Below, piece after piece: positions 1-64,000 of a DNA stretch of 64,000 nucleotides (its first letter is position 1; each line of letters opens with the position of its first letter). Origin of the DNA: Cecembia rubra. Lineage in GTDB: Bacteria > Bacteroidota > Bacteroidia > Cytophagales > Cyclobacteriaceae. Below the pieces are notes generated by a model, which saw nothing but the letters and a program-made list of their open reading frames with translations, made no database searches and was not told where the DNA came from. The position numbers were made by a program, and so were the translations under genes. Location of the stretch: assembly GCF_003014575.1 (NCBI RefSeq), contig NZ_PYGF01000006.1, forward strand, positions 1 through 64,000, read 5' to 3'.

Positions 1-3000
1 GAGGAATTCACAGCATTTACGGTAAGCTATGACGGATTTATTGAAGGAGAAGATGAGAACGAACTTGGCGGAGAGTTGACCTTTACTACGGATCCTGCGG
101 GTCCTGCTATCAATGCGGGCACATATGTAATCATTCCAGACGGCCTGATCGCGGATAATTACGACATTACTTATGTTTCAGGGACTCTTACAGTGACCAA
201 ACTTGAAATTGAGATTACCGCAGCCAGCGATAGTAAGGTTTACGATGGAACGGCTTTGACGAACACGGGGAGCATTCTAACCAATAATACAAATCTGGTT
301 ACAGGCCATACATATAATGTGACCTTGACAGGCAGTCAGACGAATGTTGGAACAAGTACAAACGTTGCCTTTGCTGCATTGATTTTAGATGCATTTGATA
401 ACGATGTGACTTCAAACTATGAGATCAGCTATGTGAATGGGGTCTTGGAAGTAACCCCGGCCACCCTTAAAATTAAAGCCAATGACAACTCCAAACTTTA
501 TGGGGTATTAGATCCTTCATTTTCCGTGAATTATGAAGAATTTGTAAATGGTGAAGGGCCCAATGTGCTGACCGGTACTTTGGTGATAAATAGAGTTACC
601 GGAGAAAACGTGGGTGATTATACAATTACTCCTTCAGGTCTGACAAGTACTAATTATGCCATTGAGTTTGTCCCAGGAAACTTCAGAATCCTTCCACAGA
701 CTTTAACTGTGACAGCTGAAGATAAGCAAAAGACTTATGACGGTCTTCCTTTTACCAACTTTACTGCTCAAATCAGTGGCTTTGTCTTGGGTCAAAATGC
801 TATTTCAGCTGGCATTACGGGCACTGTAACTTATTCTGGTGATGCAGTAGGAGCTGTGGATTCAGGTACTTACACGATTGCTCCTGATATTACAGATCTG
901 TCTGCAAGAAATTATGTGTTTGTCACTGCCAATGGTCAACTGAGCATCATCGGTCAGCCACTTACCGTGACTGTGAAAAACAGCAGTAAGTTGTATGGGG
1001 AGGATGATCCTGAATTTGAAGTGGAGTTTTCAGGCTTTATACAGGGTGAGGGTCCTGAAGATTTGTCGGGCGAACTTGTATTTTCCCGTGTCACAGGTGA
1101 AGATGTTGGAACCTTTGGAGTTTTTGTTACCGGTCTTTCCGGTAATTACCAGATCAATTATGTGCCGGGTACGCTAAGTATTCAGCCGAGACCACTTACC
1201 TTATTAGTAAACCAAGGCCAAAGCAAGGTTTACGGTGAAATGGATCCCGTATTAGCCTTCACCGCAGAAGGGTTTGCACCTGGAGAAAATAAAGAAGTCC
1301 TTACTGGATCCTTGGCAAGGGTTCCAGGAGAGAATGTGGGTAATTATGCGATCAATCAAGGCACACTTTCTAGTGCGAACTATACCATTAATTTCAATGG
1401 GGCCAACTTTGAAATTGTTCGTAGGGTAATCGCAATTAAAGCAGATGCCAAGGAAAAAGTATATGGTAGCGAAGATCCTCAATTGACATATCAGATTACT
1501 TCCGGTAGTTTAATAGCAGGGGATAGCTTTTCCGGAGTGTTGAGACGTGAGGAAGGTGAAGAAGTAGGTGCTTATTTGATAGGTCAAGGGATTCTCACTT
1601 TGGGCAATAATTATGAGATTAACTATGCTTCAGATGAGCTCAACATTACTAAAGCAGCACTTACAGTTACAGCAGACAGTAAAACTAAAACCTATGGGGC
1701 ATTAATTCCTTCGCTAACGCTTACTTATGCCGGTCTCGCTAATGGGGATATTGCTCCTGCAACGCTTCCTGTAATCAGTACTTCCGCCATGGCAAGTAGT
1801 CCGGTGGGTACTTATCCAATCACTATTTCCGGTGCAGAAGACCGCAACTATGAGATCAGCTACGTAAACGGAATACTGACAGTTACCCCTGAAACCCTGA
1901 CTATAGCAGCCGACAATCAGATCAAGGCCTATGGGGCTTCGCTTCCAGAATTGACTTTCACCTATTCGGGTCTTGTCAACGGAGATACTTCTCCTGCAAC
2001 GCTTCCTGTGATCAGCACTACTGCCACAGCAAGCAGCAATGTAGGTAGCTATCCTATTACAGTGAGTGGTGCCTTTGATAATAATTATACTATCAATTTT
2101 ATAAACGGAACGCTGACTGTCAACCCTGTGGAGCTGACTATAACAGCAGATGACAAGACCAAAACCTATGGTGCGGCAGTGCCTGCACTGACGGTTTCCT
2201 ACACGGGATTGGTCAATGGTGATCAGGCACCTGCTACAGTACCAGCCATAAGCACCACAGCTTCAGCTTCAAGTCCTGTGGGCACATATCCTATCAATGT
2301 TTCAGGTGTGGTAGATGCGAATTATACTATCAGATATGTACAGGGTACCTTGAAGGTTGAACCGGCAAGCCTAATAATTACAGCTGAGAATAAGAGCAAA
2401 GTATACGGAGAGGAGCTGACCGCCTTGACCTTCACCTATACGGGTCTGGTTAACGGCAACCTGGCACCTGCCACACTGCCGGTTATTAGTACTACCGCTA
2501 CTGCATCAAGCAATGTGGGTACTTACCCGATTACGGTTTCCGGTGCTTCTGATCCGAATTATGAAATAACCTATATACAGGGCATTTTGACTGTGACCCC
2601 AGCTGTACTGACAATCACTGCAAATGATAAGGAGAGACTATATAAGGAACCAAACCCGGAATTTACCTTCAGTTATTCAGGATTTGTAAATGGGGACACA
2701 AGAATTGCAGTAGCCCCATCTATTGCGACTTCAGCTAATTTCAATACACCTGTTGGCTCATATCCGATCATTCTTTCCGGTGCCAGTGACCCTAATTATA
2801 CCTTTAATTTAGTTAGCGGTACACTTACCATAAAGGCAAGGGCTACTGCAATTAGTTGGGTTGATTTTGAGGCTTCAATAGATGCTGGAAGTATCCTATT
2901 TGTGCCAGTAACTACGGATAACACTAGGTCTGTCACTTATTCTATAGCAGATGAGACAATCGCCAGGCTGGAAAACGGAAGACTGGTTCTTTTGAAAGTG

Positions 3001-4110
3001 GGAACGACTACGATTACTGCTGTACAAGTTTCTGATGGCAATCATTTACCGGCTACAATTACAGTGAAGATCACAGTGCTTCCAGCACGGGAGGAATCCG
3101 ATGGAGACGGGGTTCCTGATTTTATAGAAACTGAGCAGGGTACAGATCCAAATGATCCTTTGAGCTACAAAGACAGTGATGGAGATGGGGTTCCTGATTA
3201 CATTGAAATACTTCAGGGAACCGATCCTAATAATAAAAACAGTTACTTGGATTCCAACAGGGATGGCGTTCCAGATTATATCAGAGAAAGAGCCATTTTA
3301 AGTGTAGTGGAACTTCCTAGGATCAGGGTGCCTTGGGATACTCCGGTTGCTGGACTCGGCGTTCCGGATCAAGTATTGGCCCTTAATGGAAGAGCTGAGT
3401 TCTTAAATTATTCCGTTACTTGGGATTTAAATCCATACAATCCAAGGGCTTCACAGCTTTTGAGAATCATTGGGGACCTTGTCTTACCAAGGGGGGTATT
3501 CAATCCTTATGGAATAAAAGCTCTTCAGGAAATAGAAGTATTGTCCAAACCTGCACCACAAGATGTGGTACTCAATAGTAATACATTCCAGGCAGAGATT
3601 AATTTCTTTTATATCATCGGTCCTTTTACAGTAATTGATCCATCGGATAATATCCACTTCATTGAGCTGGTGGAAGGCTTTGGAGACAATGGATTCTTTG
3701 AGGTCAAGGAAGGCTTCCTATTTTGGAGTTCAGCAGATAGGGCCGCAGGAAAGACTGAATTCAGAATTAAGATTAGGGTAACTGACCGTTCCGGTAATGT
3801 AATTGAGAAAGAGTTTGTTCTTACCAGATTAAGGCCAAGTCTCGATCAGATAGATATCAAGAATAGCTTTACACCAGGAGGAGACGGAGTCAATGATACC
3901 TGGGGAGTAGAGGACCTTGCTTATTATGATGGAGTGTTAATTCAGATTTTTGATAGGAGTGGGCAGCGGCTGTTTGTAACCTCTGATCCAAGATTTAGGT
4001 GGGAAGGGACTTTTAATGGTAAAGAACTTGGCACAGGAACTTACTATTATACCATTGATATTAAAGAAGGGAATCAGACCAGGAGAGGTTTTATCAACTT
4101 GTTTAGGTAA
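1..4110 (+). CDS. MBG-repeat surface adhesin with T9SS type B sorting domain (5' end outside window)
   Basis: The reading frame is open from base 1, so the N-terminus lies upstream. What is seen is about 11 complete MBG-type repeats of roughly 75-80 residues (nt 1-2860), each opening with a motif like LTVTAxxKxKxYG and ending in GTLTVTP. After these come an Ig-like segment (about nt 2860-3090), three calcium-type DxDGDGVPD (thrombospondin type 3) repeats (nt 3095-3290), a cadherin-like segment and a C-terminal domain containing NSFTPGGDGVNDTW (nt 3856-4107). That last domain is the gliding-motility-associated, type B sorting signal of the type IX secretion system. The protein is therefore inferred to be secreted through T9SS and held at the cell surface, as an adhesin or stalk. 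Ligand unknown. The last five MBG units are strikingly alike. Confidence 0.9.
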   Translation, partial: EEFTAFTVSYDGFIEGEDENELGGELTFTTDPAGPAINAGTYVIIPDGLIADNYDITYVSGTLTVTKLEIEITAASDSKVYDGTALTNTGSILTNNTNLVTGHTYNVTLTGSQTNVGTSTNVAFAALILDAFDNDVTSNYEISYVNGVLEVTPATLKIKANDNSKLYGVLDPSFSVNYEEFVNGEGPNVLTGTLVINRVTGENVGDYTITPSGLTSTNYAIEFVPGNFRILPQTLTVTAEDKQKTYDGLPFTNFTAQISGFVLGQNAISAGITGTVTYSGDAVGAVDSGTYTIAPDITDLSARNYVFVTANGQLSIIGQPLTVTVKNSSKLYGEDDPEFEVEFSGFIQGEGPEDLSGELVFSRVTGEDVGTFGVFVTGLSGNYQINYVPGTLSIQPRPLTLLVNQGQSKVYGEMDPVLAFTAEGFAPGENKEVLTGSLARVPGENVGNYAINQGTLSSANYTINFNGANFEIVRRVIAIKADAKEKVYGSEDPQLTYQITSGSLIAGDSFSGVLRREEGEEVGAYLIGQGILTLGNNYEINYASDELNITKAALTVTADSKTKTYGALIPSLTLTYAGLANGDIAPATLPVISTSAMASSPVGTYPITISGAEDRNYEISYVNGILTVTPETLTIAADNQIKAYGASLPELTFTYSGLVNGDTSPATLPVISTTATASSNVGSYPITVSGAFDNNYTINFINGTLTVNPVELTITADDKTKTYGAAVPALTVSYTGLVNGDQAPATVPAISTTASASSPVGTYPINVSGVVDANYTIRYVQGTLKVEPASLIITAENKSKVYGEELTALTFTYTGLVNGNLAPATLPVISTTATASSNVGTYPITVSGASDPNYEITYIQGILTVTPAVLTITANDKERLYKEPNPEFTFSYSGFVNGDTRIAVAPSIATSANFNTPVGSYPIILSGASDPNYTFNLVSGTLTIKARATAISWVDFEASIDAGSILFVPVTTDNTRSVTYSIADETIARLENGRLVLLKVGTTTITAVQVSDGNHLPATITVKITVLPAREESDGDGVPDFIETEQGTDPNDPLSYKDSDGDGVPDYIEILQGTDPNNKNSYLDSNRDGVPDYIRERAILSVVELPRIRVPWDTPVAGLGVPDQVLALNGRAEFLNYSVTWDLNPYNPRASQLLRIIGDLVLPRGVFNPYGIKALQEIEVLSKPAPQDVVLNSNTFQAEINFFYIIGPFTVIDPSDNIHFIELVEGFGDNGFFEVKEGFLFWSSADRAAGKTEFRIKIRVTDRSGNVIEKEFVLTRLRPSLDQIDIKNSFTPGGDGVNDTWGVEDLAYYDGVLIQIFDRSGQRLFVTSDPRFRWEGTFNGKELGTGTYYYTIDIKEGNQTRRGFINLFR

Positions 4111-4120
4111 ATTTTTAATA

Positions 4121-4155
4121 AAAAGAGGCTGTCCCAAAATGGGACAGCCTCTTTT
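4121..4155 (+). terminator. Rho-independent terminator after the MBG protein
   Basis: A perfect 15-bp stem, AAAAGAGGCTGTCCC and its complement, flanks the loop AAAAT. It begins 10 bases after the stop codon of the adhesin. A-rich and T-rich ends make it usable in both directions, although the next minus-strand gene ends 265 bases away. Confidence 0.88.
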
Positions 4156-4420
4156 ATATTTGGGTCTTTATACAACCAAATTTCTGGATTTTCTTTTGAC
4201 TCTTTATAGAGTGCCATTCCTGGTTTTATGCCTTTTGTATCTGCAATTCACAAGTCTTCTCTGAAAGTTTTTTCATAGTGGGCAATCCTGTTTTAATTTG
4301 TCGATAATCATAGTTTTACTGACAAATAAGCGGGCAATTTTTTGAAATTCCGTAGTTTGTATTTGAAGATTCATCAGGTTGACAATAGAGTAATTTATTT
4401 CCGGCTCTATTTACTTTTTC

Positions 4421-5560
4421 CTATTTAAAAACTTCAAGGCGAACGGATGACAAAATAGCAATTCCCAAGCCGGTAATCGCTACAAGGGTAAAGGATACTT
4501 TCAATTCAAACAGTTCGGCAATATATCCAATCAAGGGAGGTCCCAACAGGAATCCAAAGAATGAGATGGTGGACACCATAGCCAAAGCAACGCCTGGCGA
4601 ATATAATTTGGATCTTCCAGCTGTGCTGTAAGCAATAGGGATTATGGCAGCTACCCCAAACCCTACCATAAGGAAACCAATTGTAGCAGTTACTGGAAGT
4701 GGTAGAAGTACAGAAAGTAAAAGTCCAACAAAAATCAAAGCACCACTGAACTGAAGCATTTTTATCCTTCCAATTTTGTTGATAATCCGATCGGTCAAAA
4801 ATCTTCCGCTGGCCATAGCTCCCATAAAGGAGACATAACCTAAGGCCACCAGACCAGGCTCTATTTCAACGACTTTTTTGAAAAACACACCACTCCAATC
4901 AAACATACATCCCTCGGCTAACATTCCCAGGAAGGCAATCAATCCAATCCTAAGAAGTAGATCGTCTGGTTTTCTTAAGACCAATCCGCCCCCTCCCCCT
5001 GCTTTGGATTCATTGATGAGAAAAGACTTAGCGGAAAGGATGGTTGATGCTACTATAAATGCTATAAAAAGGTAATGGATTCTGGGTAAGATGTTAAAGT
5101 AGATCATTCCAGCACCAATTCCTGCCCCTGTGAATCCCGCTAAGCTCCAAAGTCCATGAAATGATGCCAAAATACTTCTGCCGTAACTGTCTTCCAGGGC
5201 CAGGGCTTGGGTATTAAGTGAAATATTCATCATATTTCCTATCATTCCAAAGATCACAATGACCGGGATAAGCATAAATATGGAATCACTGAAGCCAATC
5301 AAAGGCAGAAATGTCATGTATCCTGCAGCACTGGCCAATATGACTTTACGGCTACCAAATCGGTGAACTGCCCAGCCTGCAAGTGGTAATGCAACCAATG
5401 ATCCGATGGGTAAGCCAAGCAATAAGGTGCCAAGCTGAGCTTCTGAAAGGTTAAATTTGACCTGAATATCCGGAATCCTGGAAGCCCATGAGGCAAAACA
5501 AAGGCCTGCTATGAAAAAGAGGCTGCCAAGGGCAATCCTCCTTTTTTGGAGTAGTGTCAT
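4421..5560 (-). CDS. MFS transporter
   Basis: This is a polytopic protein of 379 residues, close to the usual MFS length, with about 12 hydrophobic segments. The N-terminal half has the ASRIPDIQ segment typical of the YbjJ/fucose-permease-like branch and a loop reading HRFGSRKV after TM2, the MFS signature position. The start at 5560 is the first ATG; the codon just upstream is TTG. It is inferred to move small organic solutes or sugars across the inner membrane, but the substrate cannot be read from the sequence. No partner gene is adjacent on the same strand, so it is probably monocistronic. Confidence 0.8.
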   Translation of the reverse strand: MTLLQKRRIALGSLFFIAGLCFASWASRIPDIQVKFNLSEAQLGTLLLGLPIGSLVALPLAGWAVHRFGSRKVILASAAGYMTFLPLIGFSDSIFMLIPVIVIFGMIGNMMNISLNTQALALEDSYGRSILASFHGLWSLAGFTGAGIGAGMIYFNILPRIHYLFIAFIVASTILSAKSFLINESKAGGGGGLVLRKPDDLLLRIGLIAFLGMLAEGCMFDWSGVFFKKVVEIEPGLVALGYVSFMGAMASGRFLTDRIINKIGRIKMLQFSGALIFVGLLLSVLLPLPVTATIGFLMVGFGVAAIIPIAYSTAGRSKLYSPGVALAMVSTISFFGFLLGPPLIGYIAELFELKVSFTLVAITGLGIAILSSVRLEVFK

Positions 5561-5665
5561 CAATAGGTATAGGTTAAGGTTGGTACCGCAAAGCTAACTC
5601 CAATTCAACAAATTAGGAAAATAAAATTCTGATAAACTGTCCTGAGAGGCAATTGAACATATTTT

Positions 5666-5673
5666 TAAATTTG
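5666..5673 (+). promoter_or_regulatory. -7 box for the small membrane peptide
   Basis: TAAATTTG is an exact match to the Bacteroidota -7 consensus TAnnTTTG. It lies 20 bases before the ATG of the 27-residue frame. I see no convincing -33 TTTG at the usual distance. Confidence 0.4.
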
Positions 5674-5693
5674 TTGTTGTAAATAAAAAAAAC

Positions 5694-5777
5694 ATGGAAT
5701 TTGTAATCGCAGGGTCTGTCGTACTAGTAGCTATCCTCCTCATTAGGGCATTGATCAAAAGGGTTTTTGGAAATTAA
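5694..5777 (+). CDS. Putative 27-residue single-pass membrane peptide
   Basis: ATG to TAA encodes 27 residues: a short start (MEF), a hydrophobic stretch VIAGSVVLVAILLI and a basic tail RALIKRVFGN. This is the layout of a small N-out/C-in membrane protein. An exact -7 box sits 20 bases upstream, and the leader is A-rich as in other genes of this phylum. It lies alone in a 347-bp gap between two convergent-facing transcription units. I do not recognise a family. Function is unknown. The frame could still be chance, since short hydrophobic frames are common. Confidence 0.4.
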   Translation: MEFVIAGSVVLVAILLIRALIKRVFGN

Positions 5778-5847
5778 GAATATCCAATATCAAATGTTAA
5801 TTAAGACACATGGGGTTCGGTCAGTTGGATTTTGGACCGAACCATTG

Positions 5848-5884
5848 AAGAAAAAAAAGGCTATCCCAATTTAATGAGATAGCC
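5848..5884 (-). terminator. Terminator of the porin-yeeE operon
   Basis: Read on the minus strand, the stem GGCTATC/GATAGCC (5884-5859) is followed by a run of eight T (5858-5851). It starts 24 bases after the stop codon of the last gene of the sulfur operon. Confidence 0.75.
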
Positions 5885-5907
5885 CCTTTAATGTTATAAA
5901 GGATGTT

Positions 5908-6399
5908 TTAATTAGGCAATTTGTCTGCAAATTTACCATATACCCATGTCCCGGCTATAGCAGATAACAAGGTTACCACTATTACAGTGAAACCACTGCC
6001 TATCTGCGCAAACAAAGGCCCTGGACATGCACCTGTAAGTGCCCAGCCTAAGCCAAAGATCAATCCTCCAATAATTTGACCTTTACGGAATTCCTTCTTT
6101 GGAATGTTGATTTTCTCTCCTGATATGGATTTGATATTCAGTCTTTTGATCAGCTGAACAGAGATCATGCCTACAATAACTGCAGATCCGATAACTCCAT
6201 ACATGAAAAATGATTGCAATCTGAACATTTCCTGAATTCTGAACCAGGAAATAATTTCTGCTTTCACGAATACTATGCCGAATAAAATACCAATGATGAG
6301 GTATTTCAGAAGACTTTCATTCTTTTTCTCCTGTAGATTAGGTGCTTCGCATTCTACCGGAGTTGTGTTTTTATTTTTTTCTGTTGCTAACATTGTCAT
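5908..6399 (-). CDS. YeeE/YedE-family half-transporter (DUF6691-like), second subunit
   Basis: This is an inner-membrane protein of about 163 residues with four or five hydrophobic segments and the motif GWALTGACPGPL. That is the second conserved cysteine-containing motif of YeeE/YedE sulfur transporters. In full-length members two such halves are fused; here each half is a separate gene. The ATG at 6399, 7 bases after the stop of the partner gene, is preferred over a frame-extended start inside that gene. Family knowledge: YeeE (TsuA) takes up thiosulfate through conserved cysteines. With the neighbouring persulfide dioxygenase, uptake of thiosulfate or another sulfane-sulfur compound is likely. 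Confidence 0.85.
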   Translation of the reverse strand: MTMLATEKNKNTTPVECEAPNLQEKKNESLLKYLIIGILFGIVFVKAEIISWFRIQEMFRLQSFFMYGVIGSAVIVGMISVQLIKRLNIKSISGEKINIPKKEFRKGQIIGGLIFGLGWALTGACPGPLFAQIGSGFTVIVVTLLSAIAGTWVYGKFADKLPN

Positions 6400-6406
6400 A
6401 TTAATT

Positions 6407-6988
6407 TTAAAATCCAACCAGAGACATAAGTGGACCAAGGAAAACATGGGTCATTAAGAATCCACCTAACATAAAGAAGATGGTGGCGACCAAAGATGGC
6501 CATTGAAGTGAGCTGATGCCCATGATGGCATGGCCTGATGTACAGCCTCCGGCATACCTAGTGCCGAAGCCTACCAAGAAACCACCGAGTACAAAGAAAA
6601 GTAATCCTTTTCCGCTCAATAGGTTTTCCCAATTGAAGATTTCAGCAGGCATTAAACTCGTATAATCTGTGATACCTAATGCTGCCAAATCCTGTTGCGT
6701 AGCTTCAGCAACAACGATTGTGTCTGGATTGGCAAAGAATGTTGTAGCAATAAAGCCACCTATCAATACCCCTAGCACAAATATGATATTCCATAATTCT
6801 TTCTTCCAGTCATAGGAAAAGAAAGGAATTCCAGCAGGTATGCAGGCAGCACATATGTGTCTTAAAGAGGATGAAATTCCAAAGGTTTTATTTCCCAGAA
6901 TAAGTAATGCTGGTACTGTCAAACCGATTAAAGGTCCTGCTACCCACCAAGGCCATGGTTGAGAGATCCATTCGATAAATTGTTCCAT
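6407..6988 (-). CDS. YeeE/YedE-family half-transporter, first subunit
   Basis: This 193-residue membrane protein carries the signature GTRYAGGCTSGHAIMG, the first cysteine motif of the YeeE/YedE family. A further HICAAC pair lies in the first cytoplasmic or re-entrant loop. It precedes the second half-transporter by 7 bases and follows the porin gene by 31 bases, so the three form one operon. The pair probably assembles as a heterodimer in the inner membrane that imports thiosulfate or a similar sulfur anion. Specificity is inferred from the family and from the neighbouring sulfur genes. Confidence 0.88.
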   Translation of the reverse strand: MEQFIEWISQPWPWWVAGPLIGLTVPALLILGNKTFGISSSLRHICAACIPAGIPFFSYDWKKELWNIIFVLGVLIGGFIATTFFANPDTIVVAEATQQDLAALGITDYTSLMPAEIFNWENLLSGKGLLFFVLGGFLVGFGTRYAGGCTSGHAIMGISSLQWPSLVATIFFMLGGFLMTHVFLGPLMSLVGF

Positions 6989-7019
6989 ATTGAATTGTTT
7001 TGTTTGTTTTAATTTTCAT

Positions 7020-8414
7020 TTAAAATCTATAATCCATTACTAAGTTGATGTTCCACATTTCTACCCTGTTGATCCGTAGTCTATCTGTCATCATCTCACG
7101 GTTTTGTGGTGCTTTATTAACAACCAATAGACTTAAATTGATTCCTTCAAAGTAGTCTTTGAATCGGTAATCCAGCATGCCGGAGAAATGATAATAGGAT
7201 GGAAGCCCATATTTGTTGGTTCTGTAATCATTAACTTCGGAAAGATTGACTTTTCCTGCTCCAAATTGGGCAAACAGGCCTTTTACCGGAGTGATTAGAT
7301 CATATTTCAAAACCAAAGCATGCATGTCTCCAGCTCCTTCAAATCTTTCTCTGGACATACTTGCATAGAGAATTTCCCTCCCCCATTCTCTTGGGAAAAG
7401 GAACCTTCCTTTGTCATTAATGCCTAGAAAATTGAAAGAGACATTATGTCTACCTGAAAATAAACCAATTTTTGCACCTAAGCCAGAGGCGTTTTCATCA
7501 GGGTGAATATAGGTTTTTTGTGTGTCGGGATTTCCTCCATCATTTATCGGTATTTGGTGAAATCCCTGAATTCCTGTATGGATCCTGGTCTTGCCGATAT
7601 TAATGACATAATCAGATTGCAGAAAAGTCATATTGAAGACATTTTCAGCAAAGTAATTCCATCCCTGAAGTGTCAATCCACTTTTATGATATTGAAGTCC
7701 TGTCATGGCAATTCCTTTGGATTTGATCTTTCCTCTGTAATCGGAAGGCTCTCCATAGAGATTCCTTCCAAAGGGATAAACGCCATAAGAATCTTCAATA
7801 GTGTACCAATCCACAGTTCCCCTTATGGTCACAGAATTGATCCACATGGCAGTTAATTTAGTACTCATGCCGGAATAAACAGCAGAAAATCCGCCAAAAA
7901 CATTAGGTCGCATTCTGTTGTCCTGCTCATTGAGTAATGGTGAATTTATTTTTTGCCTTCCAAAGGTGAATTTGAACCTGTTTTTCCTATAAGACAAGTA
8001 CAATTCTTCCAATCTATCAAGCCTATTGGTATTGCTGAGGTCATTCATGTCATAGAGTAATAGTTCATACCTGTTACCAGCTCCAGTAATTGGATCTGGA
8101 ACCCGAACATTGTATTCAAATACCTGAAAGGTAAAGAACCCATTGAACCTTGCCTGAAAACCTCTCCATTCAGGTGTAGTATACCCTATCCCTGCTCCGG
8201 TTGCCAGGGTTGCATAGTCCGATAATTTCCCTTTGTTAAGGGTTGACATAAAGAAAGAACGTATGTGAAAGTCAATTTCACCGCTTTTAAGTGTTCTGCC
8301 TAAGCTTTCTTGTTCTTCCTGGACTTGGGTGCTATCCTTTTCAACTAAATCCATTTGCGCGAAACTCTGAGAGCCAGTAGCAAAAAAGATGACGAAGATC
8401 AGTAAACGAAGCAT
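7020..8414 (-). CDS. Outer-membrane porin-like beta-barrel of the sulfur operon
   Basis: The 464-residue protein starts with a signal peptide (MLRLLIFVIFFATGSQSFAQ) and continues with many alternating aromatic/polar strands, ending in a terminal strand finishing DYRF. That is the expected end of an outer-membrane barrel. A GRQKINSPLLNEQDNRM segment resembles OprD/alginate-type porins. The ATG at 8414 is chosen because the signal peptide begins there; an upstream frame extension runs through the putative operator. It is the first gene of an operon with the two YeeE halves, so it probably passes the same sulfur solute across the outer membrane. The substrate is inferred from context only. Confidence 0.8.
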   Translation of the reverse strand: MLRLLIFVIFFATGSQSFAQMDLVEKDSTQVQEEQESLGRTLKSGEIDFHIRSFFMSTLNKGKLSDYATLATGAGIGYTTPEWRGFQARFNGFFTFQVFEYNVRVPDPITGAGNRYELLLYDMNDLSNTNRLDRLEELYLSYRKNRFKFTFGRQKINSPLLNEQDNRMRPNVFGGFSAVYSGMSTKLTAMWINSVTIRGTVDWYTIEDSYGVYPFGRNLYGEPSDYRGKIKSKGIAMTGLQYHKSGLTLQGWNYFAENVFNMTFLQSDYVINIGKTRIHTGIQGFHQIPINDGGNPDTQKTYIHPDENASGLGAKIGLFSGRHNVSFNFLGINDKGRFLFPREWGREILYASMSRERFEGAGDMHALVLKYDLITPVKGLFAQFGAGKVNLSEVNDYRTNKYGLPSYYHFSGMLDYRFKDYFEGINLSLLVVNKAPQNREMMTDRLRINRVEMWNINLVMDYRF

Positions 8415-8417
8415 ATT

Positions 8418-8461
8418 CAAAATTGGCCAATCTTTACCCAGAAACAAGTGACATTTATCAC
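8418..8461 (-). promoter_or_regulatory. CRP/FNR-type palindrome and candidate promoter of the porin operon
   Basis: On the minus strand GTGATAAATGTCAC (8461-8448) is a TGA-N6-TCA palindrome. It is followed at once by TTG, and after 23 bases from the palindrome by CAATTTTG (8425-8418), a 7/8 match to the -7 consensus. The same arrangement occurs before the persulfide dioxygenase and thioredoxin genes. Oddly, the -7 box ends only 3 bases before the ATG, which would mean a leaderless transcript or a later start. Confidence 0.5.
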
Positions 8462-8479
8462 CCAAACATTCCCGATATG

Positions 8480-8508
8480 AAAAATGGCAAGGCTATATGC
8501 CTTGCCAT
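8480..8508 (-). terminator. Terminator after the persulfide dioxygenase gene
   Basis: A 10-bp stem, ATGGCAAGGC/GCCTTGCCAT, with loop TATAT is followed on the minus strand by TTTTCAT. It lies 42 bases beyond the stop codon and separates this gene from the porin operon. Confidence 0.75.
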
Positions 8509-8549
8509 CGTTCAATTTTGAATGAAATGCGACTTGTTTTTCAATTCAA

Positions 8550-9971
8550 TTATAGCATTGTAGTAGGACACACATAATCACTCACTTTGAACAGGGATGA
8601 ATCCTTGATGGCGGTAAATCCTCCTTTCACATCAATCAGGTTTTCATAACCTCGAGCTCTTAGGATAGAAGTAAATGCCATGGACCTGTATCCTCCTGCA
8701 CAGTGAACATAGTAAGTTTTGTTTTTGTCTACTTTGGTCATGCTGTCATTGATATAGTCCAATGGTGCATTGATAGAGTCGATCACATGCTCACTGTAAT
8801 GCTCGCTGGCTTTTCTTACATCAAGAATATTGACCTGGCCTTCTTTTTCTATGATTTGGGCCAATTCTTCAGCTGAGACGGATGTAATGGTGTCTATTTC
8901 TCTACCTTCTGATTTCCAGGCCTCAAACCCACCTTTGATATAACCTATACAATGATCATAACCTACCCTCGCTAATCTGGTGATGATTTCTTCCTCTTTT
9001 CCTTCTTCTGCTACCACAAGAATTTCCTGCTTGACATCTGGAATCAAAGTGCCAACCCATACTGCAAAGCTTCCTTCAATTCCAATATTGATAGAGTTGG
9101 GAATAAAACCTTTGGCAAAAACCTGCGCATCACGGGTATCCAAGATCACAGCTCCGGTCTCATTGGCCGCAGCTTCAAATGCAGCTGGATTCAATGGATT
9201 GAATCCTCTGTTCAATACCTCATCAATAGAGTCATATCCTTGAATGTTCATCAATACATTTTGTGGGAAATAAGCAGGAGGAGGTGTCAATCCGGTTAAA
9301 ACCTCTTTGATAAACTCCTCTTTTGTCATGTCCTGAAGGGCATAATTTGTCTTTTTCTGATTGCCCAAAGTATCTGTAGTCTCTTTGCTCATATTTTTAC
9401 CACAGGCACTTCCTGCTCCATGTGCAGGATAAACAATGATATCATCAGCCAAAGGCATAATTTTGTTTCTTAAGGAATCATAAAGATGTGCAGCCAGTTT
9501 TTCCTGTGTCAAATCTTTTATGACTTTCTGGGCCAAATCAGGACGTCCAACATCACCTATGAATAATGTGTCACCTGTAAAGATTGCCTCTTCCTTTCCT
9601 TCTTCATTGATCAAAAGGTAACAAGAGCTTTCCATAGTATGACCTGGGGTATGAATTACTTTGATTTTAGCTTTTCCGATTTCAAATATTTGACCATCTT
9701 CTGCTATAATGGCATCAAATCCCATTTTCATACCGGTTGGTCCGAATACAATTGGAGCGCCAGTCTTCTCTGAAAGATCTTTGTGTCCAGACACAAAATC
9801 TGCATGGAAGTGGGTCTCAAATACATACTTGATTTTTGCTCCTTCTTTTTCAGCTTTTTCTATGTAAGGCTGAACTTCTCTTAGTGGATCAATAATAGCA
9901 GCTTCTCCTTCTGATTCGATGTAATATGCCCCTTGAGCCAAACACCCGGTATAAATTTGTTCGATTTTCAT
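8550..9971 (-). CDS. Persulfide dioxygenase-rhodanese fusion (CstB/ETHE1-like)
   Basis: The protein has 473 residues in three parts. Residues 1-240 are a metallo-beta-lactamase fold with THFHADFVSGH (H54, H56, D58, H63), HTPGHT (H111) and TGDTLF (D134), the iron ligands of ETHE1-type persulfide dioxygenases. Residues about 265-350 form a rhodanese-like domain with no cysteine in the active loop, so it is probably inactive. Residues about 370-465 form a rhodanese with VHCAGGYRS (C424). This order is that of staphylococcal CstB, which oxidises low-molecular-weight persulfides to thiosulfate in the cytoplasm. Together with the downstream YeeE genes it points to sulfane-sulfur detoxification or use. 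Confidence 0.9.
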   Translation of the reverse strand: MKIEQIYTGCLAQGAYYIESEGEAAIIDPLREVQPYIEKAEKEGAKIKYVFETHFHADFVSGHKDLSEKTGAPIVFGPTGMKMGFDAIIAEDGQIFEIGKAKIKVIHTPGHTMESSCYLLINEEGKEEAIFTGDTLFIGDVGRPDLAQKVIKDLTQEKLAAHLYDSLRNKIMPLADDIIVYPAHGAGSACGKNMSKETTDTLGNQKKTNYALQDMTKEEFIKEVLTGLTPPPAYFPQNVLMNIQGYDSIDEVLNRGFNPLNPAAFEAAANETGAVILDTRDAQVFAKGFIPNSINIGIEGSFAVWVGTLIPDVKQEILVVAEEGKEEEIITRLARVGYDHCIGYIKGGFEAWKSEGREIDTITSVSAEELAQIIEKEGQVNILDVRKASEHYSEHVIDSINAPLDYINDSMTKVDKNKTYYVHCAGGYRSMAFTSILRARGYENLIDVKGGFTAIKDSSLFKVSDYVCPTTML

Positions 9972-10004
9972 ATAATAGTACTGTTTTTCAGGTTATTGAT
10001 TATG

Positions 10005-10047
10005 TAAATTTATTTTTCTCTCCATTATTTCAAAATGACATTTGTCA
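10005..10047 (-). promoter_or_regulatory. CRP/FNR-type palindrome and promoter of the persulfide dioxygenase gene
   Basis: TGACAAATGTCA (10047-10036, minus strand) is a perfect 12-base palindrome. It is followed by TTTTG as a -33 element and, 23 bases after the palindrome, by TAAATTTA (10012-10005), a 7/8 match to TAnnTTTG. The leader to the ATG is about 33 bases. An operator abutting the -33 element suggests activation from about -41.5 by a Crp/Fnr-family protein. No such regulator is in the window. Confidence 0.55.
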
Positions 10048-10231
10048 CACATTTTGGGTAAAAGTTTAGAAATACTGACGACAATATTTCACGTCATGCC
10101 GATCCGCCCCAGGTTTAGTCCTAGCTTTCCTCATTTTGGAAGCCCTCCGAATCCCAAGCTATCAGGATGGAACAGGCTTTCTCCGCCCTTGGCGGATAAG
10201 GTTGATAGGTAAAAACCTATCATTAATATGG

Positions 10232-10552
10232 TTAGACTTTCTCAGTTAAATAGCCCTCTATGGTATTTACCAACTGATGAGCCGGAACCACTCCCGATTG
10301 TCTCCATAAAATTTGGCCTTTTTGAAATAGTATTAAGGTAGGCACACCTCGAACTTGAAACTTGCTTGCTGCTAGAGGGTTTTTGTCTACATCTACTTTT
10401 ACGATTTTGATCTTTTCACCCAACTGACGTGCTGTATCTTCAAGGATAGGCTGCATCATCTGGCAAGGTCCGCACCAAGTAGCGAAAAAGTCTACCAAAA
10501 CTGGCTGATTTCCTGAAATCAATTCGCTGAATGTTAATGGTTGAGTGCTCAT
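10232..10552 (-). CDS. trx: Thioredoxin
   Basis: This is a short thioredoxin of 106 residues, the normal length, with the active site WCGPC. It has the conserved FFATWCGPCQMMQPIL segment, a VDVDKNP strand and the cis-proline loop VRGVPT. No signal peptide is seen, so it is cytoplasmic. It reduces disulfides or persulfides. Position and a similar upstream operator link it to the sulfur module. The start at 10552 (MSTQPLTF) is preferred because an exact -7 box lies 26 bases upstream and the frame extension adds only a non-conserved leader. Confidence 0.92.
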   Translation of the reverse strand: MSTQPLTFSELISGNQPVLVDFFATWCGPCQMMQPILEDTARQLGEKIKIVKVDVDKNPLAASKFQVRGVPTLILFQKGQILWRQSGVVPAHQLVNTIEGYLTEKV

Positions 10553-10578
10553 AATTGATAAGTTTAAATTGAACATTA

Positions 10579-10623
10579 CAAAATTACAGTCTATAGTTAG
10601 TTCTTGACAGTAATTTTTATCAC
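10579..10623 (-). promoter_or_regulatory. Promoter and third copy of the sulfur-module operator, before thioredoxin
   Basis: TAATTTTG (10586-10579, minus strand) is an exact -7 box, 26 bases before the thioredoxin ATG. Twenty-four bases upstream of it is TGATAAAAATTA inside GTGATAAAAATTAC (10623-10610). That differs from the porin operator at three of fourteen positions, so this is a degenerate copy of the same palindrome. Confidence 0.45.
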
Positions 10624-10670
10624 AAATCCTTAAATGCTGTTAATTTGGCTTTCCGTAAGGATTAATTGAT

Positions 10671-10678
10671 TATTTTCG
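10671..10678 (+). promoter_or_regulatory. Candidate -7 box for the DUF2723 gene
   Basis: TATTTTCG matches TAnnTTTG at seven of eight positions and lies 25 bases before the ATG. TTTG at 10644-10647 is a possible -33 element with a 23-base spacer, at the long end of the usual range. Confidence 0.35.
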
Positions 10679-10703
10679 TCCGTCACAACTATTTATTAGA
10701 ACA

Positions 10704-13685
10704 ATGCTTGATTATAAAAAGGTCAATAACATCACCGGATGGTTGGTATTTGTTGTTTCCACACTGGTTTACGTATTAACAGTCGAACAGACTGCTAGCT
10801 TTTGGGATCCGGGAGAATTTATTGCAGTTTCATACAAACTTCAGGTGCCACATCCTCCGGGGGCTCCTTTTTTCCTATTGATCTACAGAATGTTTGCTTT
10901 TTTTGCTTTTGGAGATACACTTCAAGTCGCTTATTGGATGAATGTAGGCAGTGCGGTATTTTCAGGTTTGACTATTCTTTTCCTCTTTTGGTCCATTACC
11001 CTATTCGGAAGGAAACTATTTCAGATCAAAAATGGTGAAGAAAGTAAAGGACAGACCATCTCCTTGATGGGGGCAGGTTTGATCGGTTCTTTGGTGTACA
11101 CATTTACAGACAGTTTCTGGTTTTCTGCGGTGGAGGCTGAGGTTTATGCCATGTCATCCTTCTTTACAGCGATTGTAATTTGGGCATTTTTAAAATGGGA
11201 TACCATCGAAGACCCTAAAGAAGAAAACAGATGGATGCTTTTTATAGCCTATTTGGTCGGACTTTCTATTGGTGTTCACTTGCTCAACTTGGTGACCTTG
11301 CCTGCATTAGCACTTATATACTATTTTAAAAAATATCCACAACCTAATCTGAAGGGTGGAGTTATTGCAATTGGTCTTGGTGGAATTGCTCTTATCATTA
11401 TTAATAACTTTATTATTCCAGGTTTGCCTAGTGTGGCAGGATCCATTGAAATATTCTTTGTGAATAGTATTGGATTGCCATTTGGCTCCGGCATAGTGGT
11501 GTTTTCTACCCTGTTTTTGGGAACTTTGGTATATGGAATTCTCTATTCAATCAAAAAGCAAAGGGCTGGATTGAATACCATTTTGCTTTCATTGACCTTT
11601 ATTTTGATAGGTTATGCTTCTTATGCATTGATCATTATCCGGGCCAACCAAAATCCTGTAATCAATGAAAATGCTCCCAAAGATATCATCAGCTACATTT
11701 CCTATCTAAAAAGAGAGCAATATGGTTACCGTCCATTATTGCATGGGCAGTATTTTGATGCAGAGCTCAAAGACCAAAAAGAAGGGGCTCCCATTTATTT
11801 GAAGGGGAAGGATAAATACGAGGTAGTGGATTATTCCACTTTAAATGTATATGACCCTGAAAGGACTACCATTCTTCCAAGGATTTATTCTACCCAGGAA
11901 AGGCATAAACAAATCTATCGCTCCAAGCTAGGTTTGAGGGAAGGGCAGAAGCCAACCTTCGGGGATAACCTCTATTTCATGTTCTCCCATCAATTGGGTC
12001 ATATGTATTGGAGGTATTTTATGTGGAATTTTTCGGGAAGGGAGAGTGACTTTTCGGATGCCCCTTGGTTGGGAATCACGGATTTCTTCTCTGATAAATT
12101 CCCAGATTATATCAAGGAAAACAAAGCCCATAACAATTATCTGATGCTTCCCTTGATTTTGGGAATCATAGGTTTACTGTTTCAGGCTAAGGTTGATACC
12201 CGGTCATTTTATGTGAATGCCATGCTCTTCCTGATGATGGGAGTGGTACTGGTACTTTACCTCAATTCTCCACCGGTGGAACCCAGAGAAAGGGATTACA
12301 TCTATGTGGGCTCATTCTATGCTTTTGCCATTTGGATAGGGATAGGGGTATTGGCCTTATCGCATTGGATAGGTAAATTAAACAAAAACCTGGCCGTGTC
12401 CGGTATCATAGCTACCCTGATCACTTTCCCTATACCTGTTCTGATGGCAGGACAGAACTGGGATGACCATAACCGTCATGGAAGGTATTTTTCAGTGGAT
12501 TCTGCGAGGAATTTCCTTGCTTCTTGTGCACCGAATGCCATTTTATTTACAGGAGGTGATAATGACACTTTCCCGCTCTGGTATGTACAGGAAGTAGAAG
12601 GATTCAGGACGGATGTAAGAGTAGTGGTATTGAGTTATTTTGATACAGATTGGTATGTTGAGCAATTGACAAGACCGGTAAACGAGTCTGCTCCACTTCC
12701 ATTTTCTTTGGAATACAAGAATTATAGGAAAGGTACCAATGACGTACTTTACGTGATGGACAGGCAAAATTTAGAGGCTATTTCTGCCAAGGAGTATCTT
12801 CGTCTGCTTAAAAGTGAAAGTGATCTGCTCAAGCTGACATCTGGAGGTAGATCTACCTTTAATATGGTTCCATCGCGTAACCTCATTCTTGATGTGGATA
12901 TTGAGAAAGTGTACAATCAAGGGCTAATTCCTGAAGGAATGGAAGACCTGATAGTAGATCAAATGAACCTAAGGGTCAAGGGCAATTACCTGACCAAAGG
13001 TAATATGATGCTTATTGATTTAATTGCCTCCAATAATTGGGAAAGGCCAATCTACTTCAACAATACTTCTTTGGCTACCATCACACTGGATATTGAGGAT
13101 TATGTAGTGATGGAAGGACTTACCTACAGGTTGTTGCCTGTTAGAAAGCCACAAGGCATGCGTACTGAACTTGTCAATACAGACATAGCTTATCAAAATG
13201 TACTGGAAAAATTTGCCTTCAGAGGAATGGATAATCCTGACAATTATTTCGATGATGAGTTCAGAAGATTTACTTCCAATCACCGCTCTGCGATCAATTC
13301 CATAGCAATAGCCTTATTGGATGAAGATGATCTGGATAGGGCTGCAGAGATTTTGAAGTTCAGCATTCAAGTGATGCCTCATGAGGCAGTTCCTTATGAT
13401 CTGGCAAGTGGGCAAATGGTACCATTGTTCTTTGAAGTAGGAGAAGATGATTTGGCATTGGATATCGTCGAAAAACTTTCTCATAAGTCTGTTCAAATGT
13501 TGGAATTTTACACCAGAGAAGATAGGGTTTTTGACAGAGAAGCCATGATTTCTATAGAAATGCTGAAGTTCTTTATTCCACTGCTCGAAGAACGTGGATA
13601 TACCGAGCTATCCTCTCAGATTAAAAAGGATTTTGAAAGGGTTATGGGGCCAATTGGTGGTGGTTCTATGTTGGATAGAAGGTAG
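10704..13685 (+). CDS. DUF2723/GT117 polytopic glycosyltransferase-like protein
   Basis: The protein has 993 residues. The N-terminus has the family's ASFWDPGEFIAVSYKLQVPH motif (D and E equivalent to GT-C catalytic acids) and HPPGAPFF, followed by about 12 transmembrane segments to residue 600. A soluble C-terminal region contains FTGGDNDTFPLWY and ends in a helical, TPR-like tail. DUF2723 proteins are classed as GT117 and resemble protein O-mannosyltransferases, so transfer of a lipid-linked sugar to an envelope acceptor is likely; the substrate is unknown. The last codons (GGGSMLDRR, stop) are part of a 223-bp duplication that leaves a second copy of the gene end downstream. Confidence 0.85.
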   Translation: MLDYKKVNNITGWLVFVVSTLVYVLTVEQTASFWDPGEFIAVSYKLQVPHPPGAPFFLLIYRMFAFFAFGDTLQVAYWMNVGSAVFSGLTILFLFWSITLFGRKLFQIKNGEESKGQTISLMGAGLIGSLVYTFTDSFWFSAVEAEVYAMSSFFTAIVIWAFLKWDTIEDPKEENRWMLFIAYLVGLSIGVHLLNLVTLPALALIYYFKKYPQPNLKGGVIAIGLGGIALIIINNFIIPGLPSVAGSIEIFFVNSIGLPFGSGIVVFSTLFLGTLVYGILYSIKKQRAGLNTILLSLTFILIGYASYALIIIRANQNPVINENAPKDIISYISYLKREQYGYRPLLHGQYFDAELKDQKEGAPIYLKGKDKYEVVDYSTLNVYDPERTTILPRIYSTQERHKQIYRSKLGLREGQKPTFGDNLYFMFSHQLGHMYWRYFMWNFSGRESDFSDAPWLGITDFFSDKFPDYIKENKAHNNYLMLPLILGIIGLLFQAKVDTRSFYVNAMLFLMMGVVLVLYLNSPPVEPRERDYIYVGSFYAFAIWIGIGVLALSHWIGKLNKNLAVSGIIATLITFPIPVLMAGQNWDDHNRHGRYFSVDSARNFLASCAPNAILFTGGDNDTFPLWYVQEVEGFRTDVRVVVLSYFDTDWYVEQLTRPVNESAPLPFSLEYKNYRKGTNDVLYVMDRQNLEAISAKEYLRLLKSESDLLKLTSGGRSTFNMVPSRNLILDVDIEKVYNQGLIPEGMEDLIVDQMNLRVKGNYLTKGNMMLIDLIASNNWERPIYFNNTSLATITLDIEDYVVMEGLTYRLLPVRKPQGMRTELVNTDIAYQNVLEKFAFRGMDNPDNYFDDEFRRFTSNHRSAINSIAIALLDEDDLDRAAEILKFSIQVMPHEAVPYDLASGQMVPLFFEVGEDDLALDIVEKLSHKSVQMLEFYTREDRVFDREAMISIEMLKFFIPLLEERGYTELSSQIKKDFERVMGPIGGGSMLDRR

Positions 13686-14103
13686 GCGGCGTTTGTACCA
13701 AGTACCAAGTATCAAGAGGGGAGAGATTAGAGGCGAGAAGCGAGAGTCTTGAGACAAGAATTTTGGAAGTAGGAAGTCAGATTGGAGCTCTTCGGGATTT
13801 GCAATTCCAAAGAGCGATACCATGGATTTGAAATCCATTTTATCCCTTCTCGAAATTGCAAATTTCGAGAAGCGGGTTGTTGGTGGTTCTATGTTGGATA
13901 GAAGGTAAGTGGCGTTTGTACCAAGTACCAAGTATCAAGAGGGGAGAGATTAGAGGCGAGAAGCGAGAGTCTTGAGACAAGAATTTTGGAAGTGGGAAGT
14001 CAGATTGGAGCTCTTCGGGATTTGCAATTCCGAAGAGCGATACCATGGATTTGAAATCCATTTTATCCCTTCTCGAAATTGCAAATTTCGAGAAACGGGG
14101 GAA
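13658..14103 (+). repeat. 223-bp tandem duplication with palindromic element, spanning the end of the DUF2723 gene
   Basis: Copy 1 (13658-13880) begins inside the last codons of the preceding gene; copy 2 (13881-about 14103) repeats it with a few substitutions. Each copy holds a purine-rich stretch (accaagtaccaagtatcaag followed by gaggcgagaagcgagag) and then three stem-loops: GCTCTTCGG/CCGAAGAGC, ATGGATTTGAAATCCAT, and CTTCTCGAAATTGCAAATTTCGAGAA. The stems resemble short interspersed palindromes of the REP kind. The rest of the gap to 14192 is purine-rich low-complexity sequence with no convincing gene. Confidence 0.9.
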
Positions 14104-14192
14104 CTAGGTGAAAGGGGCGAAGTAAAAGGGACGAGGTTTAAGGACAACCTAATTCCTTTCTCCATTGACCTTTTTCCTTTATCCTAATTTTC

Positions 14193-14969
14193 CTACCCCT
14201 TTCTCAACACAAAAAACAAGTCTAGTCCCTTTTCCGGATTGGTCTCCAGAGTATAATCTTCATGGGAAATATCTGTGACTGAATTGCCCTGTTGGCTGTG
14301 AAGCTTGTTTCGGTTAAACCTGTTTAAAACCTCATATGGCCAGCGTAATAGGGAAGCCGGTAGTCTATACTGTAAATTAAAAATATCAAAGCGCATAATC
14401 CTGTTGACAGACTTCCTGTTGGCCTCATGGTAAGCCCAGACCTTTTCATTGCCGCCAATGCCCATTGCCTCAACCTTTTCAAATATTCCGGTGCATAGAT
14501 CTTCCAGCTGTTGAGCTGTATATTCCCTGATATGCCAAGGATTTCTGGATAAGGTATGCCGGATATTAGGGGTAGAGATTATTGCTTTGCCACCCGGTTT
14601 GAGCACCCTTTTGATTTCTTCCAAAAAAAGGCGGTCATTTTCAATATGTTCGATCACTTGAAAGCTGACAATGGAGTCATAAGTATTTTCTTCTATGCCG
14701 CTGAATGGAGGAATAAAAGCTTGTTGGAATTTTGCCTGAGGATACTTCTCCGATAATCTATTTATGACTTCCTGGATTTTATCTATTCCATGATAAGAAC
14801 TGACATTTTCCATCAATACTTTTACTCCCCGTCCTTCTCCACATCCTACTTCCAAAAGATCACCCTGCACCATGGGTTTGGCTGCAATATAGGCTTTGAG
14901 CAGACGTTGATGGATAGGGTTATCACTTACCAACTTATCAGAAGCAATCTCAGTTGTATAGGTAGCCAT
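14193..14969 (-). CDS. Class I SAM-dependent methyltransferase
   Basis: This 258-residue protein has a Methyltransf_11/25 fold: motif I LLEVGCGEGRG (residues about 39-49), motif II with HGID, VSFQVIEHIEN (about 108-118) and RVLKPGGKAIISTPN (about 126-140). These bind S-adenosylmethionine. There is no signal peptide. The acceptor is not evident; the branch resembles O- or N-methyltransferases next to glycan and lipid biosynthesis genes. A perfect -7 box is 21 bases upstream of the ATG. It is divergent from the GWxTD gene. Confidence 0.85.
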   Translation of the reverse strand: MATYTTEIASDKLVSDNPIHQRLLKAYIAAKPMVQGDLLEVGCGEGRGVKVLMENVSSYHGIDKIQEVINRLSEKYPQAKFQQAFIPPFSGIEENTYDSIVSFQVIEHIENDRLFLEEIKRVLKPGGKAIISTPNIRHTLSRNPWHIREYTAQQLEDLCTGIFEKVEAMGIGGNEKVWAYHEANRKSVNRIMRFDIFNLQYRLPASLLRWPYEVLNRFNRNKLHSQQGNSVTDISHEDYTLETNPEKGLDLFFVLRKG

Positions 14970-14990
14970 TTAAAATTTCATTAATTTGGG

Positions 14991-14998
14991 CAAAATTA
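14991..14998 (-). promoter_or_regulatory. -7 box of the methyltransferase gene
   Basis: Read on the minus strand, TAATTTTG is an exact TAnnTTTG match 21 bases before the ATG at 14969. No clear -33 element was found. Confidence 0.45.
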
Positions 14999-15018
14999 CG
15001 TTTAATTTTTAAAAACAG

Positions 15019-16269
15019 ATGACCAATAAGAGAAACCATACCCCAATCTGCACTTTAATCTTCGTTGCATTCTTTCTATTTTCTCTTCCTATTTCCTTAA
15101 ATGCCCAACAAACTTTGGAAAGTATAAATCAGGCATTGAGGTATTCCAGGTATTCCAGGTTAGCCTTAAAAATCATTCCCGTTCAGGAAAATGATAGAAC
15201 TTTTGTTCTTCAAATGCCCATAGAGAAAATTGAAGAAGATATAGAATTTGAAACTTATCAGTTTGCCTTTGCGGTGCTTTCTGGTTTTCAGGACTCTATA
15301 GATGAGCAGAATTTGATTCCATTGTCTAAGGAAGACCTCAAAGGGAACACGGATTTCCACTTTTTTTTCGAAAAAAGGGTCCAAATTCCGGAAGATCAAC
15401 AAGTTGCCATTGCTTTTTTGCAGGCTATTGATACCAGGCAAGGGGATGTTTATTATTATCACATTGACTTGATCAGTCCATTTGTACTTGGCCATCCTAA
15501 TTTCTGGGCCTATTACAATGACAGGGTGCCATTTGATCAAAGTTTTGTATTGAAAAATGAGGCCTTAGAATTTAAGGGTAGAAGTGGGGTCAATCTGCAT
15601 GCCTTCCATTATCCAACAATATTCGAAGCCCCACTTCCACCTATGGAAATAAGGCCTGCCAATGTTCCAAAAGAAATAACAGTGAATTATGAAGGGGAGT
15701 TTTTTCTAAACACCCCAAAATCTTTTGGTAAAGATGGTTATTATTTTATTCAGGCAGACACCAACTCTACTAATGGAATGTTGGTGAAAACTGTGCATGA
15801 ATCTTTCCCAAAGGTCAAAGATTATGAAGAAATGGTTGAGATGGTTGTATACATTTCGACCAGAAGAGAGCACGAAGCACTGAGAGAAGCGAAGGACAAG
15901 AAACTTGCCCTCGACCAATATTGGATTGGAATGGTCAAAGACGAAGAGTCCGCTAAAAAAGTAATCAGAGAATATTTTAAGCAAATTGAGTTTGCCAATA
16001 TCCTATTTACAGATTTCAAAGAAGGCTGGAAAACAGACCGAGGAATGGTGTACACTGTGATGGGCCCTCCCAATGAGGTTTTTTTCAGACCCAATGGTGA
16101 GATATGGTCTTACTTTACCGGTGATTCCAATTCGAAAATTACTTTTACCTTTGCGCGGGTAAAAAATATCCTCACACCAAACTATTATATACTTAACCGT
16201 TCGAGGGCCCTTCAGCCTGAATGGTTTAAAAGCATCACATCATGGAGAAACGCACAGATGGTTTTCTGA
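15019..16269 (+). CDS. GWxTD domain-containing secreted protein
   Basis: This protein of 416 residues begins with a signal peptide ending in LNAQ. A largely beta middle region precedes the C-terminal GWxTD domain: KEGWKTDRGMVYTVMGPPN followed by RPNGEIWSYF. The domain is widespread in Bacteroidota and Acidobacteriota but has no assigned biochemical role that I know of. The protein is probably periplasmic or outer-membrane associated. Its last 28 bases overlap the start of rlmB, suggesting co-expression. Confidence 0.85.
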   Translation: MTNKRNHTPICTLIFVAFFLFSLPISLNAQQTLESINQALRYSRYSRLALKIIPVQENDRTFVLQMPIEKIEEDIEFETYQFAFAVLSGFQDSIDEQNLIPLSKEDLKGNTDFHFFFEKRVQIPEDQQVAIAFLQAIDTRQGDVYYYHIDLISPFVLGHPNFWAYYNDRVPFDQSFVLKNEALEFKGRSGVNLHAFHYPTIFEAPLPPMEIRPANVPKEITVNYEGEFFLNTPKSFGKDGYYFIQADTNSTNGMLVKTVHESFPKVKDYEEMVEMVVYISTRREHEALREAKDKKLALDQYWIGMVKDEESAKKVIREYFKQIEFANILFTDFKEGWKTDRGMVYTVMGPPNEVFFRPNGEIWSYFTGDSNSKITFTFARVKNILTPNYYILNRSRALQPEWFKSITSWRNAQMVF

Positions 16270-17015
16270 TCAACAAAGGAGAGCACGATAAAGATTTTAT
16301 TTTTGGTACAAGGGCAGTGATCGAAGCAATCCATGCCCAGAAAGAAATAGACAAAATTCTGATTGATAAGGATGTCAATAATGATTTGGTAAAACAACTC
16401 TTAACTTTGGCCAAGGAGGAAAGGATTCCGGTAGTCAGGGTTCCAGATGCCAAGCTCAACAGGATTACTCGTAAAAACCATCAAGGTGTCATTGCCCACA
16501 TGTCATCTATCCAATATGCCTCACTGGATAATGTCATTGAAGAGTGCTTTTCCAAAGGAGTGTCCCCTTTGGTGCTTGTTCTGGACAGGATTACAGATGT
16601 AAGAAATTTCGGAGCTATTGCTAGGACTGCAGAATGTGCCGGCGTTCATGCCATATTGATTCCTGAAAAGGGAAGCGCCCAGATCAATTCTGATGCTGTC
16701 AAAACTTCCGCAGGGGCATTAAATCATCTTCCTGTTGTAAGGGTGAAGAATCTTTACTATACCGTAAAAGACCTGAAGAAAATGGGACTTCAGGTGGTGG
16801 CAGTAACTGAAAAAACAGAGCAATTGATTTATGAGGCAGACTTTACGATTCCTACTGCCCTGATTATGGGTTCAGAGGAAGATGGTATTTCGGATGAATT
16901 GATGGGCCAATCTGACGCCAAAGTGAAAATCCCAATGGCAGGAAACATTGAAAGTCTCAACGTCTCTGTATCGGCTGGTGTCGTAATTTATGAAGCAATT
17001 AGGCAGAGAAATTAG
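16242..17015 (+). CDS. rlmB: 23S rRNA (guanosine-2'-O-)-methyltransferase RlmB
   Basis: This SpoU/TrmH-family protein of 257 residues has an N-terminal substrate-binding domain (FIFGTRAVIEA, residues about 19-29) and the knotted SPOUT domain. The latter contains LDRITDVRNFGAIARTAEC (motif 1), LIMGSEEDGIS (motif 2) and IPMAGNIESLNVSVSAGV (motif 3). It 2'-O-methylates a guanosine of 23S rRNA (G2251 in E. coli). The start at 16242 overlaps the preceding gene by 28 bases; a later in-frame start would cut the binding domain. A strong terminator follows. Confidence 0.93.
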   Translation: MEKRTDGFLINKGEHDKDFIFGTRAVIEAIHAQKEIDKILIDKDVNNDLVKQLLTLAKEERIPVVRVPDAKLNRITRKNHQGVIAHMSSIQYASLDNVIEECFSKGVSPLVLVLDRITDVRNFGAIARTAECAGVHAILIPEKGSAQINSDAVKTSAGALNHLPVVRVKNLYYTVKDLKKMGLQVVAVTEKTEQLIYEADFTIPTALIMGSEEDGISDELMGQSDAKVKIPMAGNIESLNVSVSAGVVIYEAIRQRN

Positions 17016-17065
17016 ACCCAAGTCATAAGACCCAAGAATCAAGATGAAGGAATTAAAACGAGTTT

Positions 17066-17095
17066 ATCCCGCGTTTCTGAACGCGGGATTTTTTT
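17066..17095 (+). terminator. Terminator of rlmB
   Basis: A perfect 10-bp stem, ATCCCGCGTT/AACGCGGGAT, with tetraloop TCTG is followed by seven T. It lies 50 bases after the rlmB stop. Confidence 0.92.
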
Positions 17096-17131
17096 GTGGA
17101 TTTTGGATGACTAATAGCTGATTTCTAAGTC

Positions 17132-19597
17132 CTATTCCTCATGTGGTTTAGATAGTTTTTCTTTAATCAGACCGGGGAAGCTTTTTATATGAAGATCCCG
17201 TTGTGGGAAAGGTATCTCTACCCCGTTATCTTTAAAGGATTTAAAGATCCCTCGCATGACCTGGTCCCGGATTGTGACCCAAACATCCACATCTTCCACC
17301 CAAAAGAGAACCCTAAAATTAACAGAATTGTCAGCAAATGTTTGCAATAAGATCCTCGGAGGAGGGTAATTGAGTATTCCCTGTACCTCCAATTGATCCT
17401 GTATGAGTTTGGTGACCAAATCCAAGTCAGAATTATAACTTACACCAATGATCAATTCAACCCTCCTTTGCTTGTCTGAAAGGGTCCAGTTGGTAAGATG
17501 CTGGGCCAATAAATCCCCATTTGGAATGATAACCTCAGCTCCGTCCCAGTTTTTAATTTTACTGGCCCTTATACCAATATCCCTAACAATTCCTTCAATA
17601 TTGCCCACTTGGACAGTGTCACCGATTTGAATAGGCTTTTCAAAAGCCAAAATTATCCCCGATACCAAATTATTTACTATGGTCTGTAACCCAAAACTGA
17701 TTCCCAGGGAAAAGGCACCTAGGACAATAGCTATTTTGTCCAATGAGATACCGGAAGCGGCTGCAGCAAGCAAAAACCCAACAATCAGCAAGGAAAGCCT
17801 AATCAAAAGTATGGAAGAACCCAGTTTTTTTGATCTTACGTTGACACTTTGTTGATCTTTTATTGCCGCCAGATATGCTACAGTATTGGCTAAAAAATTA
17901 GCAACATATAAGATAAGGATGAAAATCGCTACTTGGGAATAAGTAAAAGAGGCATTGAGTAGATTCCTGGGTTTGGATAAAAAATTCCTGGCCTCAAGGA
18001 TGATGGTGTCGAATACACCTAAGCTTTCTGCGAAGAAATAGGCCCAAATTAAAACCGCCAGGAAAGAGGCGACACGGTTGACCCGCTTTTGTATATCATA
18101 AAAATCAATTGAGGAAGTGAAATCATTTTCTCTTTTTTGGCTTACCTCAATCATCAGGTAGATGACTTCCTTGATAATAGCGACGACAATGATCAAAGGC
18201 ACAGCGTGCATTAGGCTTAAGGTGGCAGTTATGCCTATCATCTTACTTAAAGAGAACCTGCCCAGAATATTGGCAATTATGGAAATTCCACATAAAATCA
18301 TGTAGGTCCTCGCGACCAAAGGGATATAGGCTGGAAGGTATTCTTTGGTTTCTTTTTGGAGTTGGATCAAATTCCAGCCGATATATATGCCAAACAAGCT
18401 AAATACCAAAAGGTGCCATCGTTCCTGATAGGCAACTTCCCAATATAAATTACTGGCTATGCTGATAAGGAACAAAGCAAACATCATCCACCAAACTTTA
18501 AAAGAATCTTCACCAATCCTATTCCTAAGTAATATTCCGGACAAACTCACTGTAATTACCAAGATCAAGGAGAAAAGGGGAACCGGCGGATTAGGGTAAA
18601 AGAAGGGAGCAAGTGAAGTGATTACCAAGAATGCCGAAAGCAAAGTGTTCTTGGAAATATATTTTAACCTTCCCAGAATCAGCTCAGAAAACTCTTTGTT
18701 GGAGGCGATTTTTTTTAAGTTTTTATTGATCCAGGTGTAGAAAAGAATAACCAGAAGCAAAAGGAAAAAAGTAGTTCCAAGATGGTTGATGATGTAATTT
18801 CTGGTAATATTTAAATTGAACCTGACAGAATCCCGAAAGACATAAATTAATCTTTCTGTGCTTGGGAAATCTCTAGGTTCCCAGATGAAATTTGTTTCTT
18901 TTTCAAATAAAGCACGTTCCAATTCTCTTTTTTGTCCAATGATGCGGTCCTTAATGTCATTAAGCCTTATTATCAGATTGGATGCTCTGGATTGATAACT
19001 TGCTGCAATTAATCGTTGTTGGTTGAGCGTGCTGTCCGTTTTACTCAGGTTGGTTCTTAAGGTTGAAATCGTAAGCTGGTATTCTGGAAGCAGTGTAGTA
19101 TCCCTAAGGCTTGCCCGCATTAAGGCATCTTGCTGGATAGAGTCCAATTTCAATCTTACTTCCATCAATTGTGCGGCCCTATTGCTAATTAACCGCTCCC
19201 CGTTCGTGAGTTCTTCTGAGATAGAAACCATCCAATTTTCCAGGGCATTCAAAAACCTTAAGTTCATTTTTGTCTCTTGGTTTTCTAGTCTTGTTCCTGC
19301 CAAAACTGAAAATAATTCTGCTCTTGGAAGGATCCGCCCCAATTTGGCAGTGTCCAAACTTTGGTTAACCACATGATTGACCCTGTTGAGCTGCAAGGTG
19401 TACTGCTGTGCCTTTTTTATGTTTTCCTCCAAGGTTAGTCTGTCAACTTTTGGGGTATTTTCTTGCAATTGCTCGTCAAAAAACTCTAAAAGGCTGTCAA
19501 TTGGCGTGGAAATTTCCTGAAGGACCTGTGCGTAATTAGGGAGAGCGTTCAGGGAAAACAAGAGAAGTAGTGTAAAAGTCCTAATTTTTGATAACAC
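17132..19597 (-). CDS. Large MscS-family mechanosensitive channel
   Basis: The protein has 821 residues, far longer than E. coli MscS (286) and closer to the MscK/YbdG class. It has a signal peptide (ending NYAQ), a periplasmic coiled-coil-rich domain (about 25-260) and roughly 11 hydrophobic segments. The C-terminal channel core has the pore helix LGAFSLGISFGLQTIVNN, the beta domain KPIQIGDTVQVGNIEG, and RRVELIIGVSYNSD with a terminal VEIPFPQRDLHI. It releases solutes on hypo-osmotic shock. The start codon is GTG. No same-strand partner is close. Confidence 0.9.
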   Translation of the reverse strand: MLSKIRTFTLLLLFSLNALPNYAQVLQEISTPIDSLLEFFDEQLQENTPKVDRLTLEENIKKAQQYTLQLNRVNHVVNQSLDTAKLGRILPRAELFSVLAGTRLENQETKMNLRFLNALENWMVSISEELTNGERLISNRAAQLMEVRLKLDSIQQDALMRASLRDTTLLPEYQLTISTLRTNLSKTDSTLNQQRLIAASYQSRASNLIIRLNDIKDRIIGQKRELERALFEKETNFIWEPRDFPSTERLIYVFRDSVRFNLNITRNYIINHLGTTFFLLLLVILFYTWINKNLKKIASNKEFSELILGRLKYISKNTLLSAFLVITSLAPFFYPNPPVPLFSLILVITVSLSGILLRNRIGEDSFKVWWMMFALFLISIASNLYWEVAYQERWHLLVFSLFGIYIGWNLIQLQKETKEYLPAYIPLVARTYMILCGISIIANILGRFSLSKMIGITATLSLMHAVPLIIVVAIIKEVIYLMIEVSQKRENDFTSSIDFYDIQKRVNRVASFLAVLIWAYFFAESLGVFDTIILEARNFLSKPRNLLNASFTYSQVAIFILILYVANFLANTVAYLAAIKDQQSVNVRSKKLGSSILLIRLSLLIVGFLLAAAASGISLDKIAIVLGAFSLGISFGLQTIVNNLVSGIILAFEKPIQIGDTVQVGNIEGIVRDIGIRASKIKNWDGAEVIIPNGDLLAQHLTNWTLSDKQRRVELIIGVSYNSDLDLVTKLIQDQLEVQGILNYPPPRILLQTFADNSVNFRVLFWVEDVDVWVTIRDQVMRGIFKSFKDNGVEIPFPQRDLHIKSFPGLIKEKLSKPHEE

Positions 19598-19813
19598 GGC
19601 TTTTTCTTTTAAATGTAATCAGAATTTTATTTCCAGTCCAGGTCAGCGTTCCAAACCTTCCGGTTTTTATCTAAAAATAGGGTAATCTTTTTAAGGACAA
19701 AATGGCGCTATTTTTCGGTTATTTCAAGGAAAAACGGTCAAAACGGCAGTTTATTTGAGTTGGTATATTTTTTTCTAAAGGCTTATCAGAGCAAACATCA
19801 AAAATAAAATAAT

Positions 19814-20242
19814 ATGAAACTCGTAAGATATAACCAATTTGAACCGGCCTATCCAAGTACCTTTGGAAGCCTGTTGGACAAATTCTTCAATGAATCGTTT
19901 GTCCAGAATTCTAAACAGTTCACCCCTGCTGTGGATATTTCTGAGGACGAAAAGCAATATGAAATCCATGTTTCTGTGCCGGGAATGAAAAAATCAGATT
20001 TCCAACTTGATTTGACAGAAGGCAGGCTGACCATTTCCGGAGAAAGGAAAATGGAAGAAAAGAAGGAGGGTAAAAATTTCCATTCTGTAGAAACTCACTT
20101 TGGTTCATTCAGTAGATCTTTCTATGTGCCTGAGACAGTCAATATTGATAATATATCGGCAGCATATGAAGATGGGCTTTTGAAAGTAGTTTTACCAAAG
20201 TCCGAGAAAAAAGTCAATAATTTAAAAATCGAAGTAAAATAA
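19814..20242 (+). CDS. Hsp20/alpha-crystallin small heat-shock protein
   Basis: This cytoplasmic holdase chaperone has 142 residues, the usual length. The alpha-crystallin domain covers about residues 36-140 with PAVDISEDEKQYEIHVSVPG, RLTISGERK and the closing AYEDGLLKVVLPK motif (GxLxxxxP type). It binds unfolding proteins during stress. It sits immediately before an HtrA protease gene but is separated from it by a strong terminator, so the two are probably co-regulated rather than cotranscribed. Confidence 0.93.
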   Translation: MKLVRYNQFEPAYPSTFGSLLDKFFNESFVQNSKQFTPAVDISEDEKQYEIHVSVPGMKKSDFQLDLTEGRLTISGERKMEEKKEGKNFHSVETHFGSFSRSFYVPETVNIDNISAAYEDGLLKVVLPKSEKKVNNLKIEVK

Positions 20243-20246
20243 TGAG

Positions 20247-20276
20247 AAGTGGGGAAACCCACTTTCTTTTTTTTTG
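20247..20276 (+). terminator. Terminator of the Hsp20 gene
   Basis: The stem AAGTGGG/CCCACTT with a GAAA tetraloop is followed by a long T tract (TCTTTTTTTTT). It begins 5 bases after the stop codon. Confidence 0.9.
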
Positions 20277-20424
20277 TTATTTATTTGAAGACAGATGTTT
20301 TGAGGAATGAATTCCTGTTAAACAATGTTAAAGGTATATGCCGATTGAAAAAACAAGCTTGATTATTGTTACTGTTATACCATAATTTACGTGTACAATC
20401 AAAAGAACTTAAAGCACAGATCAA

Positions 20425-21921
20425 ATGAATAGAAAGCAATTTTTCCTGGGAATTATCTTGGCCTCATTGATTGGAGGAGTGGTAGCACTTGCTGGAGCTA
20501 ATTACCTTTCTAGGCAGAATTCAGCTACCAATTTCTCTGAAAAACAGGAATCCAGTTTTGTAAACTGGTTGAACAATGAGAAGTTTACAGTACCTGATGG
20601 GATTAATTTTGTAGCTGCCGCTGGATTGGTGACTCCGGCAGTAGTCCACGTAAAAAGCACTGTGAATGTGCCGCAAGGACAGCGGGGCGCTGATCCTTTT
20701 GAAGAGTTTTTTGGATTTAGAATGCCAGATAGAGGACAAGCTCCAAGAGAAGGTAGAAGCTCAGGTTCAGGTGTTATCATATCTTCCGATGGCTACATAG
20801 TCACCAATAATCACGTAATTGAAAATTCCTCAAGAATTGATATTTCATTGGAGGACAATACCAGGTATTCAGCCAGAGTGATCGGTACTGACCCTACCAC
20901 TGATCTCGCTTTACTTAAAATTGAAGCGGAAGGTTTGCCATTTGTAAAGTTTGGAGATTCAGATCAGGTTAAAGTCGGACAATGGGTTTTGGCTGTAGGT
21001 AATCCTTTTGACTTAACTTCCACCGTAACGGCCGGTATTATCAGTGCCAAAGCAAGGAATATTGGTATTTTGAGAGATTTGGAAAATAACCTTCAAATAG
21101 AATCCTTCCTTCAGACAGACGCAGTAGTGAATCCAGGTAACTCCGGTGGTGCGCTTGTTAATTTAGCTGGAGAACTCATCGGAATCAATACCGCGATTGC
21201 ATCCAGGACCGGGACTTTCAATGGTTATGCATTTGCCATACCAACCTCCATTGTCAAAAAAGTAATGGATGACCTTTTGGAGTTTGGAACGGTTCAAAGA
21301 GGATTGTTAGGGGTTCAGATTAGAGATGTTAGCCCTGAACTGGAAGAGTATTTGGGAGAAAAATTAGGAGTCAATAGAGGAGTTTATGTGATGGATGTCA
21401 ATGAAGGTAGCGGCGGTGCAGAAGCTGGCCTTAAAAAAGGAGACGTGATCATAGGTGTAGATGGTGTTGAAACTTTCAATGTGGCTAAACTTCAGGAAAT
21501 GGTCGCCAGAAAGAGACCGGGTGATAAAGTAGAAGTTAAATACCTGAGAAGTGGAAAACAAATGACCGCGAAAGCGACATTGAAAAATATTTCAGGTGAC
21601 ACCAAAATCGTCAGAAAAGAAGTTCCTAAACAAGTTAGCTTTGGAGGTGTAGTCTTTGAAGATGTAAAAGCAGATTTAAAGAATAGACTTAAACTTCAGG
21701 GAGGTGCTTCCATTATTTCCATTGACAATGAGGCTTGGAAAAAGTCGGGAGCAAAAGTAGGATTCATCATTACCTCTGTGATTGGTTCCGATGGTAGATA
21801 TAGAATTTCTAACGCTGAAGATATGTCCAACATCCTTAATAATAGCAAGGGAGAAGAGGTAGTGATACTTGGTGTATATCCAAATGGACAAGAGTATTAC
21901 TTTGAAGTAAAAATTGATTAG
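20425..21921 (+). CDS. Do/HtrA-family periplasmic serine protease
   Basis: The protein has 498 residues. An N-terminal membrane anchor or signal (FFLGIILASLIGGVVALAG) is followed by a trypsin-like domain with the catalytic triad H130 (TNNHVIE), D160 (TTDLALLK) and S240 (PGNSGGALVN). Two PDZ domains come next: the first about residues 290-385 (RGLLGVQIRD and the substrate-binding GLKKGDVIIG), and a shorter second one at the C-terminus. It degrades or refolds misfolded envelope proteins in the periplasm. The length and order are those of DegP/DegQ. The hydrophobic N-terminus lacks a clear cleavage site, so it may stay membrane-tethered. Confidence 0.93.
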   Translation: MNRKQFFLGIILASLIGGVVALAGANYLSRQNSATNFSEKQESSFVNWLNNEKFTVPDGINFVAAAGLVTPAVVHVKSTVNVPQGQRGADPFEEFFGFRMPDRGQAPREGRSSGSGVIISSDGYIVTNNHVIENSSRIDISLEDNTRYSARVIGTDPTTDLALLKIEAEGLPFVKFGDSDQVKVGQWVLAVGNPFDLTSTVTAGIISAKARNIGILRDLENNLQIESFLQTDAVVNPGNSGGALVNLAGELIGINTAIASRTGTFNGYAFAIPTSIVKKVMDDLLEFGTVQRGLLGVQIRDVSPELEEYLGEKLGVNRGVYVMDVNEGSGGAEAGLKKGDVIIGVDGVETFNVAKLQEMVARKRPGDKVEVKYLRSGKQMTAKATLKNISGDTKIVRKEVPKQVSFGGVVFEDVKADLKNRLKLQGGASIISIDNEAWKKSGAKVGFIITSVIGSDGRYRISNAEDMSNILNNSKGEEVVILGVYPNGQEYYFEVKID

Positions 21922-21949
21922 TGTAATAAGTTGTTTTGTGTTTGATAGT

Positions 21950-21984
21950 AAAATAGGTCGGCCCATTTTGGACCGGCCTATTTT
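21950..21984. terminator. Bidirectional terminator between the htrA and GH9 genes
   Basis: A near-perfect stem (AAAATAGGTCGGCC pairing with GGACCGGCCTATTTT, one mismatch and one wobble) is flanked by A-rich and T-rich tracts. It lies between converging stop codons and overlaps the first base of the GH9 stop. Confidence 0.85.
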
Positions 21985-23771
21985 TATTTCTTACTGAAAT
22001 GGGTCATCATCAAAATCGCCCCGGCCGTACCATCCATGGTTGGTTCGTTGGTACTGTAATCTCCCACATCATCATGATAGACCACGTGCTCGTTTTGGAA
22101 AGCAGCAAATTTGTCGGGTTTTAAAAGAGTAAGTCCCAAAAGACTATTGTAAATCGAGGTATATACAGGTCCATCCACCAGTCCTCCCGGAACTTCAAGA
22201 CCCAATAGAACATAAAGACTGGTATGCACTTCCACAGGAAACTCACCTTTTTCCGGAATGCCGGTAAACATTGATGTTCCCCAAGGATTTCGACCAAAAA
22301 GCCAATCCCTTTGGGCAGAAAGGAAGGGTTCAAAACTACGGTCACCGCTCATTTTTTCATAAAGTATGACTTGGGTTATCAGACTTGTCAAAAGGTTATT
22401 GCTGCACCAAATGAATGGCACACCTATATGGAAGGGATTCTTTTCGGCCCGCTTAAGGGTGTATTTGATGCCATCCAAATAATACCCTTCGAGTACCTTT
22501 TTAAAGTTTTCATCTACTATTGAATGAAGGGAATAATGTCCCATGTTGATAAACGGATATAATTGGTAATGGGCTGCAGAGTCCCTGACAGTCCAGCTGT
22601 CCTGAGTATTGCTCATCAAAGCATATTTTTTGGCTTGCTCCAGGTAGTTGCTTTCTCCAGTAAGCTTATATATTTCTGCGGCGGCCCACTCCATGTCATC
22701 CGCCCAGGTCTCTTCATTATATCGGTATGGTGCACTGTAAGAGTTCCCCTGCTGGAATCCTTCATTTTCTCTTCCGAGTTTGTAAAGTGAAAGGGCCGCA
22801 TTCCTGCATTTTAAGGCAAATACAGGATCATTTAAGTCCTTCTCCCAAATCCTCGCGGCCAAAGCCATGGCTGCAGCACTTCTGCCTGCAAGGTTGGCTA
22901 CGCCAGTTGCTTCACTTTGGTATTTCATCAATCCCTGCGGTTTGCCGGTCGCGAAGTAGGCCGGCCGGTATTGATTTGCCCCCCAGCCATAATCTGAATT
23001 GTCCTTATTGGGGATTTTGAAACCTTTATGGTCTCTATCATCCGCTACTTGGTGAAATAATTGATCAGGAGCAGGATGCATTTTGTGTATCCAGTCCAAG
23101 CCCCATTTGGCTTCATCTAAAATATCCGGAATACCATTTGGCCAAGGTTGGCCAAATGCATTGAATTTGTCCTCAAATCTGCCGGGATACATTTCATAAG
23201 CCATCAACATATGGGCTGTAGCATAAGAGGAAGTAATCAGGTATTTGAGTTGGTCTCCTGCATCATGCCATCCTCCGCTAACATCAACGTAGCTGCTATC
23301 TGGCATGGGGCCAAAAAATGTTCGACCGTCCTTTTCGTGACAGACCATATCCAAAGTTGGGTTATAGCCGCATCGTTGCTGCCGCATAAACTCCAACAAG
23401 GTTTCTTGATGGTTTCCAAATGCGTCGTTTCCTATCCTAAATATACTTGATGTAGTACCAGAACTTTTTCCCTTCATAAAGTAATACCCTCTTTGGGTCA
23501 CTTTGCTGAAATCAACTTCGCAGTACTGGTATCCTGCCCATTGATCTGTTGTAATTGCTTTGGGGCGGAATTCCCCAACAACCTTTCCGGTTTCCTGAAG
23601 TATAAGCTGAAAGGGTTCTTTAATGGCTTTGTTGCCAAAAACCACAGCTACTTTGCTGTCCTCTTCCAGGTAACCCAGCTGATTGATTCTGATGTGTACA
23701 GAATTTTCCTGCGAAAAAGCTGGATGGTTCAGGAGTAAAATGAATAATAAACATAATTTAAAGTTAGTCAT
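21984..23771 (-). CDS. Glycoside hydrolase family 9 (endoglucanase-like)
   Basis: The protein has 595 residues from the ATG at 23771, where a signal peptide begins (FKLCLLFILLLNHPAFSQ). An N-terminal Ig-like CelD_N domain (IRINQLGYLEEDSKVAVV) is followed by the alpha/alpha-barrel catalytic domain. GGWHDAGDQLKY supplies the nucleophile-activating aspartates and DYSTNEPTMDGTAG near the C-terminus the acid glutamate. GH9 enzymes cleave beta-1,4-glucans or remove glucosamine/glucose from oligosaccharides; substrate here is open. It is exported to the periplasm or outside. There is no susCD pair adjacent. Confidence 0.92.
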   Translation of the reverse strand: MTNFKLCLLFILLLNHPAFSQENSVHIRINQLGYLEEDSKVAVVFGNKAIKEPFQLILQETGKVVGEFRPKAITTDQWAGYQYCEVDFSKVTQRGYYFMKGKSSGTTSSIFRIGNDAFGNHQETLLEFMRQQRCGYNPTLDMVCHEKDGRTFFGPMPDSSYVDVSGGWHDAGDQLKYLITSSYATAHMLMAYEMYPGRFEDKFNAFGQPWPNGIPDILDEAKWGLDWIHKMHPAPDQLFHQVADDRDHKGFKIPNKDNSDYGWGANQYRPAYFATGKPQGLMKYQSEATGVANLAGRSAAAMALAARIWEKDLNDPVFALKCRNAALSLYKLGRENEGFQQGNSYSAPYRYNEETWADDMEWAAAEIYKLTGESNYLEQAKKYALMSNTQDSWTVRDSAAHYQLYPFINMGHYSLHSIVDENFKKVLEGYYLDGIKYTLKRAEKNPFHIGVPFIWCSNNLLTSLITQVILYEKMSGDRSFEPFLSAQRDWLFGRNPWGTSMFTGIPEKGEFPVEVHTSLYVLLGLEVPGGLVDGPVYTSIYNSLLGLTLLKPDKFAAFQNEHVVYHDDVGDYSTNEPTMDGTAGAILMMTHFSKK

Positions 23772-23898
23772 AGGAGGGTTGAGTATTTGGGTTATGTTTC
23801 CCACAATTTAGTCAAAAGAATTATTCTTTGACCAAGACCAATCCAGTCTTTCTATCTTCCTTTATTTTGAATATCTTGGATGAATTCTGAATCAAGTC

Positions 23899-24846
23899 AT
23901 GAACCCCATTAAGATAGCCACAGCTCAATTTGAAAACCGAAGCGGTGATAAAGCTTACAACCTTTCTGTAATAGATAGGCTAGCAGGTAAGGCTGCAGCC
24001 GAAGGCTCACAAATCATTACTTTCCATGAATGTTCTATTACAGGCTATACTTTTGCCAGGAAACTTTCCCGTGAGGAATTGTTGGAAATATCCGAAAGGA
24101 TTCCTGAAGGACAGAGTGTGCAGGAACTTATTTCCATTGCCAAAAAACATAATATCGTGATTCTGGCGGGGCTTTTTGAAAAGGATGAATCTGATCAGAT
24201 TTACAAAGGCTATGTCTGTGTAAATGGTGAAGGTCTTATCGCCAAATACCGAAAACTTCATCCATTTATTAACCCCAACATCCTACCTGGGAATGAATAT
24301 TGTGTATTTGATCTATTTGGATGGAAATGCGGAATATTGATCTGCTACGACAATAATATCATAGAGAATGTGAGAGCTACCAAATTGCTTGGTGCCGATA
24401 TCATTTTCATGCCCCATGTGACCATGTGTACCCCTTCCACCAGACCTGGTGCAGGCTTTGTGGATCCAAAGCTTTGGGACAACAGGCATGAGGACCCTAC
24501 CTCTCTCAGGTTGGAATTTGATGGCATGAAGGGTAGGGATTGGCTAATGAAATGGTTACCGGCAAGGGCTTATGACAATGCCATATATGCCATTTTCTCC
24601 AATCCTATTGGCATGGATGATGACCAATTAAAAAACGGTTGTTCCATGATCATAGACCCTTTTGGTGATATTTTGGCAGAATGCAGGAATTTTGAAGATT
24701 CCTTTGTCACAGCAATGATTTATCCTTGGAAATTGACAGATGCGGGCGGAAGTCGATATATCAAAGCAAGGCGACCTGAATTATATAAAGACATCATTGG
24801 CCAAAGCCATCAACCTGAACAGAAGGTGGTCTGGTTGAAGTCCTGA
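23899..24846 (+). CDS. Carbon-nitrogen hydrolase (nitrilase superfamily)
   Basis: This 315-residue cytoplasmic hydrolase has the full catalytic triad: E44 in TFHECSITGY, K119 in YRKLHPF and C149 in GILICYDNN. The superfamily cleaves nonpeptide C-N bonds in amides, nitriles or carbamoyl compounds. Length and the RPGAGFVDPKLWDNR insert suggest the aliphatic amidase/N-carbamoyl branch, but the substrate is unassigned. It is followed 42 bases later by a beta-lactamase-fold hydrolase on the same strand, so the two may form an operon. Confidence 0.88.
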   Translation: MNPIKIATAQFENRSGDKAYNLSVIDRLAGKAAAEGSQIITFHECSITGYTFARKLSREELLEISERIPEGQSVQELISIAKKHNIVILAGLFEKDESDQIYKGYVCVNGEGLIAKYRKLHPFINPNILPGNEYCVFDLFGWKCGILICYDNNIIENVRATKLLGADIIFMPHVTMCTPSTRPGAGFVDPKLWDNRHEDPTSLRLEFDGMKGRDWLMKWLPARAYDNAIYAIFSNPIGMDDDQLKNGCSMIIDPFGDILAECRNFEDSFVTAMIYPWKLTDAGGSRYIKARRPELYKDIIGQSHQPEQKVVWLKS

Positions 24847-24888
24847 TGGAATGAATTGAATTTATCCCTTTAACCCAAAATCAAACCT

Positions 24889-26181
24889 ATGAAGAAATTG
24901 TTGCTATTTGCCTTAGGATTAGGACTGACTATCCAAACAGGCTGGACCCAAACCGGATCCATTAAAAAATCCCCAATGCTCTCAGAAGGAACTCCACAAA
25001 GTGTAGGTATTTCTGCTGAAAGACTCAAAAAACTGGATGCTATGTTAGAGGAGTCAGTCAACAATGGGGAAATTCCCGGTCTGGTGGCCCTGGTGGCCAG
25101 AAATGGTAAAATCGTCTATCACGCAGCCAAGGGTTTTGCAGATGTTGAAGGAGGAAAAAAGATGAGCCAAGATGCGATCTTTAGGATAGCATCTCAAACC
25201 AAGGCCATCACATCCACGGCAGTGATGATGCTCTGGGAAGAAGGTAGATTCAGATTGGATGATCCTATTTCAAAATGGATCCCGGAATTCAAAAACCCTC
25301 AGGTAATTCGGAATTTTAGGTATGCGGATACCTCTTACACCACAGTTCCTGCAGATAAAGAAATCACCATCCGGCATTTGCTTACCCATACTTCAGGATT
25401 GGGATATGGGGTAATCGATGGAGATGAAAGGATTCGCATGATTTACCAAAAAGCAGGGATTGTGGACCTGTATACCACTGAAAATATCAGTATAGAGGAA
25501 AATATCAAAAAACTCGCTAAACTTCCTTTGCACCATTCCCCGGGTGAAAAGTACACTTATTCTGAAGGATTGGATGTCTTGGGATATTTTGTGGAAATCA
25601 TTTCAGGCATGCCTTTTGACCAATTTCTCAGGAAAAGACTTTTTGATCCCCTGGGGATGAATGATACCTGGTTCTACCTTCCCGATGCGAAAGCAAACAG
25701 ATTGGTCAAAGTTCAACGCAAAGTGGATGGCCAATGGGAAAATTTTCCGGTCACTTTCTATGATCCTCAATATCCCATCACGGGAAATAAAAGGTTCTTT
25801 TCTGGAGGGGCTGGTCTATCCAGTACAGCAAAAGATTATGCGACTTTTTTACAAATGTACCTGAATGGGGGAGAACTGAATGGGGTACGTATTCTCAGTC
25901 GCAGTACCGTAGAAACCATCATGAAAAATCAGGTAGGGGACCTTTGGTCCGGGGCCAAGCATTATGGACTGGCGTTTGGGGTAGTGACAGAAGCAGGCGT
26001 AGCTGAAGGGGGTATTGGCAGTGAAGGAACTTTTGATTGGGGCGGTTATTTCAATACGCAATACTTTGCCGATCCACAGGAAAAAGTCATTGGTATCCTT
26101 TTGAAGCAGACCAGCCAAACTTCCGGTGATCAGACCGGTTGGAGATTCAGGCAGATGGTGTTCACGCTACTGGATGATTAA
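24889..26181 (+). CDS. Exported serine hydrolase, class C beta-lactamase fold
   Basis: The protein has 430 residues and a signal peptide ending about GWTQ. The Beta-lactamase (PF00144) domain shows SQTK (S102-x-x-K105) as the nucleophile/base pair and KYTYSEGLDVLGY as the Tyr motif, with HTSGLGYG in between. A GSEGTFDWGGY segment near the C-terminus stands in place of the KTG box. This pattern is typical of esterases, D-aminopeptidases and penicillin-binding-like enzymes rather than resistance beta-lactamases. It is periplasmic, with substrate unknown. It probably shares a transcript with the nitrilase-family gene. Confidence 0.88.
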   Translation: MKKLLLFALGLGLTIQTGWTQTGSIKKSPMLSEGTPQSVGISAERLKKLDAMLEESVNNGEIPGLVALVARNGKIVYHAAKGFADVEGGKKMSQDAIFRIASQTKAITSTAVMMLWEEGRFRLDDPISKWIPEFKNPQVIRNFRYADTSYTTVPADKEITIRHLLTHTSGLGYGVIDGDERIRMIYQKAGIVDLYTTENISIEENIKKLAKLPLHHSPGEKYTYSEGLDVLGYFVEIISGMPFDQFLRKRLFDPLGMNDTWFYLPDAKANRLVKVQRKVDGQWENFPVTFYDPQYPITGNKRFFSGGAGLSSTAKDYATFLQMYLNGGELNGVRILSRSTVETIMKNQVGDLWSGAKHYGLAFGVVTEAGVAEGGIGSEGTFDWGGYFNTQYFADPQEKVIGILLKQTSQTSGDQTGWRFRQMVFTLLDD

Positions 26182-26498
26182 GGGTAGGGGTATTTAACCA
26201 TAAAAATCCCCATCTCATCACCTTAATTGGCCTTACGGTTTTTTTTGCACCTTTAAATCAGCGATGCTAAAAATTGCGGCCTTCAGACCTAATAGAACAC
26301 GATTTCTGTCTTTCAGCCCGGGATACAATCCCGGGTTTAATGCATTCCTGCCTAGGGGTATAAGAAATGAAAAATCTTCCCAATAGCTCAAAGAGCTTAT
26401 CTGTGACAATCCGGAATGGAACCTGATTTAATTTAGGTGACCTCTTGAGGCTTTCGTCTTGTTTCCTGTTTCTGTCCTTTCTTCCATACCCCAAACAC
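26182..26498. repeat. Non-coding gap with dispersed palindromic repeat remnants
   Basis: No gene is seen here. The motif AGGTCTGAAGGCCGC (26290-26276, minus strand) closely resembles AGGTCTGAAGGACCG in the large repeat array at 49.5-50.7 kb. A perfect palindrome CCCGGGAT-ACA-ATCCCGGG lies at 26317-26335. The stretch is probably a decayed copy of a dispersed family between two convergent genes. Confidence 0.5.
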
Positions 26499-28919
26499 TC
26501 ACTGCCTGATTCTGTAATTTAAACTCAAATTGATCTGCCTTCGGACATTCAGAAAATCCCCAATGGTAAGGAACCCTTCCCCCTCCAAAATATAGCGATC
26601 TCTTCTGGAATTGAAAATATCGGCAACATTTAAGACCAGCGTGCCTCTTCTTTTCAGGACTTCTTTACTGGCGGATACATCCATAAAAAAGATTCCCTTT
26701 CTGGTTCCTTGGGCAATACGCTGCTTTCCCTGGTAATTATTCCTTAACTGTGCAGTGATTCCATTACCAAAGTTGAACCTGGAATTTTGACGGGCATTCC
26801 AAGAATAAGTGGTGGCTGTAAAACTGTTTTGGATGTTACTGCCATCCACAGCCGCGTAAAAGAAGTTCATGTTGAAATCGATTTTCCACCAAGGGAAAAT
26901 CTGATAATCTTTAGCAAATTCTAAACCAAAGGATTGTTCCCCAAACAGGTTCTCCGGCCGAATGGTAGCGTTTCCTTCATTATCAACAGTTCGTATCCTT
27001 TCGATTTTATCAATGGTATTTCTATAAAACACTGTGGAGAACAAAGTTCCTTTTTCAAAATATTTGATGTGGCCCAATTCAATGGCATCTGTAAACTCCG
27101 GGTCCAGGTCAGGATTTCCACTGAAGAAATTTCTGGCATCTGAGAAGGTCATGAATGGACTGAGATCATTATAGAATGGCCTCCTTACCCTGCGGCTATA
27201 GCTGAGCTGCATTCCATTTTCCTTATTGAAATTATAAGTAAGATGGGCGCTTGGAAAAAGATTGACATAATCTCTGGGATTGACCTCATTGGTTTTTACA
27301 AGGGTAGTTTTTACATCCGTCCATTCTGCTCGGAGTCCACCTTGGTAACTCAATTTTTTGCTCTTATTTCCGAGTATGCTATAAACCGCATGGATGTTTT
27401 CTTGATATAAAAAAATGTTGTCTAAGCCTGGAATGGGATTGAAATTACCCTGTTCATCCCGCTCCTTGACAACAAAATCATTTTCCATATTACGGAAACT
27501 GCTGCGCAATCCGGTTTCAAGTTTTCCTTCCGAACCTATGGGTTTGGTGTAATCCAATTGGATCAAATATTGTTTTTCAAATTCATCATTGACAGAAGTC
27601 TGAAGAAGGGAACGTGAGGGTAGTGATATTCCTTCGGAATTAAATGTGTTTTCTGTAAAAACCTGGTCGGAATTTTCCCAATAATCCAGGTAAGTAAGTA
27701 CTGTGGTCAGTTCATGGCCTTTTTGTTCAAATGACTTTTTGTAAGTAAGAAGTATTTCAGAATTTGGTTCTTTCTCTAGTTCATCCTGTCTCCTCAATGA
27801 ATAGCTCTGGAGGTTTTCTGGATTAAAGAGAAAATCATTGTACCTGATATCCGTAATCCTGTTGGCATCACTTCTACGGAGGAGATAAGAACCGGTCAAT
27901 ACACTTTTTTCATTGAAATAGTAGTCCAGACCTGCTCTTACATTATTATCCAGCGTAAATAATTTCCCATTTGTACTCTGTTTAGAGATAAATAAACTGT
28001 CCCCGCCAAAAGCTTCCTGGTAAAGGGTGCCTTCTCTGAGGATTTTTCTCCTTGCGATACCATAGTTGATAAACCAGTTGATCTTTTTATGTCTATAATT
28101 CAGATTGGCTGACATCCCAAGATTGGTAGGGTTACCTGCAATCGCCTCAAAAGATCCGTTAAATCCCTGATTTTTTTCTTTTTTGAGAATGATATTGATG
28201 ACTCCGGCCATACCTTCTGCCTCATATCGGGCCGATGGGTTGGTTATGATTTCCACCCTTTCAACCATACTTGCCGGTAATTGCTGTAGTCCCTGACTGC
28301 CTTTGAAACTGACGAGTCCAGAGGGTTTTCCATCTACCAGAATCCTTACATTATCAGATCCCCTTAGACGGACATTTCCCTGTGAATCCACAGTGACTGA
28401 AGGTAGATTCATTAGAATGTCTGCTGTGGTACGGCCAGCATTGGCAAGGTCTTCACCTACATTGAAGATCCTTTTGTCCAGTGACAATTCCATCAAAGGT
28501 TTTTCTCCCTGAATAACCACTTCATCCAATTGACTTAAGCCACTGCTCAGAACTACCTTTCCAAAGTCAAGAGGTGAATTGTTCCTTGATAAAGTAAAAA
28601 TACCGGATTGATAAGCTTCATAGCCCATGAATTCTACTATGAAGAAATAAGAACCATGAGTTAGGGAAATTTCAAATTTACCATCTGCATCAGTAATGCT
28701 ACCTTCCAGCATTTCTTTAGCTTCATTATAAACAGTTACAGTTGCGAATGGTAAAGCCAGTTGTGATTCTTTGTCTAAAACTGTTCCCCTGATCCATCCT
28801 TTCCCCGATTGTTGGGGAAAAGCAGAACTTATAGTCATAAAGAAAAAGAAGGCCAGCAATATTTTAATACTACCGGGAATGGGAATTTTGTAGAAACTGG
28901 ATTTCACTGTGCGAGGCAA
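26499..28919 (-). CDS. Outer-membrane beta-barrel receptor with CarboxypepD_reg-like plug (TonB-dependent receptor family)
   Basis: The 806-residue protein has a signal peptide (IKILLAFFFFMTISSAFPQ) and a carboxypeptidase-regulatory-like domain (GWIRGTVLDKESQLALPFAT, about residues 40-125). A plug follows, with GRTTADILMNLPSVTVD, RLRGSDNVRILVDGKPSG and NPSARYEAEGMAGVINI. It ends in an outer-membrane beta-barrel of the OMP_b-brl_3 type with a terminal aromatic strand. It is likely a TonB-energised importer; ligand unknown. The frame opens with TTG at 28919, and a GTG at 28907 giving MKSSFYKIP is an equally good start. It has no SusD partner. Confidence 0.88.
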   Translation of the reverse strand: MPRTVKSSFYKIPIPGSIKILLAFFFFMTISSAFPQQSGKGWIRGTVLDKESQLALPFATVTVYNEAKEMLEGSITDADGKFEISLTHGSYFFIVEFMGYEAYQSGIFTLSRNNSPLDFGKVVLSSGLSQLDEVVIQGEKPLMELSLDKRIFNVGEDLANAGRTTADILMNLPSVTVDSQGNVRLRGSDNVRILVDGKPSGLVSFKGSQGLQQLPASMVERVEIITNPSARYEAEGMAGVINIILKKEKNQGFNGSFEAIAGNPTNLGMSANLNYRHKKINWFINYGIARRKILREGTLYQEAFGGDSLFISKQSTNGKLFTLDNNVRAGLDYYFNEKSVLTGSYLLRRSDANRITDIRYNDFLFNPENLQSYSLRRQDELEKEPNSEILLTYKKSFEQKGHELTTVLTYLDYWENSDQVFTENTFNSEGISLPSRSLLQTSVNDEFEKQYLIQLDYTKPIGSEGKLETGLRSSFRNMENDFVVKERDEQGNFNPIPGLDNIFLYQENIHAVYSILGNKSKKLSYQGGLRAEWTDVKTTLVKTNEVNPRDYVNLFPSAHLTYNFNKENGMQLSYSRRVRRPFYNDLSPFMTFSDARNFFSGNPDLDPEFTDAIELGHIKYFEKGTLFSTVFYRNTIDKIERIRTVDNEGNATIRPENLFGEQSFGLEFAKDYQIFPWWKIDFNMNFFYAAVDGSNIQNSFTATTYSWNARQNSRFNFGNGITAQLRNNYQGKQRIAQGTRKGIFFMDVSASKEVLKRRGTLVLNVADIFNSRRDRYILEGEGFLTIGDFLNVRRQINLSLNYRIRQ

Positions 28920-29540
28920 GGCTTTATAGGTTCAGGTTTGGCTTGAGCTTTTGAAGATTTTCAATCCTTCAATTAAGTAATTTAGGGAAAATACAATTGT
29001 TTTCTTGGAGTTTTTTGATCAGTGGGGTTATTGTGATGCTACCTCTGGAAATTTTGCTTTACCCAAATGATTTCTCAATGGATATATTAGACATCATTGT
29101 ATAGGTTTCGGATCGGGAATAATTTGAAAATCAATTTAATTTGGCTAAAATCCAGGCTTTGATTTAATTAAGGCAATGTCATTAAGTGCTGGGTTGAGTA
29201 AATTTTATTAATGAGTTTAGCTTAAATTTTACCTTAATTCTATTTGCCAGGGAACAAATACTTTAATAGAATAATCAGCCAGGTGCTGTTATTTTGTTTT
29301 GTCCTGTTCAATGGGTGTAATTACTTTAAAACAAAATCTACCATTTTGAAGTCAAATTAAATCTATAATGAAAATTCAAATCTCCTTCAAATGAATCATT
29401 ACTAGAAGCTATTCAGGATTTGAAAAATGCTTTCTGGCCTGGAATTTTTATAAACAGTGTTGATAATTAGCTTGCAAACTGCGTTTCTATATTGGAAGTT
29501 GGATTAAGTCAGTCTGGCTAAAATAGTCCTAAGAATTCCT
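28920..29540. other. 621-bp non-coding stretch
   Basis: This AT-rich sequence lies between the receptor start and the madM stop. I find no frame with coding character, no strong hairpin with a T tract and no repeat shared with the rest of the window. It must contain the receptor promoter on the minus strand, but no exact TAnnTTTG box is placed convincingly. Confidence 0.5.
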
Positions 29541-30299
29541 TCAAAAGAACAGGGATAGCAGGATATAAAACGCTGAGGGACACAACAGGCATCCTAATCC
29601 TGTGTAAAAAGTAGCTGTCACTGCCCCATAAGGAACCAATTTGGGGTCAGTGGCAGCCAATCCTGCGGCCACACCACTGGAAGTTCCCATTAATCCCCCA
29701 TAAGCCATGGCGGCCTCAGGTCCGTTTAATCCAATTTTCTTGGCTGCAATGGGAGTGAAAATCGTAACTGCTATAGTTTTTACCAGCCCGGTTCCGATGC
29801 TTAGTGCGATAACTTCAGAAGAAGCCCCTATGGCTGCGCCTGTCACCGGGCCTACAATATATGAACATGCGCCAGCACCAATGGTACAAATACTTGCTGC
29901 ATCCCTGAAGCCCCAGGCGAGGGCAATCAATACGCCTATAAAAAAGAACAGAACAATCCCTGCTAAAAGAGAGACCAGACCTAAAACCCCAGATCTTTTG
30001 ATCAGATAAAAACTGGCTCCCATTGCGGTCGCAACTATGGTAAAATCGCGAAACATAGCTCCTCCAAAGAAACCTATGCCTTTGAAAAGAGTAATGTCTG
30101 CAAGTCCTTTTTCTCCTCCTGTTAAAAATCCCCCCATATAACCTAAAATCAAACCAGTTAAGATAGCTATCGCAGACCCTGGAATTCGGGAATGGAAAAT
30201 TTTCCTGGAAATGATTTCAGCCACCAAAACGATCAGGCCTATTACCAAAAAAGCGAAGATGAGACCGTTTTTTTCAATTATTTCATGCGCTATGGTCAT
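29541..30299 (-). CDS. madM: Malonate transporter subunit MadM
   Basis: This is a 252-residue inner-membrane protein with about eight hydrophobic segments, matching the MadM family of the Malonomonas malonate:sodium symporter. Characteristic stretches are RIPGSAIAILTGLILGYMGG, TIGAGACSYIVGPVTGAAIG and AMAYGGLMGTSSGVAAGL. It overlaps madL by 17 bases, so the subunits are translationally coupled. With the upstream malonyl-CoA synthetase it supplies malonate from outside the cell. No malonate decarboxylase gene is nearby. Confidence 0.88.
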   Translation of the reverse strand: MTIAHEIIEKNGLIFAFLVIGLIVLVAEIISRKIFHSRIPGSAIAILTGLILGYMGGFLTGGEKGLADITLFKGIGFFGGAMFRDFTIVATAMGASFYLIKRSGVLGLVSLLAGIVLFFFIGVLIALAWGFRDAASICTIGAGACSYIVGPVTGAAIGASSEVIALSIGTGLVKTIAVTIFTPIAAKKIGLNGPEAAMAYGGLMGTSSGVAAGLAATDPKLVPYGAVTATFYTGLGCLLCPSAFYILLSLFF

Positions 30300-30660
30300 C
30301 TTCCTTGGGTTTGAAAGTCTTCAATATACTAGGGAAAACAATAAATGATACTAATACAGGCAGGGTTCCTGCTGCAATTGCCAGGGTTCCAGAAGAAATG
30401 GCAGATTTGACATTGAGGCTTGCAGCCATGGCAATTACTACGGGGATATATAACTTATTCCAAAAATCAATACCCTTCTCCATTTCCAGAGACATCAGGC
30501 TGTTTTTGACCAGCCATTCTTTTAGTAGCATAAAAATCATCATTGCAAAGCCCACGCCGCCTACATTCGCTTCAATCCCAATCAGGCTTCCCAAAAACTC
30601 ACCCATCCATTGTCCCAAAAGATAGGAGATTGCCAAAACGGCTATTCCATAAATATTCAT
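30283..30660 (-). CDS. madL: Malonate transporter subunit MadL
   Basis: This is a small 125-residue membrane protein with three or four hydrophobic segments and the family's GEFLGSLIGIEANVGGVGFA and DFWNKLYIPVVIAMAASLNV stretches. It pairs with MadM to form a sodium-dependent malonate carrier. Its ATG is 2 bases after the matB stop and its 3' end overlaps madM, a tight three-gene operon. The C-terminus is charged (KPKEDDHSA). Confidence 0.88.
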   Translation of the reverse strand: MNIYGIAVLAISYLLGQWMGEFLGSLIGIEANVGGVGFAMMIFMLLKEWLVKNSLMSLEMEKGIDFWNKLYIPVVIAMAASLNVKSAISSGTLAIAAGTLPVLVSFIVFPSILKTFKPKEDDHSA

Positions 30661-30662
30661 TT

Positions 30663-32138
30663 TTAGAATAATTTTTTCAATTCGTTTTTGGTCACCTTAC
30701 CCATGGCATTCCTCGGCAAATCTTCCACAATCAGGTATTTCCTGGGAGTTTTATAAGCCGGCATTTTTTCTCTTATCCATTGGTTCAACACTTCGGTATC
30801 TATGGGTGAATTGGTGACCAAGGCCGCTACCACTTTTTCTCCCCATTCTTCATCCGGGATACCTACTACACCGCAATCTTTGATCGATGGATGGGTTCTG
30901 AGAACTTCCTCAATCTCCAGTGCGGAGATTTTGTACCCTCCTGATTTGATGATGTCAATGGAATCCCGGCCCAGGATTTTAAAATAACCGTTTTCCACCT
31001 GGGCAATATCACCGGTTTTGAACCAGCCATCCTTGGTAAAAGCCTTTGCTGTGGCTTCCGGTTTACCCCAATATTCTTTAAATACGTTTGGTCCCTTGAT
31101 TTGTATTTCTCCTGGCTGCTCAAAGGGGATTTTATTATCCTGTTCATCACATAGTCTTACACCGACCCCTTTCAATGGTTGACCGATATGCCCTGCTCTT
31201 CTTTCTCCGCTGTATGGATTGCTGATAGCCATACCAATTTCCGTCATGCCGTACCTTTCCAAAAGATAGTGGCCGGAAATCTGATGCCAACGCTCCATGA
31301 CCGAAACCGGAAGGGCTGCAGAGCCGGATACCATAAGCCGGAAGGTTTTCATTTTCTCTGTTAATTCAAACTGCTCCGATTTTGGAAGAGAATCATAATA
31401 GGCAATAAGTTTGAAATAAATGGTCGGTACTGCCATAAACACATTTACATTTCCCCGCAAGAAAATTTCAAATACCCTTTTTGCATCAAAATGGGGCAGG
31501 AATTCTATAGTGGCCCCTGCCCAAAGCGCGCAGGAATTCACATTAATGATGCCGTGCACGTGGTGAAGAGGGAGTATGGAAAGGGTATAGTCGCTTGATT
31601 TCCATTGCCATGCGTCCACCAATGTGCTGATCTGAGCCTCAATATTGGCATGGGTACTTAAGACACCTTTGGGCAGACTGGTGGTGCCACTTGTGTATAA
31701 AATCATTGCCCCGCGATCTTTTTTGATGCTGGGTAAGTCTTTTGGTTCCTGCTGATGAAAATCTTCTGTACTTATAAATCTAAGCCCTGGATTTCCCCTA
31801 TAGGGAGCAAGAATTCCATCAAATTCCGGAGAAACAACTAAGATTTTGGCTTGGGTATCTTCAATGACATATTGCAGGGATGGAAAGGGATAAGTTACAC
31901 AAAGTGGAACAGCAATTCCACCTGCCCTCCATATACCCCATTGAACAACAAGGTAGTCGAAGCCCGGTTGGACAATAAATGCCACTCTGGCTTCAGTTAA
32001 ATCACCATATTCCTGAATCAGGTAAGAGGCGAATTGATGACTTTTATCTAGCAGATCTTGAAAGCTGTAGGGGATTGATCTATCTACAACAGCAATATTT
32101 TTCCCAAATTGGAAGGCATGCTGGATGAGTTGAAGCAT
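30663..32138 (-). CDS. matB: Malonyl-CoA synthetase (acyl-adenylate-forming, MatB/ACSF3-like)
   Basis: The enzyme has 491 residues from the ATG at 32138. It shows ANL-superfamily signatures: the phosphate loop ILYTSGTTSLPKG, HHVHG, ERYGMTEIGMA, GWFKTGDIA, the hinge ILGRDSIDIIKSGGYKIS, and the C-terminal lysine in NAMGKVTKNEL. Malonyl-CoA synthetases (bacterial MatB, animal ACSF3) convert malonate, ATP and CoA to malonyl-CoA in the cytoplasm. The direct coupling to madL-madM makes malonate the likely substrate over other short acids. Lacking a decarboxylase, the product would feed fatty-acid synthesis or a distant malonyl-CoA decarboxylase. Confidence 0.87.
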   Translation of the reverse strand: MLQLIQHAFQFGKNIAVVDRSIPYSFQDLLDKSHQFASYLIQEYGDLTEARVAFIVQPGFDYLVVQWGIWRAGGIAVPLCVTYPFPSLQYVIEDTQAKILVVSPEFDGILAPYRGNPGLRFISTEDFHQQEPKDLPSIKKDRGAMILYTSGTTSLPKGVLSTHANIEAQISTLVDAWQWKSSDYTLSILPLHHVHGIINVNSCALWAGATIEFLPHFDAKRVFEIFLRGNVNVFMAVPTIYFKLIAYYDSLPKSEQFELTEKMKTFRLMVSGSAALPVSVMERWHQISGHYLLERYGMTEIGMAISNPYSGERRAGHIGQPLKGVGVRLCDEQDNKIPFEQPGEIQIKGPNVFKEYWGKPEATAKAFTKDGWFKTGDIAQVENGYFKILGRDSIDIIKSGGYKISALEIEEVLRTHPSIKDCGVVGIPDEEWGEKVVAALVTNSPIDTEVLNQWIREKMPAYKTPRKYLIVEDLPRNAMGKVTKNELKKLF

Positions 32139-32420
32139 AGATGTTTTAATTTTTGTCGGAATATACTTCCAAATTATGTATTTCCGCAATGATACTGGTA
32201 ATCATTAAAAATCGGTTATTGAACAGACTTGTATAGGTTCATATTGGATCCACCTCGGCGGACAATTTATTCTTGGATATTGATTCTAATTTAAAGGTAA
32301 ATTCAATTAGTAGCGTGATTACGGTGGCCATATTCCAAAAAAACAAAACTGTCCTTTTCTAAAAAGTCTATGTTTTTAGGCAATATGCGTATTTGTGGGT
32401 ATAGAATGTTAAATTAAGGC

Positions 32421-34142
32421 ATGGAAAAACTCAGCGATAATGCCTTTCGTGTCCTTAAAGAACGATACCTCTGGAAAAAGGGGGTCGGGGAAGATTTGGA
32501 AACTCCGGAGGACATGTTCCGACGTGTCGCCAGGCATATTGCCAAAGCAGAATTGAAATGGGGAGACTCATCTGAAGAGAAAAAGTGGGAGGAAACTTTT
32601 TTTAGGATCATGTCAGACTTGTTTTTTCTTCCCAATTCCCCCACTCTGATGAATGCTGGTTTAGAAAGTGCCCAATTGAGCGCTTGCTTTGTGCTTCCTG
32701 TCAATGACAGTCTTTCAGGTATTTTTGACACCTTAAAACTGGCTGCTTTGGTCCATCAAAAGGGGGGAGGTACCGGTTTCAATTTTTCCGAGCTAAGACC
32801 GGTTGGGGACAGTTTGGGTTCACAGGGAGGATATGCATCCGGACCGGTTTCTTTTATCAAATTATACGACTTTGCAACTGGGCAGGTGAAGCAAGGTGGT
32901 AAGCGCAGAGGGGCCAACATGGGTGTCCTGAATGTGGATCATCCTGACATTTTGGAATTTATCCGTTTGAAGGTTAATGGTAAAGCCTTGCAGAATTTTA
33001 ACCTTTCTGTGGGTATTACCGATCAATTCATGGAAGCAGTGATAGCAAATAAGAACTGGGGCTTGATACATCCCAATTCTGCCAGAGTGATAAAAATTAT
33101 CCCGGCCAGGGATATTTGGGAAAACATTGTACAGGGAGCATGGGAGAATGGAAACCCGGGACTGGTCTTTTTGGACAATATTCAAGCCTCTAATCCTTTG
33201 GCAAAAATGGGTAAAATCTGGGCCACCAATCCCTGTGGGGAAGTGCCTTTGATGGAGTATGAATCCTGTAATTTGGGATCTGTCAATTTGGCCAGATTTG
33301 TTTATCAGGGCAAGGTGGACTTTAAGACTTTAGGAAAGACAGTAAAGGAAGGGATACGTTTTTTGGATAATGTCATCGAGGTCAATCATTATCCCAATAA
33401 AAAAATTGAAAGGGCAACGCTGTCCAACCGGAAAATCGGATTGGGCGTCATGGGCTGGGCCGAAATGCTCTTACAGCTGCATATACCTTATGATTCGCAG
33501 GAGGCAGTGGACCTGGGGAAAGAAATCATGTCTTTTATCCAAAATGAAAGCAAAGAAGCCTCTCATCAGCTGGCTTTGGAAAGGGGAAGTTTTCCAAATT
33601 GGGACAAAAGTATCTACCATCCAGCCAAGCCAATGAGAAACGCCACGGTCAATAGCATAGCACCTACTGGTACTATTTCGATTTTGGCAAATACATCTTC
33701 TTCCATCGAACCCTTGTTTGCATTGGCTTTTCAGAGAAGGAGGGTCCTTTCAGGGGAACCATTGGATACAGAAGTGCATCCTCTTTTTGCCAAAGCGATA
33801 GCCGAGGGAGCTTTTCCACAGCAGGAAATACTGGAAGAAGTCAGGGCAACCGGGCAATGTGGACATATAGCAGCATTGCCTTACGAACTGAGATCAGTCT
33901 TTAAAACTGCTTTGGAAATCGATCCCAAATGGCACCTTCAGCATCAGATTGCCTTTCAACAATTCACTGACAATGCTGTCTCCAAAACCGTCAACCTGCC
34001 ATCTTCTGCATCCCCTGAAGATATTGGCAGGATATATTTGGAAGCTTGGCGGCATAAGGCTAAGGGAGTAACGGTCTTTAGGAACAATGCCGGAAATGAA
34101 CAAGTGATTTACCAAGGGATTGGCAGGGCTTGTAAGGTGTAA
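32421..34142 (+). CDS. nrdJ: Class II (adenosylcobalamin-dependent) ribonucleotide reductase, short form
   Basis: The protein has 573 residues. Visible active-site residues are C89 (LSACFVLP) and C283 (ESCNLGSVN) as the redox pair, and N270, C272 and E274 (NPCGE) as the radical cysteine and acid/base. Nearby are TGFNFSELRP, KRRGANMGVL and the phosphate-binding SIAPTGTISI. Spacing fits monomeric NrdJ. It makes deoxynucleoside diphosphates from NDPs using coenzyme B12. The protein ends YQGIGRACKV, with a single cysteine, and lacks the CxxC-rich C-terminal tail that normally re-reduces the active site. No cobalamin riboswitch is seen upstream. A purine-rich AAGGC precedes the ATG. Confidence 0.9.
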   Translation: MEKLSDNAFRVLKERYLWKKGVGEDLETPEDMFRRVARHIAKAELKWGDSSEEKKWEETFFRIMSDLFFLPNSPTLMNAGLESAQLSACFVLPVNDSLSGIFDTLKLAALVHQKGGGTGFNFSELRPVGDSLGSQGGYASGPVSFIKLYDFATGQVKQGGKRRGANMGVLNVDHPDILEFIRLKVNGKALQNFNLSVGITDQFMEAVIANKNWGLIHPNSARVIKIIPARDIWENIVQGAWENGNPGLVFLDNIQASNPLAKMGKIWATNPCGEVPLMEYESCNLGSVNLARFVYQGKVDFKTLGKTVKEGIRFLDNVIEVNHYPNKKIERATLSNRKIGLGVMGWAEMLLQLHIPYDSQEAVDLGKEIMSFIQNESKEASHQLALERGSFPNWDKSIYHPAKPMRNATVNSIAPTGTISILANTSSSIEPLFALAFQRRRVLSGEPLDTEVHPLFAKAIAEGAFPQQEILEEVRATGQCGHIAALPYELRSVFKTALEIDPKWHLQHQIAFQQFTDNAVSKTVNLPSSASPEDIGRIYLEAWRHKAKGVTVFRNNAGNEQVIYQGIGRACKV

Positions 34143-34167
34143 AGCAAAGGGTAAAAATTTCTGGCAA

Positions 34168-35013
34168 TTAGGGGTTACAAAAATCGCAATACATGGGATC
34201 CTCTGTTTGTTTTCCGTTTGGAAAGGGTATTTCTTTTTGAAAACCGCAATGGGTACAGTTCATCAGATGGCTTAATACCGATCGCGTAGGTTGGCCACAA
34301 TATTCACAGGGAAGCCCTTGTATGCTTTCTGTTACACTGAATCCCGGTGTTTGGCATTTGGGACAGGTAGAGAGTGCTTTTAATGCCAATTTTTCACTCA
34401 ATTTTTCAATAAAAGCCAATCTCATTGGGTTGTGCATTGCGCGCATGTCTGTTTCTACGTACACTTCTCCATATGTCTCCCTTAATTCCCGGTATTTTGT
34501 AATTAGCAAATTCAAAGAATTGATTCCTTTATAAATAGGTTTTATAGAATTTTTATTGGGGCGGAGGATTAGGGCATGATCAGGAAATCCACTTTTTTCT
34601 GCAAAGGAAAGTAATTCTTCCTCCGAAGTTAGGCTTATACTATCAAAATTAGTGTCAGTAGTCAGGTCCCTTGCCAAGATTTCCAGGCCTTGACTTCTGT
34701 CTATGAGCAGGATGATTTCTTCATGTCCGGCAATAAAGGGGAAATATGGATGTGGTCCAAAGGATCCTTCTGTGGCTAGGGCTAAGTCATAGTTGTTGTC
34801 CTTAAAACCTTCCTCACACTTTTTTCTGAGCGTTGTTAAGGCATCGTCTTTCCTTTCAATTTCACCACTGAAAGTTCCCAAACTGTCAGTGTCAAAATCT
34901 AAATTTAGCACGCATTTCACGCCTAATAAACGTTCCAGAACAGGGGCAATAACACGCTGTTTTTCGTGTTTGCTCGTGATAATCAGATGCCTTCCATGAA
35001 AATAGTTTGACAT
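34168..35013 (-). CDS. DUF6671 family protein with C-terminal zinc ribbons
   Basis: The protein has 281 residues. The N-terminus (HLIITSKHEKQRVIAPVLER) and the central region with ATEGSFGPHPYFPFIAGHEE and RAMHNPMRLAFI belong to DUF6671, a family of unknown function. The last 70 residues hold four CxxC knuckles (CPKC, CEYC, CTHC, CDFC), enough for two zinc or iron ribbons. There is no signal peptide, so it is cytoplasmic. It is divergent from a FecA-like receptor across a palindromic metalloregulator-type site, suggesting regulation with metal uptake. Confidence 0.8.
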   Translation of the reverse strand: MSNYFHGRHLIITSKHEKQRVIAPVLERLLGVKCVLNLDFDTDSLGTFSGEIERKDDALTTLRKKCEEGFKDNNYDLALATEGSFGPHPYFPFIAGHEEIILLIDRSQGLEILARDLTTDTNFDSISLTSEEELLSFAEKSGFPDHALILRPNKNSIKPIYKGINSLNLLITKYRELRETYGEVYVETDMRAMHNPMRLAFIEKLSEKLALKALSTCPKCQTPGFSVTESIQGLPCEYCGQPTRSVLSHLMNCTHCGFQKEIPFPNGKQTEDPMYCDFCNP

Positions 35014-35031
35014 AATGGTTTTTGATTAATT

Positions 35032-35114
35032 TTTATTTAGAAAAAATCTAAATAAATATTGCATCCTATATGTTCATCACTTAAGTTTGCACTGTAATTT
35101 TAAATCAATCTAAA
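35032..35114. promoter_or_regulatory. DtxR/MntR- or Fur-like palindromes in the divergent DUF6671/receptor promoter region
   Basis: TTTATTTAGA-AAAAA-TCTAAATAAA (35032-35056) is a perfect 10-bp inverted repeat; its core TTTAGA-N5-TCTAAA resembles operators of DtxR/MntR-type regulators. A weaker related copy, TTTAAATCAATCTAAA, lies at about 35099-35114, 18 bases before the receptor ATG. Both sit between divergent starts. The regulator is not in the window. Confidence 0.55.
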
Positions 35115-35132
35115 TAAATATACAAATTTGAT

Positions 35133-37562
35133 ATGAGGTTCATCTTTACAACTTGGCTCCTTTTATTATTGATATGTTTTCAGGCTCAGGCACAAAAGAA
35201 TACTTTATCAGGTAATATTGTTGATGAAAAGCAACAGCCTGTGGTTGGAGCTTCTGTTTATTTACAGGGAACAGTAAGGGGAGTTCAGACGGATGCATTC
35301 GGAAACTTTATCCTTAAGGATTTTCCAAAAGGAGAATATGTATTGAGGGTAAGTATGGTTGGATTCAAAGATGCATCAAGGTCTTTTACAATAGGAGATA
35401 GGGAGGCCAAGGAAGTGAATTTAGTCCTCGAGGAGGATTTGTTATTGTTAGATGCTTTTGAGTTTTCGGTAAGCAGAGGTATAATGGGGCAAGAAAAAAT
35501 GCCAGAGGTAGATAACTTCAGAGTCAATGCCGCCAGAAAAAACGAGGTGATCCGGGTCGGAGAAATCAATGCAAACCTCGCTATGAATAATAGCAGGCAG
35601 ATTTTTGGACGTACACCAGGTATTTCAATCTGGGAAAATGATGGTTCAGGTATTCAATTGGGTGTTGCTTCCAGAGGATTGAGCCCGAATCGTTCCTGGG
35701 AATTCAATGTCCGTATGAACGGCTATGACGTAACTCCGGACCCCATGGGATATCCTGAAGCCTATTTCACCCCTCCTATGGAAGTGGTAGAGCAGATTGA
35801 GATCGTAAGAGGAGCTTCTTCGTTGCAATATGGCCCTCAGTTTGGTGGATTGATGAATTTCGTGATGAGAAAGCCGGACAAGTCCAAAAGGTTCACTTTC
35901 GAGACACTGAATACAGTAGGAAACAATGGCCTTTTCAGTACATTCAATTACCTGGGCGGTACTGAAGGTAAGTGGAATTATACTGCATACTATCAAAAAA
36001 GAATAGGTAATGGATGGAGAGAAAACGGTTATTTCAATACAGACCATGCCCATGTTGAAGTAAACTATGCTGCCAGCAACAAGCTCAAATTGGGTCTGGA
36101 GATGACTTACATGACTACAGAAAGTCAACAGCCTGGTGGACTTACCGATGAGCAGTTTGCCCAAGATCCAAGACAAAGTACCAGAGGAAGGAACTGGTTC
36201 AGTACACCTTGGTTTGTCCCGGCACTTACCGCTGAATACATCGTTTCGGAAAACACCAAATTTAGCTTGAAGACTTTTGGAACTTTTGCTGAAAGGAGTT
36301 CTGTAGGATTCATGAGACCGATCAATCAAGAAGATGATTTGGGCAATCGTCAATTGGACAGGGATTTTTATAATACCTATGGCTCAGAACTGAGAATGAT
36401 TACCGATTATCAGCTCTTTGGTAAAAAGCAGACTTTGGCATCAGGTTTACGATATTTTAATGGATTGATTGACCGTAAGCAGAATGGTCAGGGAGATTCA
36501 GGAAACCGAATGAATTTTGATTTGATCGAAGGAGGGGTTTACAATAGGGACCTTGATTTCAGGAATATCAATTATGCTGCTTTTGCTGAAAATATTTTCA
36601 GAATTTCAGATAAACTTTTGGCTACAGCCGGTGTCCGTGTAGAAAGCATCTATTCCAATATGGAAGGCAGGTTCAATATTGTCAATGGACAAGAAGTACT
36701 GCTCAGCCCTCAATCCAGAACCAGGAATTTTCTCCTCTTTGGCTTAGGTTCTGAATATAAGCTGACAAAAACCACGGAATTTTATACCAATTTCTCACAG
36801 GCTTACAGACCTGTTTTGATCTCTGACCTAACCCCTCCCGCAACTACTGATATCATAGATGAAAATCTCCAGGATTCAAGAGGATATAATTTTGATTTTG
36901 GGTATAGAGGAAGTTTAGGTAGTTATCTGAAATTTGATGCGAGTTATTTCTACCTCAACTATGCAGATAGAATTGGTACAATTGCTCAGCTTAATCCCAA
37001 TGGAACAATCTATCAGTTTAGGACCAATTTAGGGAATTCTGTGAGCCAGGGATTTGAAGGATATGTTGAATTTGATCCGATTACCGCATTTCTGAAAAGC
37101 TCCAGATTTGGATATATCCACTTGTTTGCCTCATTGGCAATAGTTGATGCACGGTATGGGGATTTTATGACTACTACTGTAGTGGATGGTCAGATCAGGG
37201 AAGGAAATCTCAATGGTAACAGAGTTGAAAATGCACCTAGAAAAATCAACCGCTATGGTATTACATACCAATTGAAGAACTTTTCGGTTACATGGCAGTT
37301 GAGTGATATAGGAGAGGCTTTTGCTGATGCATCAAATACTGTATCACCAAATGCAGCTGCTACAGTTGGACTGATTCCCGCATATCAAGTTCAGGACCTC
37401 TCCGGTTCAGCAACCTTTAAGAAAAGGTATATCTTAAGAGGAGGTATCAATAACCTGACCAATGAAATGTATTTCACAAGAAGGGCAGGAGGCTATCCTG
37501 GGCCGGGCATCATGCCGGCAGATGGTAGGACTTTCTACCTCACGTTCGGTTTGAAACTATAA
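35133..37562 (+). CDS. FecA-like TonB-dependent receptor
   Basis: The 809-residue outer-membrane receptor has a signal peptide (WLLLLLICFQAQAQ), a carboxypeptidase-regulatory-like domain (LSGNIVDEKQQPVVGASVYL) and a plug. The plug contains QIFGRTPGISIWENDG and VVEQIEIVRGASSLQYGPQF, of the FecA/iron-dicitrate kind. A long barrel ends GRTFYLTFGLKL. Upstream palindromes of the TTTAGA-N5-TCTAAA kind suggest metal control, so ferric-chelate or manganese uptake is a reasonable inference. No SusD-like lipoprotein follows, which argues against glycan import. A terminator lies just after the stop. Confidence 0.88.
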   Translation: MRFIFTTWLLLLLICFQAQAQKNTLSGNIVDEKQQPVVGASVYLQGTVRGVQTDAFGNFILKDFPKGEYVLRVSMVGFKDASRSFTIGDREAKEVNLVLEEDLLLLDAFEFSVSRGIMGQEKMPEVDNFRVNAARKNEVIRVGEINANLAMNNSRQIFGRTPGISIWENDGSGIQLGVASRGLSPNRSWEFNVRMNGYDVTPDPMGYPEAYFTPPMEVVEQIEIVRGASSLQYGPQFGGLMNFVMRKPDKSKRFTFETLNTVGNNGLFSTFNYLGGTEGKWNYTAYYQKRIGNGWRENGYFNTDHAHVEVNYAASNKLKLGLEMTYMTTESQQPGGLTDEQFAQDPRQSTRGRNWFSTPWFVPALTAEYIVSENTKFSLKTFGTFAERSSVGFMRPINQEDDLGNRQLDRDFYNTYGSELRMITDYQLFGKKQTLASGLRYFNGLIDRKQNGQGDSGNRMNFDLIEGGVYNRDLDFRNINYAAFAENIFRISDKLLATAGVRVESIYSNMEGRFNIVNGQEVLLSPQSRTRNFLLFGLGSEYKLTKTTEFYTNFSQAYRPVLISDLTPPATTDIIDENLQDSRGYNFDFGYRGSLGSYLKFDASYFYLNYADRIGTIAQLNPNGTIYQFRTNLGNSVSQGFEGYVEFDPITAFLKSSRFGYIHLFASLAIVDARYGDFMTTTVVDGQIREGNLNGNRVENAPRKINRYGITYQLKNFSVTWQLSDIGEAFADASNTVSPNAAATVGLIPAYQVQDLSGSATFKKRYILRGGINNLTNEMYFTRRAGGYPGPGIMPADGRTFYLTFGLKL

Positions 37563-37587
37563 CAAGAATATGGTAAATCTATTTAAG

Positions 37588-37619
37588 AGGCTGTTCCAAA
37601 TCGGAATGGCCTTTTTTTT
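37588..37619 (+). terminator. Terminator of the FecA-like receptor
   Basis: The stem AGGCTGTTCC/GGAATGGCCT (two G-T wobbles) is followed by eight T. It begins 26 bases after the stop. It is related in sequence to the terminator at 4121-4155. Confidence 0.85.
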
Positions 37620-37840
37620 ACCAAAGGCATGATTCAATAGATATAGTGCAAATCACAAGCCTTTTATTTGAGTTTGAAAAATCCTGTTAAAATGAAATTT
37701 TCCAGTATGGATTTAGAATAGAATAAATAATTTGTTTTAGAATTTTTTTAATCGATTTAATTTTGTCAATAGTTCAAATTTAGTAATATTTACATGATCT
37801 CACCCATTCGATTGCCCCTACTTAATCATCCAATAAAACA

Positions 37841-40800
37841 ATGTCAATTATTAAAAACCCAATTTGGCAGTTTTTCATAGTCTTTGCATTCTTAGTATTA
37901 TTCTTTCAAGGATGTAAGCAAAATCAGCTCCATCATGATAGGAAGAATTTGGAAAATGCCTTAAAATCTTTCGAGTTAGAGGAGGGGTTCCAAATTGAAC
38001 TCATAGCAGGTGAACCCTTAATATCTGATCCAGTTGATATGGAAATTGATGAATTTGGGCGCCTCTATGTTGTGGAAATGCACGGATATCCTCTTGATCT
38101 AAGCGGTAGCGGGAGAGTTAAATTATTGTCTGACACCAATGGGGATGGGGTTATGGACAAATCTGTTGTCTTTGCAGATAACTTAAGGTTACCTACAGGA
38201 ATAATGCGATGGAAAAAAGGGATTTTGGTCACAGATCCACCGGATGTACTTTACTTAGAGGATAGCGATGGAGATGGGAAAGCAGATATCAGGGAAACCT
38301 TATTGACGGGATTTGCATTATCCAATCCCCAGCATAATGTCAATAGTCCAAGACTTGGATTGGATAATTGGATTTATCTTGGACATGAACCGGCTGTATC
38401 TACTTCACAATATGTAGAGGAGTTTGGAGATAGGGGATCTGAAATATTTTTTCCAAAGCAACCAAATGGTCCCCGCTTACCCCAAAATGCCGGGGGAAGA
38501 AGTGTCAGGTTCAGGCCAGATGTTTTTAATCTGGAAGTATTGGCCAGCAGAACCCAATTCGGTCACACTTTCGACCCTTGGGGACGCCGGTTTGTGGTGA
38601 ACAACAATAACCATATCATCCATGATGTGATGGCTGCCAGGTATCTGGACCGTAACCCTTATCTGGTAGTTCCCTCTAGCACGGAGTCAGTTTCAGACCA
38701 TGGTAATGCAGCCAAAGTTTTTCCGATTACTATCAATCCAGAACATCAATTACTGACCGATGTAGGAGTTATGACATCTGCATGCGGGATTACAGCGTAT
38801 TTGGGGTCTGCATTTCCTGCAGTTTACAATAATGCGGTTTTTGTGGCAGAACCTGTCAGTAACCTTATCCATATTGATTTCATTGCGGAATACAAATCAA
38901 CCTTTATAGCTAGCAGACAGCATGAGGAAAGGGAATTCCTTGCTTCAACTGATGCATGGTTCAGACCTGTGAATATGTATATCGGGCCTGATGGCGCATT
39001 GTATGTGGTTGATTATTACAGACAAATTATTGAACATCCTGAATGGATGGCAGAAGATGTGGTCAAATCCGGAGCCCTTTATAATGGCACTGATCAAGGT
39101 AGAATTTATCGGATTACTCCTAAAGGTTCAAAATCATTGGATTGGTCTGATAATATTGATTTGGGTAATTTATCAAATGGGCAACTGGCCCAGAAATTAA
39201 ACGATCCAAATATTTGGTGGAGACGAAATGCCCAAAGGTTGTTGCTGGATAGAAATCCTGAAAATATACCTGAAGAATTGCTCCAACTGGCCAAGGAAAC
39301 TCATTCTCCTTTAGGAAGAGTCCATGCCCTTTGGACATTGGAGGGCTTAGGTAAGATTTCTCAGGATTTGATTTCCAATGCTCTTTCTGACCCTGAACCT
39401 GGCGTTAGGGAAAATGCCATTAAAATCGCCGAACTTCATCTGGATGAATTTCAAGGATTGATCAATGACTTGGTAAAGCTTCAGCAAGACGGTCATCCTA
39501 AGGTAAGGTTTCAATTATTGTGTTCCCTGGGTAATGTCAATAGCCCCATTGCCATTAGGACTAGAAATGAATTGCTTTTTGGCAATTTGGATGACCCTTG
39601 GATGCAGGTTGCCGCCCTTTCTGCTCCATTTCAGGATAATCAAAAACTCATCAACGAAGTGTTGGCCAATTATGATGGCCAAAATCCAAATTATGCAACT
39701 TTACTTCAGCGCTTAAGTTCGATGGTAGGTGCCAGTCAGGATTATGAAACGATAGAAGGGTTAATAATTAAAGGTACGGGTGCAAATTCCTCTAATCGGA
39801 ATTCCTGGCAGGCGCCCCTTTTGCAGGGATTAGCCATGGGCTTGGAAAGTAAGAAACTCCAAAAGGGAACTTTTCATTCTTTCGAAAAACTGTTGGCAAC
39901 AGCCAATATTGACCATCCATCCATAGAAGTAAAACAGGCTGCTTTTCAGTTTTTGCAGGTTATTGGATTATCTGATAGCCCAAGATCCAAGGAATTGATG
40001 ATGGGAGCCAAAGCAATTGCATCATCAAATAATTATTCAAAGGAGGAAAGGGTAAATGCCATCAATATCCTTTCACTTCAGAATCCCGCTTCCTTTGAAA
40101 TAATACTCAAAGATCTGATCAAACCTTCAGAGCCCAATGAGATTCAGGTAGCAGCTATAAGAACCCTAAGTAAGATTCCAGGAATTGGTATTTCCCAGTT
40201 TATTGTATCTAAATGGCCCACTTTGACCCCTGAAATCAGGGAGGAATGTTTAAGGGCAATGATGCTTAATGACACAAGAATTACCTTGCTTCTGGACGCC
40301 ATTGAAAAAGGAGAAATCCAGCCAAATTCATTGGGATGGGAGAGGAGTGTCCGACTGATGAACCACTCTGAAGAAGCTATCAGGAGCCGTGCCAGGAGCC
40401 TTATCAACAAAACTGAAGAAAGTGGGGAAGAATCTTTAAAGGAATATCAGCAAGTCCTTGCATTGGATGGCTCTGCGGTAAAAGGCAAAAAGGTGTATGA
40501 AACCAACTGTGCTGTCTGCCATAAAATGGGGCAGGATTTGGGTTTGTCTTTCGGGCCTGATTTGGCTACATTAAGAAACAGAAGGCCGGAAAATATTTTG
40601 AGTGATATCATTTTACCTGGCTTATCCATTGCTGATGGGTTTGATCTCTGGATGGCAGAACTGAATAATGGTGAGAAATTCCAGGGCATAGTAGCTTCTG
40701 AAACTCCAAGTGCCCTCTTGTTTCGTCAGGCTGGAGGCCAGGAAAAAAGAATTTCACGGCAGGACATCAAATCATTAAAAGTACTGAATTATTCTGCCAT

Positions 40801-40876
40801 GCCTTCCGGGCTTGAAAATAACATCAGTAAGCAGGAAATGGCAGATTTAATTGCATTTATCAAAAAAGGAAAATAA
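37841..40876 (+). CDS. PVC-type haem-binding lipoprotein: membrane-bound dehydrogenase beta-propeller, HEAT repeats and cytochrome c
   Basis: The 1011-residue lipoprotein (lipobox FFQGC, C25) has an N-terminal beta-propeller of the putative membrane-bound dehydrogenase class (GFQIELIAGEPLISDPVDM, DEFGRLYVVEMHGY, residues about 45-420). An alpha-helical HEAT-like middle follows (about 430-850). The C-terminal cytochrome c domain carries TNCAVCHKMG as the haem c site. Such proteins are abundant in Planctomycetes/Verrucomicrobia and in Bacteroidota that degrade complex carbohydrates. A periplasmic oxidoreductase of sugars passing electrons to its own haem is likely but unproven. A polysaccharide deacetylase starts 9 bases later, an operon. 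Confidence 0.88.
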   Translation: MSIIKNPIWQFFIVFAFLVLFFQGCKQNQLHHDRKNLENALKSFELEEGFQIELIAGEPLISDPVDMEIDEFGRLYVVEMHGYPLDLSGSGRVKLLSDTNGDGVMDKSVVFADNLRLPTGIMRWKKGILVTDPPDVLYLEDSDGDGKADIRETLLTGFALSNPQHNVNSPRLGLDNWIYLGHEPAVSTSQYVEEFGDRGSEIFFPKQPNGPRLPQNAGGRSVRFRPDVFNLEVLASRTQFGHTFDPWGRRFVVNNNNHIIHDVMAARYLDRNPYLVVPSSTESVSDHGNAAKVFPITINPEHQLLTDVGVMTSACGITAYLGSAFPAVYNNAVFVAEPVSNLIHIDFIAEYKSTFIASRQHEEREFLASTDAWFRPVNMYIGPDGALYVVDYYRQIIEHPEWMAEDVVKSGALYNGTDQGRIYRITPKGSKSLDWSDNIDLGNLSNGQLAQKLNDPNIWWRRNAQRLLLDRNPENIPEELLQLAKETHSPLGRVHALWTLEGLGKISQDLISNALSDPEPGVRENAIKIAELHLDEFQGLINDLVKLQQDGHPKVRFQLLCSLGNVNSPIAIRTRNELLFGNLDDPWMQVAALSAPFQDNQKLINEVLANYDGQNPNYATLLQRLSSMVGASQDYETIEGLIIKGTGANSSNRNSWQAPLLQGLAMGLESKKLQKGTFHSFEKLLATANIDHPSIEVKQAAFQFLQVIGLSDSPRSKELMMGAKAIASSNNYSKEERVNAINILSLQNPASFEIILKDLIKPSEPNEIQVAAIRTLSKIPGIGISQFIVSKWPTLTPEIREECLRAMMLNDTRITLLLDAIEKGEIQPNSLGWERSVRLMNHSEEAIRSRARSLINKTEESGEESLKEYQQVLALDGSAVKGKKVYETNCAVCHKMGQDLGLSFGPDLATLRNRRPENILSDIILPGLSIADGFDLWMAELNNGEKFQGIVASETPSALLFRQAGGQEKRISRQDIKSLKVLNYSAMPSGLENNISKQEMADLIAFIKKGK

Positions 40877-40885
40877 AAATATTCT

Positions 40886-42136
40886 ATGAAACAGATAAAA
40901 AAAGGTCTTCAGATCCTGTTTGCACTAGGAATTCTATGTGTAGCTAACATTTTCCATTTGGAGGCACAAACTTCTAAATTCCCTTGGCCGGAAGGTAAAA
41001 AAATGGCATTGAGTTTAAGTTTTGACGATGCCAGAAAAAGTAATCTAGAATTAGGAATTCCATTATTGAATAATTATGGTATAAAAGCTACATTTTTTGT
41101 ACTTCCGTCAGCAGTGCAGGCTAATATCGGTGCTTGGAAAGAGGCGATAGCAGCTGGCCATGAAATCGGAAACCATTCAATAATCCATCCCTGTAGTGGG
41201 AATTTTCCATGGGCAAGGGATAAGGCAATTGAGAATTATACTTTGGACAGGATGCAAAATGAGTTAATTCTTGCAAATGAACAGATACGGGATTTATTGG
41301 GAGTGACTCCCTTGGTTTACGCTTATCCTTGTGGTCAGACTTTTGTCGGAAAAGGGGAATTTACACAAAGCCTTGTTCCAATGGTTTCATCCATGTTTTT
41401 GGCGGGTAGGGGAGCTGGAAATGAAGTCGCTTCAGATCCTTTTTTTGTAGATTTGGCACAGGTGACAGGAATGGGAATGGATGAGAAAAGTTTTAAGGAT
41501 ATACTTCCTTTGATTGAGTCAGCTCAAAAGAATGGTCAATGGCTTGTTTTGGTTGGGCATGATACCAAGGAATCCGGAAGTCAGGCCACCTATTTGAATA
41601 TGTTGAGTGAACTGGGAGCATATATCAACGATCCAGCCAATGGAATTTGGTCTGCACCGATCGGGACTATTGCCCAATATGTAAAAAGCGCAAGGGAAGC
41701 GGTTTCTGATACTGTCAATAACCCTCAATTGGTACGTATTTCTTCCAATGGACAGTTGAGATTAACAGCTGAAAATGGAAAAGGAATCGGTCCTGAAATA
41801 AAGTACATGCCTGATTGGAGGGCTTTTGGTTGGTTTACTTCCAAAGATAAGGTGGTATGGGATGTTGATGTACCTTCAGGTGGTGTTTATGAAGTTTGGC
41901 TGGAATGGTCAGTTTCAGACGAGGAAGCTGGAAAGGAATTTCTTCTCCAAGCCGGTGATCAGTCACTGAAGGGTATCGTAGATAAATCAGGCTCCTGGGA
42001 GACATTCAAGAAAAAATCTATTGGCAAAATCCCTTTGAAATCCGGATATGTCCAAATAGAGTTTAAACCTGCCGTACACTTTGAAGAAGAGGCATTGCTT
42101 GATTTGAAAGAAATTACATTGAAAAAAGTTGATTAA
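40886..42136 (+). CDS. Exported polysaccharide deacetylase with C-terminal carbohydrate-binding-like domain
   Basis: The 416-residue protein starts with a signal peptide (ending HLEAQ). The NodB-type domain has MALSLSFDDARKSN (catalytic Asp and metal Asp), GHEIGNHSIIHP (metal His pair), AYPCGQTF and WLVLVGHDT. These are the carbohydrate esterase 4 motifs that use a divalent metal to remove acetyl groups. Residues about 290-415 form a beta-sandwich resembling CBM6-type modules. It acts in the periplasm or outside on an acetylated glycan. It is cotranscribed with the haem-binding dehydrogenase (9-base gap). Confidence 0.87.
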   Translation: MKQIKKGLQILFALGILCVANIFHLEAQTSKFPWPEGKKMALSLSFDDARKSNLELGIPLLNNYGIKATFFVLPSAVQANIGAWKEAIAAGHEIGNHSIIHPCSGNFPWARDKAIENYTLDRMQNELILANEQIRDLLGVTPLVYAYPCGQTFVGKGEFTQSLVPMVSSMFLAGRGAGNEVASDPFFVDLAQVTGMGMDEKSFKDILPLIESAQKNGQWLVLVGHDTKESGSQATYLNMLSELGAYINDPANGIWSAPIGTIAQYVKSAREAVSDTVNNPQLVRISSNGQLRLTAENGKGIGPEIKYMPDWRAFGWFTSKDKVVWDVDVPSGGVYEVWLEWSVSDEEAGKEFLLQAGDQSLKGIVDKSGSWETFKKKSIGKIPLKSGYVQIEFKPAVHFEEEALLDLKEITLKKVD

Positions 42137-42184
42137 GGGTGCCAAATCCCACTCTGTAAACTTTATTGAAAAGCAAATAAATAA

Positions 42185-42213
42185 GCCCTCCGCCAATGGA
42201 TATGGTGGAGGGC
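42185..42213. terminator. Terminator between converging deacetylase and oxidoreductase genes
   Basis: The stem GCCCTCCGCC/GGTGGAGGGC (one G-T pair) is followed by ATTTTGCTT on the plus strand and TTATTTATT on the minus strand, so it can serve both sides. Confidence 0.8.
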
Positions 42214-42252
42214 ATTTTGCTTGTAGCTTCAGTAAAAAATGGGAGGTGCTGA

Positions 42253-43869
42253 TTAAACTTCATTATTGAGTAATACTGCATCCAAATCCTCACCGGGAAG
42301 TGCGAGGATCTGTTCATTTGCTTCATCCCACTCAATTCTCCTGCCCAATTTATAGGAAAGTCCACCCATATGTGCAGTGATAGCTTCTTCAAATCCTTCT
42401 TGAATTCCGCAGCTGGGAGTTCCCCCATTTCGGATACAGCTTAGCCATTCCCTGATGTGGAGGAATGTAGAGTCTACCCTTTTGCCATCCCGATAGGTCC
42501 AGAGAAGGCCTTTGTCAGCAAAGTACTTAGCGGTGGCAGAGGTGACTGCATCCACGCCATTGGCACTTGGATCGTACTGGTAGATAGGGACTTTTGGGTC
42601 AATTCTTCCTTCTTTGATCATCTCCCGGTATTTAGTAGACCTTGGATCGGCATAAATAGAAAGTGTATTGCCAAGTTCCATGGATGCATCATGTCCCATC
42701 AGGAGGGTGCCCCGGTCGAATTGATTGCCCAAAGTTGCGCTATATACCATGGTCATCCCTTTTTCTTTTCCAGCTTCCTGACTGCCACCCGTTGTAAAAT
42801 CCGGAAATTCCATGTTGATATGCATGACATCCGGAACGTTCCTGCCATCTCTATGGGTGTAAATTCCACCCGAAGCAGTGACATATTTAGGAATACCCAT
42901 TTTTAGGATACAATTGATTCTGTCATAATCATGGGTCAACAAATCTCCTGATAAGCCAGAACCATATGCCCACCATTTTCTCCAGCGGAAGAAATGTTCC
43001 GCATTAAAAGGGATCTTAGGGGCATTTCCCAAAAATTCGTTCCAGTCAATGGTGGCAGTGGAAGCTTCGGGATGGATTTCATATTGCCATGCACCATTGT
43101 CATCATTTCTGTTGGTTGTGGTCATAATCATGGAAATATGTCCCAAAGTGTTTTTGGAGATGGCATCCATAGCAGTAAGGAAACTTTGCGTCTGCCGGTG
43201 CTGGTGTCCCACAGCAAAAACAACATCTGGATTTTTTGTTACTGCATCTCTCAATTCGTATGTCTCCTGTATAGTATGGGTCATAGGTTTTTCGAGATAT
43301 ACATGCACACCTGCTTCTACAGCAGCTTTTGCCATAGGTGCATGCCAATGGTCAGGTGTAGCAATGATCACAGCATCTATTTCACCACTGTTTATTAATT
43401 CCAAATGGCTTTTATACCTTTTGCAGCTATTTCCATTGCTGTTGAAAGAACGAAGGGCTTTTTCCGCTCGGACATCAAAAATGTCACAGATGGCAGTCAA
43501 TTTAACGTTTAGATTTTCCTGGGCTTTGAAATCTTCTAATCTCTTGTCATTTGGATTTTCTAAAGCTGATTTGGCCATATCTTCCAACCATTCATTGGTA
43601 GCAAAACCCAGGGAGCGCATCAATTGCTCCCCTCTGATTCCAAATCCAATAAGACCAACACGCAGGGGCTCCCCGCTCATGGGGCCCGATGCAGGGGGAG
43701 GAGTGGCTTTTATATTCAATTTTTCAAGCAAAAACTCCCTTTCCAGTTTAGCTTTTTCTGTATTGCTTAGACCGGCATACCAAACTGCCCCTATTATTGG
43801 AACACCTGCCAGACTTTTCAATAAATCCCTTCTCGAGAATCCTCTGAATAATTTTTTGTCGTTTGTCAT
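42253..43869 (-). CDS. Exported Gfo/Idh/MocA-family oxidoreductase
   Basis: The protein has 538 residues. The N-terminus GFSRRDLLKSLAGVPIIG is a twin-arginine-like signal, so a folded, cofactor-loaded enzyme is probably exported. The Rossmann domain has RVGLIGFGIRG, AVIIATPDHWHAPMAKAA and VYLEKPMTHTIQET, where the lysine of EKP is the usual catalytic residue. The C-terminal alpha/beta domain follows. Relatives oxidise sugar hydroxyls (often C3) with tightly bound NAD. Exported members in Bacteroidota have been linked to 3-keto-sugar pathways. It lies 12 bases after a DoxX-family gene, the same operon. Confidence 0.88.
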   Translation of the reverse strand: MTNDKKLFRGFSRRDLLKSLAGVPIIGAVWYAGLSNTEKAKLEREFLLEKLNIKATPPPASGPMSGEPLRVGLIGFGIRGEQLMRSLGFATNEWLEDMAKSALENPNDKRLEDFKAQENLNVKLTAICDIFDVRAEKALRSFNSNGNSCKRYKSHLELINSGEIDAVIIATPDHWHAPMAKAAVEAGVHVYLEKPMTHTIQETYELRDAVTKNPDVVFAVGHQHRQTQSFLTAMDAISKNTLGHISMIMTTTNRNDDNGAWQYEIHPEASTATIDWNEFLGNAPKIPFNAEHFFRWRKWWAYGSGLSGDLLTHDYDRINCILKMGIPKYVTASGGIYTHRDGRNVPDVMHINMEFPDFTTGGSQEAGKEKGMTMVYSATLGNQFDRGTLLMGHDASMELGNTLSIYADPRSTKYREMIKEGRIDPKVPIYQYDPSANGVDAVTSATAKYFADKGLLWTYRDGKRVDSTFLHIREWLSCIRNGGTPSCGIQEGFEEAITAHMGGLSYKLGRRIEWDEANEQILALPGEDLDAVLLNNEV

Positions 43870-43881
43870 GATCGTAGAGAA

Positions 43882-44370
43882 TTAGGTAGTGGATGCTTGG
43901 ACATTTTTCTTGGCCCAAAGTCTTTCCAATCCCAAGACTTTGGAAGTTGGGAATAGGAAGATGACCATTAAAGCAGCTGCTTCAATCAAGTTCTTATTGA
44001 TGATCCAATAGCTGCCTTCCGTAATCCCTTGTGGATATCCCGGAAATGGGGGATGGGCAAAGTAATACATCAATAACAAACCTATACCAATGATGCTAAC
44101 CAGCTTGGTCTTATAGCCAAGGATCAATCCTAATCCTACAATCAGTAGTGCCGCAATATTTAGGGTATCTACGATTGAAATCATAGATTCTCCGGCAAGC
44201 CACTGGAAGAAATTTTTCATATAAGTGGCACTGAGTAAATAACCCTTTGCAGTCCATGAAGGACTGTACAGTTTGATAACACCTTCGTAGAGAAAATGCC
44301 AACCTACAAACAAGCGCAAAATTACCAATCCGCTTGTCTGGGCTGTGGTAAGTTTTATGGTTTGGGACAT
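43882..44370 (-). CDS. DoxX-family membrane protein
   Basis: The protein has 162 residues and four hydrophobic segments. The DoxX motif LRLFVGWHFLYEGVIKL lies near the N-terminus, with a LGLILGYKTKLVSIIGIGLLL helix pair further on. DoxX relatives are quinone-linked or redox-associated membrane subunits. With the exported oxidoreductase gene immediately downstream (12 bases), a role in passing electrons from that enzyme into the membrane is an inference. No cofactor ligand is obvious. Confidence 0.85.
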   Translation of the reverse strand: MSQTIKLTTAQTSGLVILRLFVGWHFLYEGVIKLYSPSWTAKGYLLSATYMKNFFQWLAGESMISIVDTLNIAALLIVGLGLILGYKTKLVSIIGIGLLLMYYFAHPPFPGYPQGITEGSYWIINKNLIEAAALMVIFLFPTSKVLGLERLWAKKNVQASTT

Positions 44371-44472
44371 AGCCTAATAGTTTGAATGAACAAACGATAT
44401 TAGGGTCTTTTGCCTAAAAAAATCATGACCTAAATCAGGAAATTTCCTGATAATGAATTGTAATTAAGGATG

Positions 44473-45267
44473 TCAATTGCCCATCTCTTCTAAGATTGCC
44501 AATACCAGTTTGGCGGAGTTAATGGATGCAGGTTCTACAAATTGATTAAAATCTATACGGGCATTGTTATTGGCATTATCACTGAGGCTTCTGATAACGA
44601 TGAAAGGAATATTTAAAGTTTGGCACAAATGCCCTACTGCAGCTCCTTCCATTTCAGTGGCCAAGGCCTCAAATTCTTCATATAGCCAAAATGCTTTTTC
44701 ATTGCTGCTGACAAACATGTCACCTGTTGCGATCACACCTGAAAATACTTTGGGATGCCTTTCTGCAATTGGACCAAAATCTACTTTTCCGGCTGCCATT
44801 AAACATTTTATTAACAGTTTTTTATCTGCATCTACATAAAGATTTTCCAAATGGCCTCCAGTAAGTTTACGGTAAGGAGTCACCGAGAAGCCCGTGGAAT
44901 CAAACTTTCCAAAATCGTGCTGTATGAGTTTTTCCCCTATTACCAAATCCCCTGGAAGGGATTCGGGATGTAATCCTCCCGCTACTCCGGTGAAAATAAG
45001 TGATTCTATTTTGAAATTTTGAGTCAAAACTGCAGTACTGTAAGAAGCATTGACTTTGCCGACTCCAGCTTTAAGAACAACTACTTTTTTACCTTGGAGT
45101 TTCCCAGTAAAAAAATCAATTCCTCCTTTGTTTACCTTTTTCTGTTTTTTCATTTGATCCAAAAGAATAGCTATTTCCTGATCCAAAGCGCCCATGATGG
45201 CAATTTTTTGGGCTTGGGCACTAAGTTGAAGAATCAGAAAGAAATATAATAGCAGTGCTTTTTTCAT
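44473..45267 (-). CDS. 5'-methylthioadenosine/S-adenosylhomocysteine nucleosidase with signal peptide
   Basis: The protein has 264 residues from the ATG at 45267. The PNP_UDP_1 fold shows IAIMGALDQEIAILLDQM, TGVAGGLHPESLPGD, ATEMEGAAVGHLC (substrate-binding Met-Glu) and VIRSLSDNAN (catalytic Asp), as in Pfs/MTAN, which cleaves the N-glycosidic bond to release adenine. Unlike cytoplasmic MTAN it starts with a signal peptide (KKALLLYFFLILQLSAQAQ). It is probably periplasmic. The ATG overlaps the stop of the purine permease gene (ATGA), so translation is coupled. Confidence 0.88.
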   Translation of the reverse strand: MKKALLLYFFLILQLSAQAQKIAIMGALDQEIAILLDQMKKQKKVNKGGIDFFTGKLQGKKVVVLKAGVGKVNASYSTAVLTQNFKIESLIFTGVAGGLHPESLPGDLVIGEKLIQHDFGKFDSTGFSVTPYRKLTGGHLENLYVDADKKLLIKCLMAAGKVDFGPIAERHPKVFSGVIATGDMFVSSNEKAFWLYEEFEALATEMEGAAVGHLCQTLNIPFIVIRSLSDNANNNARIDFNQFVEPASINSAKLVLAILEEMGN

Positions 45268-46568
45268 TGCCAAAGGAAGATTAAGGACAGTAGAGAAATG
45301 ATGATTAAGATGGGGTTTATCTCTTTTGCTTTGCCGGAAAGGATTTTCAGGATGGTCCAACTTACAAATCCAAATGATATCCCTGTGGACAAACTGTATG
45401 TGAACGGGATCAAAACCATGGTAAGAAACGCAGGAATGGCTTCTTCATACTTTTTCCAATCGATCATGGCTGCTGGTATGATCATAAATGAACCTACCAA
45501 TACCAAGGCAATGGAACTTGCAATAGATGGAATAATAGACAGCAAAGGTGAAAGAAACATGAAAGGCAAAAACAAAAGCCCCGCAGTGATGGCTGTTTTT
45601 CCTGTCCTGCCTCCCGCCTCAATTCCAACCGCGGACTCAATAAAAGCAGTGCCCGAACTGCTTCCAACCAATCCTGCAAATAATGTAGCAAACGCATCTG
45701 TCAATAAGGATTGACGCATATTTCTTGGAGTTCCATCTGGATCTTTGAGACCGGATGCTTCCGAAAGCCCGACAAAGGTAGAAATACCATCAAAAAGGAT
45801 GGTGAAAGTGAATACAAATATGACTGATAAATAGGAAAACTTCAGGGATCCAAGGATGTCTGCTTTGCCTACCAAGCTGAAATCGGGCAAGGAAAAAGCG
45901 CCGTTGTAATTGACCAAAGTACCCAATCCAAAATTTATCGCTGAAGCATCACCCCACCACCTGCCAATTGGCCAGGCTAATAGGGTGGTAAACAAAATTC
46001 CATAGATGATGGCCCCGCTTACTTTTCTGATAACCAAAGCACCTGTTACAAATAATCCCAAAAGAAATGTCAAACTCACGGGATTCTGTAATGAGGCAAC
46101 GCTTACCAGAGTTTCTGGATTATCTATGATAAAATGGGCGTTTTGAAAGCCAATAAAGCAAATAAAAAGCCCTATTCCAGCAGCTACAGAATGGCGGATA
46201 GCAGAAGGAATAGCGGCGATGATTTTTTCCCTGGTTTTGAATGCCGATAGCAAAAGAAAAATCACTCCTGACCAAAAAACCGCTCCCAAAGCTTCTTCAT
46301 AGCTGAGTCCATAACCTTTTACAGCAGTGTAGGCAAAAAAGGCATTGATCCCCATGCCCGGAGCTACTACGATGGGGTTTTTGGCATACAAACCCATCAT
46401 TATGCTTCCAAAAGCAGAAACCAGAACTGTAGCTGTCAATACTCCTGAAAAGGGCATATCTGCTGCAGCAAGGATAGCAGGATTTACTACTATGATGTAA
46501 AAAGAGGCAAGAAAGGTACTGATCCCTGCAAGTATTTCAGTTTTGAGATTGTTATTTGATTGATCCAT
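45264..46568 (-). CDS. AzgA-type adenine/guanine/hypoxanthine permease (NCS2 family)
   Basis: This 434-residue inner-membrane protein has about 12-14 hydrophobic segments. AzgA/PbuG signatures are VVAPGMGINAFFAYTAVKG, LFDGISTFVGLSEASGL and GSSSGTAFIESAVGIEAGGR. The family takes up purine bases with protons. The next gene overlaps its stop codon (ATGA) and encodes an exported nucleosidase that would release adenine in the periplasm. This fits uptake of adenine by this carrier. Confidence 0.92.
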   Translation of the reverse strand: MDQSNNNLKTEILAGISTFLASFYIIVVNPAILAAADMPFSGVLTATVLVSAFGSIMMGLYAKNPIVVAPGMGINAFFAYTAVKGYGLSYEEALGAVFWSGVIFLLLSAFKTREKIIAAIPSAIRHSVAAGIGLFICFIGFQNAHFIIDNPETLVSVASLQNPVSLTFLLGLFVTGALVIRKVSGAIIYGILFTTLLAWPIGRWWGDASAINFGLGTLVNYNGAFSLPDFSLVGKADILGSLKFSYLSVIFVFTFTILFDGISTFVGLSEASGLKDPDGTPRNMRQSLLTDAFATLFAGLVGSSSGTAFIESAVGIEAGGRTGKTAITAGLLFLPFMFLSPLLSIIPSIASSIALVLVGSFMIIPAAMIDWKKYEEAIPAFLTMVLIPFTYSLSTGISFGFVSWTILKILSGKAKEINPILIIISLLSLIFLWQ

Positions 46569-46645
46569 TTATTTGGAAATAATGGCGATAGTAAGCTGTA
46601 ATGATTTTAGGTTCAGGAGGTTTAATTCTAAAGCTTATTGATTCC

Positions 46646-47599
46646 TTAAAAGTTGATCGGCTTTTCCACCGGTGTAATAGGAACTTTACTTTTCTTGACC
46701 TTCTTGGCTAAAGTCAAGATGGCCACAGTTATGATAATGACTAAAGTGCCTAACCAATCCATAAAGGTAAACTGAAGATTTAACCAAACCACAGCAGTAA
46801 GTGCCGCAGAAAGGGGTTCCACTGAACATAGCAAACTCGCCGTCTGGGCACCTATGTAATTTAGTGAGGCCAGGAAAATGGAAAAGGAGATAACCGTTCC
46901 AAATAAGATAATGTAAGAGAATGCCGTCCAAGTTCCAGGATCCCAGATACCTGAACTTTCCCAAGGGTTTGTAAAGAGTGAAAAGGAAATACCTCCTATC
47001 AACATACCCCATCCTGTGACAGTCGGTGCGGAATAACTTCTGAGTAATTGTACTGGCTGAATGGTGTAAAATGCCAGGGCAATTGCTGCTATTATGCCCC
47101 AAAACAGGGCAGCCTCAGAAATGACCAAAGTGTCCAGACTCCCGTGGGTGACCAAAAGGAAAGTTCCGGTAAGGGCCAGGATTAAAGCAAGATATTCCAT
47201 AAAAATGGGCCAGCGTCTGTTTTTGATGGCGTAAAATGCCACTACAAATACAGGACCAATATATTGGAGGACTGTTGCTGTTGCAGCATTGGAAAGACTT
47301 ATGCTGTAGAAGTAGGTGAACTGTACTGCTACCATTCCCAGTATACCAAAAAGCAGGACTTGTAAGGCATCCTTTGGTTTTCTCCAGATTTTCCAGACAT
47401 CTGAATTTTTCCGTATGATAGCAAAAGCAACAAGTATAATTCCTGCAATAAGCATCCTCCAGGAGACCAGCCATGCAGGATCAACATTTCTTTTTTCAAA
47501 CAAAAATTGGGCACAGGTACCTGAAATTCCCCAGAAAATAGCAGCGGATAGGGCCATTATAAAACCAGAAATAATCTGACGGTCGGTAGCGGATGACAT
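46646..47599 (-). CDS. EamA-family (DMT superfamily) transporter
   Basis: The protein has 317 residues and ten hydrophobic helices in two EamA repeats. The first opens with ALSAAIFWGISGTCAQFLFE and the second with ALFWGIIAAIALAFYTIQP. The C-terminus is basic (KKVKKSKVPITPVEKP). The start at 47599 is preferred to a frame extension of nine residues. DMT transporters export or import amino acids, nucleotide-related metabolites or drugs; no substrate can be named. It is 77 bases upstream of the purine permease on the same strand and could be its operon partner. Confidence 0.85.
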   Translation of the reverse strand: MSSATDRQIISGFIMALSAAIFWGISGTCAQFLFEKRNVDPAWLVSWRMLIAGIILVAFAIIRKNSDVWKIWRKPKDALQVLLFGILGMVAVQFTYFYSISLSNAATATVLQYIGPVFVVAFYAIKNRRWPIFMEYLALILALTGTFLLVTHGSLDTLVISEAALFWGIIAAIALAFYTIQPVQLLRSYSAPTVTGWGMLIGGISFSLFTNPWESSGIWDPGTWTAFSYIILFGTVISFSIFLASLNYIGAQTASLLCSVEPLSAALTAVVWLNLQFTFMDWLGTLVIIITVAILTLAKKVKKSKVPITPVEKPINF

Positions 47600-47742
47600 A
47601 GTGTAGGTTGGCGAAAGATTTAGCAAATAAAACGCATTTTTGGGAAATATTTTGCCCTGCCACCTGTATAAAATTTTATACTCTTCGGATTAATATGGGT
47701 TTTGTTTTTTACTTTTAAGCCAAACCTTGCTTCCTATAACCT

Positions 47743-49437
47743 ATGAAGATTGCCAATAGATTCCAATGGGCATTGATCCTTTTGGTCCTGATTTTGGCCT
47801 GCAGCCCCAAATCATCCGAGACTGTAGTTTCCAAAAGACCCAATATTATATTCATCATGTCTGATGACCATGCCTATCAGGCTATTTCTGCTTATGATAA
47901 CAGGCTTATCCAAACGCCAAACATCGACAGGCTGGCCGAAATGGGAATGCTCTTTACCAATGCAAGCGTGACCAATTCCATCTGTGCCCCTTCACGGGCT
48001 ACAATTCTCACAGGTAAACATTCCCATCTCAATGGAAAAGTTGACAATCACTTTCATTTTGATACTACCAATATCACTTTTCCACAAATTCTACAGCAAG
48101 CAGGCTATCAGACAGCTATGTTCGGTAAACTGCATTTTGGTAATAATCCCAAAGGTTTTGACCAATTTAAAATCTTGCCTGGTCAAGGGGCATATTACAA
48201 TCCGGAATTCATAACCAAATATGAAGGCAATATCACTGTTGACGGTTATGTGACTGATATCATTACAGATATGACTTTGGATTGGCTGGAAAATGAGAGG
48301 AAAGAGGATCAGCCGTTTATGTTGATGTACTTGCATAAGGCGCCACATAGGTCTTGGTTGATGGCTGAAAGGCATTTAGAGGAGTTTACTAATAAGAATT
48401 TCCCAGAGCCAGCAACCTTGTTTGACGATTATTCTGGAAGGACTACTCCGGCCGGAGAAGCAGAGATGAATATATTAAAGCATATGAGTTGGGCCGGAGA
48501 CCATAAGGTATTTCCTGAATTGATGGATAAACTTGGAATTCCTGAAATCGGATTTGATAAAAGAAGGTATGATTTTGAATATAGCCGATTCAATGATGCA
48601 CAAAAGGAGGCTTTTATGAATACCTATGGAAAAGTCAATGAAGAATTTGGCAAAGCTTATCCTTCCATGTCAGAAGAGGATAAAATGCGCTGGAAATACC
48701 AGCGCTACATGCAGGATTATCTGGGTACAATTCAGGCCGTAGATGAAAATATGGGCAGGCTTTTGGATTATCTGGAAGCCAATGACCTGATGGAAAATAC
48801 GATTATTGTGTACACTTCGGACCAAGGATTTTATTTGGGCGAACACGGTTGGTTTGACAAACGATTTATTTATGACGAATCCTTCAAGACACCTCTCCTG
48901 ATTTCATGGCCTGGGAAAGTGAAAGCGGGTTCCCGTTCAGACGAACTGGTTCAAAATCTCGATTTTGCGCAAACTTTTCTTGAGGCTGCAGGAATTGAAG
49001 CACCCTCGGATATGCAGGGGGAAAGCCTGATTCCTATATTGACCGGCCAAGAAAATAAGTGGACGCGTGACGCAGTGTATTACCATTATTATGAATATCC
49101 TGCTGAGCACATGGTCAACAGGCACTATGCCATTGTGACCAAGGACTACAAATTGGTGCATTATTATTATGTTGAGGATCAATGGGAATTATTGGACAGG
49201 AATAAGGATCCCATGGAACTAAAAAATTTCTATGATGATCCTGCCTATGTAGAAATCAAAGCAGATCTTCACCGAAGACTGGAGGCACTCAGAGAAAAAT
49301 ATAAGGATAATACGGATATCTCTCAGCGATATATTGATGATTTTATGAAAGATGCCCTGGATGGGAAGGTTTTTGGGGTAAGTAAAGATAAGGCCAATGA
49401 GATTATCCAGAGGAGGGAAAGGGGGACCGAGCGTTAA
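47743..49437 (+). CDS. Sulfatase (formylglycine-dependent) lipoprotein
   Basis: The protein has 564 residues and a lipobox LILAC (C20). The sulfatase domain has metal ligands IMSDDHAYQ (D41, D42), the maturation motif CAPSRATILTG (C81 becoming formylglycine), GKLHFG and YTSDQGFYLGEHGWFDKR. Sulfatases cleave sulfate esters; the S1 subfamily resembles those acting on sulfated glycans such as fucan, carrageenan or heparan. It is anchored in the periplasm or outer membrane. No susCD pair or second sulfatase is adjacent. The maturase (anSME) must be encoded elsewhere. Confidence 0.92.
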   Translation: MKIANRFQWALILLVLILACSPKSSETVVSKRPNIIFIMSDDHAYQAISAYDNRLIQTPNIDRLAEMGMLFTNASVTNSICAPSRATILTGKHSHLNGKVDNHFHFDTTNITFPQILQQAGYQTAMFGKLHFGNNPKGFDQFKILPGQGAYYNPEFITKYEGNITVDGYVTDIITDMTLDWLENERKEDQPFMLMYLHKAPHRSWLMAERHLEEFTNKNFPEPATLFDDYSGRTTPAGEAEMNILKHMSWAGDHKVFPELMDKLGIPEIGFDKRRYDFEYSRFNDAQKEAFMNTYGKVNEEFGKAYPSMSEEDKMRWKYQRYMQDYLGTIQAVDENMGRLLDYLEANDLMENTIIVYTSDQGFYLGEHGWFDKRFIYDESFKTPLLISWPGKVKAGSRSDELVQNLDFAQTFLEAAGIEAPSDMQGESLIPILTGQENKWTRDAVYYHYYEYPAEHMVNRHYAIVTKDYKLVHYYYVEDQWELLDRNKDPMELKNFYDDPAYVEIKADLHRRLEALREKYKDNTDISQRYIDDFMKDALDGKVFGVSKDKANEIIQRRERGTER

Positions 49438-49492
49438 AAATTAGTCCAGTTGACTAATTTAGCGAGGGTCCAGGATGTAGGGTGGGAATGTG

Positions 49493-49647
49493 AATAAGAG
49501 CCAAGTAAAAAGGCAAAAGTAAAAAGGGGGATTTCGAAAGTCGGATTTCGGAATGAATAATCTTATCCTATTAAGCATTAGTTTCTGAATAACCGATAAG
49601 CCCTGAAGGGCCGTTCTGTATTAGCCAGAGCCAGTTTGCTGCGTAGG
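49493..49647 (+). repeat. Shortened copy (155 bp) of the 444-bp repeat unit
   Basis: It carries the first about 120 bases of the unit and then jumps, at a CTGAAGGGCCG core, straight to the last about 35 bases. The inner 289 bases are missing. That is what recombination between two cores inside one unit would leave. Confidence 0.85.
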
Positions 49648-50535
49648 AATAAGAGCCAAGTAAAAAGGCAAAAGTAAAAAGGGGGATGTCGAAAGTCGGA
49701 TTTCGGAATGAATAATCTTATCCTATTAAGCATTAGTTTCTGAATAACCGATAGGGCCTGAAGGGCCGCTCTGTTACAGCCTAGGGCAAAGCCCTAGGTA
49801 AAATGACACCTCATTAATCCCATGAGGTCTGAAGGACCGATCGGTGATTGAAGGCAAATGCCCAGTCAAATCATTTTAATTTGGTTTTTATCGATTCAAT
49901 TTAATGAATTAAACAGGTCGGCCCTTCAGGCCTCTGGTTCAATCTTGGGTCATCTTTGCCCAGACTTCCGCAAGCTTTAGTCTGAGCTGTCACTGGTCAG
50001 CCTTTCAGGCTTTTGGTGTCCTTGATTATTTCGGATCCCTTAAGGCTTGAAGGGCCGTTCTGTATTAGCCAGAGCCAGTTTGTTGCGTAGGAATAAGAGC
50101 CAAGTAAAAAGGCAAAAATAAAAAGGGGGATGTCGAAAGTCGGATTTCGGAATGAATAATCTTATCCTATTAAGCATTAGTTTCTGAATAACCGATAAGC
50201 CCTGAAGGGCCGCTCTGTTACAGCCTAGGGCAAAGCCCTAGGTAAAATGACACCTCATTAATCCCATGAGGTCTGAAGGACCGATCGGTGATTGAAGGCA
50301 AATGCCCAGTCAAATCATTTTAATTTGGTTTTTATCGATTCAATTTAATGAATTAAACAGGTCGGCCCTTCAGGCCTCTGGTTCAATCTTGGGTCATCTT
50401 TGCCCAGACTTCAGCAAGCTTTAGTCTGAGCTGTCACTGGTCAGCCTTTCAGGCTTTTGGTGTCCTTGATTATTTCGGATCCCTTAAGGCTTGAAGGGCC
50501 GTTCTGTATTAGCCAGGGCCAGTTTGCTGCGTAGG
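49648..50535 (+). repeat. Two tandem 444-bp repeat units, non-coding
   Basis: Unit 1 is 49648-50091 and unit 2 is 50092-50535; by eye they differ at fewer than ten positions. Each starts AATAAGAGCCAAGTAAAAAG. Each holds five versions of a core like CCTGAAGGGCCGnTCTGT: three direct and two inverted (AGGTCGGCCCTTCAGGCC and GTCAGCCTTTCAGGC). There are also local stems such as CCTAGGGCaaaGCCCTAGG. Stop codons are frequent and no protein is evident. Confidence 0.92.
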
Positions 50536-50731
50536 AATAAGAGCCAAGTAAAAAGGCAAAAGTAAAAAGGGGGATTTCGAAAGTCGGATTTCAGAATGAA
50601 TAATCCTATCCTATTAAGCATTAGTTTCTGAATAACCGATAAGGCCTGAAGGGCCGCTCTGTGATAGCCCGGGGCGAGGCCCTGGGAAAATGAAATGTTC
50701 AATAAAATCAGATGTCTGAAGGACCGATCTG
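50536..50731 (+). repeat. Diverged, truncated fourth copy of the repeat
   Basis: The first about 145 bases match the 444-bp unit closely. The rest, through GTCTGAAGGACCGATCTG, is diverged and then lost. The remaining bases up to the AraC stop at 50803 hold nothing recognisable. Confidence 0.8.
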
Positions 50732-50802
50732 AAGAAAAGGGAATTGTCAGATCGTGTCGGTTGTGATTATGTTTTGCGTTATGAAAATTCCAATACCTTG
50801 TC

Positions 50803-51651
50803 TCAGGGTTTTTTAGTATGTTTTTCCTTAAATGTTGTGGGAGCCATATTTTTTTCTTTTTTGAAAACTCTATTAAAATGAGAGACTTGTTGAAAACCTA
50901 CTTTGTAGGCTATTTCTGCTATATCCCAATCTGTGGACAAAATCCATCTGCTGGCCTGTTCAATTCTTAATTTATTGACATAAGTGATCAAAGAGTGGCC
51001 CATTGATCGCTTGAACCAAGCACTAAAATATGTCGGACTCATTGGGATCATTTTTGCAATATGCTCCAATTCGATTTTTTGATTAAAATTTTCGTGTAAA
51101 TAACCTTTAATCCGGTTGATTCTAAAGTTTTCTTTATGAATGTGGTTTAGGTTGTAATCAAGTGAATTGGATAATCTTGTTTTCTCTTGTTTTTCAAGAT
51201 TAGCTATCAAGCCGATCAAAGATAAAAGTTGATCGGTTGGACTCAAATGTTCAAAACCAATAATGGTTTGGATGATTTCTTCGGATGGATTTGGGAAGAG
51301 GTAACCTTTTTCTGCGCATTTCAAAAAATCTACTATATGGGACATTTCTGGGAAATTTCGGAATAATGCTAATGGAAACTGGAAGACAATTCCACATTGT
51401 ATGGTACTTTTTTGTTCCCCTTGGGTAGCCCAGGTATGGGGTAAGTTTTCGCCCAGTAACACCAAATCCCCTTCCTGGAAAGCATCAATCTGATCACCTA
51501 CATATCGGATTCCTCTTCCTTGTTGGATATATGTCAGCTCAATTTCAGGATGGTAATGCCAAAGGTGTGGGAATGCTTCCATCTCTAATTTTAAGAATTG
51601 GAAGGACTTGGATTTATAAATGGGGGTAATTTCTTCAAGATGGGGCCTCAC
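50803..51651 (-). CDS. AraC-family transcriptional regulator with cupin sensor domain
   Basis: The protein has 282 residues. The N-terminal cupin (LWHYHPEIELTYIQQGRG, GDLVLLGENLPHTW) is a small-molecule sensor of the AraC_binding type. The C-terminal double helix-turn-helix has the second-helix signature DIAEIAYKVGFQQVSHFNRVFKKE and KEKNMAPTTFKE. It probably activates the divergent dioxygenase gene: the 126-bp intergenic region contains two direct half-sites 21 bases apart. The start codon is GTG. The ligand is unknown, but this architecture is frequent in sugar and glycoside catabolism. Confidence 0.88.
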   Translation of the reverse strand: MRPHLEEITPIYKSKSFQFLKLEMEAFPHLWHYHPEIELTYIQQGRGIRYVGDQIDAFQEGDLVLLGENLPHTWATQGEQKSTIQCGIVFQFPLALFRNFPEMSHIVDFLKCAEKGYLFPNPSEEIIQTIIGFEHLSPTDQLLSLIGLIANLEKQEKTRLSNSLDYNLNHIHKENFRINRIKGYLHENFNQKIELEHIAKMIPMSPTYFSAWFKRSMGHSLITYVNKLRIEQASRWILSTDWDIAEIAYKVGFQQVSHFNRVFKKEKNMAPTTFKEKHTKKP

Positions 51652-51694
51652 TTGTTTTATTTTATGGTGTATAAAAATTTTTAATTAAAATATA

Positions 51695-51727
51695 GCGTAA
51701 AATATGTAAATAATTGCGTAAAATTTG
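51695..51727 (+). promoter_or_regulatory. Candidate AraC operator: direct repeat of GCGTAAAATWTG
   Basis: GCGTAAAATATG (51695-51706) and GCGTAAAATTTG (51716-51727) match at 11 of 12 positions. Their starts are 21 bases apart, two helical turns, as expected for an AraC-family dimer on tandem half-sites. They lie between the regulator gene and the dioxygenase promoter. Confidence 0.6.
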
Positions 51728-51753
51728 AAAAACTTGCATTCATACCATCTTTT

Positions 51754-51761
51754 TAATTTTG
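51754..51761 (+). promoter_or_regulatory. -7 box of the AraC-linked dioxygenase gene
   Basis: TAATTTTG is an exact match to TAnnTTTG, 16 bases before the ATG. TTG at 51734-51736 is a possible -33 element. The downstream AraC half-site ends just before it, the position of a class II activator. Confidence 0.5.
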
Positions 51762-51777
51762 GTAAAAAATTAAAACT

Positions 51778-52593
51778 ATGAGCCATTCAACCATTCAAGA
51801 TGTTTATCCGCTAACACAGGAGCAAGTTGCTTTTTACGATGAAAACCGATTTATCAAATTAAAAAATGTCTTAAATCCGGATGAGGTCCGGATTTTTGGA
51901 TCTATCATTTCCAAGGAGGTAGAAAAATTGAATCAACAAAGTAAGCCATTAGAGGAAAGAGATACCTATGGAAAGGCATTCCTTCAGCTTTTCAACTTAT
52001 GGAGGCACAATGAGACCATCAAAGAACTTGTGTTGAGCAAAAGGTTGGCGAGCATTGCTGCAGGATTGATGGGATGTGAGAAGGTAAGGATTTATCATGA
52101 CCAAGCACTATTTAAAGAAGCTGGAGGAGGAATAACTCCTTGGCATGCTGATCAATATTACTGGCCTATTGATACAGATAAAACAATTACTGCTTGGATA
52201 CCTTTACAAGAAACGCCTTTGGAAATGGGACCTTTGGAATTTTCTGCCAAAAGCCATCAGTTACTTTTTGGGAGAGACTTGGAAATTGGAGATGAATCAG
52301 AAGCACGGCTAAAGCAAAAATTACGTATTAATAATTTTGAGCATGTCATTGAACCGTTTGAATTGGGAGACGTGAGTTTTCATTCCGGTTGGGTTTTTCA
52401 CCGGGCAGGTGCCAATAAAACGAATCAAACAAGGAAAGTAATGACCGTTATATTTATGGATGCAGAAGCTAAGCTTAAACAACCTGAAAACCAAAACCAA
52501 ATAAATGATTGGAACACATGGTGCCCTGGAGCTAAGGTTGGAGAGGTTATTAATTCTCCTTTAAACCCAGTGGTCAATCATATAAACCCGTGA
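51778..52593 (+). CDS. Phytanoyl-CoA dioxygenase (PhyH) family protein
   Basis: The protein has 271 residues. The double-stranded beta-helix fold shows TPWHADQYYWPID (H-x-D iron ligands), AWIPLQETPLEMGPLEF and the distal histidine with 2-oxoglutarate arginine region in FHSGWVFHRAGANKTNQTRK. It should be an Fe(II)/2-oxoglutarate-dependent hydroxylase in the cytoplasm; the substrate is unknown. Many PhyH relatives act on small natural products or ectoine-like solutes rather than phytanoyl-CoA. It is divergent from, and probably controlled by, the AraC regulator. Confidence 0.88.
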   Translation: MSHSTIQDVYPLTQEQVAFYDENRFIKLKNVLNPDEVRIFGSIISKEVEKLNQQSKPLEERDTYGKAFLQLFNLWRHNETIKELVLSKRLASIAAGLMGCEKVRIYHDQALFKEAGGGITPWHADQYYWPIDTDKTITAWIPLQETPLEMGPLEFSAKSHQLLFGRDLEIGDESEARLKQKLRINNFEHVIEPFELGDVSFHSGWVFHRAGANKTNQTRKVMTVIFMDAEAKLKQPENQNQINDWNTWCPGAKVGEVINSPLNPVVNHINP

Positions 52594-52701
52594 TATAGGG
52601 GGATTTTTCCGTGAAATCCCTGAGAATAGACTTAAACCGCAACCCAAATAAGGAATTTGCTTTCTTATAAAATCTTAAAGTAAACCTAAATCACAGAAAT
52701 A

Positions 52702-53673
52702 TCACCACCTATCTAATCCCAGCAATTTTCTGCCCAAAGGGGATAAAACGGCTGTTTCATATCTGGTTTGTTCCCAGTTTCTGGGATCTCCGGGAAATGC
52801 ATACCCGGTAGGAGCGGTTCTGTTTTTCCAGGAATTGATGCGCCATTGCCGAACTGCTTCATTCTCCTCCTCAGCGGGCACCATAGAGATATACTGTGCG
52901 ATCCTGACTTTGTCGGAACGGTTAGCACGGATGCCATGTGGTAAAAGACTATTAAAAATCAATAAATCTCCTGCTTCAAGTTTGACCTTCACAATCTTAC
53001 TTTCCATGCCGCTGATATCAGGAAGGAATCGGTTTCTATCTGCTGGTTGAGTTAGCTTCCAGGTGTCATACTCCCGGTAAAGTTCGGGGATACACTGAAA
53101 TCCGCCCATGTTTTCATCCGTTTGGTCTGCCAAGGCCAGGACCCCCTGCACATTCTGGGGCTTGGTTTCAGGATCATAATCCCAATGGATGAATGCCTTA
53201 TATTCATGGCCGGGCCGGATTGGAAAATTTAAATTGGCCCGATCAATGGTCACCCAGAGTTTTTCTGTTCCCCAAATGTCAACAAAGGCATCATAGATTT
53301 TTGGCATTTGCCGGTTGTTCCAAAGATGCTGATGGTTATACACCTCCACCATCCCGGTCCCTACCAATTCCTTCATTTCCATTTCGTTATAGGGGTTTTT
53401 ATACCAAGTATCTGGATTGTCTGGATCCTTGTCCTCAAATTCCCATAAAAAGTCTGCAGTTGCTTTGACCTGTGCATTGGGCACGGCATTTTTGATGATG
53501 ACATAACCATTCTGAATCCAAAATTGCCAATCTTCCTCATTGAGCATCCTTAAAGACTTCCCGTTTGACCTGTCATTGAGGCGGTTACTCCTGTTGATGG
53601 AAGTGGTAGGGTTACCTGGTAAGTTAAGGGTATGCCCGGTTTTTCCCTCTTTATGGTCATAGCCTTTCTGCAT
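52702..53673 (-). CDS. Second phytanoyl-CoA dioxygenase family protein
   Basis: The protein has 323 residues. Iron ligands are in IHWDYDPETKP (H-x-D) and the distal FNSLLPHGIRANRSDKVR, with the GGFQCIPELYREYDTW segment between. It is a different subfamily from the neighbour at 51.8 kb: longer, with little visible identity beyond the motifs. The start at 53673 is supported by AAGGA 8 bases upstream. A 2-oxoglutarate-dependent oxygenase activity is inferred; the substrate is unknown. It converges on the first PhyH gene. Confidence 0.86.
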   Translation of the reverse strand: MQKGYDHKEGKTGHTLNLPGNPTTSINRSNRLNDRSNGKSLRMLNEEDWQFWIQNGYVIIKNAVPNAQVKATADFLWEFEDKDPDNPDTWYKNPYNEMEMKELVGTGMVEVYNHQHLWNNRQMPKIYDAFVDIWGTEKLWVTIDRANLNFPIRPGHEYKAFIHWDYDPETKPQNVQGVLALADQTDENMGGFQCIPELYREYDTWKLTQPADRNRFLPDISGMESKIVKVKLEAGDLLIFNSLLPHGIRANRSDKVRIAQYISMVPAEEENEAVRQWRINSWKNRTAPTGYAFPGDPRNWEQTRYETAVLSPLGRKLLGLDRW

Positions 53674-53777
53674 ATTGTTTCCTTGAACTGGTGATAAAGC
53701 AAGATAATCATAATCAAAGGTTTATCAAATCAGGTGGTGTTGAAGGCTTGATAAAGCCCAATCTACCTGGTCTCATT

Positions 53778-54656
53778 TCATTGAAAATCAATAAGCCCTC
53801 TAATGCGAAGCCAATGCTCAAAATCTTTGACCCATTGGTCAGAGCTGGTGCCCTTTCTTGCAAAGCCAAATCCGTGACCTCCATTTTCATACACGTGTAA
53901 TTCTGATGGATGGCCTGCTGCAAACCAATCCTGATAGAGGGATACACTGTGAGGCATAAAGTCCAGCTCATCATCAGAAGCAACAGCCACGAAAATCGGG
54001 GTCTTTTTCTGCGGCATTAACGAACCTAAGACTGCTTTTCTGTAAAGGTAAACCGGTACCAAAAAATCTGGTTTCCATTCTTCAGAAGCACTTAATGCCA
54101 CCGACATGGTGACTGTGCCGCCTGCTGAAAATCCCATGAAACCAATTTTATTGGGATCGATTTCAAGTTCTTTCGCATGTGACCTGACATATTTCATGGC
54201 CTCAATGCCGTCATTTTTTGCCATTTCAACAACGGGGGCATTGATGGAGTCAAGCTTGTCTTTGTCCTGCATCAAGGGTGTTAAGGTTTCAAAAGGGTTA
54301 TCAGTTTGGCTTTTTACCAAGCGGTATTTTAGCACAAAAGCCGAAATCCCTAATTCATTCAACCATTCCGCAATCCTGATGCCCTCATTGTCAAGGGATA
54401 AAATATGAAAAGCACCTCCAGGGGCTATTATGATTGAAGTGCCATTGGTTTTATCTTGTGAAGCTGGGAAATGTAATAATTCAGGTTCCGATACATCATA
54501 AAGGATGCGGTTTTCCGGAGATGGTGTAATCACCTTTTCAGTCCATGTCCAAGTCTCAGAACCTGGGGCTTTCCCATGATACAGTTTGATGATATTTTGA
54601 GCATTTGTCTGAAAACTGGCGAATAATAAAAGAAAGAGAACAGAAATTGGTTTCAT
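53778..54656 (-). CDS. Exported alpha/beta hydrolase (esterase/acetyl xylan esterase-like)
   Basis: The protein has 292 residues and a signal peptide (ISVLFLLLFASFQTNAQ). The alpha/beta fold has the oxyanion segment IIIAPGGAFHILSLDNEG, the nucleophile elbow IGFMGFSAGGTVTM (Ser), VASDDELDFMP (Asp) and ENGGHGFG (His). BD-FAE and acetyl-xylan-esterase-like proteins share this arrangement, so removal of acetyl or feruloyl groups from glycans is plausible. The start at 54656 is the first ATG with the signal peptide; the frame extends only to a TTG. A terminator separates it from the upstream dehydrogenase gene. Confidence 0.88.
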   Translation of the reverse strand: MKPISVLFLLLFASFQTNAQNIIKLYHGKAPGSETWTWTEKVITPSPENRILYDVSEPELLHFPASQDKTNGTSIIIAPGGAFHILSLDNEGIRIAEWLNELGISAFVLKYRLVKSQTDNPFETLTPLMQDKDKLDSINAPVVEMAKNDGIEAMKYVRSHAKELEIDPNKIGFMGFSAGGTVTMSVALSASEEWKPDFLVPVYLYRKAVLGSLMPQKKTPIFVAVASDDELDFMPHSVSLYQDWFAAGHPSELHVYENGGHGFGFARKGTSSDQWVKDFEHWLRIRGLIDFQ

Positions 54657-54670
54657 GTTTTTCAGGTTCA

Positions 54671-54705
54671 AAAATCCCCCGACTTATGGAAGTACAAGCC
54701 GGGGG
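54671..54705 (-). terminator. Terminator of the PQQ dehydrogenase gene
   Basis: Read on the minus strand, a 10-bp stem CCCCCGGCTT/AAGTCGGGGG with one wobble is followed by ATTTTTG. It lies 24 bases after the stop codon and just before the esterase ATG. Confidence 0.82.
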
Positions 54706-54728
54706 CTAAGGGTTATCAGCAGAATGGG

Positions 54729-57536
54729 TTAATCTTGAGTGATTATATTGGAAAACTGGATTTCAGAAATACTCATTAGGATATCCTCCTTGCCGGCTTC
54801 AGGGTTTCTAAAGATGAAAAATACATCCTGTAAACCGCTGGTTTTATCGATTTTGATCTCGGCTTTGGGTGTATTTTCTCTTCTCCACTGGATGATGTTC
54901 ACTCCAGCTGGCGGTCTTCTGAATCCCTGGTTCAAGGGTTCCATTTTTTGGGATTGACCGATGATTTGTCCCTCAGGACTTCCCAACCTTACTTCTATAT
55001 GGCCTCCCACAGCTCCATTTCTTGGGCTGACATTGACATAAAGGTTAATGGCTTCCACTCCTGACAGATCAAAGGATTTGAAACCTATATGAGATCTATC
55101 CCCCACCATAAAGAAGTTGATGCTTGGGGTAGTCAAAAGGTTGACTCCTTTTCTCAGTTCAGCAGATTGAGGATCAACAAATGGGTTTTTAAGTGCAACA
55201 AAATCCACTCCGCTCAGGGAAGCTATCTGACCGGCACCTTTGTCCGAGTAAGATGCCCTTAACAGGAATCCACCCTGTCCATCTTCTCCCTCAGGAATTT
55301 TAGGTTTTATGCTGCCGCTAAGCGGTAAAGGGGTAACTGTAGGTTTCACTTCATTCATACTGAGAATAAAGTCTACCATTCTTTTGGCATCAGACGCACT
55401 GAGTTCGGGATGGGCACTCATACCATGATCGCCCCAAACGCCACTACCGCCATTGAGGATTTTGTCCACTAGGTAATCGATATTGCTGGCTGTCTTTGGA
55501 TATTTTTCCGCTACAGCTGAGTAGCTTGGGCCTATGGACGATTTGTCATATTGATGACAGGATTTGCAATCACTACCTTCGATCAGATTTTTTCCAATAT
55601 TTAATACAGCCATGGTTTCGGCGCCGCTTTGTTTGGAAGCGATCTCTATTGGGTCAAAGCCGGAAGGTACATAATCAAAAGTGATGGCAACTTCTTCTGC
55701 TTTGATTTTTCCATCTTTGGTAGAGCCGTCTTCTTTGTCTGAAACAGTGACGGCATATTGTATTTCAGATTGTCCAAAATAGAAAGTCCGGTTACCCGAA
55801 AAATCAATCTTCACCTGTGGAGGTTCATTACCCGCAAAGATCTGGAATCCGGCACTGTTTTGCTCTCCTTTGGTGTCTGTTACCGTCAAAGTTACCTGGT
55901 ATGTTCCTGCCTCATTGAAATCAAACGATGGATTTTTTTCTTTCAAAAGCGTTTGTTGGCCCTTATCTGAAATAATCTTCCATTCATATTTTAATTTCCC
56001 TTGGTCATAGGAATCATAATCCAAGGTGCCTTCTGAAGATAAGTTGGCCGTAAAGGGAACAGCACCTGCCTTCTTGTCTGCCGAAGCCTGAACCATAGGT
56101 TTACGGTTTCCCCCATTGTACTCAATTTTGACAATTCGGGAATTCGGATTGCCACGGAACCAGGCTGAGCCATATTCCAAAATATAAAGCGCTCCGTCCG
56201 GTCCGAAGTCCATGTCTATGGCTGAACTGAAAGTTTCATTGGGAAGGAAGCGCTCCATGGAAACATAATCTCCATTATTATCCATGGTGACGGCCATTAT
56301 CCAGCCTCGCATAAAGTCCACAATCAACCATTTGCCTTCATAATAAGCAGGAAAAACAAAAGGAGCCTCTTTTTTGAAATCAGCTTTCCTAAATACAGGC
56401 CCTCCAGTAGCAGATCTCCCTGAGCTTCCCAACATAGGGAATTCCTCAGAAACCCCATAAGGATACCATATCATGGCCGGAATAGGAGGGGGAAGCTCCC
56501 TCAAACCAGTGTTGTTGACTGATTCATTTACAGGATTATTGACATCATAGGGCTCACCATAAGTATTGGTTTCATGGTTATGCCGTACGTAGGCTTGGTT
56601 ATTCCCAATGAAATAAGGCCATCCGAAAAAACCAGGCCCTTTGGCCTGATTGAATTCATCATAGCCTTTTGGACCCCAAATGGAATCCGTTACCGCATCA
56701 GGCCCGACTTCTCCCCAATAGAGAAAGCCTGTTTTACTGTCCAAGGTTGGTCTCCATGGATTTCTATGCCCCATGGTATAGATTTCAGGCCTGGTTTTTT
56801 CCATGCCCACAGGGAATAAATTTCCCTTTGGAATACTGTAAGTACCATCCGGCTCAGGTTTGATCCTGAGGATTTTTCCTCTTAAGTCATTGGTATTGCC
56901 GGGAGCTCTTTGGTCATCTGAGTTCTCATGTCCCGGCCTTTCATCCAGATTGGAGGTGCCTTCCCTTGGATTGACGGTGTTGTTTCCGGTAGTCAGGTAA
57001 AGGTTTCCATCTTTGTCAAAAACCATTCCTCCGCCAGTATGGCAGCACTCTTCCCTTTGGGTGGGCACTTCCAAAAGGATCTTCTTGGAAGAATTGATCA
57101 ATTCATTTCCCTTCAACTCCCACCTTGCCAAAACATGTTTGGGAACATCAGGATCTGCATAATACATGTAAATCCAATTGTTTTTCTCATAGTTGGGGTC
57201 AGCTATCACTCCCATCAATCCTTCTTCCGCTTCTCTGACTATCCCTTCTTTGTTGGTGTATTTGGTGTTGACAGGAACAAAACCTACCTCGATCATTTCA
57301 CCAGTATTTTCATCGAAAACTTTGACAGCTCCTTTCCTTTCTACTAATAGGATCTTTCTTCCCGGCAGAAAGGTCATTTCCATGGGTTCGTCCATTCCTT
57401 CAGTTAAGACGACCTTTGTAAAGCGGTTTTCTTCAGGTTTGATGCTCGGGTCATCCTTTTGATTTTTACAGGAGAAAATTAATACAAAAAAGAAGGATGA
57501 GATAAGGCAAAGCCTAAGTGTAATAGGTTTGATCAT
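54729..57536 (-). CDS. PQQ-dependent sugar dehydrogenase fused to PKD, cytochrome c and carbohydrate-binding modules (lipoprotein)
   Basis: The 935-residue lipoprotein (lipobox IFSC, C23) has several modules. Residues about 40-470 form the soluble glucose/sorbosone dehydrogenase beta-propeller (GLMGVIADPNYEKNNWIYMY, ECCHTGGGMVFDKDGNLYLT with the catalytic His, GHRNPWRPT). A PKD domain follows (about 475-575, with SADKKAGAVPFTANLSSEG). The cytochrome c domain has CKSCHQYDKSSIGPSY, and a C-terminal beta-sandwich resembles CBM6. A sugar would be oxidised by PQQ and electrons passed to the attached haem in the periplasm. The two TIM-barrel proteins and the MFS permease nearby may handle the product. 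Confidence 0.9.
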   Translation of the reverse strand: MIKPITLRLCLISSFFFVLIFSCKNQKDDPSIKPEENRFTKVVLTEGMDEPMEMTFLPGRKILLVERKGAVKVFDENTGEMIEVGFVPVNTKYTNKEGIVREAEEGLMGVIADPNYEKNNWIYMYYADPDVPKHVLARWELKGNELINSSKKILLEVPTQREECCHTGGGMVFDKDGNLYLTTGNNTVNPREGTSNLDERPGHENSDDQRAPGNTNDLRGKILRIKPEPDGTYSIPKGNLFPVGMEKTRPEIYTMGHRNPWRPTLDSKTGFLYWGEVGPDAVTDSIWGPKGYDEFNQAKGPGFFGWPYFIGNNQAYVRHNHETNTYGEPYDVNNPVNESVNNTGLRELPPPIPAMIWYPYGVSEEFPMLGSSGRSATGGPVFRKADFKKEAPFVFPAYYEGKWLIVDFMRGWIMAVTMDNNGDYVSMERFLPNETFSSAIDMDFGPDGALYILEYGSAWFRGNPNSRIVKIEYNGGNRKPMVQASADKKAGAVPFTANLSSEGTLDYDSYDQGKLKYEWKIISDKGQQTLLKEKNPSFDFNEAGTYQVTLTVTDTKGEQNSAGFQIFAGNEPPQVKIDFSGNRTFYFGQSEIQYAVTVSDKEDGSTKDGKIKAEEVAITFDYVPSGFDPIEIASKQSGAETMAVLNIGKNLIEGSDCKSCHQYDKSSIGPSYSAVAEKYPKTASNIDYLVDKILNGGSGVWGDHGMSAHPELSASDAKRMVDFILSMNEVKPTVTPLPLSGSIKPKIPEGEDGQGGFLLRASYSDKGAGQIASLSGVDFVALKNPFVDPQSAELRKGVNLLTTPSINFFMVGDRSHIGFKSFDLSGVEAINLYVNVSPRNGAVGGHIEVRLGSPEGQIIGQSQKMEPLNQGFRRPPAGVNIIQWRRENTPKAEIKIDKTSGLQDVFFIFRNPEAGKEDILMSISEIQFSNIITQD

Positions 57537-57563
57537 AGGTTATTGGTTTTTATTTCGGAGAGA

Positions 57564-58592
57564 TTATCCTAGGGCTTTCCTGCAGAATTCCAGACATTTT
57601 TGTACTTCTTTTACTGCATCAGAACTTTGTTCAACTTGGTATTCCAGTTCAATAGTTGCCGGGAAATTGTATTTTTTATCCCGCATCATCCTGAGGATTT
57701 CACCCACAGGAGTGTCCCCTGCTCCCCAAGGAAGGTTGCCTTTTCCATTTTCTGGCGTTTGACGGTCTTTGATATGCATGCTCCAGATTCTGGTATGCTG
57801 TTTTTGAATAAGTTCCATCATATCAGTATGGCCTGCTGCTACATAGTGACCTATATCGAAATTCAATCCATTGCTTTTGTTTTGGCCTAAGGCTGTATCC
57901 CAAAAGGTAAAAGTCTGCTGCTCATGTCCATGATAGCCTACTTTCATTCTATTGGAATCTCCCAATCTGCCTAAACGCTGGGTTTGATTATCATCCGAAG
58001 GATGTTCTAAAGTAATATGGCTGGCACCGAGAATTTTGGCAGCTTTCATACCGTAAGCTACTTCTGCATCTGTATTATTCACCCCAAATGCATTGGGCTT
58101 GAAAGCATAGACCTCAATTCCGGCATCTTTAAACATTTTTGCGGCTTGCTCAAATTTCTTGAAATCGGTTTTGTTTCTCCAATCCGTCACCAATTTGGAA
58201 TAGGCCTCTGATTGGGATCTGATATCTGCCAATTCTTCTTTTTCAGTTACGGTCAATTCCTCACCCCTTCTTTGCTTACCTCCAAGCTGAAAGGCACGCA
58301 TTCTATTAAATGCCGGCTGTGGCATCCCTGCAAAATATTCTACAGGTTCTCCCATCATTTCTACAGCACTGATTCCTGATTCCCTGATATACTTGATGTT
58401 TGCCTCAAGACTTTGGTCCTGCATAGTTCGGTAAGAGTAGGTAATGCAACCTATCTGTACCCCGTTGATTTTTGAGTTTGGTTTATTGTAGGATTTGATA
58501 ATGGAAGGAGCCCCTTCAAGCCACATGGGTGCCAAAGACAAGCCTGTTGCTCCCAATAAGGTGGTCTTCAAAAATTCTCTTCTGTTTTTCAT
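57564..58592 (-). CDS. Exported sugar phosphate isomerase/epimerase-like TIM barrel
   Basis: The protein has 342 residues. The N-terminus MKNRREFLKTTLLGATGLSL is a twin-arginine-like signal. The AP-endonuclease-2 (xylose-isomerase-like) barrel has metal-site glutamates and histidines in ITLEHPSDDN, YHGHEQQTF, FDIGHYVAAG, MHIKDRQT and ATIELEY. Family members isomerise or epimerise sugars; exported Bacteroidota members are associated with cleavage or rearrangement of 3-keto-glycosides. It is 27 bases upstream of the PQQ dehydrogenase gene, the same operon. Confidence 0.87.
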   Translation of the reverse strand: MKNRREFLKTTLLGATGLSLAPMWLEGAPSIIKSYNKPNSKINGVQIGCITYSYRTMQDQSLEANIKYIRESGISAVEMMGEPVEYFAGMPQPAFNRMRAFQLGGKQRRGEELTVTEKEELADIRSQSEAYSKLVTDWRNKTDFKKFEQAAKMFKDAGIEVYAFKPNAFGVNNTDAEVAYGMKAAKILGASHITLEHPSDDNQTQRLGRLGDSNRMKVGYHGHEQQTFTFWDTALGQNKSNGLNFDIGHYVAAGHTDMMELIQKQHTRIWSMHIKDRQTPENGKGNLPWGAGDTPVGEILRMMRDKKYNFPATIELEYQVEQSSDAVKEVQKCLEFCRKALG

Positions 58593-59002
58593 TATGAATC
58601 GGATTTGAGGTTAGAGCAAATTGAGGTAATTTTAACCCTATATGTACTAACAACATAATGAAAATCGAATGAATGAGAAATCAATCATTTAACTGGTGAA
58701 AATCTGGTATGGATGAATGATAGAATTTAAATCTGCAATATGCCTTATAATTACTGTTCCACGGTTCATAATTTATTTACTTGGCCATCCTTCCCGGCCT
58801 CATAATCAATTGCTTCTCTGAATAGCTTCATTCACCAACCGGTATGTACAGGATGCTTCATTCTCTAAAAATTTGATTCTTTTGTTTCTTGGCCTCTTTC
58901 CGATCTATTTTGACAGTCAGGTTGTCATTGTAAAACAATGATATTTGCAAATTTCATCACTTAGTCTTCAGTTTGATGCCTAACGTAGTGATTTTAAAAT
59001 TC
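58593..59002. other. 410-bp non-coding stretch
   Basis: No frame of coding character is seen. A small hairpin TCATTGT-AAA-ACAATGA lies at 58925-58941 without a T tract on either side. The region must hold the promoter of the TIM-barrel/PQQ operon, but no exact TAnnTTTG box is evident. Confidence 0.45.
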
Positions 59003-60196
59003 TTAGAATCCGGGTGAATAATTTCTGTGTTTGATTTTTAGCTTTTTGATGAGGAAATAATAGGAGAGGGCCAATAGAATTGCCTGGAAAAAGAAGGAAA
59101 TCGGAATGACTTCCCAACCAAATGGATCAGTAAGAAATCCTGAAACAGCCGGTAGGATAGCTCCTCCAATCATTGCTGCAGAAATCTGGAAACCAATGAT
59201 ATTCGCTGCGAATTTTTCTCCAAAGAGCCCGGGAACCAAAGCAATCATGGAAGGAAATACAGGGGCGCATGAGAATCCGATCAAAAAAATTCCTAAAAAG
59301 CTCATAGTATTGGAAACATCAACCAGAAATGCTCCTGACCCAATTATTATCCCAAACATAGCCAGATGAAGAACCTGCACTGTGCTGATTTTTTTAAGGA
59401 TAAATCCGAACAAAATTCTTCCTAAAGTAAGGCTCCCCCAAAAAGTACTAACCCATAGGCCAGCGGATTCTTCAGCAATACTCCTGGACTTGGTCAGGAT
59501 GGTAAAGGTCCATTGACCTACACACACCTCCAACCCGGTGTAAACGAAAAAAATCAGTATACTAAGCCAGACCAAAGGTTTTTGGAGGGTCAACCTATAT
59601 GAAATTTTTTCCTGGTTAATTTCTTTGGTTTTCTCTTTTACCAACCACATTTTGGAACTGAGAATGAAAAGGATGCCAAGTGAAATTTGGATAGAGCCTA
59701 CAAAGTAATATCCTGATTTCCAGGTCTGGCCCATGGTGAAAAACCAGGTAAGGATCAAAGGGCCTGAAGTGGCTCCTATTCCATAAAAAGCATGCAGCCA
59801 ATTGACAACACTGGGACTGAAATTAGCTGATGCAAAAATATTGAGTGAGGTATCTATGGCTCCACCTCCGGATCCCAGAAAGTATGCGGAGAAAATCAGA
59901 AAAATCCATTGATTGGATAAGGCAAATCCAAAAAGGCTTACCCCTGTAAGGAAACAACTGAAAGCAAGAAGCCAGCCCAGACTTATCCATGACATAATTT
60001 TACTGCTTGTCATACTGGAACTTAGATACCCCGCGACAAAAAACATCAGCAACACACCCAGATTTTCCAAAGGAATATCCAATTTATCTGAAATAAATGG
60101 CCAAGCAATACCCAATAACCCGTCCGGAAGTCCAAGACTAACGAAAGCGATAAAGGAAATAAGAATTAGAAACCTGAGTTTGAGAGATGTTGTCAT
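59003..60196 (-). CDS. MFS transporter, fucose-permease-like
   Basis: The 397-residue permease has 12 hydrophobic helices. The first opens with ISFIAFVSLGLPDGLLGIAWP and helix 4 with GSGGGAIDTSLNIFA, both typical of the FucP/YbjJ-like MFS group. The start at 60196 (MTTSLKLRF) is chosen because the preceding six codons are not membrane-like and the ATG precedes helix 1 by the usual distance. It is inferred to import a sugar or sugar acid made by the adjacent periplasmic dehydrogenase and TIM-barrel enzymes; no substrate is known. Confidence 0.83.
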   Translation of the reverse strand: MTTSLKLRFLILISFIAFVSLGLPDGLLGIAWPFISDKLDIPLENLGVLLMFFVAGYLSSSMTSSKIMSWISLGWLLAFSCFLTGVSLFGFALSNQWIFLIFSAYFLGSGGGAIDTSLNIFASANFSPSVVNWLHAFYGIGATSGPLILTWFFTMGQTWKSGYYFVGSIQISLGILFILSSKMWLVKEKTKEINQEKISYRLTLQKPLVWLSILIFFVYTGLEVCVGQWTFTILTKSRSIAEESAGLWVSTFWGSLTLGRILFGFILKKISTVQVLHLAMFGIIIGSGAFLVDVSNTMSFLGIFLIGFSCAPVFPSMIALVPGLFGEKFAANIIGFQISAAMIGGAILPAVSGFLTDPFGWEVIPISFFFQAILLALSYYFLIKKLKIKHRNYSPGF

Positions 60197-60298
60197 AGAA
60201 TGAAAATTAAGCATTTTTGGTTTTTTCTTAAATCAAATTCAATTGATTTGGAGATAATAATTAACCTATCTAAAATAAATTTTCTAAAAGCTTTATTC

Positions 60299-61015
60299 AT
60301 GAGGCTCTTCATCCTATGTATTGTTTATCATTTGACATTAACAAATCTGCCAGCCCATAATCCAACAAATATTGATTTACCAACAGAACTACTTCGTACA
60401 TATCCCAATGGGATGGACAGTGGATCAGCTCGTGGGAATGAGTTCAGTTATGTCCCTATTTTGGGAATCACAACCAGAGCATGAAACCATTTTGACATTC
60501 ACAAGATTAAAAGGAGGGCCTAAGGACTATTTCCTGGGATTTTTTCATTTTGAACTCAACCAATGTGAGAAGGAGAGAACTACCCGGGTCAATTACTGCC
60601 AATTCCAAGCAGGAAGCCTTATTTGTCTTTTTTTACAGTCCTGAATACATGATTGGGTACATTCCGGAAAACCTTGAAAAATACCCTGACCTTTTGAAAT
60701 TTATGGTGGATATCTCTATGACTTGGGAGGAAAGTATCGTGTTGGATTCCAAACCTGGTGATTATGTGGTTTATGACAGAAAGGACAAATATGGAGTTTG
60801 GTATATAGTTGACATTTCAGATGAAGAGGAAAGGGAGGTCACTTTAGACTTGACTTTCCTGCAGAAAGGGAAAAAAATACCATGCCCTTTTTGTTATAGA
60901 TGCCATTGATGCTTCATACGATCTCAATCCTACTGCATATGAGCAAAATTTCATAACAATTCAGGCGGAAAGCCTTTCAATATCAGGATGGCCAAGGGCG
61001 GAGGATTTGCATTGA
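60299..61015 (+). pseudogene. Frameshifted gene for a secreted protein of unknown family
   Basis: Four pieces in changing frames read as one protein. The first is a signal-like start (MRLFILCIVYHLTLTNLPAH, frame of 60299). The second contains IPMGWTVDQLVGM to DYFLGFFHFEL (frame of 60372). The third has QEALFVFFYSPEYMIGYIPE to DLTFLQKGKK (frame of 60550). The fourth has YHALFVIDAIDASYDLNPTA, ending at a TGA at 61013. The last shift lies in a run of seven A (60871-60877), where loss of one A restores the frame. A whole protein of about 235 residues is implied. I do not recognise the family. Sequencing error at the A run is possible but would not explain all the shifts. Confidence 0.65.
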
Positions 61016-61080
61016 AAATTTTTTAAGATTAGGGATTAATCAGTAAACCAGATTTAATGTGAGCAATTATTTGCAACAAA

Positions 61081-61908
61081 CTATTTTTTTGTTGCCACAA
61101 TCACGCCCCGGAAATATCCGATGGATTCAGCGATTCCGGAGAAGGGATTGTCAAAATTACGTTCATGTTCGAGGCTGCACACCCCGGAATAACCTGTTTT
61201 TCTCAGCATCTGTACAAAGGCAGGGATATCTAGGATGCCTCTTCCGATTTCTATAGATTTCCCTTCCTTGGTGGCGGCTGTGACATCTTTGATGTGCATG
61301 TCAAATATTCGGTCCTTGTATTTCTCCAGATCGGCTACAGGGTCTTTTCCGTTTCGTGCCGTATGGCCTATATCCAGACACATGCCCATTCTTGTGTCCA
61401 AGTCCTTGATATGGGACCAGATATCATCGGCATCCGGATAAAGGGCTATATCAGGTCCGTGCATATGAATTGCATATTTGAAATCATAGGCCTTTACTTT
61501 TTCATTGATGTAGGGGAGGAGTTCGGTATTAGGTACCCCTACGATCAGTTTTACCCCAACTCTTTTTGCATAGTCAAAAGCATTGTCCACATCCTCTTTG
61601 CTTCTCATGTAGATAGGGCCTACCGCATAGCCGGTCACCCCCTTTTCGGCCAGTTTTTGGTGGAAAGCGGCGATTTCCTGTTCTGAGCTGTTGAATGGCA
61701 AATGAAAATCCTTGATGCAGAGGTATTTGACCTGATTGGTGGCCAGGTCTTCCAAAGTCCTGTCCAGGTCAAATTTATGGTAAGTATATCCTGCCATCCC
61801 TATTTTGAAGGGTTCATTGGCCTCCGGGAGTTTTTGGGAAAAAGAAAGAAAATGGATGCAAAGGAAGAGGGTTAAAGAAATACAAAGGGTAAGGTAAGTT
61901 TTGCTCAT
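61081..61908 (-). CDS. Exported sugar phosphate isomerase/epimerase-like TIM barrel, second copy
   Basis: The protein has 275 residues and a conventional signal peptide (ISLTLFLCIHFLSFSQ). Barrel motifs are IKDFHLPFNS, HMHGPDIA, CLDIGHTARNG, MHIKDVTAATKEGKS and SLEHERNFDNP, which supply the metal-binding His, Asp and Glu residues. It is shorter than the copy at 57.6 kb and uses a Sec-type signal, so it is not a recent duplicate. Presumed role: periplasmic isomerase, epimerase or lyase on an oxidised sugar. The preceding plus-strand gene is degraded. Confidence 0.87.
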   Translation of the reverse strand: MSKTYLTLCISLTLFLCIHFLSFSQKLPEANEPFKIGMAGYTYHKFDLDRTLEDLATNQVKYLCIKDFHLPFNSSEQEIAAFHQKLAEKGVTGYAVGPIYMRSKEDVDNAFDYAKRVGVKLIVGVPNTELLPYINEKVKAYDFKYAIHMHGPDIALYPDADDIWSHIKDLDTRMGMCLDIGHTARNGKDPVADLEKYKDRIFDMHIKDVTAATKEGKSIEIGRGILDIPAFVQMLRKTGYSGVCSLEHERNFDNPFSGIAESIGYFRGVIVATKK

Positions 61909-62090
61909 GGTTTTTCGGGATCTTGTGGATTGTGGTTAAAATTAAGCTTACTTAGCATAAAAAGAAACTCTTTTTATTTTGTGCCTTATGATGTTTCAAT
62001 TAAGGCCTGATGCCATTTAATACAGCGTTAAAAATTTTATTTTTTAGTTGGTTATTTAAAAGTTATAGTTTATGTTGAAATAGTTAAATA

Positions 62091-62654
62091 ATGCACTATG
62101 AAAACAAACAAAAAAACAAACAAAAAAACAAACAAAAAAACAAACAAAAAAACAAACAAAAAAACAAACAAAAAAACAAACAAAAAAACAAACATTTATT
62201 ATTTAAATGCTTTGTTATCGGACTGATGCTTTCAGTAGCAATTTCAGCAAATACTGATTTTTACTTTTTAGGAACTTGTAATGGTATGACTTTGCCATCA
62301 AGTATTAGACCTGCCCTTACAGCTATGGGGATGCAATCTAATGGAAGTGTTTCAACATTTAATCCTAATTTGTTAAGAAATGAATTTTCTCAAGGTTATC
62401 CAGCTATTTTTTATGGTTATGATAATGTTTTTACAGAATGGCACATATGGACAAGTGATGGATATAGGAGACATAATTATAAATCTTACAATTGTGATAC
62501 AGATGGCTGCGTAGAGTGGCATTATTCATGGTTTTATATGAATTGGGGCTGGAATAGTGGGGCAAATGCTTGGTATGCTTCTGGTATGTTTCAACCCAAT
62601 GGATCTAATTCCAATTACAACAATAATTTAAGAATGATAATCGGTATCCGATGA
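62091..62654 (+). CDS. Signal-peptide protein with C10-peptidase C-terminal half, lacking the catalytic cysteine region
   Basis: The protein has 187 residues. Residues 5-34 are an (NKQK)-type repeat encoded by a microsatellite. A hydrophobic signal (LLFKCFVIGLMLSVAISA) follows, then about 130 residues like the C-terminal half of streptopain (C10) peptidases: SSIRPALTAMGM, YPAIFYGYDN, EWHIWTSDGY (catalytic His) and SWFYMNWGW. The N-terminal half with the nucleophile (AxGCxATAxAQ in the family) is absent, so it is probably not a protease. It may be a decayed fragment or a binding protein. It overlaps the next gene by 4 bases. Confidence 0.65.
   Translation: MHYENKQKNKQKNKQKNKQKNKQKNKQKNKQKNKHLLFKCFVIGLMLSVAISANTDFYFLGTCNGMTLPSSIRPALTAMGMQSNGSVSTFNPNLLRNEFSQGYPAIFYGYDNVFTEWHIWTSDGYRRHNYKSYNCDTDGCVEWHYSWFYMNWGWNSGANAWYASGMFQPNGSNSNYNNNLRMIIGIR
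62099..62193 (+). repeat. 12-bp microsatellite, eight units, in the start region of the C10-like gene
   Basis: CAAACAAAAAAA repeats with starts at 62105, 62117, 62129, 62141, 62153, 62165, 62177 and a partial last unit at 62189. Whole-unit changes keep the frame. Slippage within the A7 runs would shift it, and a second ATG at 62098 opens a different frame that stops soon after the tract. Confidence 0.95.
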
Positions 62655-63649
62655 AAAATCACATTTTATTAATAATAGTTATTCTATTTGCCAGTTGCGA
62701 TAGAATCAAATATCCTGAAGGTTCATTTTCTGTGACGCCAGTAAACCTTGATTTTATAAACTCTTCCTCAGATGATATCAATTCAAATGCCCATTTTTTT
62801 GAAGATAGGATTGAATTTGTTTTTTCAACCAATAGACCTGGACCATTTGGCAATGATTTTAATCTATTGACTTTCAATATTGCTTTTTCCTGGGATCAAA
62901 AGGAGGGTATATTTGCGGTAAGAGAATTGAGTCCAAATTTTCAAACTGCTAAATATACCAGTATAAAAAGGTTAGCAGAAAGTACAGCATCTCCCTCTGA
63001 TGAAAAGGGGCCTTATAGTTATCAAGAAGCAAAAGATAATATGATTTTATTATTTTCTCGTAATTATGAAGGAGTACATTCAATTACTGCATTACCTCAA
63101 AAGCCTGTAATTTCATTAAATTCCAATACCCTCCCATACTTTCGTGTGAAAGAAGATTCCTCCAATGAAATGTATCCCTGTTTTTATGGGAAGGAATTTA
63201 TCAAGGGAAATTTGAACGGAGACGGAATTCCTGAAAAAATACTCTTTAGTTCGGATAAGGATGGTCAATTTGATATTTATGAGATGGACATTCCAACAGG
63301 AATGACACCTTTGGAATTTCTGGCCGATGCCGCACCCAAGGAAATCAGGAAGCTATCTATCAATACTTCATCCAATGACCATATGCCTTTTGTGTTGGGA
63401 GATAAGCTTGTATTTGCTTCGGACAGACCTGGTGGATTGGGAGGGTATGACCTTTATTATGCCAAGAAAACAGCAGAGGGCTGGTCTAGTCCTGTTAACT
63501 TTGGGCATCCTATTAATTCTGAGTTTGACGAATACAGGCCTATTATTTCCCCATCAGAAATGTTTCAAAATAACCTTATGATATTCTCTTCCGACCGACC
63601 GGGAGGTAAGGGAGGCTTTGACCTGTACTATGTAGGGGTGCCTAAGTGA
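62651..63649 (+). CDS. PD40 (WD40-like) beta-propeller lipoprotein
   Basis: This 332-residue lipoprotein has lipobox LFASC (C16). Repeats of the PD40 kind are visible: FVFSTNRPGPFGNDFNLLTF, ILFSSDKDGQFDIYEM, KLVFASDRPGGLGGYDLYYA and MIFSSDRPGGKGGFDLYYV. This motif is common in TolB-like and OmpA-associated envelope proteins of Bacteroidota; a binding or scaffold role is inferred. The ATG overlaps the stop of the C10-like gene (ATGA), so the two are translationally coupled. Four or so blades are seen, fewer than a closed propeller, so it may be incomplete or form a partner-completed one. Confidence 0.82.
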   Translation: MKNHILLIIVILFASCDRIKYPEGSFSVTPVNLDFINSSSDDINSNAHFFEDRIEFVFSTNRPGPFGNDFNLLTFNIAFSWDQKEGIFAVRELSPNFQTAKYTSIKRLAESTASPSDEKGPYSYQEAKDNMILLFSRNYEGVHSITALPQKPVISLNSNTLPYFRVKEDSSNEMYPCFYGKEFIKGNLNGDGIPEKILFSSDKDGQFDIYEMDIPTGMTPLEFLADAAPKEIRKLSINTSSNDHMPFVLGDKLVFASDRPGGLGGYDLYYAKKTAEGWSSPVNFGHPINSEFDEYRPIISPSEMFQNNLMIFSSDRPGGKGGFDLYYVGVPK

Positions 63650-63689
63650 GACTAATTTTCATTTGAATTAACCAATCTATTAAAATTAG

Positions 63690-63740
63690 CTCAGACTCTT
63701 TTTCGGAATTTTATTTCTGAAGTTAAGGGTCTGAGTTTTT
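63690..63740 (+). terminator. Probable terminator of the PD40 operon
   Basis: CTCAGAC (63690-63696) pairs with GTCTGAG (63729-63735) and is followed by five T. The loop is long, with possible internal pairing. It lies 40 bases after the stop. Confidence 0.6.
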
Positions 63741-63930
63741 ATTTTAAAAAATCAGTCTGAAAGTAGTCAATAACTTAATCATCATAACATTTGGAGGGAA
63801 CGGCATTGACAGGTTATAAGTCCTTCATTAACTTCAAATAGATTATTTGGCATTTATTTCCATTCTTGTAATAAATGTTCCGTAAATCCCGGGCAAATCT
63901 TAATTTTCAAAGACCAAACTCACACCCAAA

Positions 63931-64000
63931 ATGAAAAAATTACACTTCTTGATCTTGCTGATTTCCGGCCTTGGCCTTTGGATTCATCCGGTTTTTGCTT
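63931..64000 (+). CDS. Start of an exported protein, cut by the window edge
   Basis: The first 23 codons form a typical signal peptide (KKLHFLILLISGLGLWIHPV, then FA). The frame is open to the last base. TAATTTTC at 63901-63908, a 7/8 match to the -7 consensus, lies 22 bases upstream. Nothing can be said of the mature protein. Confidence 0.7.
   Translation, partial: MKKLHFLILLISGLGLWIHPVFA

Follow-up and report, generated by a model that had tools for sequence, protein, structure and literature searches.

The DNA analysed here (the window) is a stretch of 64 kb that carries genes for an OprD-like outer-membrane porin, two half-transporters, a persulfide dioxygenase (PDO)-type protein and a thioredoxin, all read from the minus strand. 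As the PDO-type protein reached no NCBIfam cut-off, its activity is only inferred from its domains. The three palindromes that an earlier sequence-only reading had placed ahead of these sulfur genes are real, and all of them were located on the minus strand (Table 1). Both strands of the window were scanned for a GTGA-N6-TCAC 14-mer (site score at least 7/8) followed by a TAnnTTTG-like box (at least 5/6) at a gap of 22-23, the gap being the number of bases between 14-mer and box. Exactly three matches were found, ahead of porin/yeeE, PDO and thioredoxin, while each remaining gap in the range 5 to 45 gave 0.31 matches on average. TAnnTTTG is the consensus of the Bacteroidota promoter box. The near-identical spacing claimed for the three promoters holds too: we count gaps of 22, 22 and 23 where 23, 23 and 24 had been counted with slightly shifted end points, which leaves the agreement unchanged. 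Of the TGA-N6-TCA form proposed at first the palindrome stands, but the fuller site is the CRP-type GTGA-N6-TCAC, which in many Bacteroidota becomes GTAA-N6-TTAC.

Table 1. Genes, operators and predicted promoter boxes at the locus (positions within the window).
Feature	Position	Strand	Sequence	Remarks
DUF6691/YedE-like half-transporter	5908..6447	-		Pfam PF20398 8.2e-12, PF04143 8e-11
YeeE half-transporter (Sulf_transp)	6407..6988	-		Pfam PF04143 3.5e-19
OprD-like outer-membrane porin	7020..8414	-		likely start 8414; longest frame 7020-8465; Pfam OprD 2.7e-6
-7-like box, porin-yeeE-DUF6691 operon	8418..8425	-	CAATTTTG	gap 22; 3 bases before likely ATG at 8414; predicted (start site unmapped)
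Operator, porin-yeeE-DUF6691 operon	8448..8461	-	GTGATAAATGTCAC	read 8461-8448
PDO-type protein	8550..9971	-		metallo-beta-lactamase fold and two rhodanese stretches; Pfam Lactamase_B 1.3e-14, Rhodanese 2.8e-30
-7-like box, PDO	10005..10012	-	TAAATTTA	gap 22
Operator, PDO	10035..10048	-	GTGACAAATGTCAT	read 10048-10035
Thioredoxin	10232..10552	-		likely start 10552; upstream alternative 10576; Pfam PF00085 1.8e-29; TIGR01068 above cut-off
-7-like box, thioredoxin	10579..10586	-	TAATTTTG	gap 23
Operator, thioredoxin	10610..10623	-	GTGATAAAAATTAC	read 10623-10610

The frequency of the motif carries no such information. TGA-N6-TCA occurs 28 times in the window (28.3 expected), and with up to two mismatches the 14-mer occurs 598 times in the whole genome versus 609 for the reversed control. 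The composite of site, gap and box, again with up to two mismatches, gave 41 matches versus 37 in the control at gap 22 and 44 versus 37 at gap 23. Summed over 11 relatives, the 14-mer without mismatches was found 84 times (68 for the reversed control), which is no clear excess. When an exact TAnnTTTG box was demanded, the composite marked only two places in the genome, at the thioredoxin gene and a rhodanese gene (control 1); most boxes deviate at one position, which is why so few places were found and the pattern was relaxed. That the palindrome might be no commoner here than at random loci had been named as grounds against the proposal, and the counts show just that. We rejected motif counts as evidence, since both the motif alone and the composite at up to two mismatches stand at the level of chance in the genome. 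What is not random is position, spacing, gene content and conservation.

Conservation upstream of orthologues, whose absence would have counted against the first proposal, speaks strongly for the site. The promoter rows compared number 71, from eight gene families. A site scoring at least 7/8 is present in 53 of them, and 47 of these 53 also have the box at gap 22-23; the other 18 rows do not enter the gap histogram. The site is kept at the PDO, thioredoxin, porin/yeeE, SQR and crp genes of relatives while its N6 centre and the spacer change. It is present at seven of eight TsdA genes, every one at gap 23, and is conserved in part at DUF302 and SulP; for DUF302, with 11 rows, just 2 of the 5 promoters that have a good site also have the box at 22-23. 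A 14-mer identical to GTGATAAATGTCAC lies ahead of the porin gene in genomes G001, G002, G021 and G022 and ahead of yeeE in G027. Low scores of the porin rows L093 and L095 in one table are due only to an anchor start set too far upstream; GTGACCAAAGTCAC and GTGATAAAAGTCAC are present there. The G032 porin (L094) shows a site in neither of two promoter comparisons. At 80 named loci around Crp homologues, whose Crp is mostly of the valine-helix type described below, the GTAA arm gave, among the matches listed, 68 matches at gap 22 and no more than 4 at each of the remaining gaps from 5 to 45. The GTGA arm was not clearly enriched among the matches listed for the same loci (6 at gap 22, 1 at gap 23 and 9 at gap 21). 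That three AT-rich palindromes came to lie beside three sulfur genes by chance would agree with the motif frequency taken alone, which equals expectation, but this reading is already refuted by the conservation data and the gap histogram, and we give it practically no weight.

The genome holds more genes behind the same element, encoding SQR-like, TsdA-like, SoxB-like, SulP, DUF302 and rhodanese proteins and one Crp/Fnr protein. The sulfur gene set of the regulon first proposed is retained, but three operons were too few: we count ten units, and an eleventh is doubtful. Their products are sulfur-related throughout, except for DUF302 and crp. Of the matches with at most one mismatch in this genome, three of four at gap 22 and two of four at gap 23 lie ahead of genes recognisable as sulfur genes. 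The evidence for site, spacing and gene set is good. As single members, the SoxB-like, DUF302, rhodanese, SulP and crp genes are doubtful. Some other matches were kept out of the regulon: C1:58513 and C14:26410 fall within open frames, and the short frame behind C1:955257, though it resembles a rhodanese remnant by eye, has no Pfam match. C14:69446, C6:227174 and C2:380888 fit the 14-mer, but either a good box is lacking or the match is internal to a frame.

The window itself encodes no cNMP-domain protein, in line with the initial remark that no regulator is found in it. The gene behind the element elsewhere in the genome (G000:C1:907648-908301) encodes a protein of 218 amino acids that meets the criteria of the Crp/Fnr family (PF00027, 38.6 bits, cut-off 27.5; PF13545, 54.6, cut-off 27; PF00325, 35.2, cut-off 21). 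It is the only one of the 13 cNMP-domain proteins of the genome with both a CRP-like R-E-x-x-x-R helix and the cysteines discussed below. Its recognition helix, S-R-E-V-I-S-R, together with GTGA half-sites and the N6 centre, meets the CRP-type triad criterion, with no binding data. The fold of a predicted model matches the Crp family; the model is of a Fulvivirga homologue in locus L328 and not of the window genome's own protein. In many relatives a homologue of the candidate is encoded close to PDO. Of 40 PDO stretches from relatives, 10 contained a matching Crp gene, each time with the candidate as the best match among the 13, and across 59 genomes PDO and this Crp occur together in 43, PDO alone in 3, Crp alone in 5 and neither in 8. 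Second, weaker Crp matches (G001, G002, G003, G007, G015, G021, G036, G042) were left out of the analysis. We infer, strongly though without binding data, that this protein is very probably the regulator.

With so many cNMP-domain proteins in one genome, the operators might instead be bound by one or more other Crp/Fnr paralogues, such as oxygen- or NO-responsive proteins like FNR, DNR or HcpR, in a redox or anaerobic regulon that includes sulfur genes. Porphyromonas HcpR is among the close structural matches of the homologue model (9day, rank 6), and a site-like ATGAC palindrome, its box at a gap of 22, lies ahead of a gene that by eye resembles one for a nitrate/nitrite transporter (L348). 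Yet none of the remaining 12 proteins has the R-E-x-x-x-R helix or is the best match for the Crps at PDO loci, and the ten units, DUF302 and crp excepted, encode sulfur-related proteins. FNR itself senses oxygen through a [4Fe-4S] cluster held by N-terminal cysteines; the candidate, whose only cysteines are C78, C84 and C85, has no such cluster and does not meet the FNR criterion. We regard another paralogue as unlikely.

The candidate's three cysteines align with the segment of the cAMP pocket of CRP, where Arg82-Ser83 make the phosphate contacts. These two residues correspond to Lys89-Pro90 of the candidate, which vary among the homologues, and in sequence comparison the criterion of a cAMP-responsive CRP is not met. 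All 129 homologues have C78, and 112 of them have C84. Within the DNA at hand around each homologue, a sulfur-gene site was found for 87 of the 112 with both C78 and C84 versus 4 of the 17 without C84 (relatedness ignored). In genomes with the cysteine pair, the PDO site is present in 26 rows and absent in 11, compared with 1 and 9 in the others, relatedness again ignored; the 11 are those of 37 PDO rows, from genomes with a cysteine-type Crp, that lack the full site and box. The Fisher values computed for these comparisons take no account of relatedness and were not treated as proof. In this table G007 and G023, with over-long and truncated frames, were assigned to the cysteine pair by hand, and G046 enters as two PDO copies. 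A perfect-arm site precedes the PDO-like frame at 22 of the 50 named loci that have such a frame, among the matches listed. The structure-model alignment (A2), which covers 44 of the 80 named loci among the matches listed, all 44 with three cysteines, shows these as invariant, which was not counted as evidence; the unselected counts are those of the 129 homologues. Upstream of crp a site is absent in G019, G028, G032 and G035, most of the distant crp genes have no GTGA site within 300 bases, and only 4 of the 80 named loci have one among the matches listed; autoregulation of crp is not general.

Only the prerequisites of a persulfide sensor are present, namely conserved C78/C84 and the sulfur gene set, and the persulfide or redox sensing suggested at the outset is an inference. 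Sulfane-sulfur switching is proposed because the only cysteines align with the pocket segment. The candidate could also be the regulator while its pocket senses a nucleotide, heme/NO or a low-molecular-weight thiol, the cysteines being structural; PrfA and Vfr are activated by glutathione, according to the part of the source available (PMC7315123), and C-x5-C also occurs in 3dv8, a PDB homologue from Eubacterium rectale of unknown function. The replaced and variable phosphate contacts, and the way in which the second cysteine goes with sulfur-gene sites, argue against this possibility, which we find doubtful but less easily set aside than another paralogue.

The helix residue goes with the type of operator. 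Homologues with glutamate in the helix have 28 sites of the GG type, 26 mixed and 4 of the AA type, and those with valine 1, 16 and 83, so that valine helices are mostly paired with GTAA-N6-TTAC. The glutamate class includes G034 (4 mixed, 3 GG, 1 AA) and the valine class G047, L332 and L336 (1 AA each), all without C84, while these counts exclude G040 and G044, each of which has two analysed Crp copies. Exceptions are the glutamate-type proteins of G009, G018 and G050, with GTAA sites, and the valine-type protein of L313, with GTGA. E. coli CRP mutants of altered specificity at Glu181 are reportedly classic (Ebright et al. in 1984). The direction of the pairing is the one expected from the base contacts of CRP, as given in the part of the source available (PMC11253593). 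It also fits cyanobacterial NtcA, which has R-V in the aligned helix and an operator GTAN8TAC placed 22 nt from the -10 box, as far as the available part of PMC3898017 goes. An independent-contrast test found a single supported independent pair (sign test p=1), too few changes for significance; there were 2 evolutionary changes of the helix residue (rows with sites) and 6 of site type.

Taken together, the evidence favours the Crp/Fnr-family activator of a sulfur regulon suggested at the outset, on the strength of class II spacing, conserved sites and a candidate with a CRP-like helix. The palindromes would be operators for a dimer of the candidate, which may bind GTGA-N6-TCAC through S-R-E-V-I-S-R with the site centred some 29 bases ahead of the TAnnTTTG -7 box, replace the -33 element and activate transcription as a class II activator. 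The regulon (porin-yeeE-DUF6691, PDO, thioredoxin, SQR-like, TsdA-like, SoxB-like, rhodanese, SulP, DUF302 and its own crp gene) would take in, transport and oxidise sulfide, thiosulfate and persulfide, and sulfane sulfur or a related thiol oxidant would probably switch the candidate by linking C78, C84 and C85. We put the probability of this whole explanation at roughly 0.8. We observe the sites, their spacing and conservation, the gene set, the genomic association and the conservation of helix and cysteines; binding by the candidate, activation rather than repression and the signal are inferred, with no binding, expression or start-site data at hand. The class II criterion (site centred around -41.5, with some 22 bases to the -10/-7 box) is met on spacing only. 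The sites might also be repressor operators from which sulfur compounds relieve repression, as with BigR, SqrR and CstR, the persulfide-responsive repressors of such genes in the available parts of PMC9774590 and PMC7315123. Class II activator promoters, however, have this fixed gap of 22-23 (PMC3898017, seen in part), and repression does not need so constant a spacing; we hold repression to be improbable.

Among known systems, E. coli CRP (class II, TGTGA-N6-TCACA) shares with the candidate the fold, the triad (Arg180-Glu181-Arg185), the GTGA half-site with N6 and the position judged by spacing. It differs in that the candidate has C-x5-C-C in the pocket segment instead of the Arg-Ser phosphate contacts, and a regulon for reactive-sulfur handling with Bacteroidota-type TAnnTTTG promoters. 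The closest solved homologue by sequence, EUBREC_1222 (PDB 3dv8, E 1.1e-18), has C-x5-C at the aligned place and the helix REVITR, but it is a structural-genomics entry of the Crp/Fnr family with no function given. A1S_1182 of Acinetobacter baumannii, also Crp-like, is unlike the candidate in being close to E. coli CRP and Vfr, with a cysteine opposite the pocket and no sulfur regulon stated in the part of the source available. CysR of cyanobacteria is a Crp-family regulator of sulfur genes in sulfate starvation. The valine-type homologues resemble NtcA in operator (GTAN8TAC equals GTAA-N6-TTAC), distance to the -10 box and R-V-x-x-x-R helix; unlike them, NtcA lacks C-x5-C in the aligned stretch and, in the available part of PMC3898017, senses 2-oxoglutarate and controls nitrogen genes. 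The candidate does not meet the NtcA criterion, having glutamate in the helix, mostly GTGA sites and an NCBIfam NtcA score of 47.7 (cut-off 244.95), which was obtained for the window genome's protein only and not for valine-type homologues. FisR (a sigma-54 activator), BigR and SqrR (ArsR family) and CstR (CsoR-like) control the same kinds of genes, including SQR, PDO, tauE and yeeE/yedE, and sense sulfane sulfur through cysteines (PMC7315123, PMC9774590, both available in part). These proteins belong to unrelated families with unrelated operators, and the candidate would be their Crp/Fnr-family counterpart.

The persulfide sensors named in the accessible parts of PMC9774590 and PMC7315123 belong to non-Crp families; the passages of the former name no Crp-family sensor, 'Crp' standing in the reference list only and 'Fnr' being absent. 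In a limited literature search we found no Crp/Fnr sulfur regulator of this kind described, a weak null as the name 'Crp/Fnr' is unsearchable and subscription journals and preprints were outside its scope, nor any regulator to which the handling of sulfide and persulfide in Bacteroidota has been assigned.

A wider proposal, to which we give even odds, is that in Bacteroidota one branch of the Crp/Fnr family is dedicated to sensing reactive sulfur: in it a C-x5-C-C thiol switch replaces the cyclic-nucleotide pocket, a class II regulon serves sulfide, thiosulfate and persulfide, and a natural Glu-to-Val change in the helix has moved the regulon between GTGA-N6-TCAC and GTAA-N6-TTAC, like the Glu181 mutants of CRP. 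Bacteroidota are common in seas, sediments and the gut. If true, the finding would give many genomes a regulator, an operator and a spacing rule that can be put to the test, and would add a new sensing chemistry to a protein fold known from textbooks. The joint change of a regulator and the operators of its regulon would then amount to a natural experiment.

The sequence-only reading had placed one palindrome ahead of three sulfur-related genes in the window, and we confirmed all three positions, on the minus strand (see table). We scanned both strands of the 64 kb for a 14-mer palindrome of the GTGA-N6-TCAC type (site) matching at least 7/8 arm bases, followed after 22 or 23 bases (gap) by a TAnnTTTG-like -7 element (box) matching at least 5/6. 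Exactly three matches were found, at the promoters of the porin-yeeE-DUF6691 operon (porin/yeeE), a persulfide dioxygenase-type protein (PDO) and a thioredoxin (Trx), and the other gaps between 5 and 45 yielded a mean of 0.31 matches each. The motif taken without regard to position was not in excess over chance, and the composite pattern of site, gap and box with two mismatches was also at chance level genome-wide. In the porin operon (window 8412-8425) the box stops three bases short of the ATG, an arrangement kept in four relatives (G001, G002, G021 and G022), which suggests from sequence that its mRNA is leaderless or nearly so.

Promoter elements in Cecembia rubra (first three rows, window positions; others, contig and position) and, out of the orthologous promoters whose site matches at least 7/8, the number in which the box follows at gap 22-23
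Gene	Position	Strand	Site	Gap	Promoters
porin/yeeE	8461-8448	minus	GTGATAAATGTCAC	22	8/9
PDO	10048-10035	minus	GTGACAAATGTCAT	22	7/7
Trx	10623-10610	minus	GTGATAAAAATTAC	23	7/7
SQR-like	C4:255936		GTGATGAAAATCAC	22	7/9
SoxA/TsdA-type cytochrome c	C9:186915-186959			23	7/7 (element in 7/8 genes)
SulP	C1:910922-910965			22	2/2
DUF302	C1:225294-225337			22	2/5
SoxB-like	C1:260591-260634			22	
rhodanese	C1:953327-953370			22	
crp (candidate regulator)	C1:907588-907632			23	7/7

Allowing at most one mismatch, eight matches were found genome-wide, four at each gap. Three of the four at gap 22 lie upstream of recognisable sulfur genes (rhodanese, SQR, porin) and the remaining one upstream of a possible rhodanese remnant; at gap 23, two of four precede such genes (Trx, TsdA), and the two others were rejected, being located within open frames. 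The SQR-like protein is type III-like by NCBIfam (223.7 bits, under the cut-off of 525). All nine SQR orthologues examined, Cecembia rubra counted, have a 7/8 or 8/8 site at gap 22, the box reaching only 4/6 in two of them. The SoxB-like protein matched TIGR04486 with an E value of 2.2e-66, yet its 224 bits fall below the cut-off of 550; its G021 orthologue also has site and box at 22. Three further loci on C1 were noted. Around position 955,000 (L337, 1163-1545), a site with box TATCTTTG at gap 22 precedes a short frame resembling, by eye, a decayed rhodanese, with no match in a Pfam comparison, about 2 kb from the intact rhodanese that likewise has a site. A weaker site and box (two mismatches) lies ahead of an SDR gene directly upstream of crp (L350, 906692). 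At L348 (873571), a gene that by eye is nitrate/nitrite transporter-like has an ATGAC-type site upstream, followed at gap 22 by a TACCTTTG box; this site perhaps serves a different Crp/Fnr protein.

Among 59 genomes, that of Cecembia rubra included, 46 had a PDO match at E <= 1e-100, and 40 DNA stretches were taken around such matches. In close relatives site and gap were kept at PDO, Trx and porin/yeeE, the intervening 22-23 bases being mostly altered; in G027, where the porin does not adjoin yeeE, the identical 14-mer was found upstream of yeeE. We compiled 71 promoter rows from eight families (PDO, Trx, porin/yeeE, SQR, crp, TsdA, DUF302, SulP), selected partly because a site had already been seen in Cecembia rubra or a relative, with the orthologues' gap left unconstrained. 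Of these rows, 53 had a site of at least 7/8; the box lay 22 bases on in 33 and 23 bases on in 14, and no other gap between 0 and 60 was represented more than twice. A recount without double counting gave 47 distinct promoters at gap 22-23. The relatives' genomes also had the element upstream of a second PDO-like gene, rhodanese, a thioredoxin-like gene, TauE, a universal stress protein and a PqqD-like gene. The last, a short gene with no known link to sulfur metabolism, carries the element with a 22-base gap in two relatives (L199 of G001, L201 of G027). In G028, where PDO was not matched at E <= 1e-100, there are two GTGATAAAAGTCAC sites, each accompanied by a perfect box (L206, on C79), one ahead of a frame that by eye is rhodanese-like and the other ahead of a universal stress protein.

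In keeping with the sequence-only reading, which saw no regulator in the window, none of the 13 cNMP-domain matches in the genome falls inside it. A matching Crp gene was present in 10 of the 40 PDO stretches, all from relatives, and for all ten the best match among the 13 was one 218-aa Crp/Fnr protein (C1:907648-908301), the only one of the 13 to have the R-E-x-x-x-R recognition helix and the cysteine motif. In G013 the site sits between divergent SQR and crp genes. E. coli CRP reads G2 of TGTGA by Arg180 and the G4:C4 pair by Glu181/Arg185 (PMC11253593; contact residues also in PMC12531629), in agreement with GTGA half-sites.

At least 80 named homologue loci, the majority titled Bacteroidota, were scanned for every perfect 4-base arm around an N6 centre, placed at gaps of 5-45 ahead of a box. 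Arm GTAA gave 68 matches at gap 22 and at most four at any other gap; other arms gave at most eight each at gaps 22 and 23 combined (ATGA 8, TTTT 8, GTGA 7). For arm GTGA, these loci (L257-L336) had nine matches at gap 21 versus six at gap 22, which may be a second spacing class or chance. Among the matches listed, 52/80 loci had a GTGA or GTAA site at gap 22-23 (78 sites altogether, 59 ahead of a sulfur-query-matching gene or crp and 19 ahead of other frames), 22 of the 50 loci with a PDO-like frame had one in front of it, and the helix residue was mostly valine (V), not glutamate (E). Counting only homologues with one analysed copy, E-type helices went with 28 GG sites (G as in GTGA in both arms), 26 mixed and four AA sites (A as in GTAA in both arms), versus one, 16 and 83 for V-type helices. 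The comparison links protein to operator type through a single helix residue, a link limited by the few changes on the tree: only two for the residue (rows with sites) versus six for site type. There was one supported independent pair, and G009, G018, G050 and L313 were exceptions.

The only cysteines of the candidate are C78, kept in 129/129 homologues, C84, kept in 112/129, and C85. A site was found in the DNA examined for 87/112 homologues with C78 and C84 versus 4/17 without C84, with unequal DNA amounts and relatedness ignored. The motif aligns with the cyclic-nucleotide pocket segment of CRP and, in a structure model of the Fulvivirga homologue (L328), spans from just before a short helix to near its end (block mean pLDDT 68). 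C-x5-C also occurs, alongside a REVITR helix, in Eubacterium rectale EUBREC_1222 (PDB 3dv8), a Crp/Fnr protein from Firmicutes whose function is unknown; the cysteine branch may therefore extend outside Bacteroidota. CstR, SqrR/BigR and FisR sense sulfane sulfur via two or more cysteines (PMC9774590, PMC7315123). From the gene set and by analogy with these proteins, we infer that the candidate's cysteines probably do the same. Persulfidation, of unknown effect, is reported for one Acinetobacter baumannii Crp (PMC7315123).

The observed part of the mechanism comprises operator, spacing, gene set, conservation, candidate and cysteine motif. We infer that sulfane sulfur or a related oxidant would join C78 to C84 (or C85), altering the dimer. 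Acting as a class II activator, the dimer would occupy the operator and touch RNA polymerase. The cell would then make the enzymes and transporters that handle sulfide, thiosulfate and persulfide, with feedback via crp's own site in Cecembia rubra and close relatives; that site was not found in G019, G028, G032, G035 or most distant genomes. In limited literature searches we found no Bacteroidota Crp/Fnr protein described as regulating these genes. The components are of known kinds and their combination is, as far as we could see, new.
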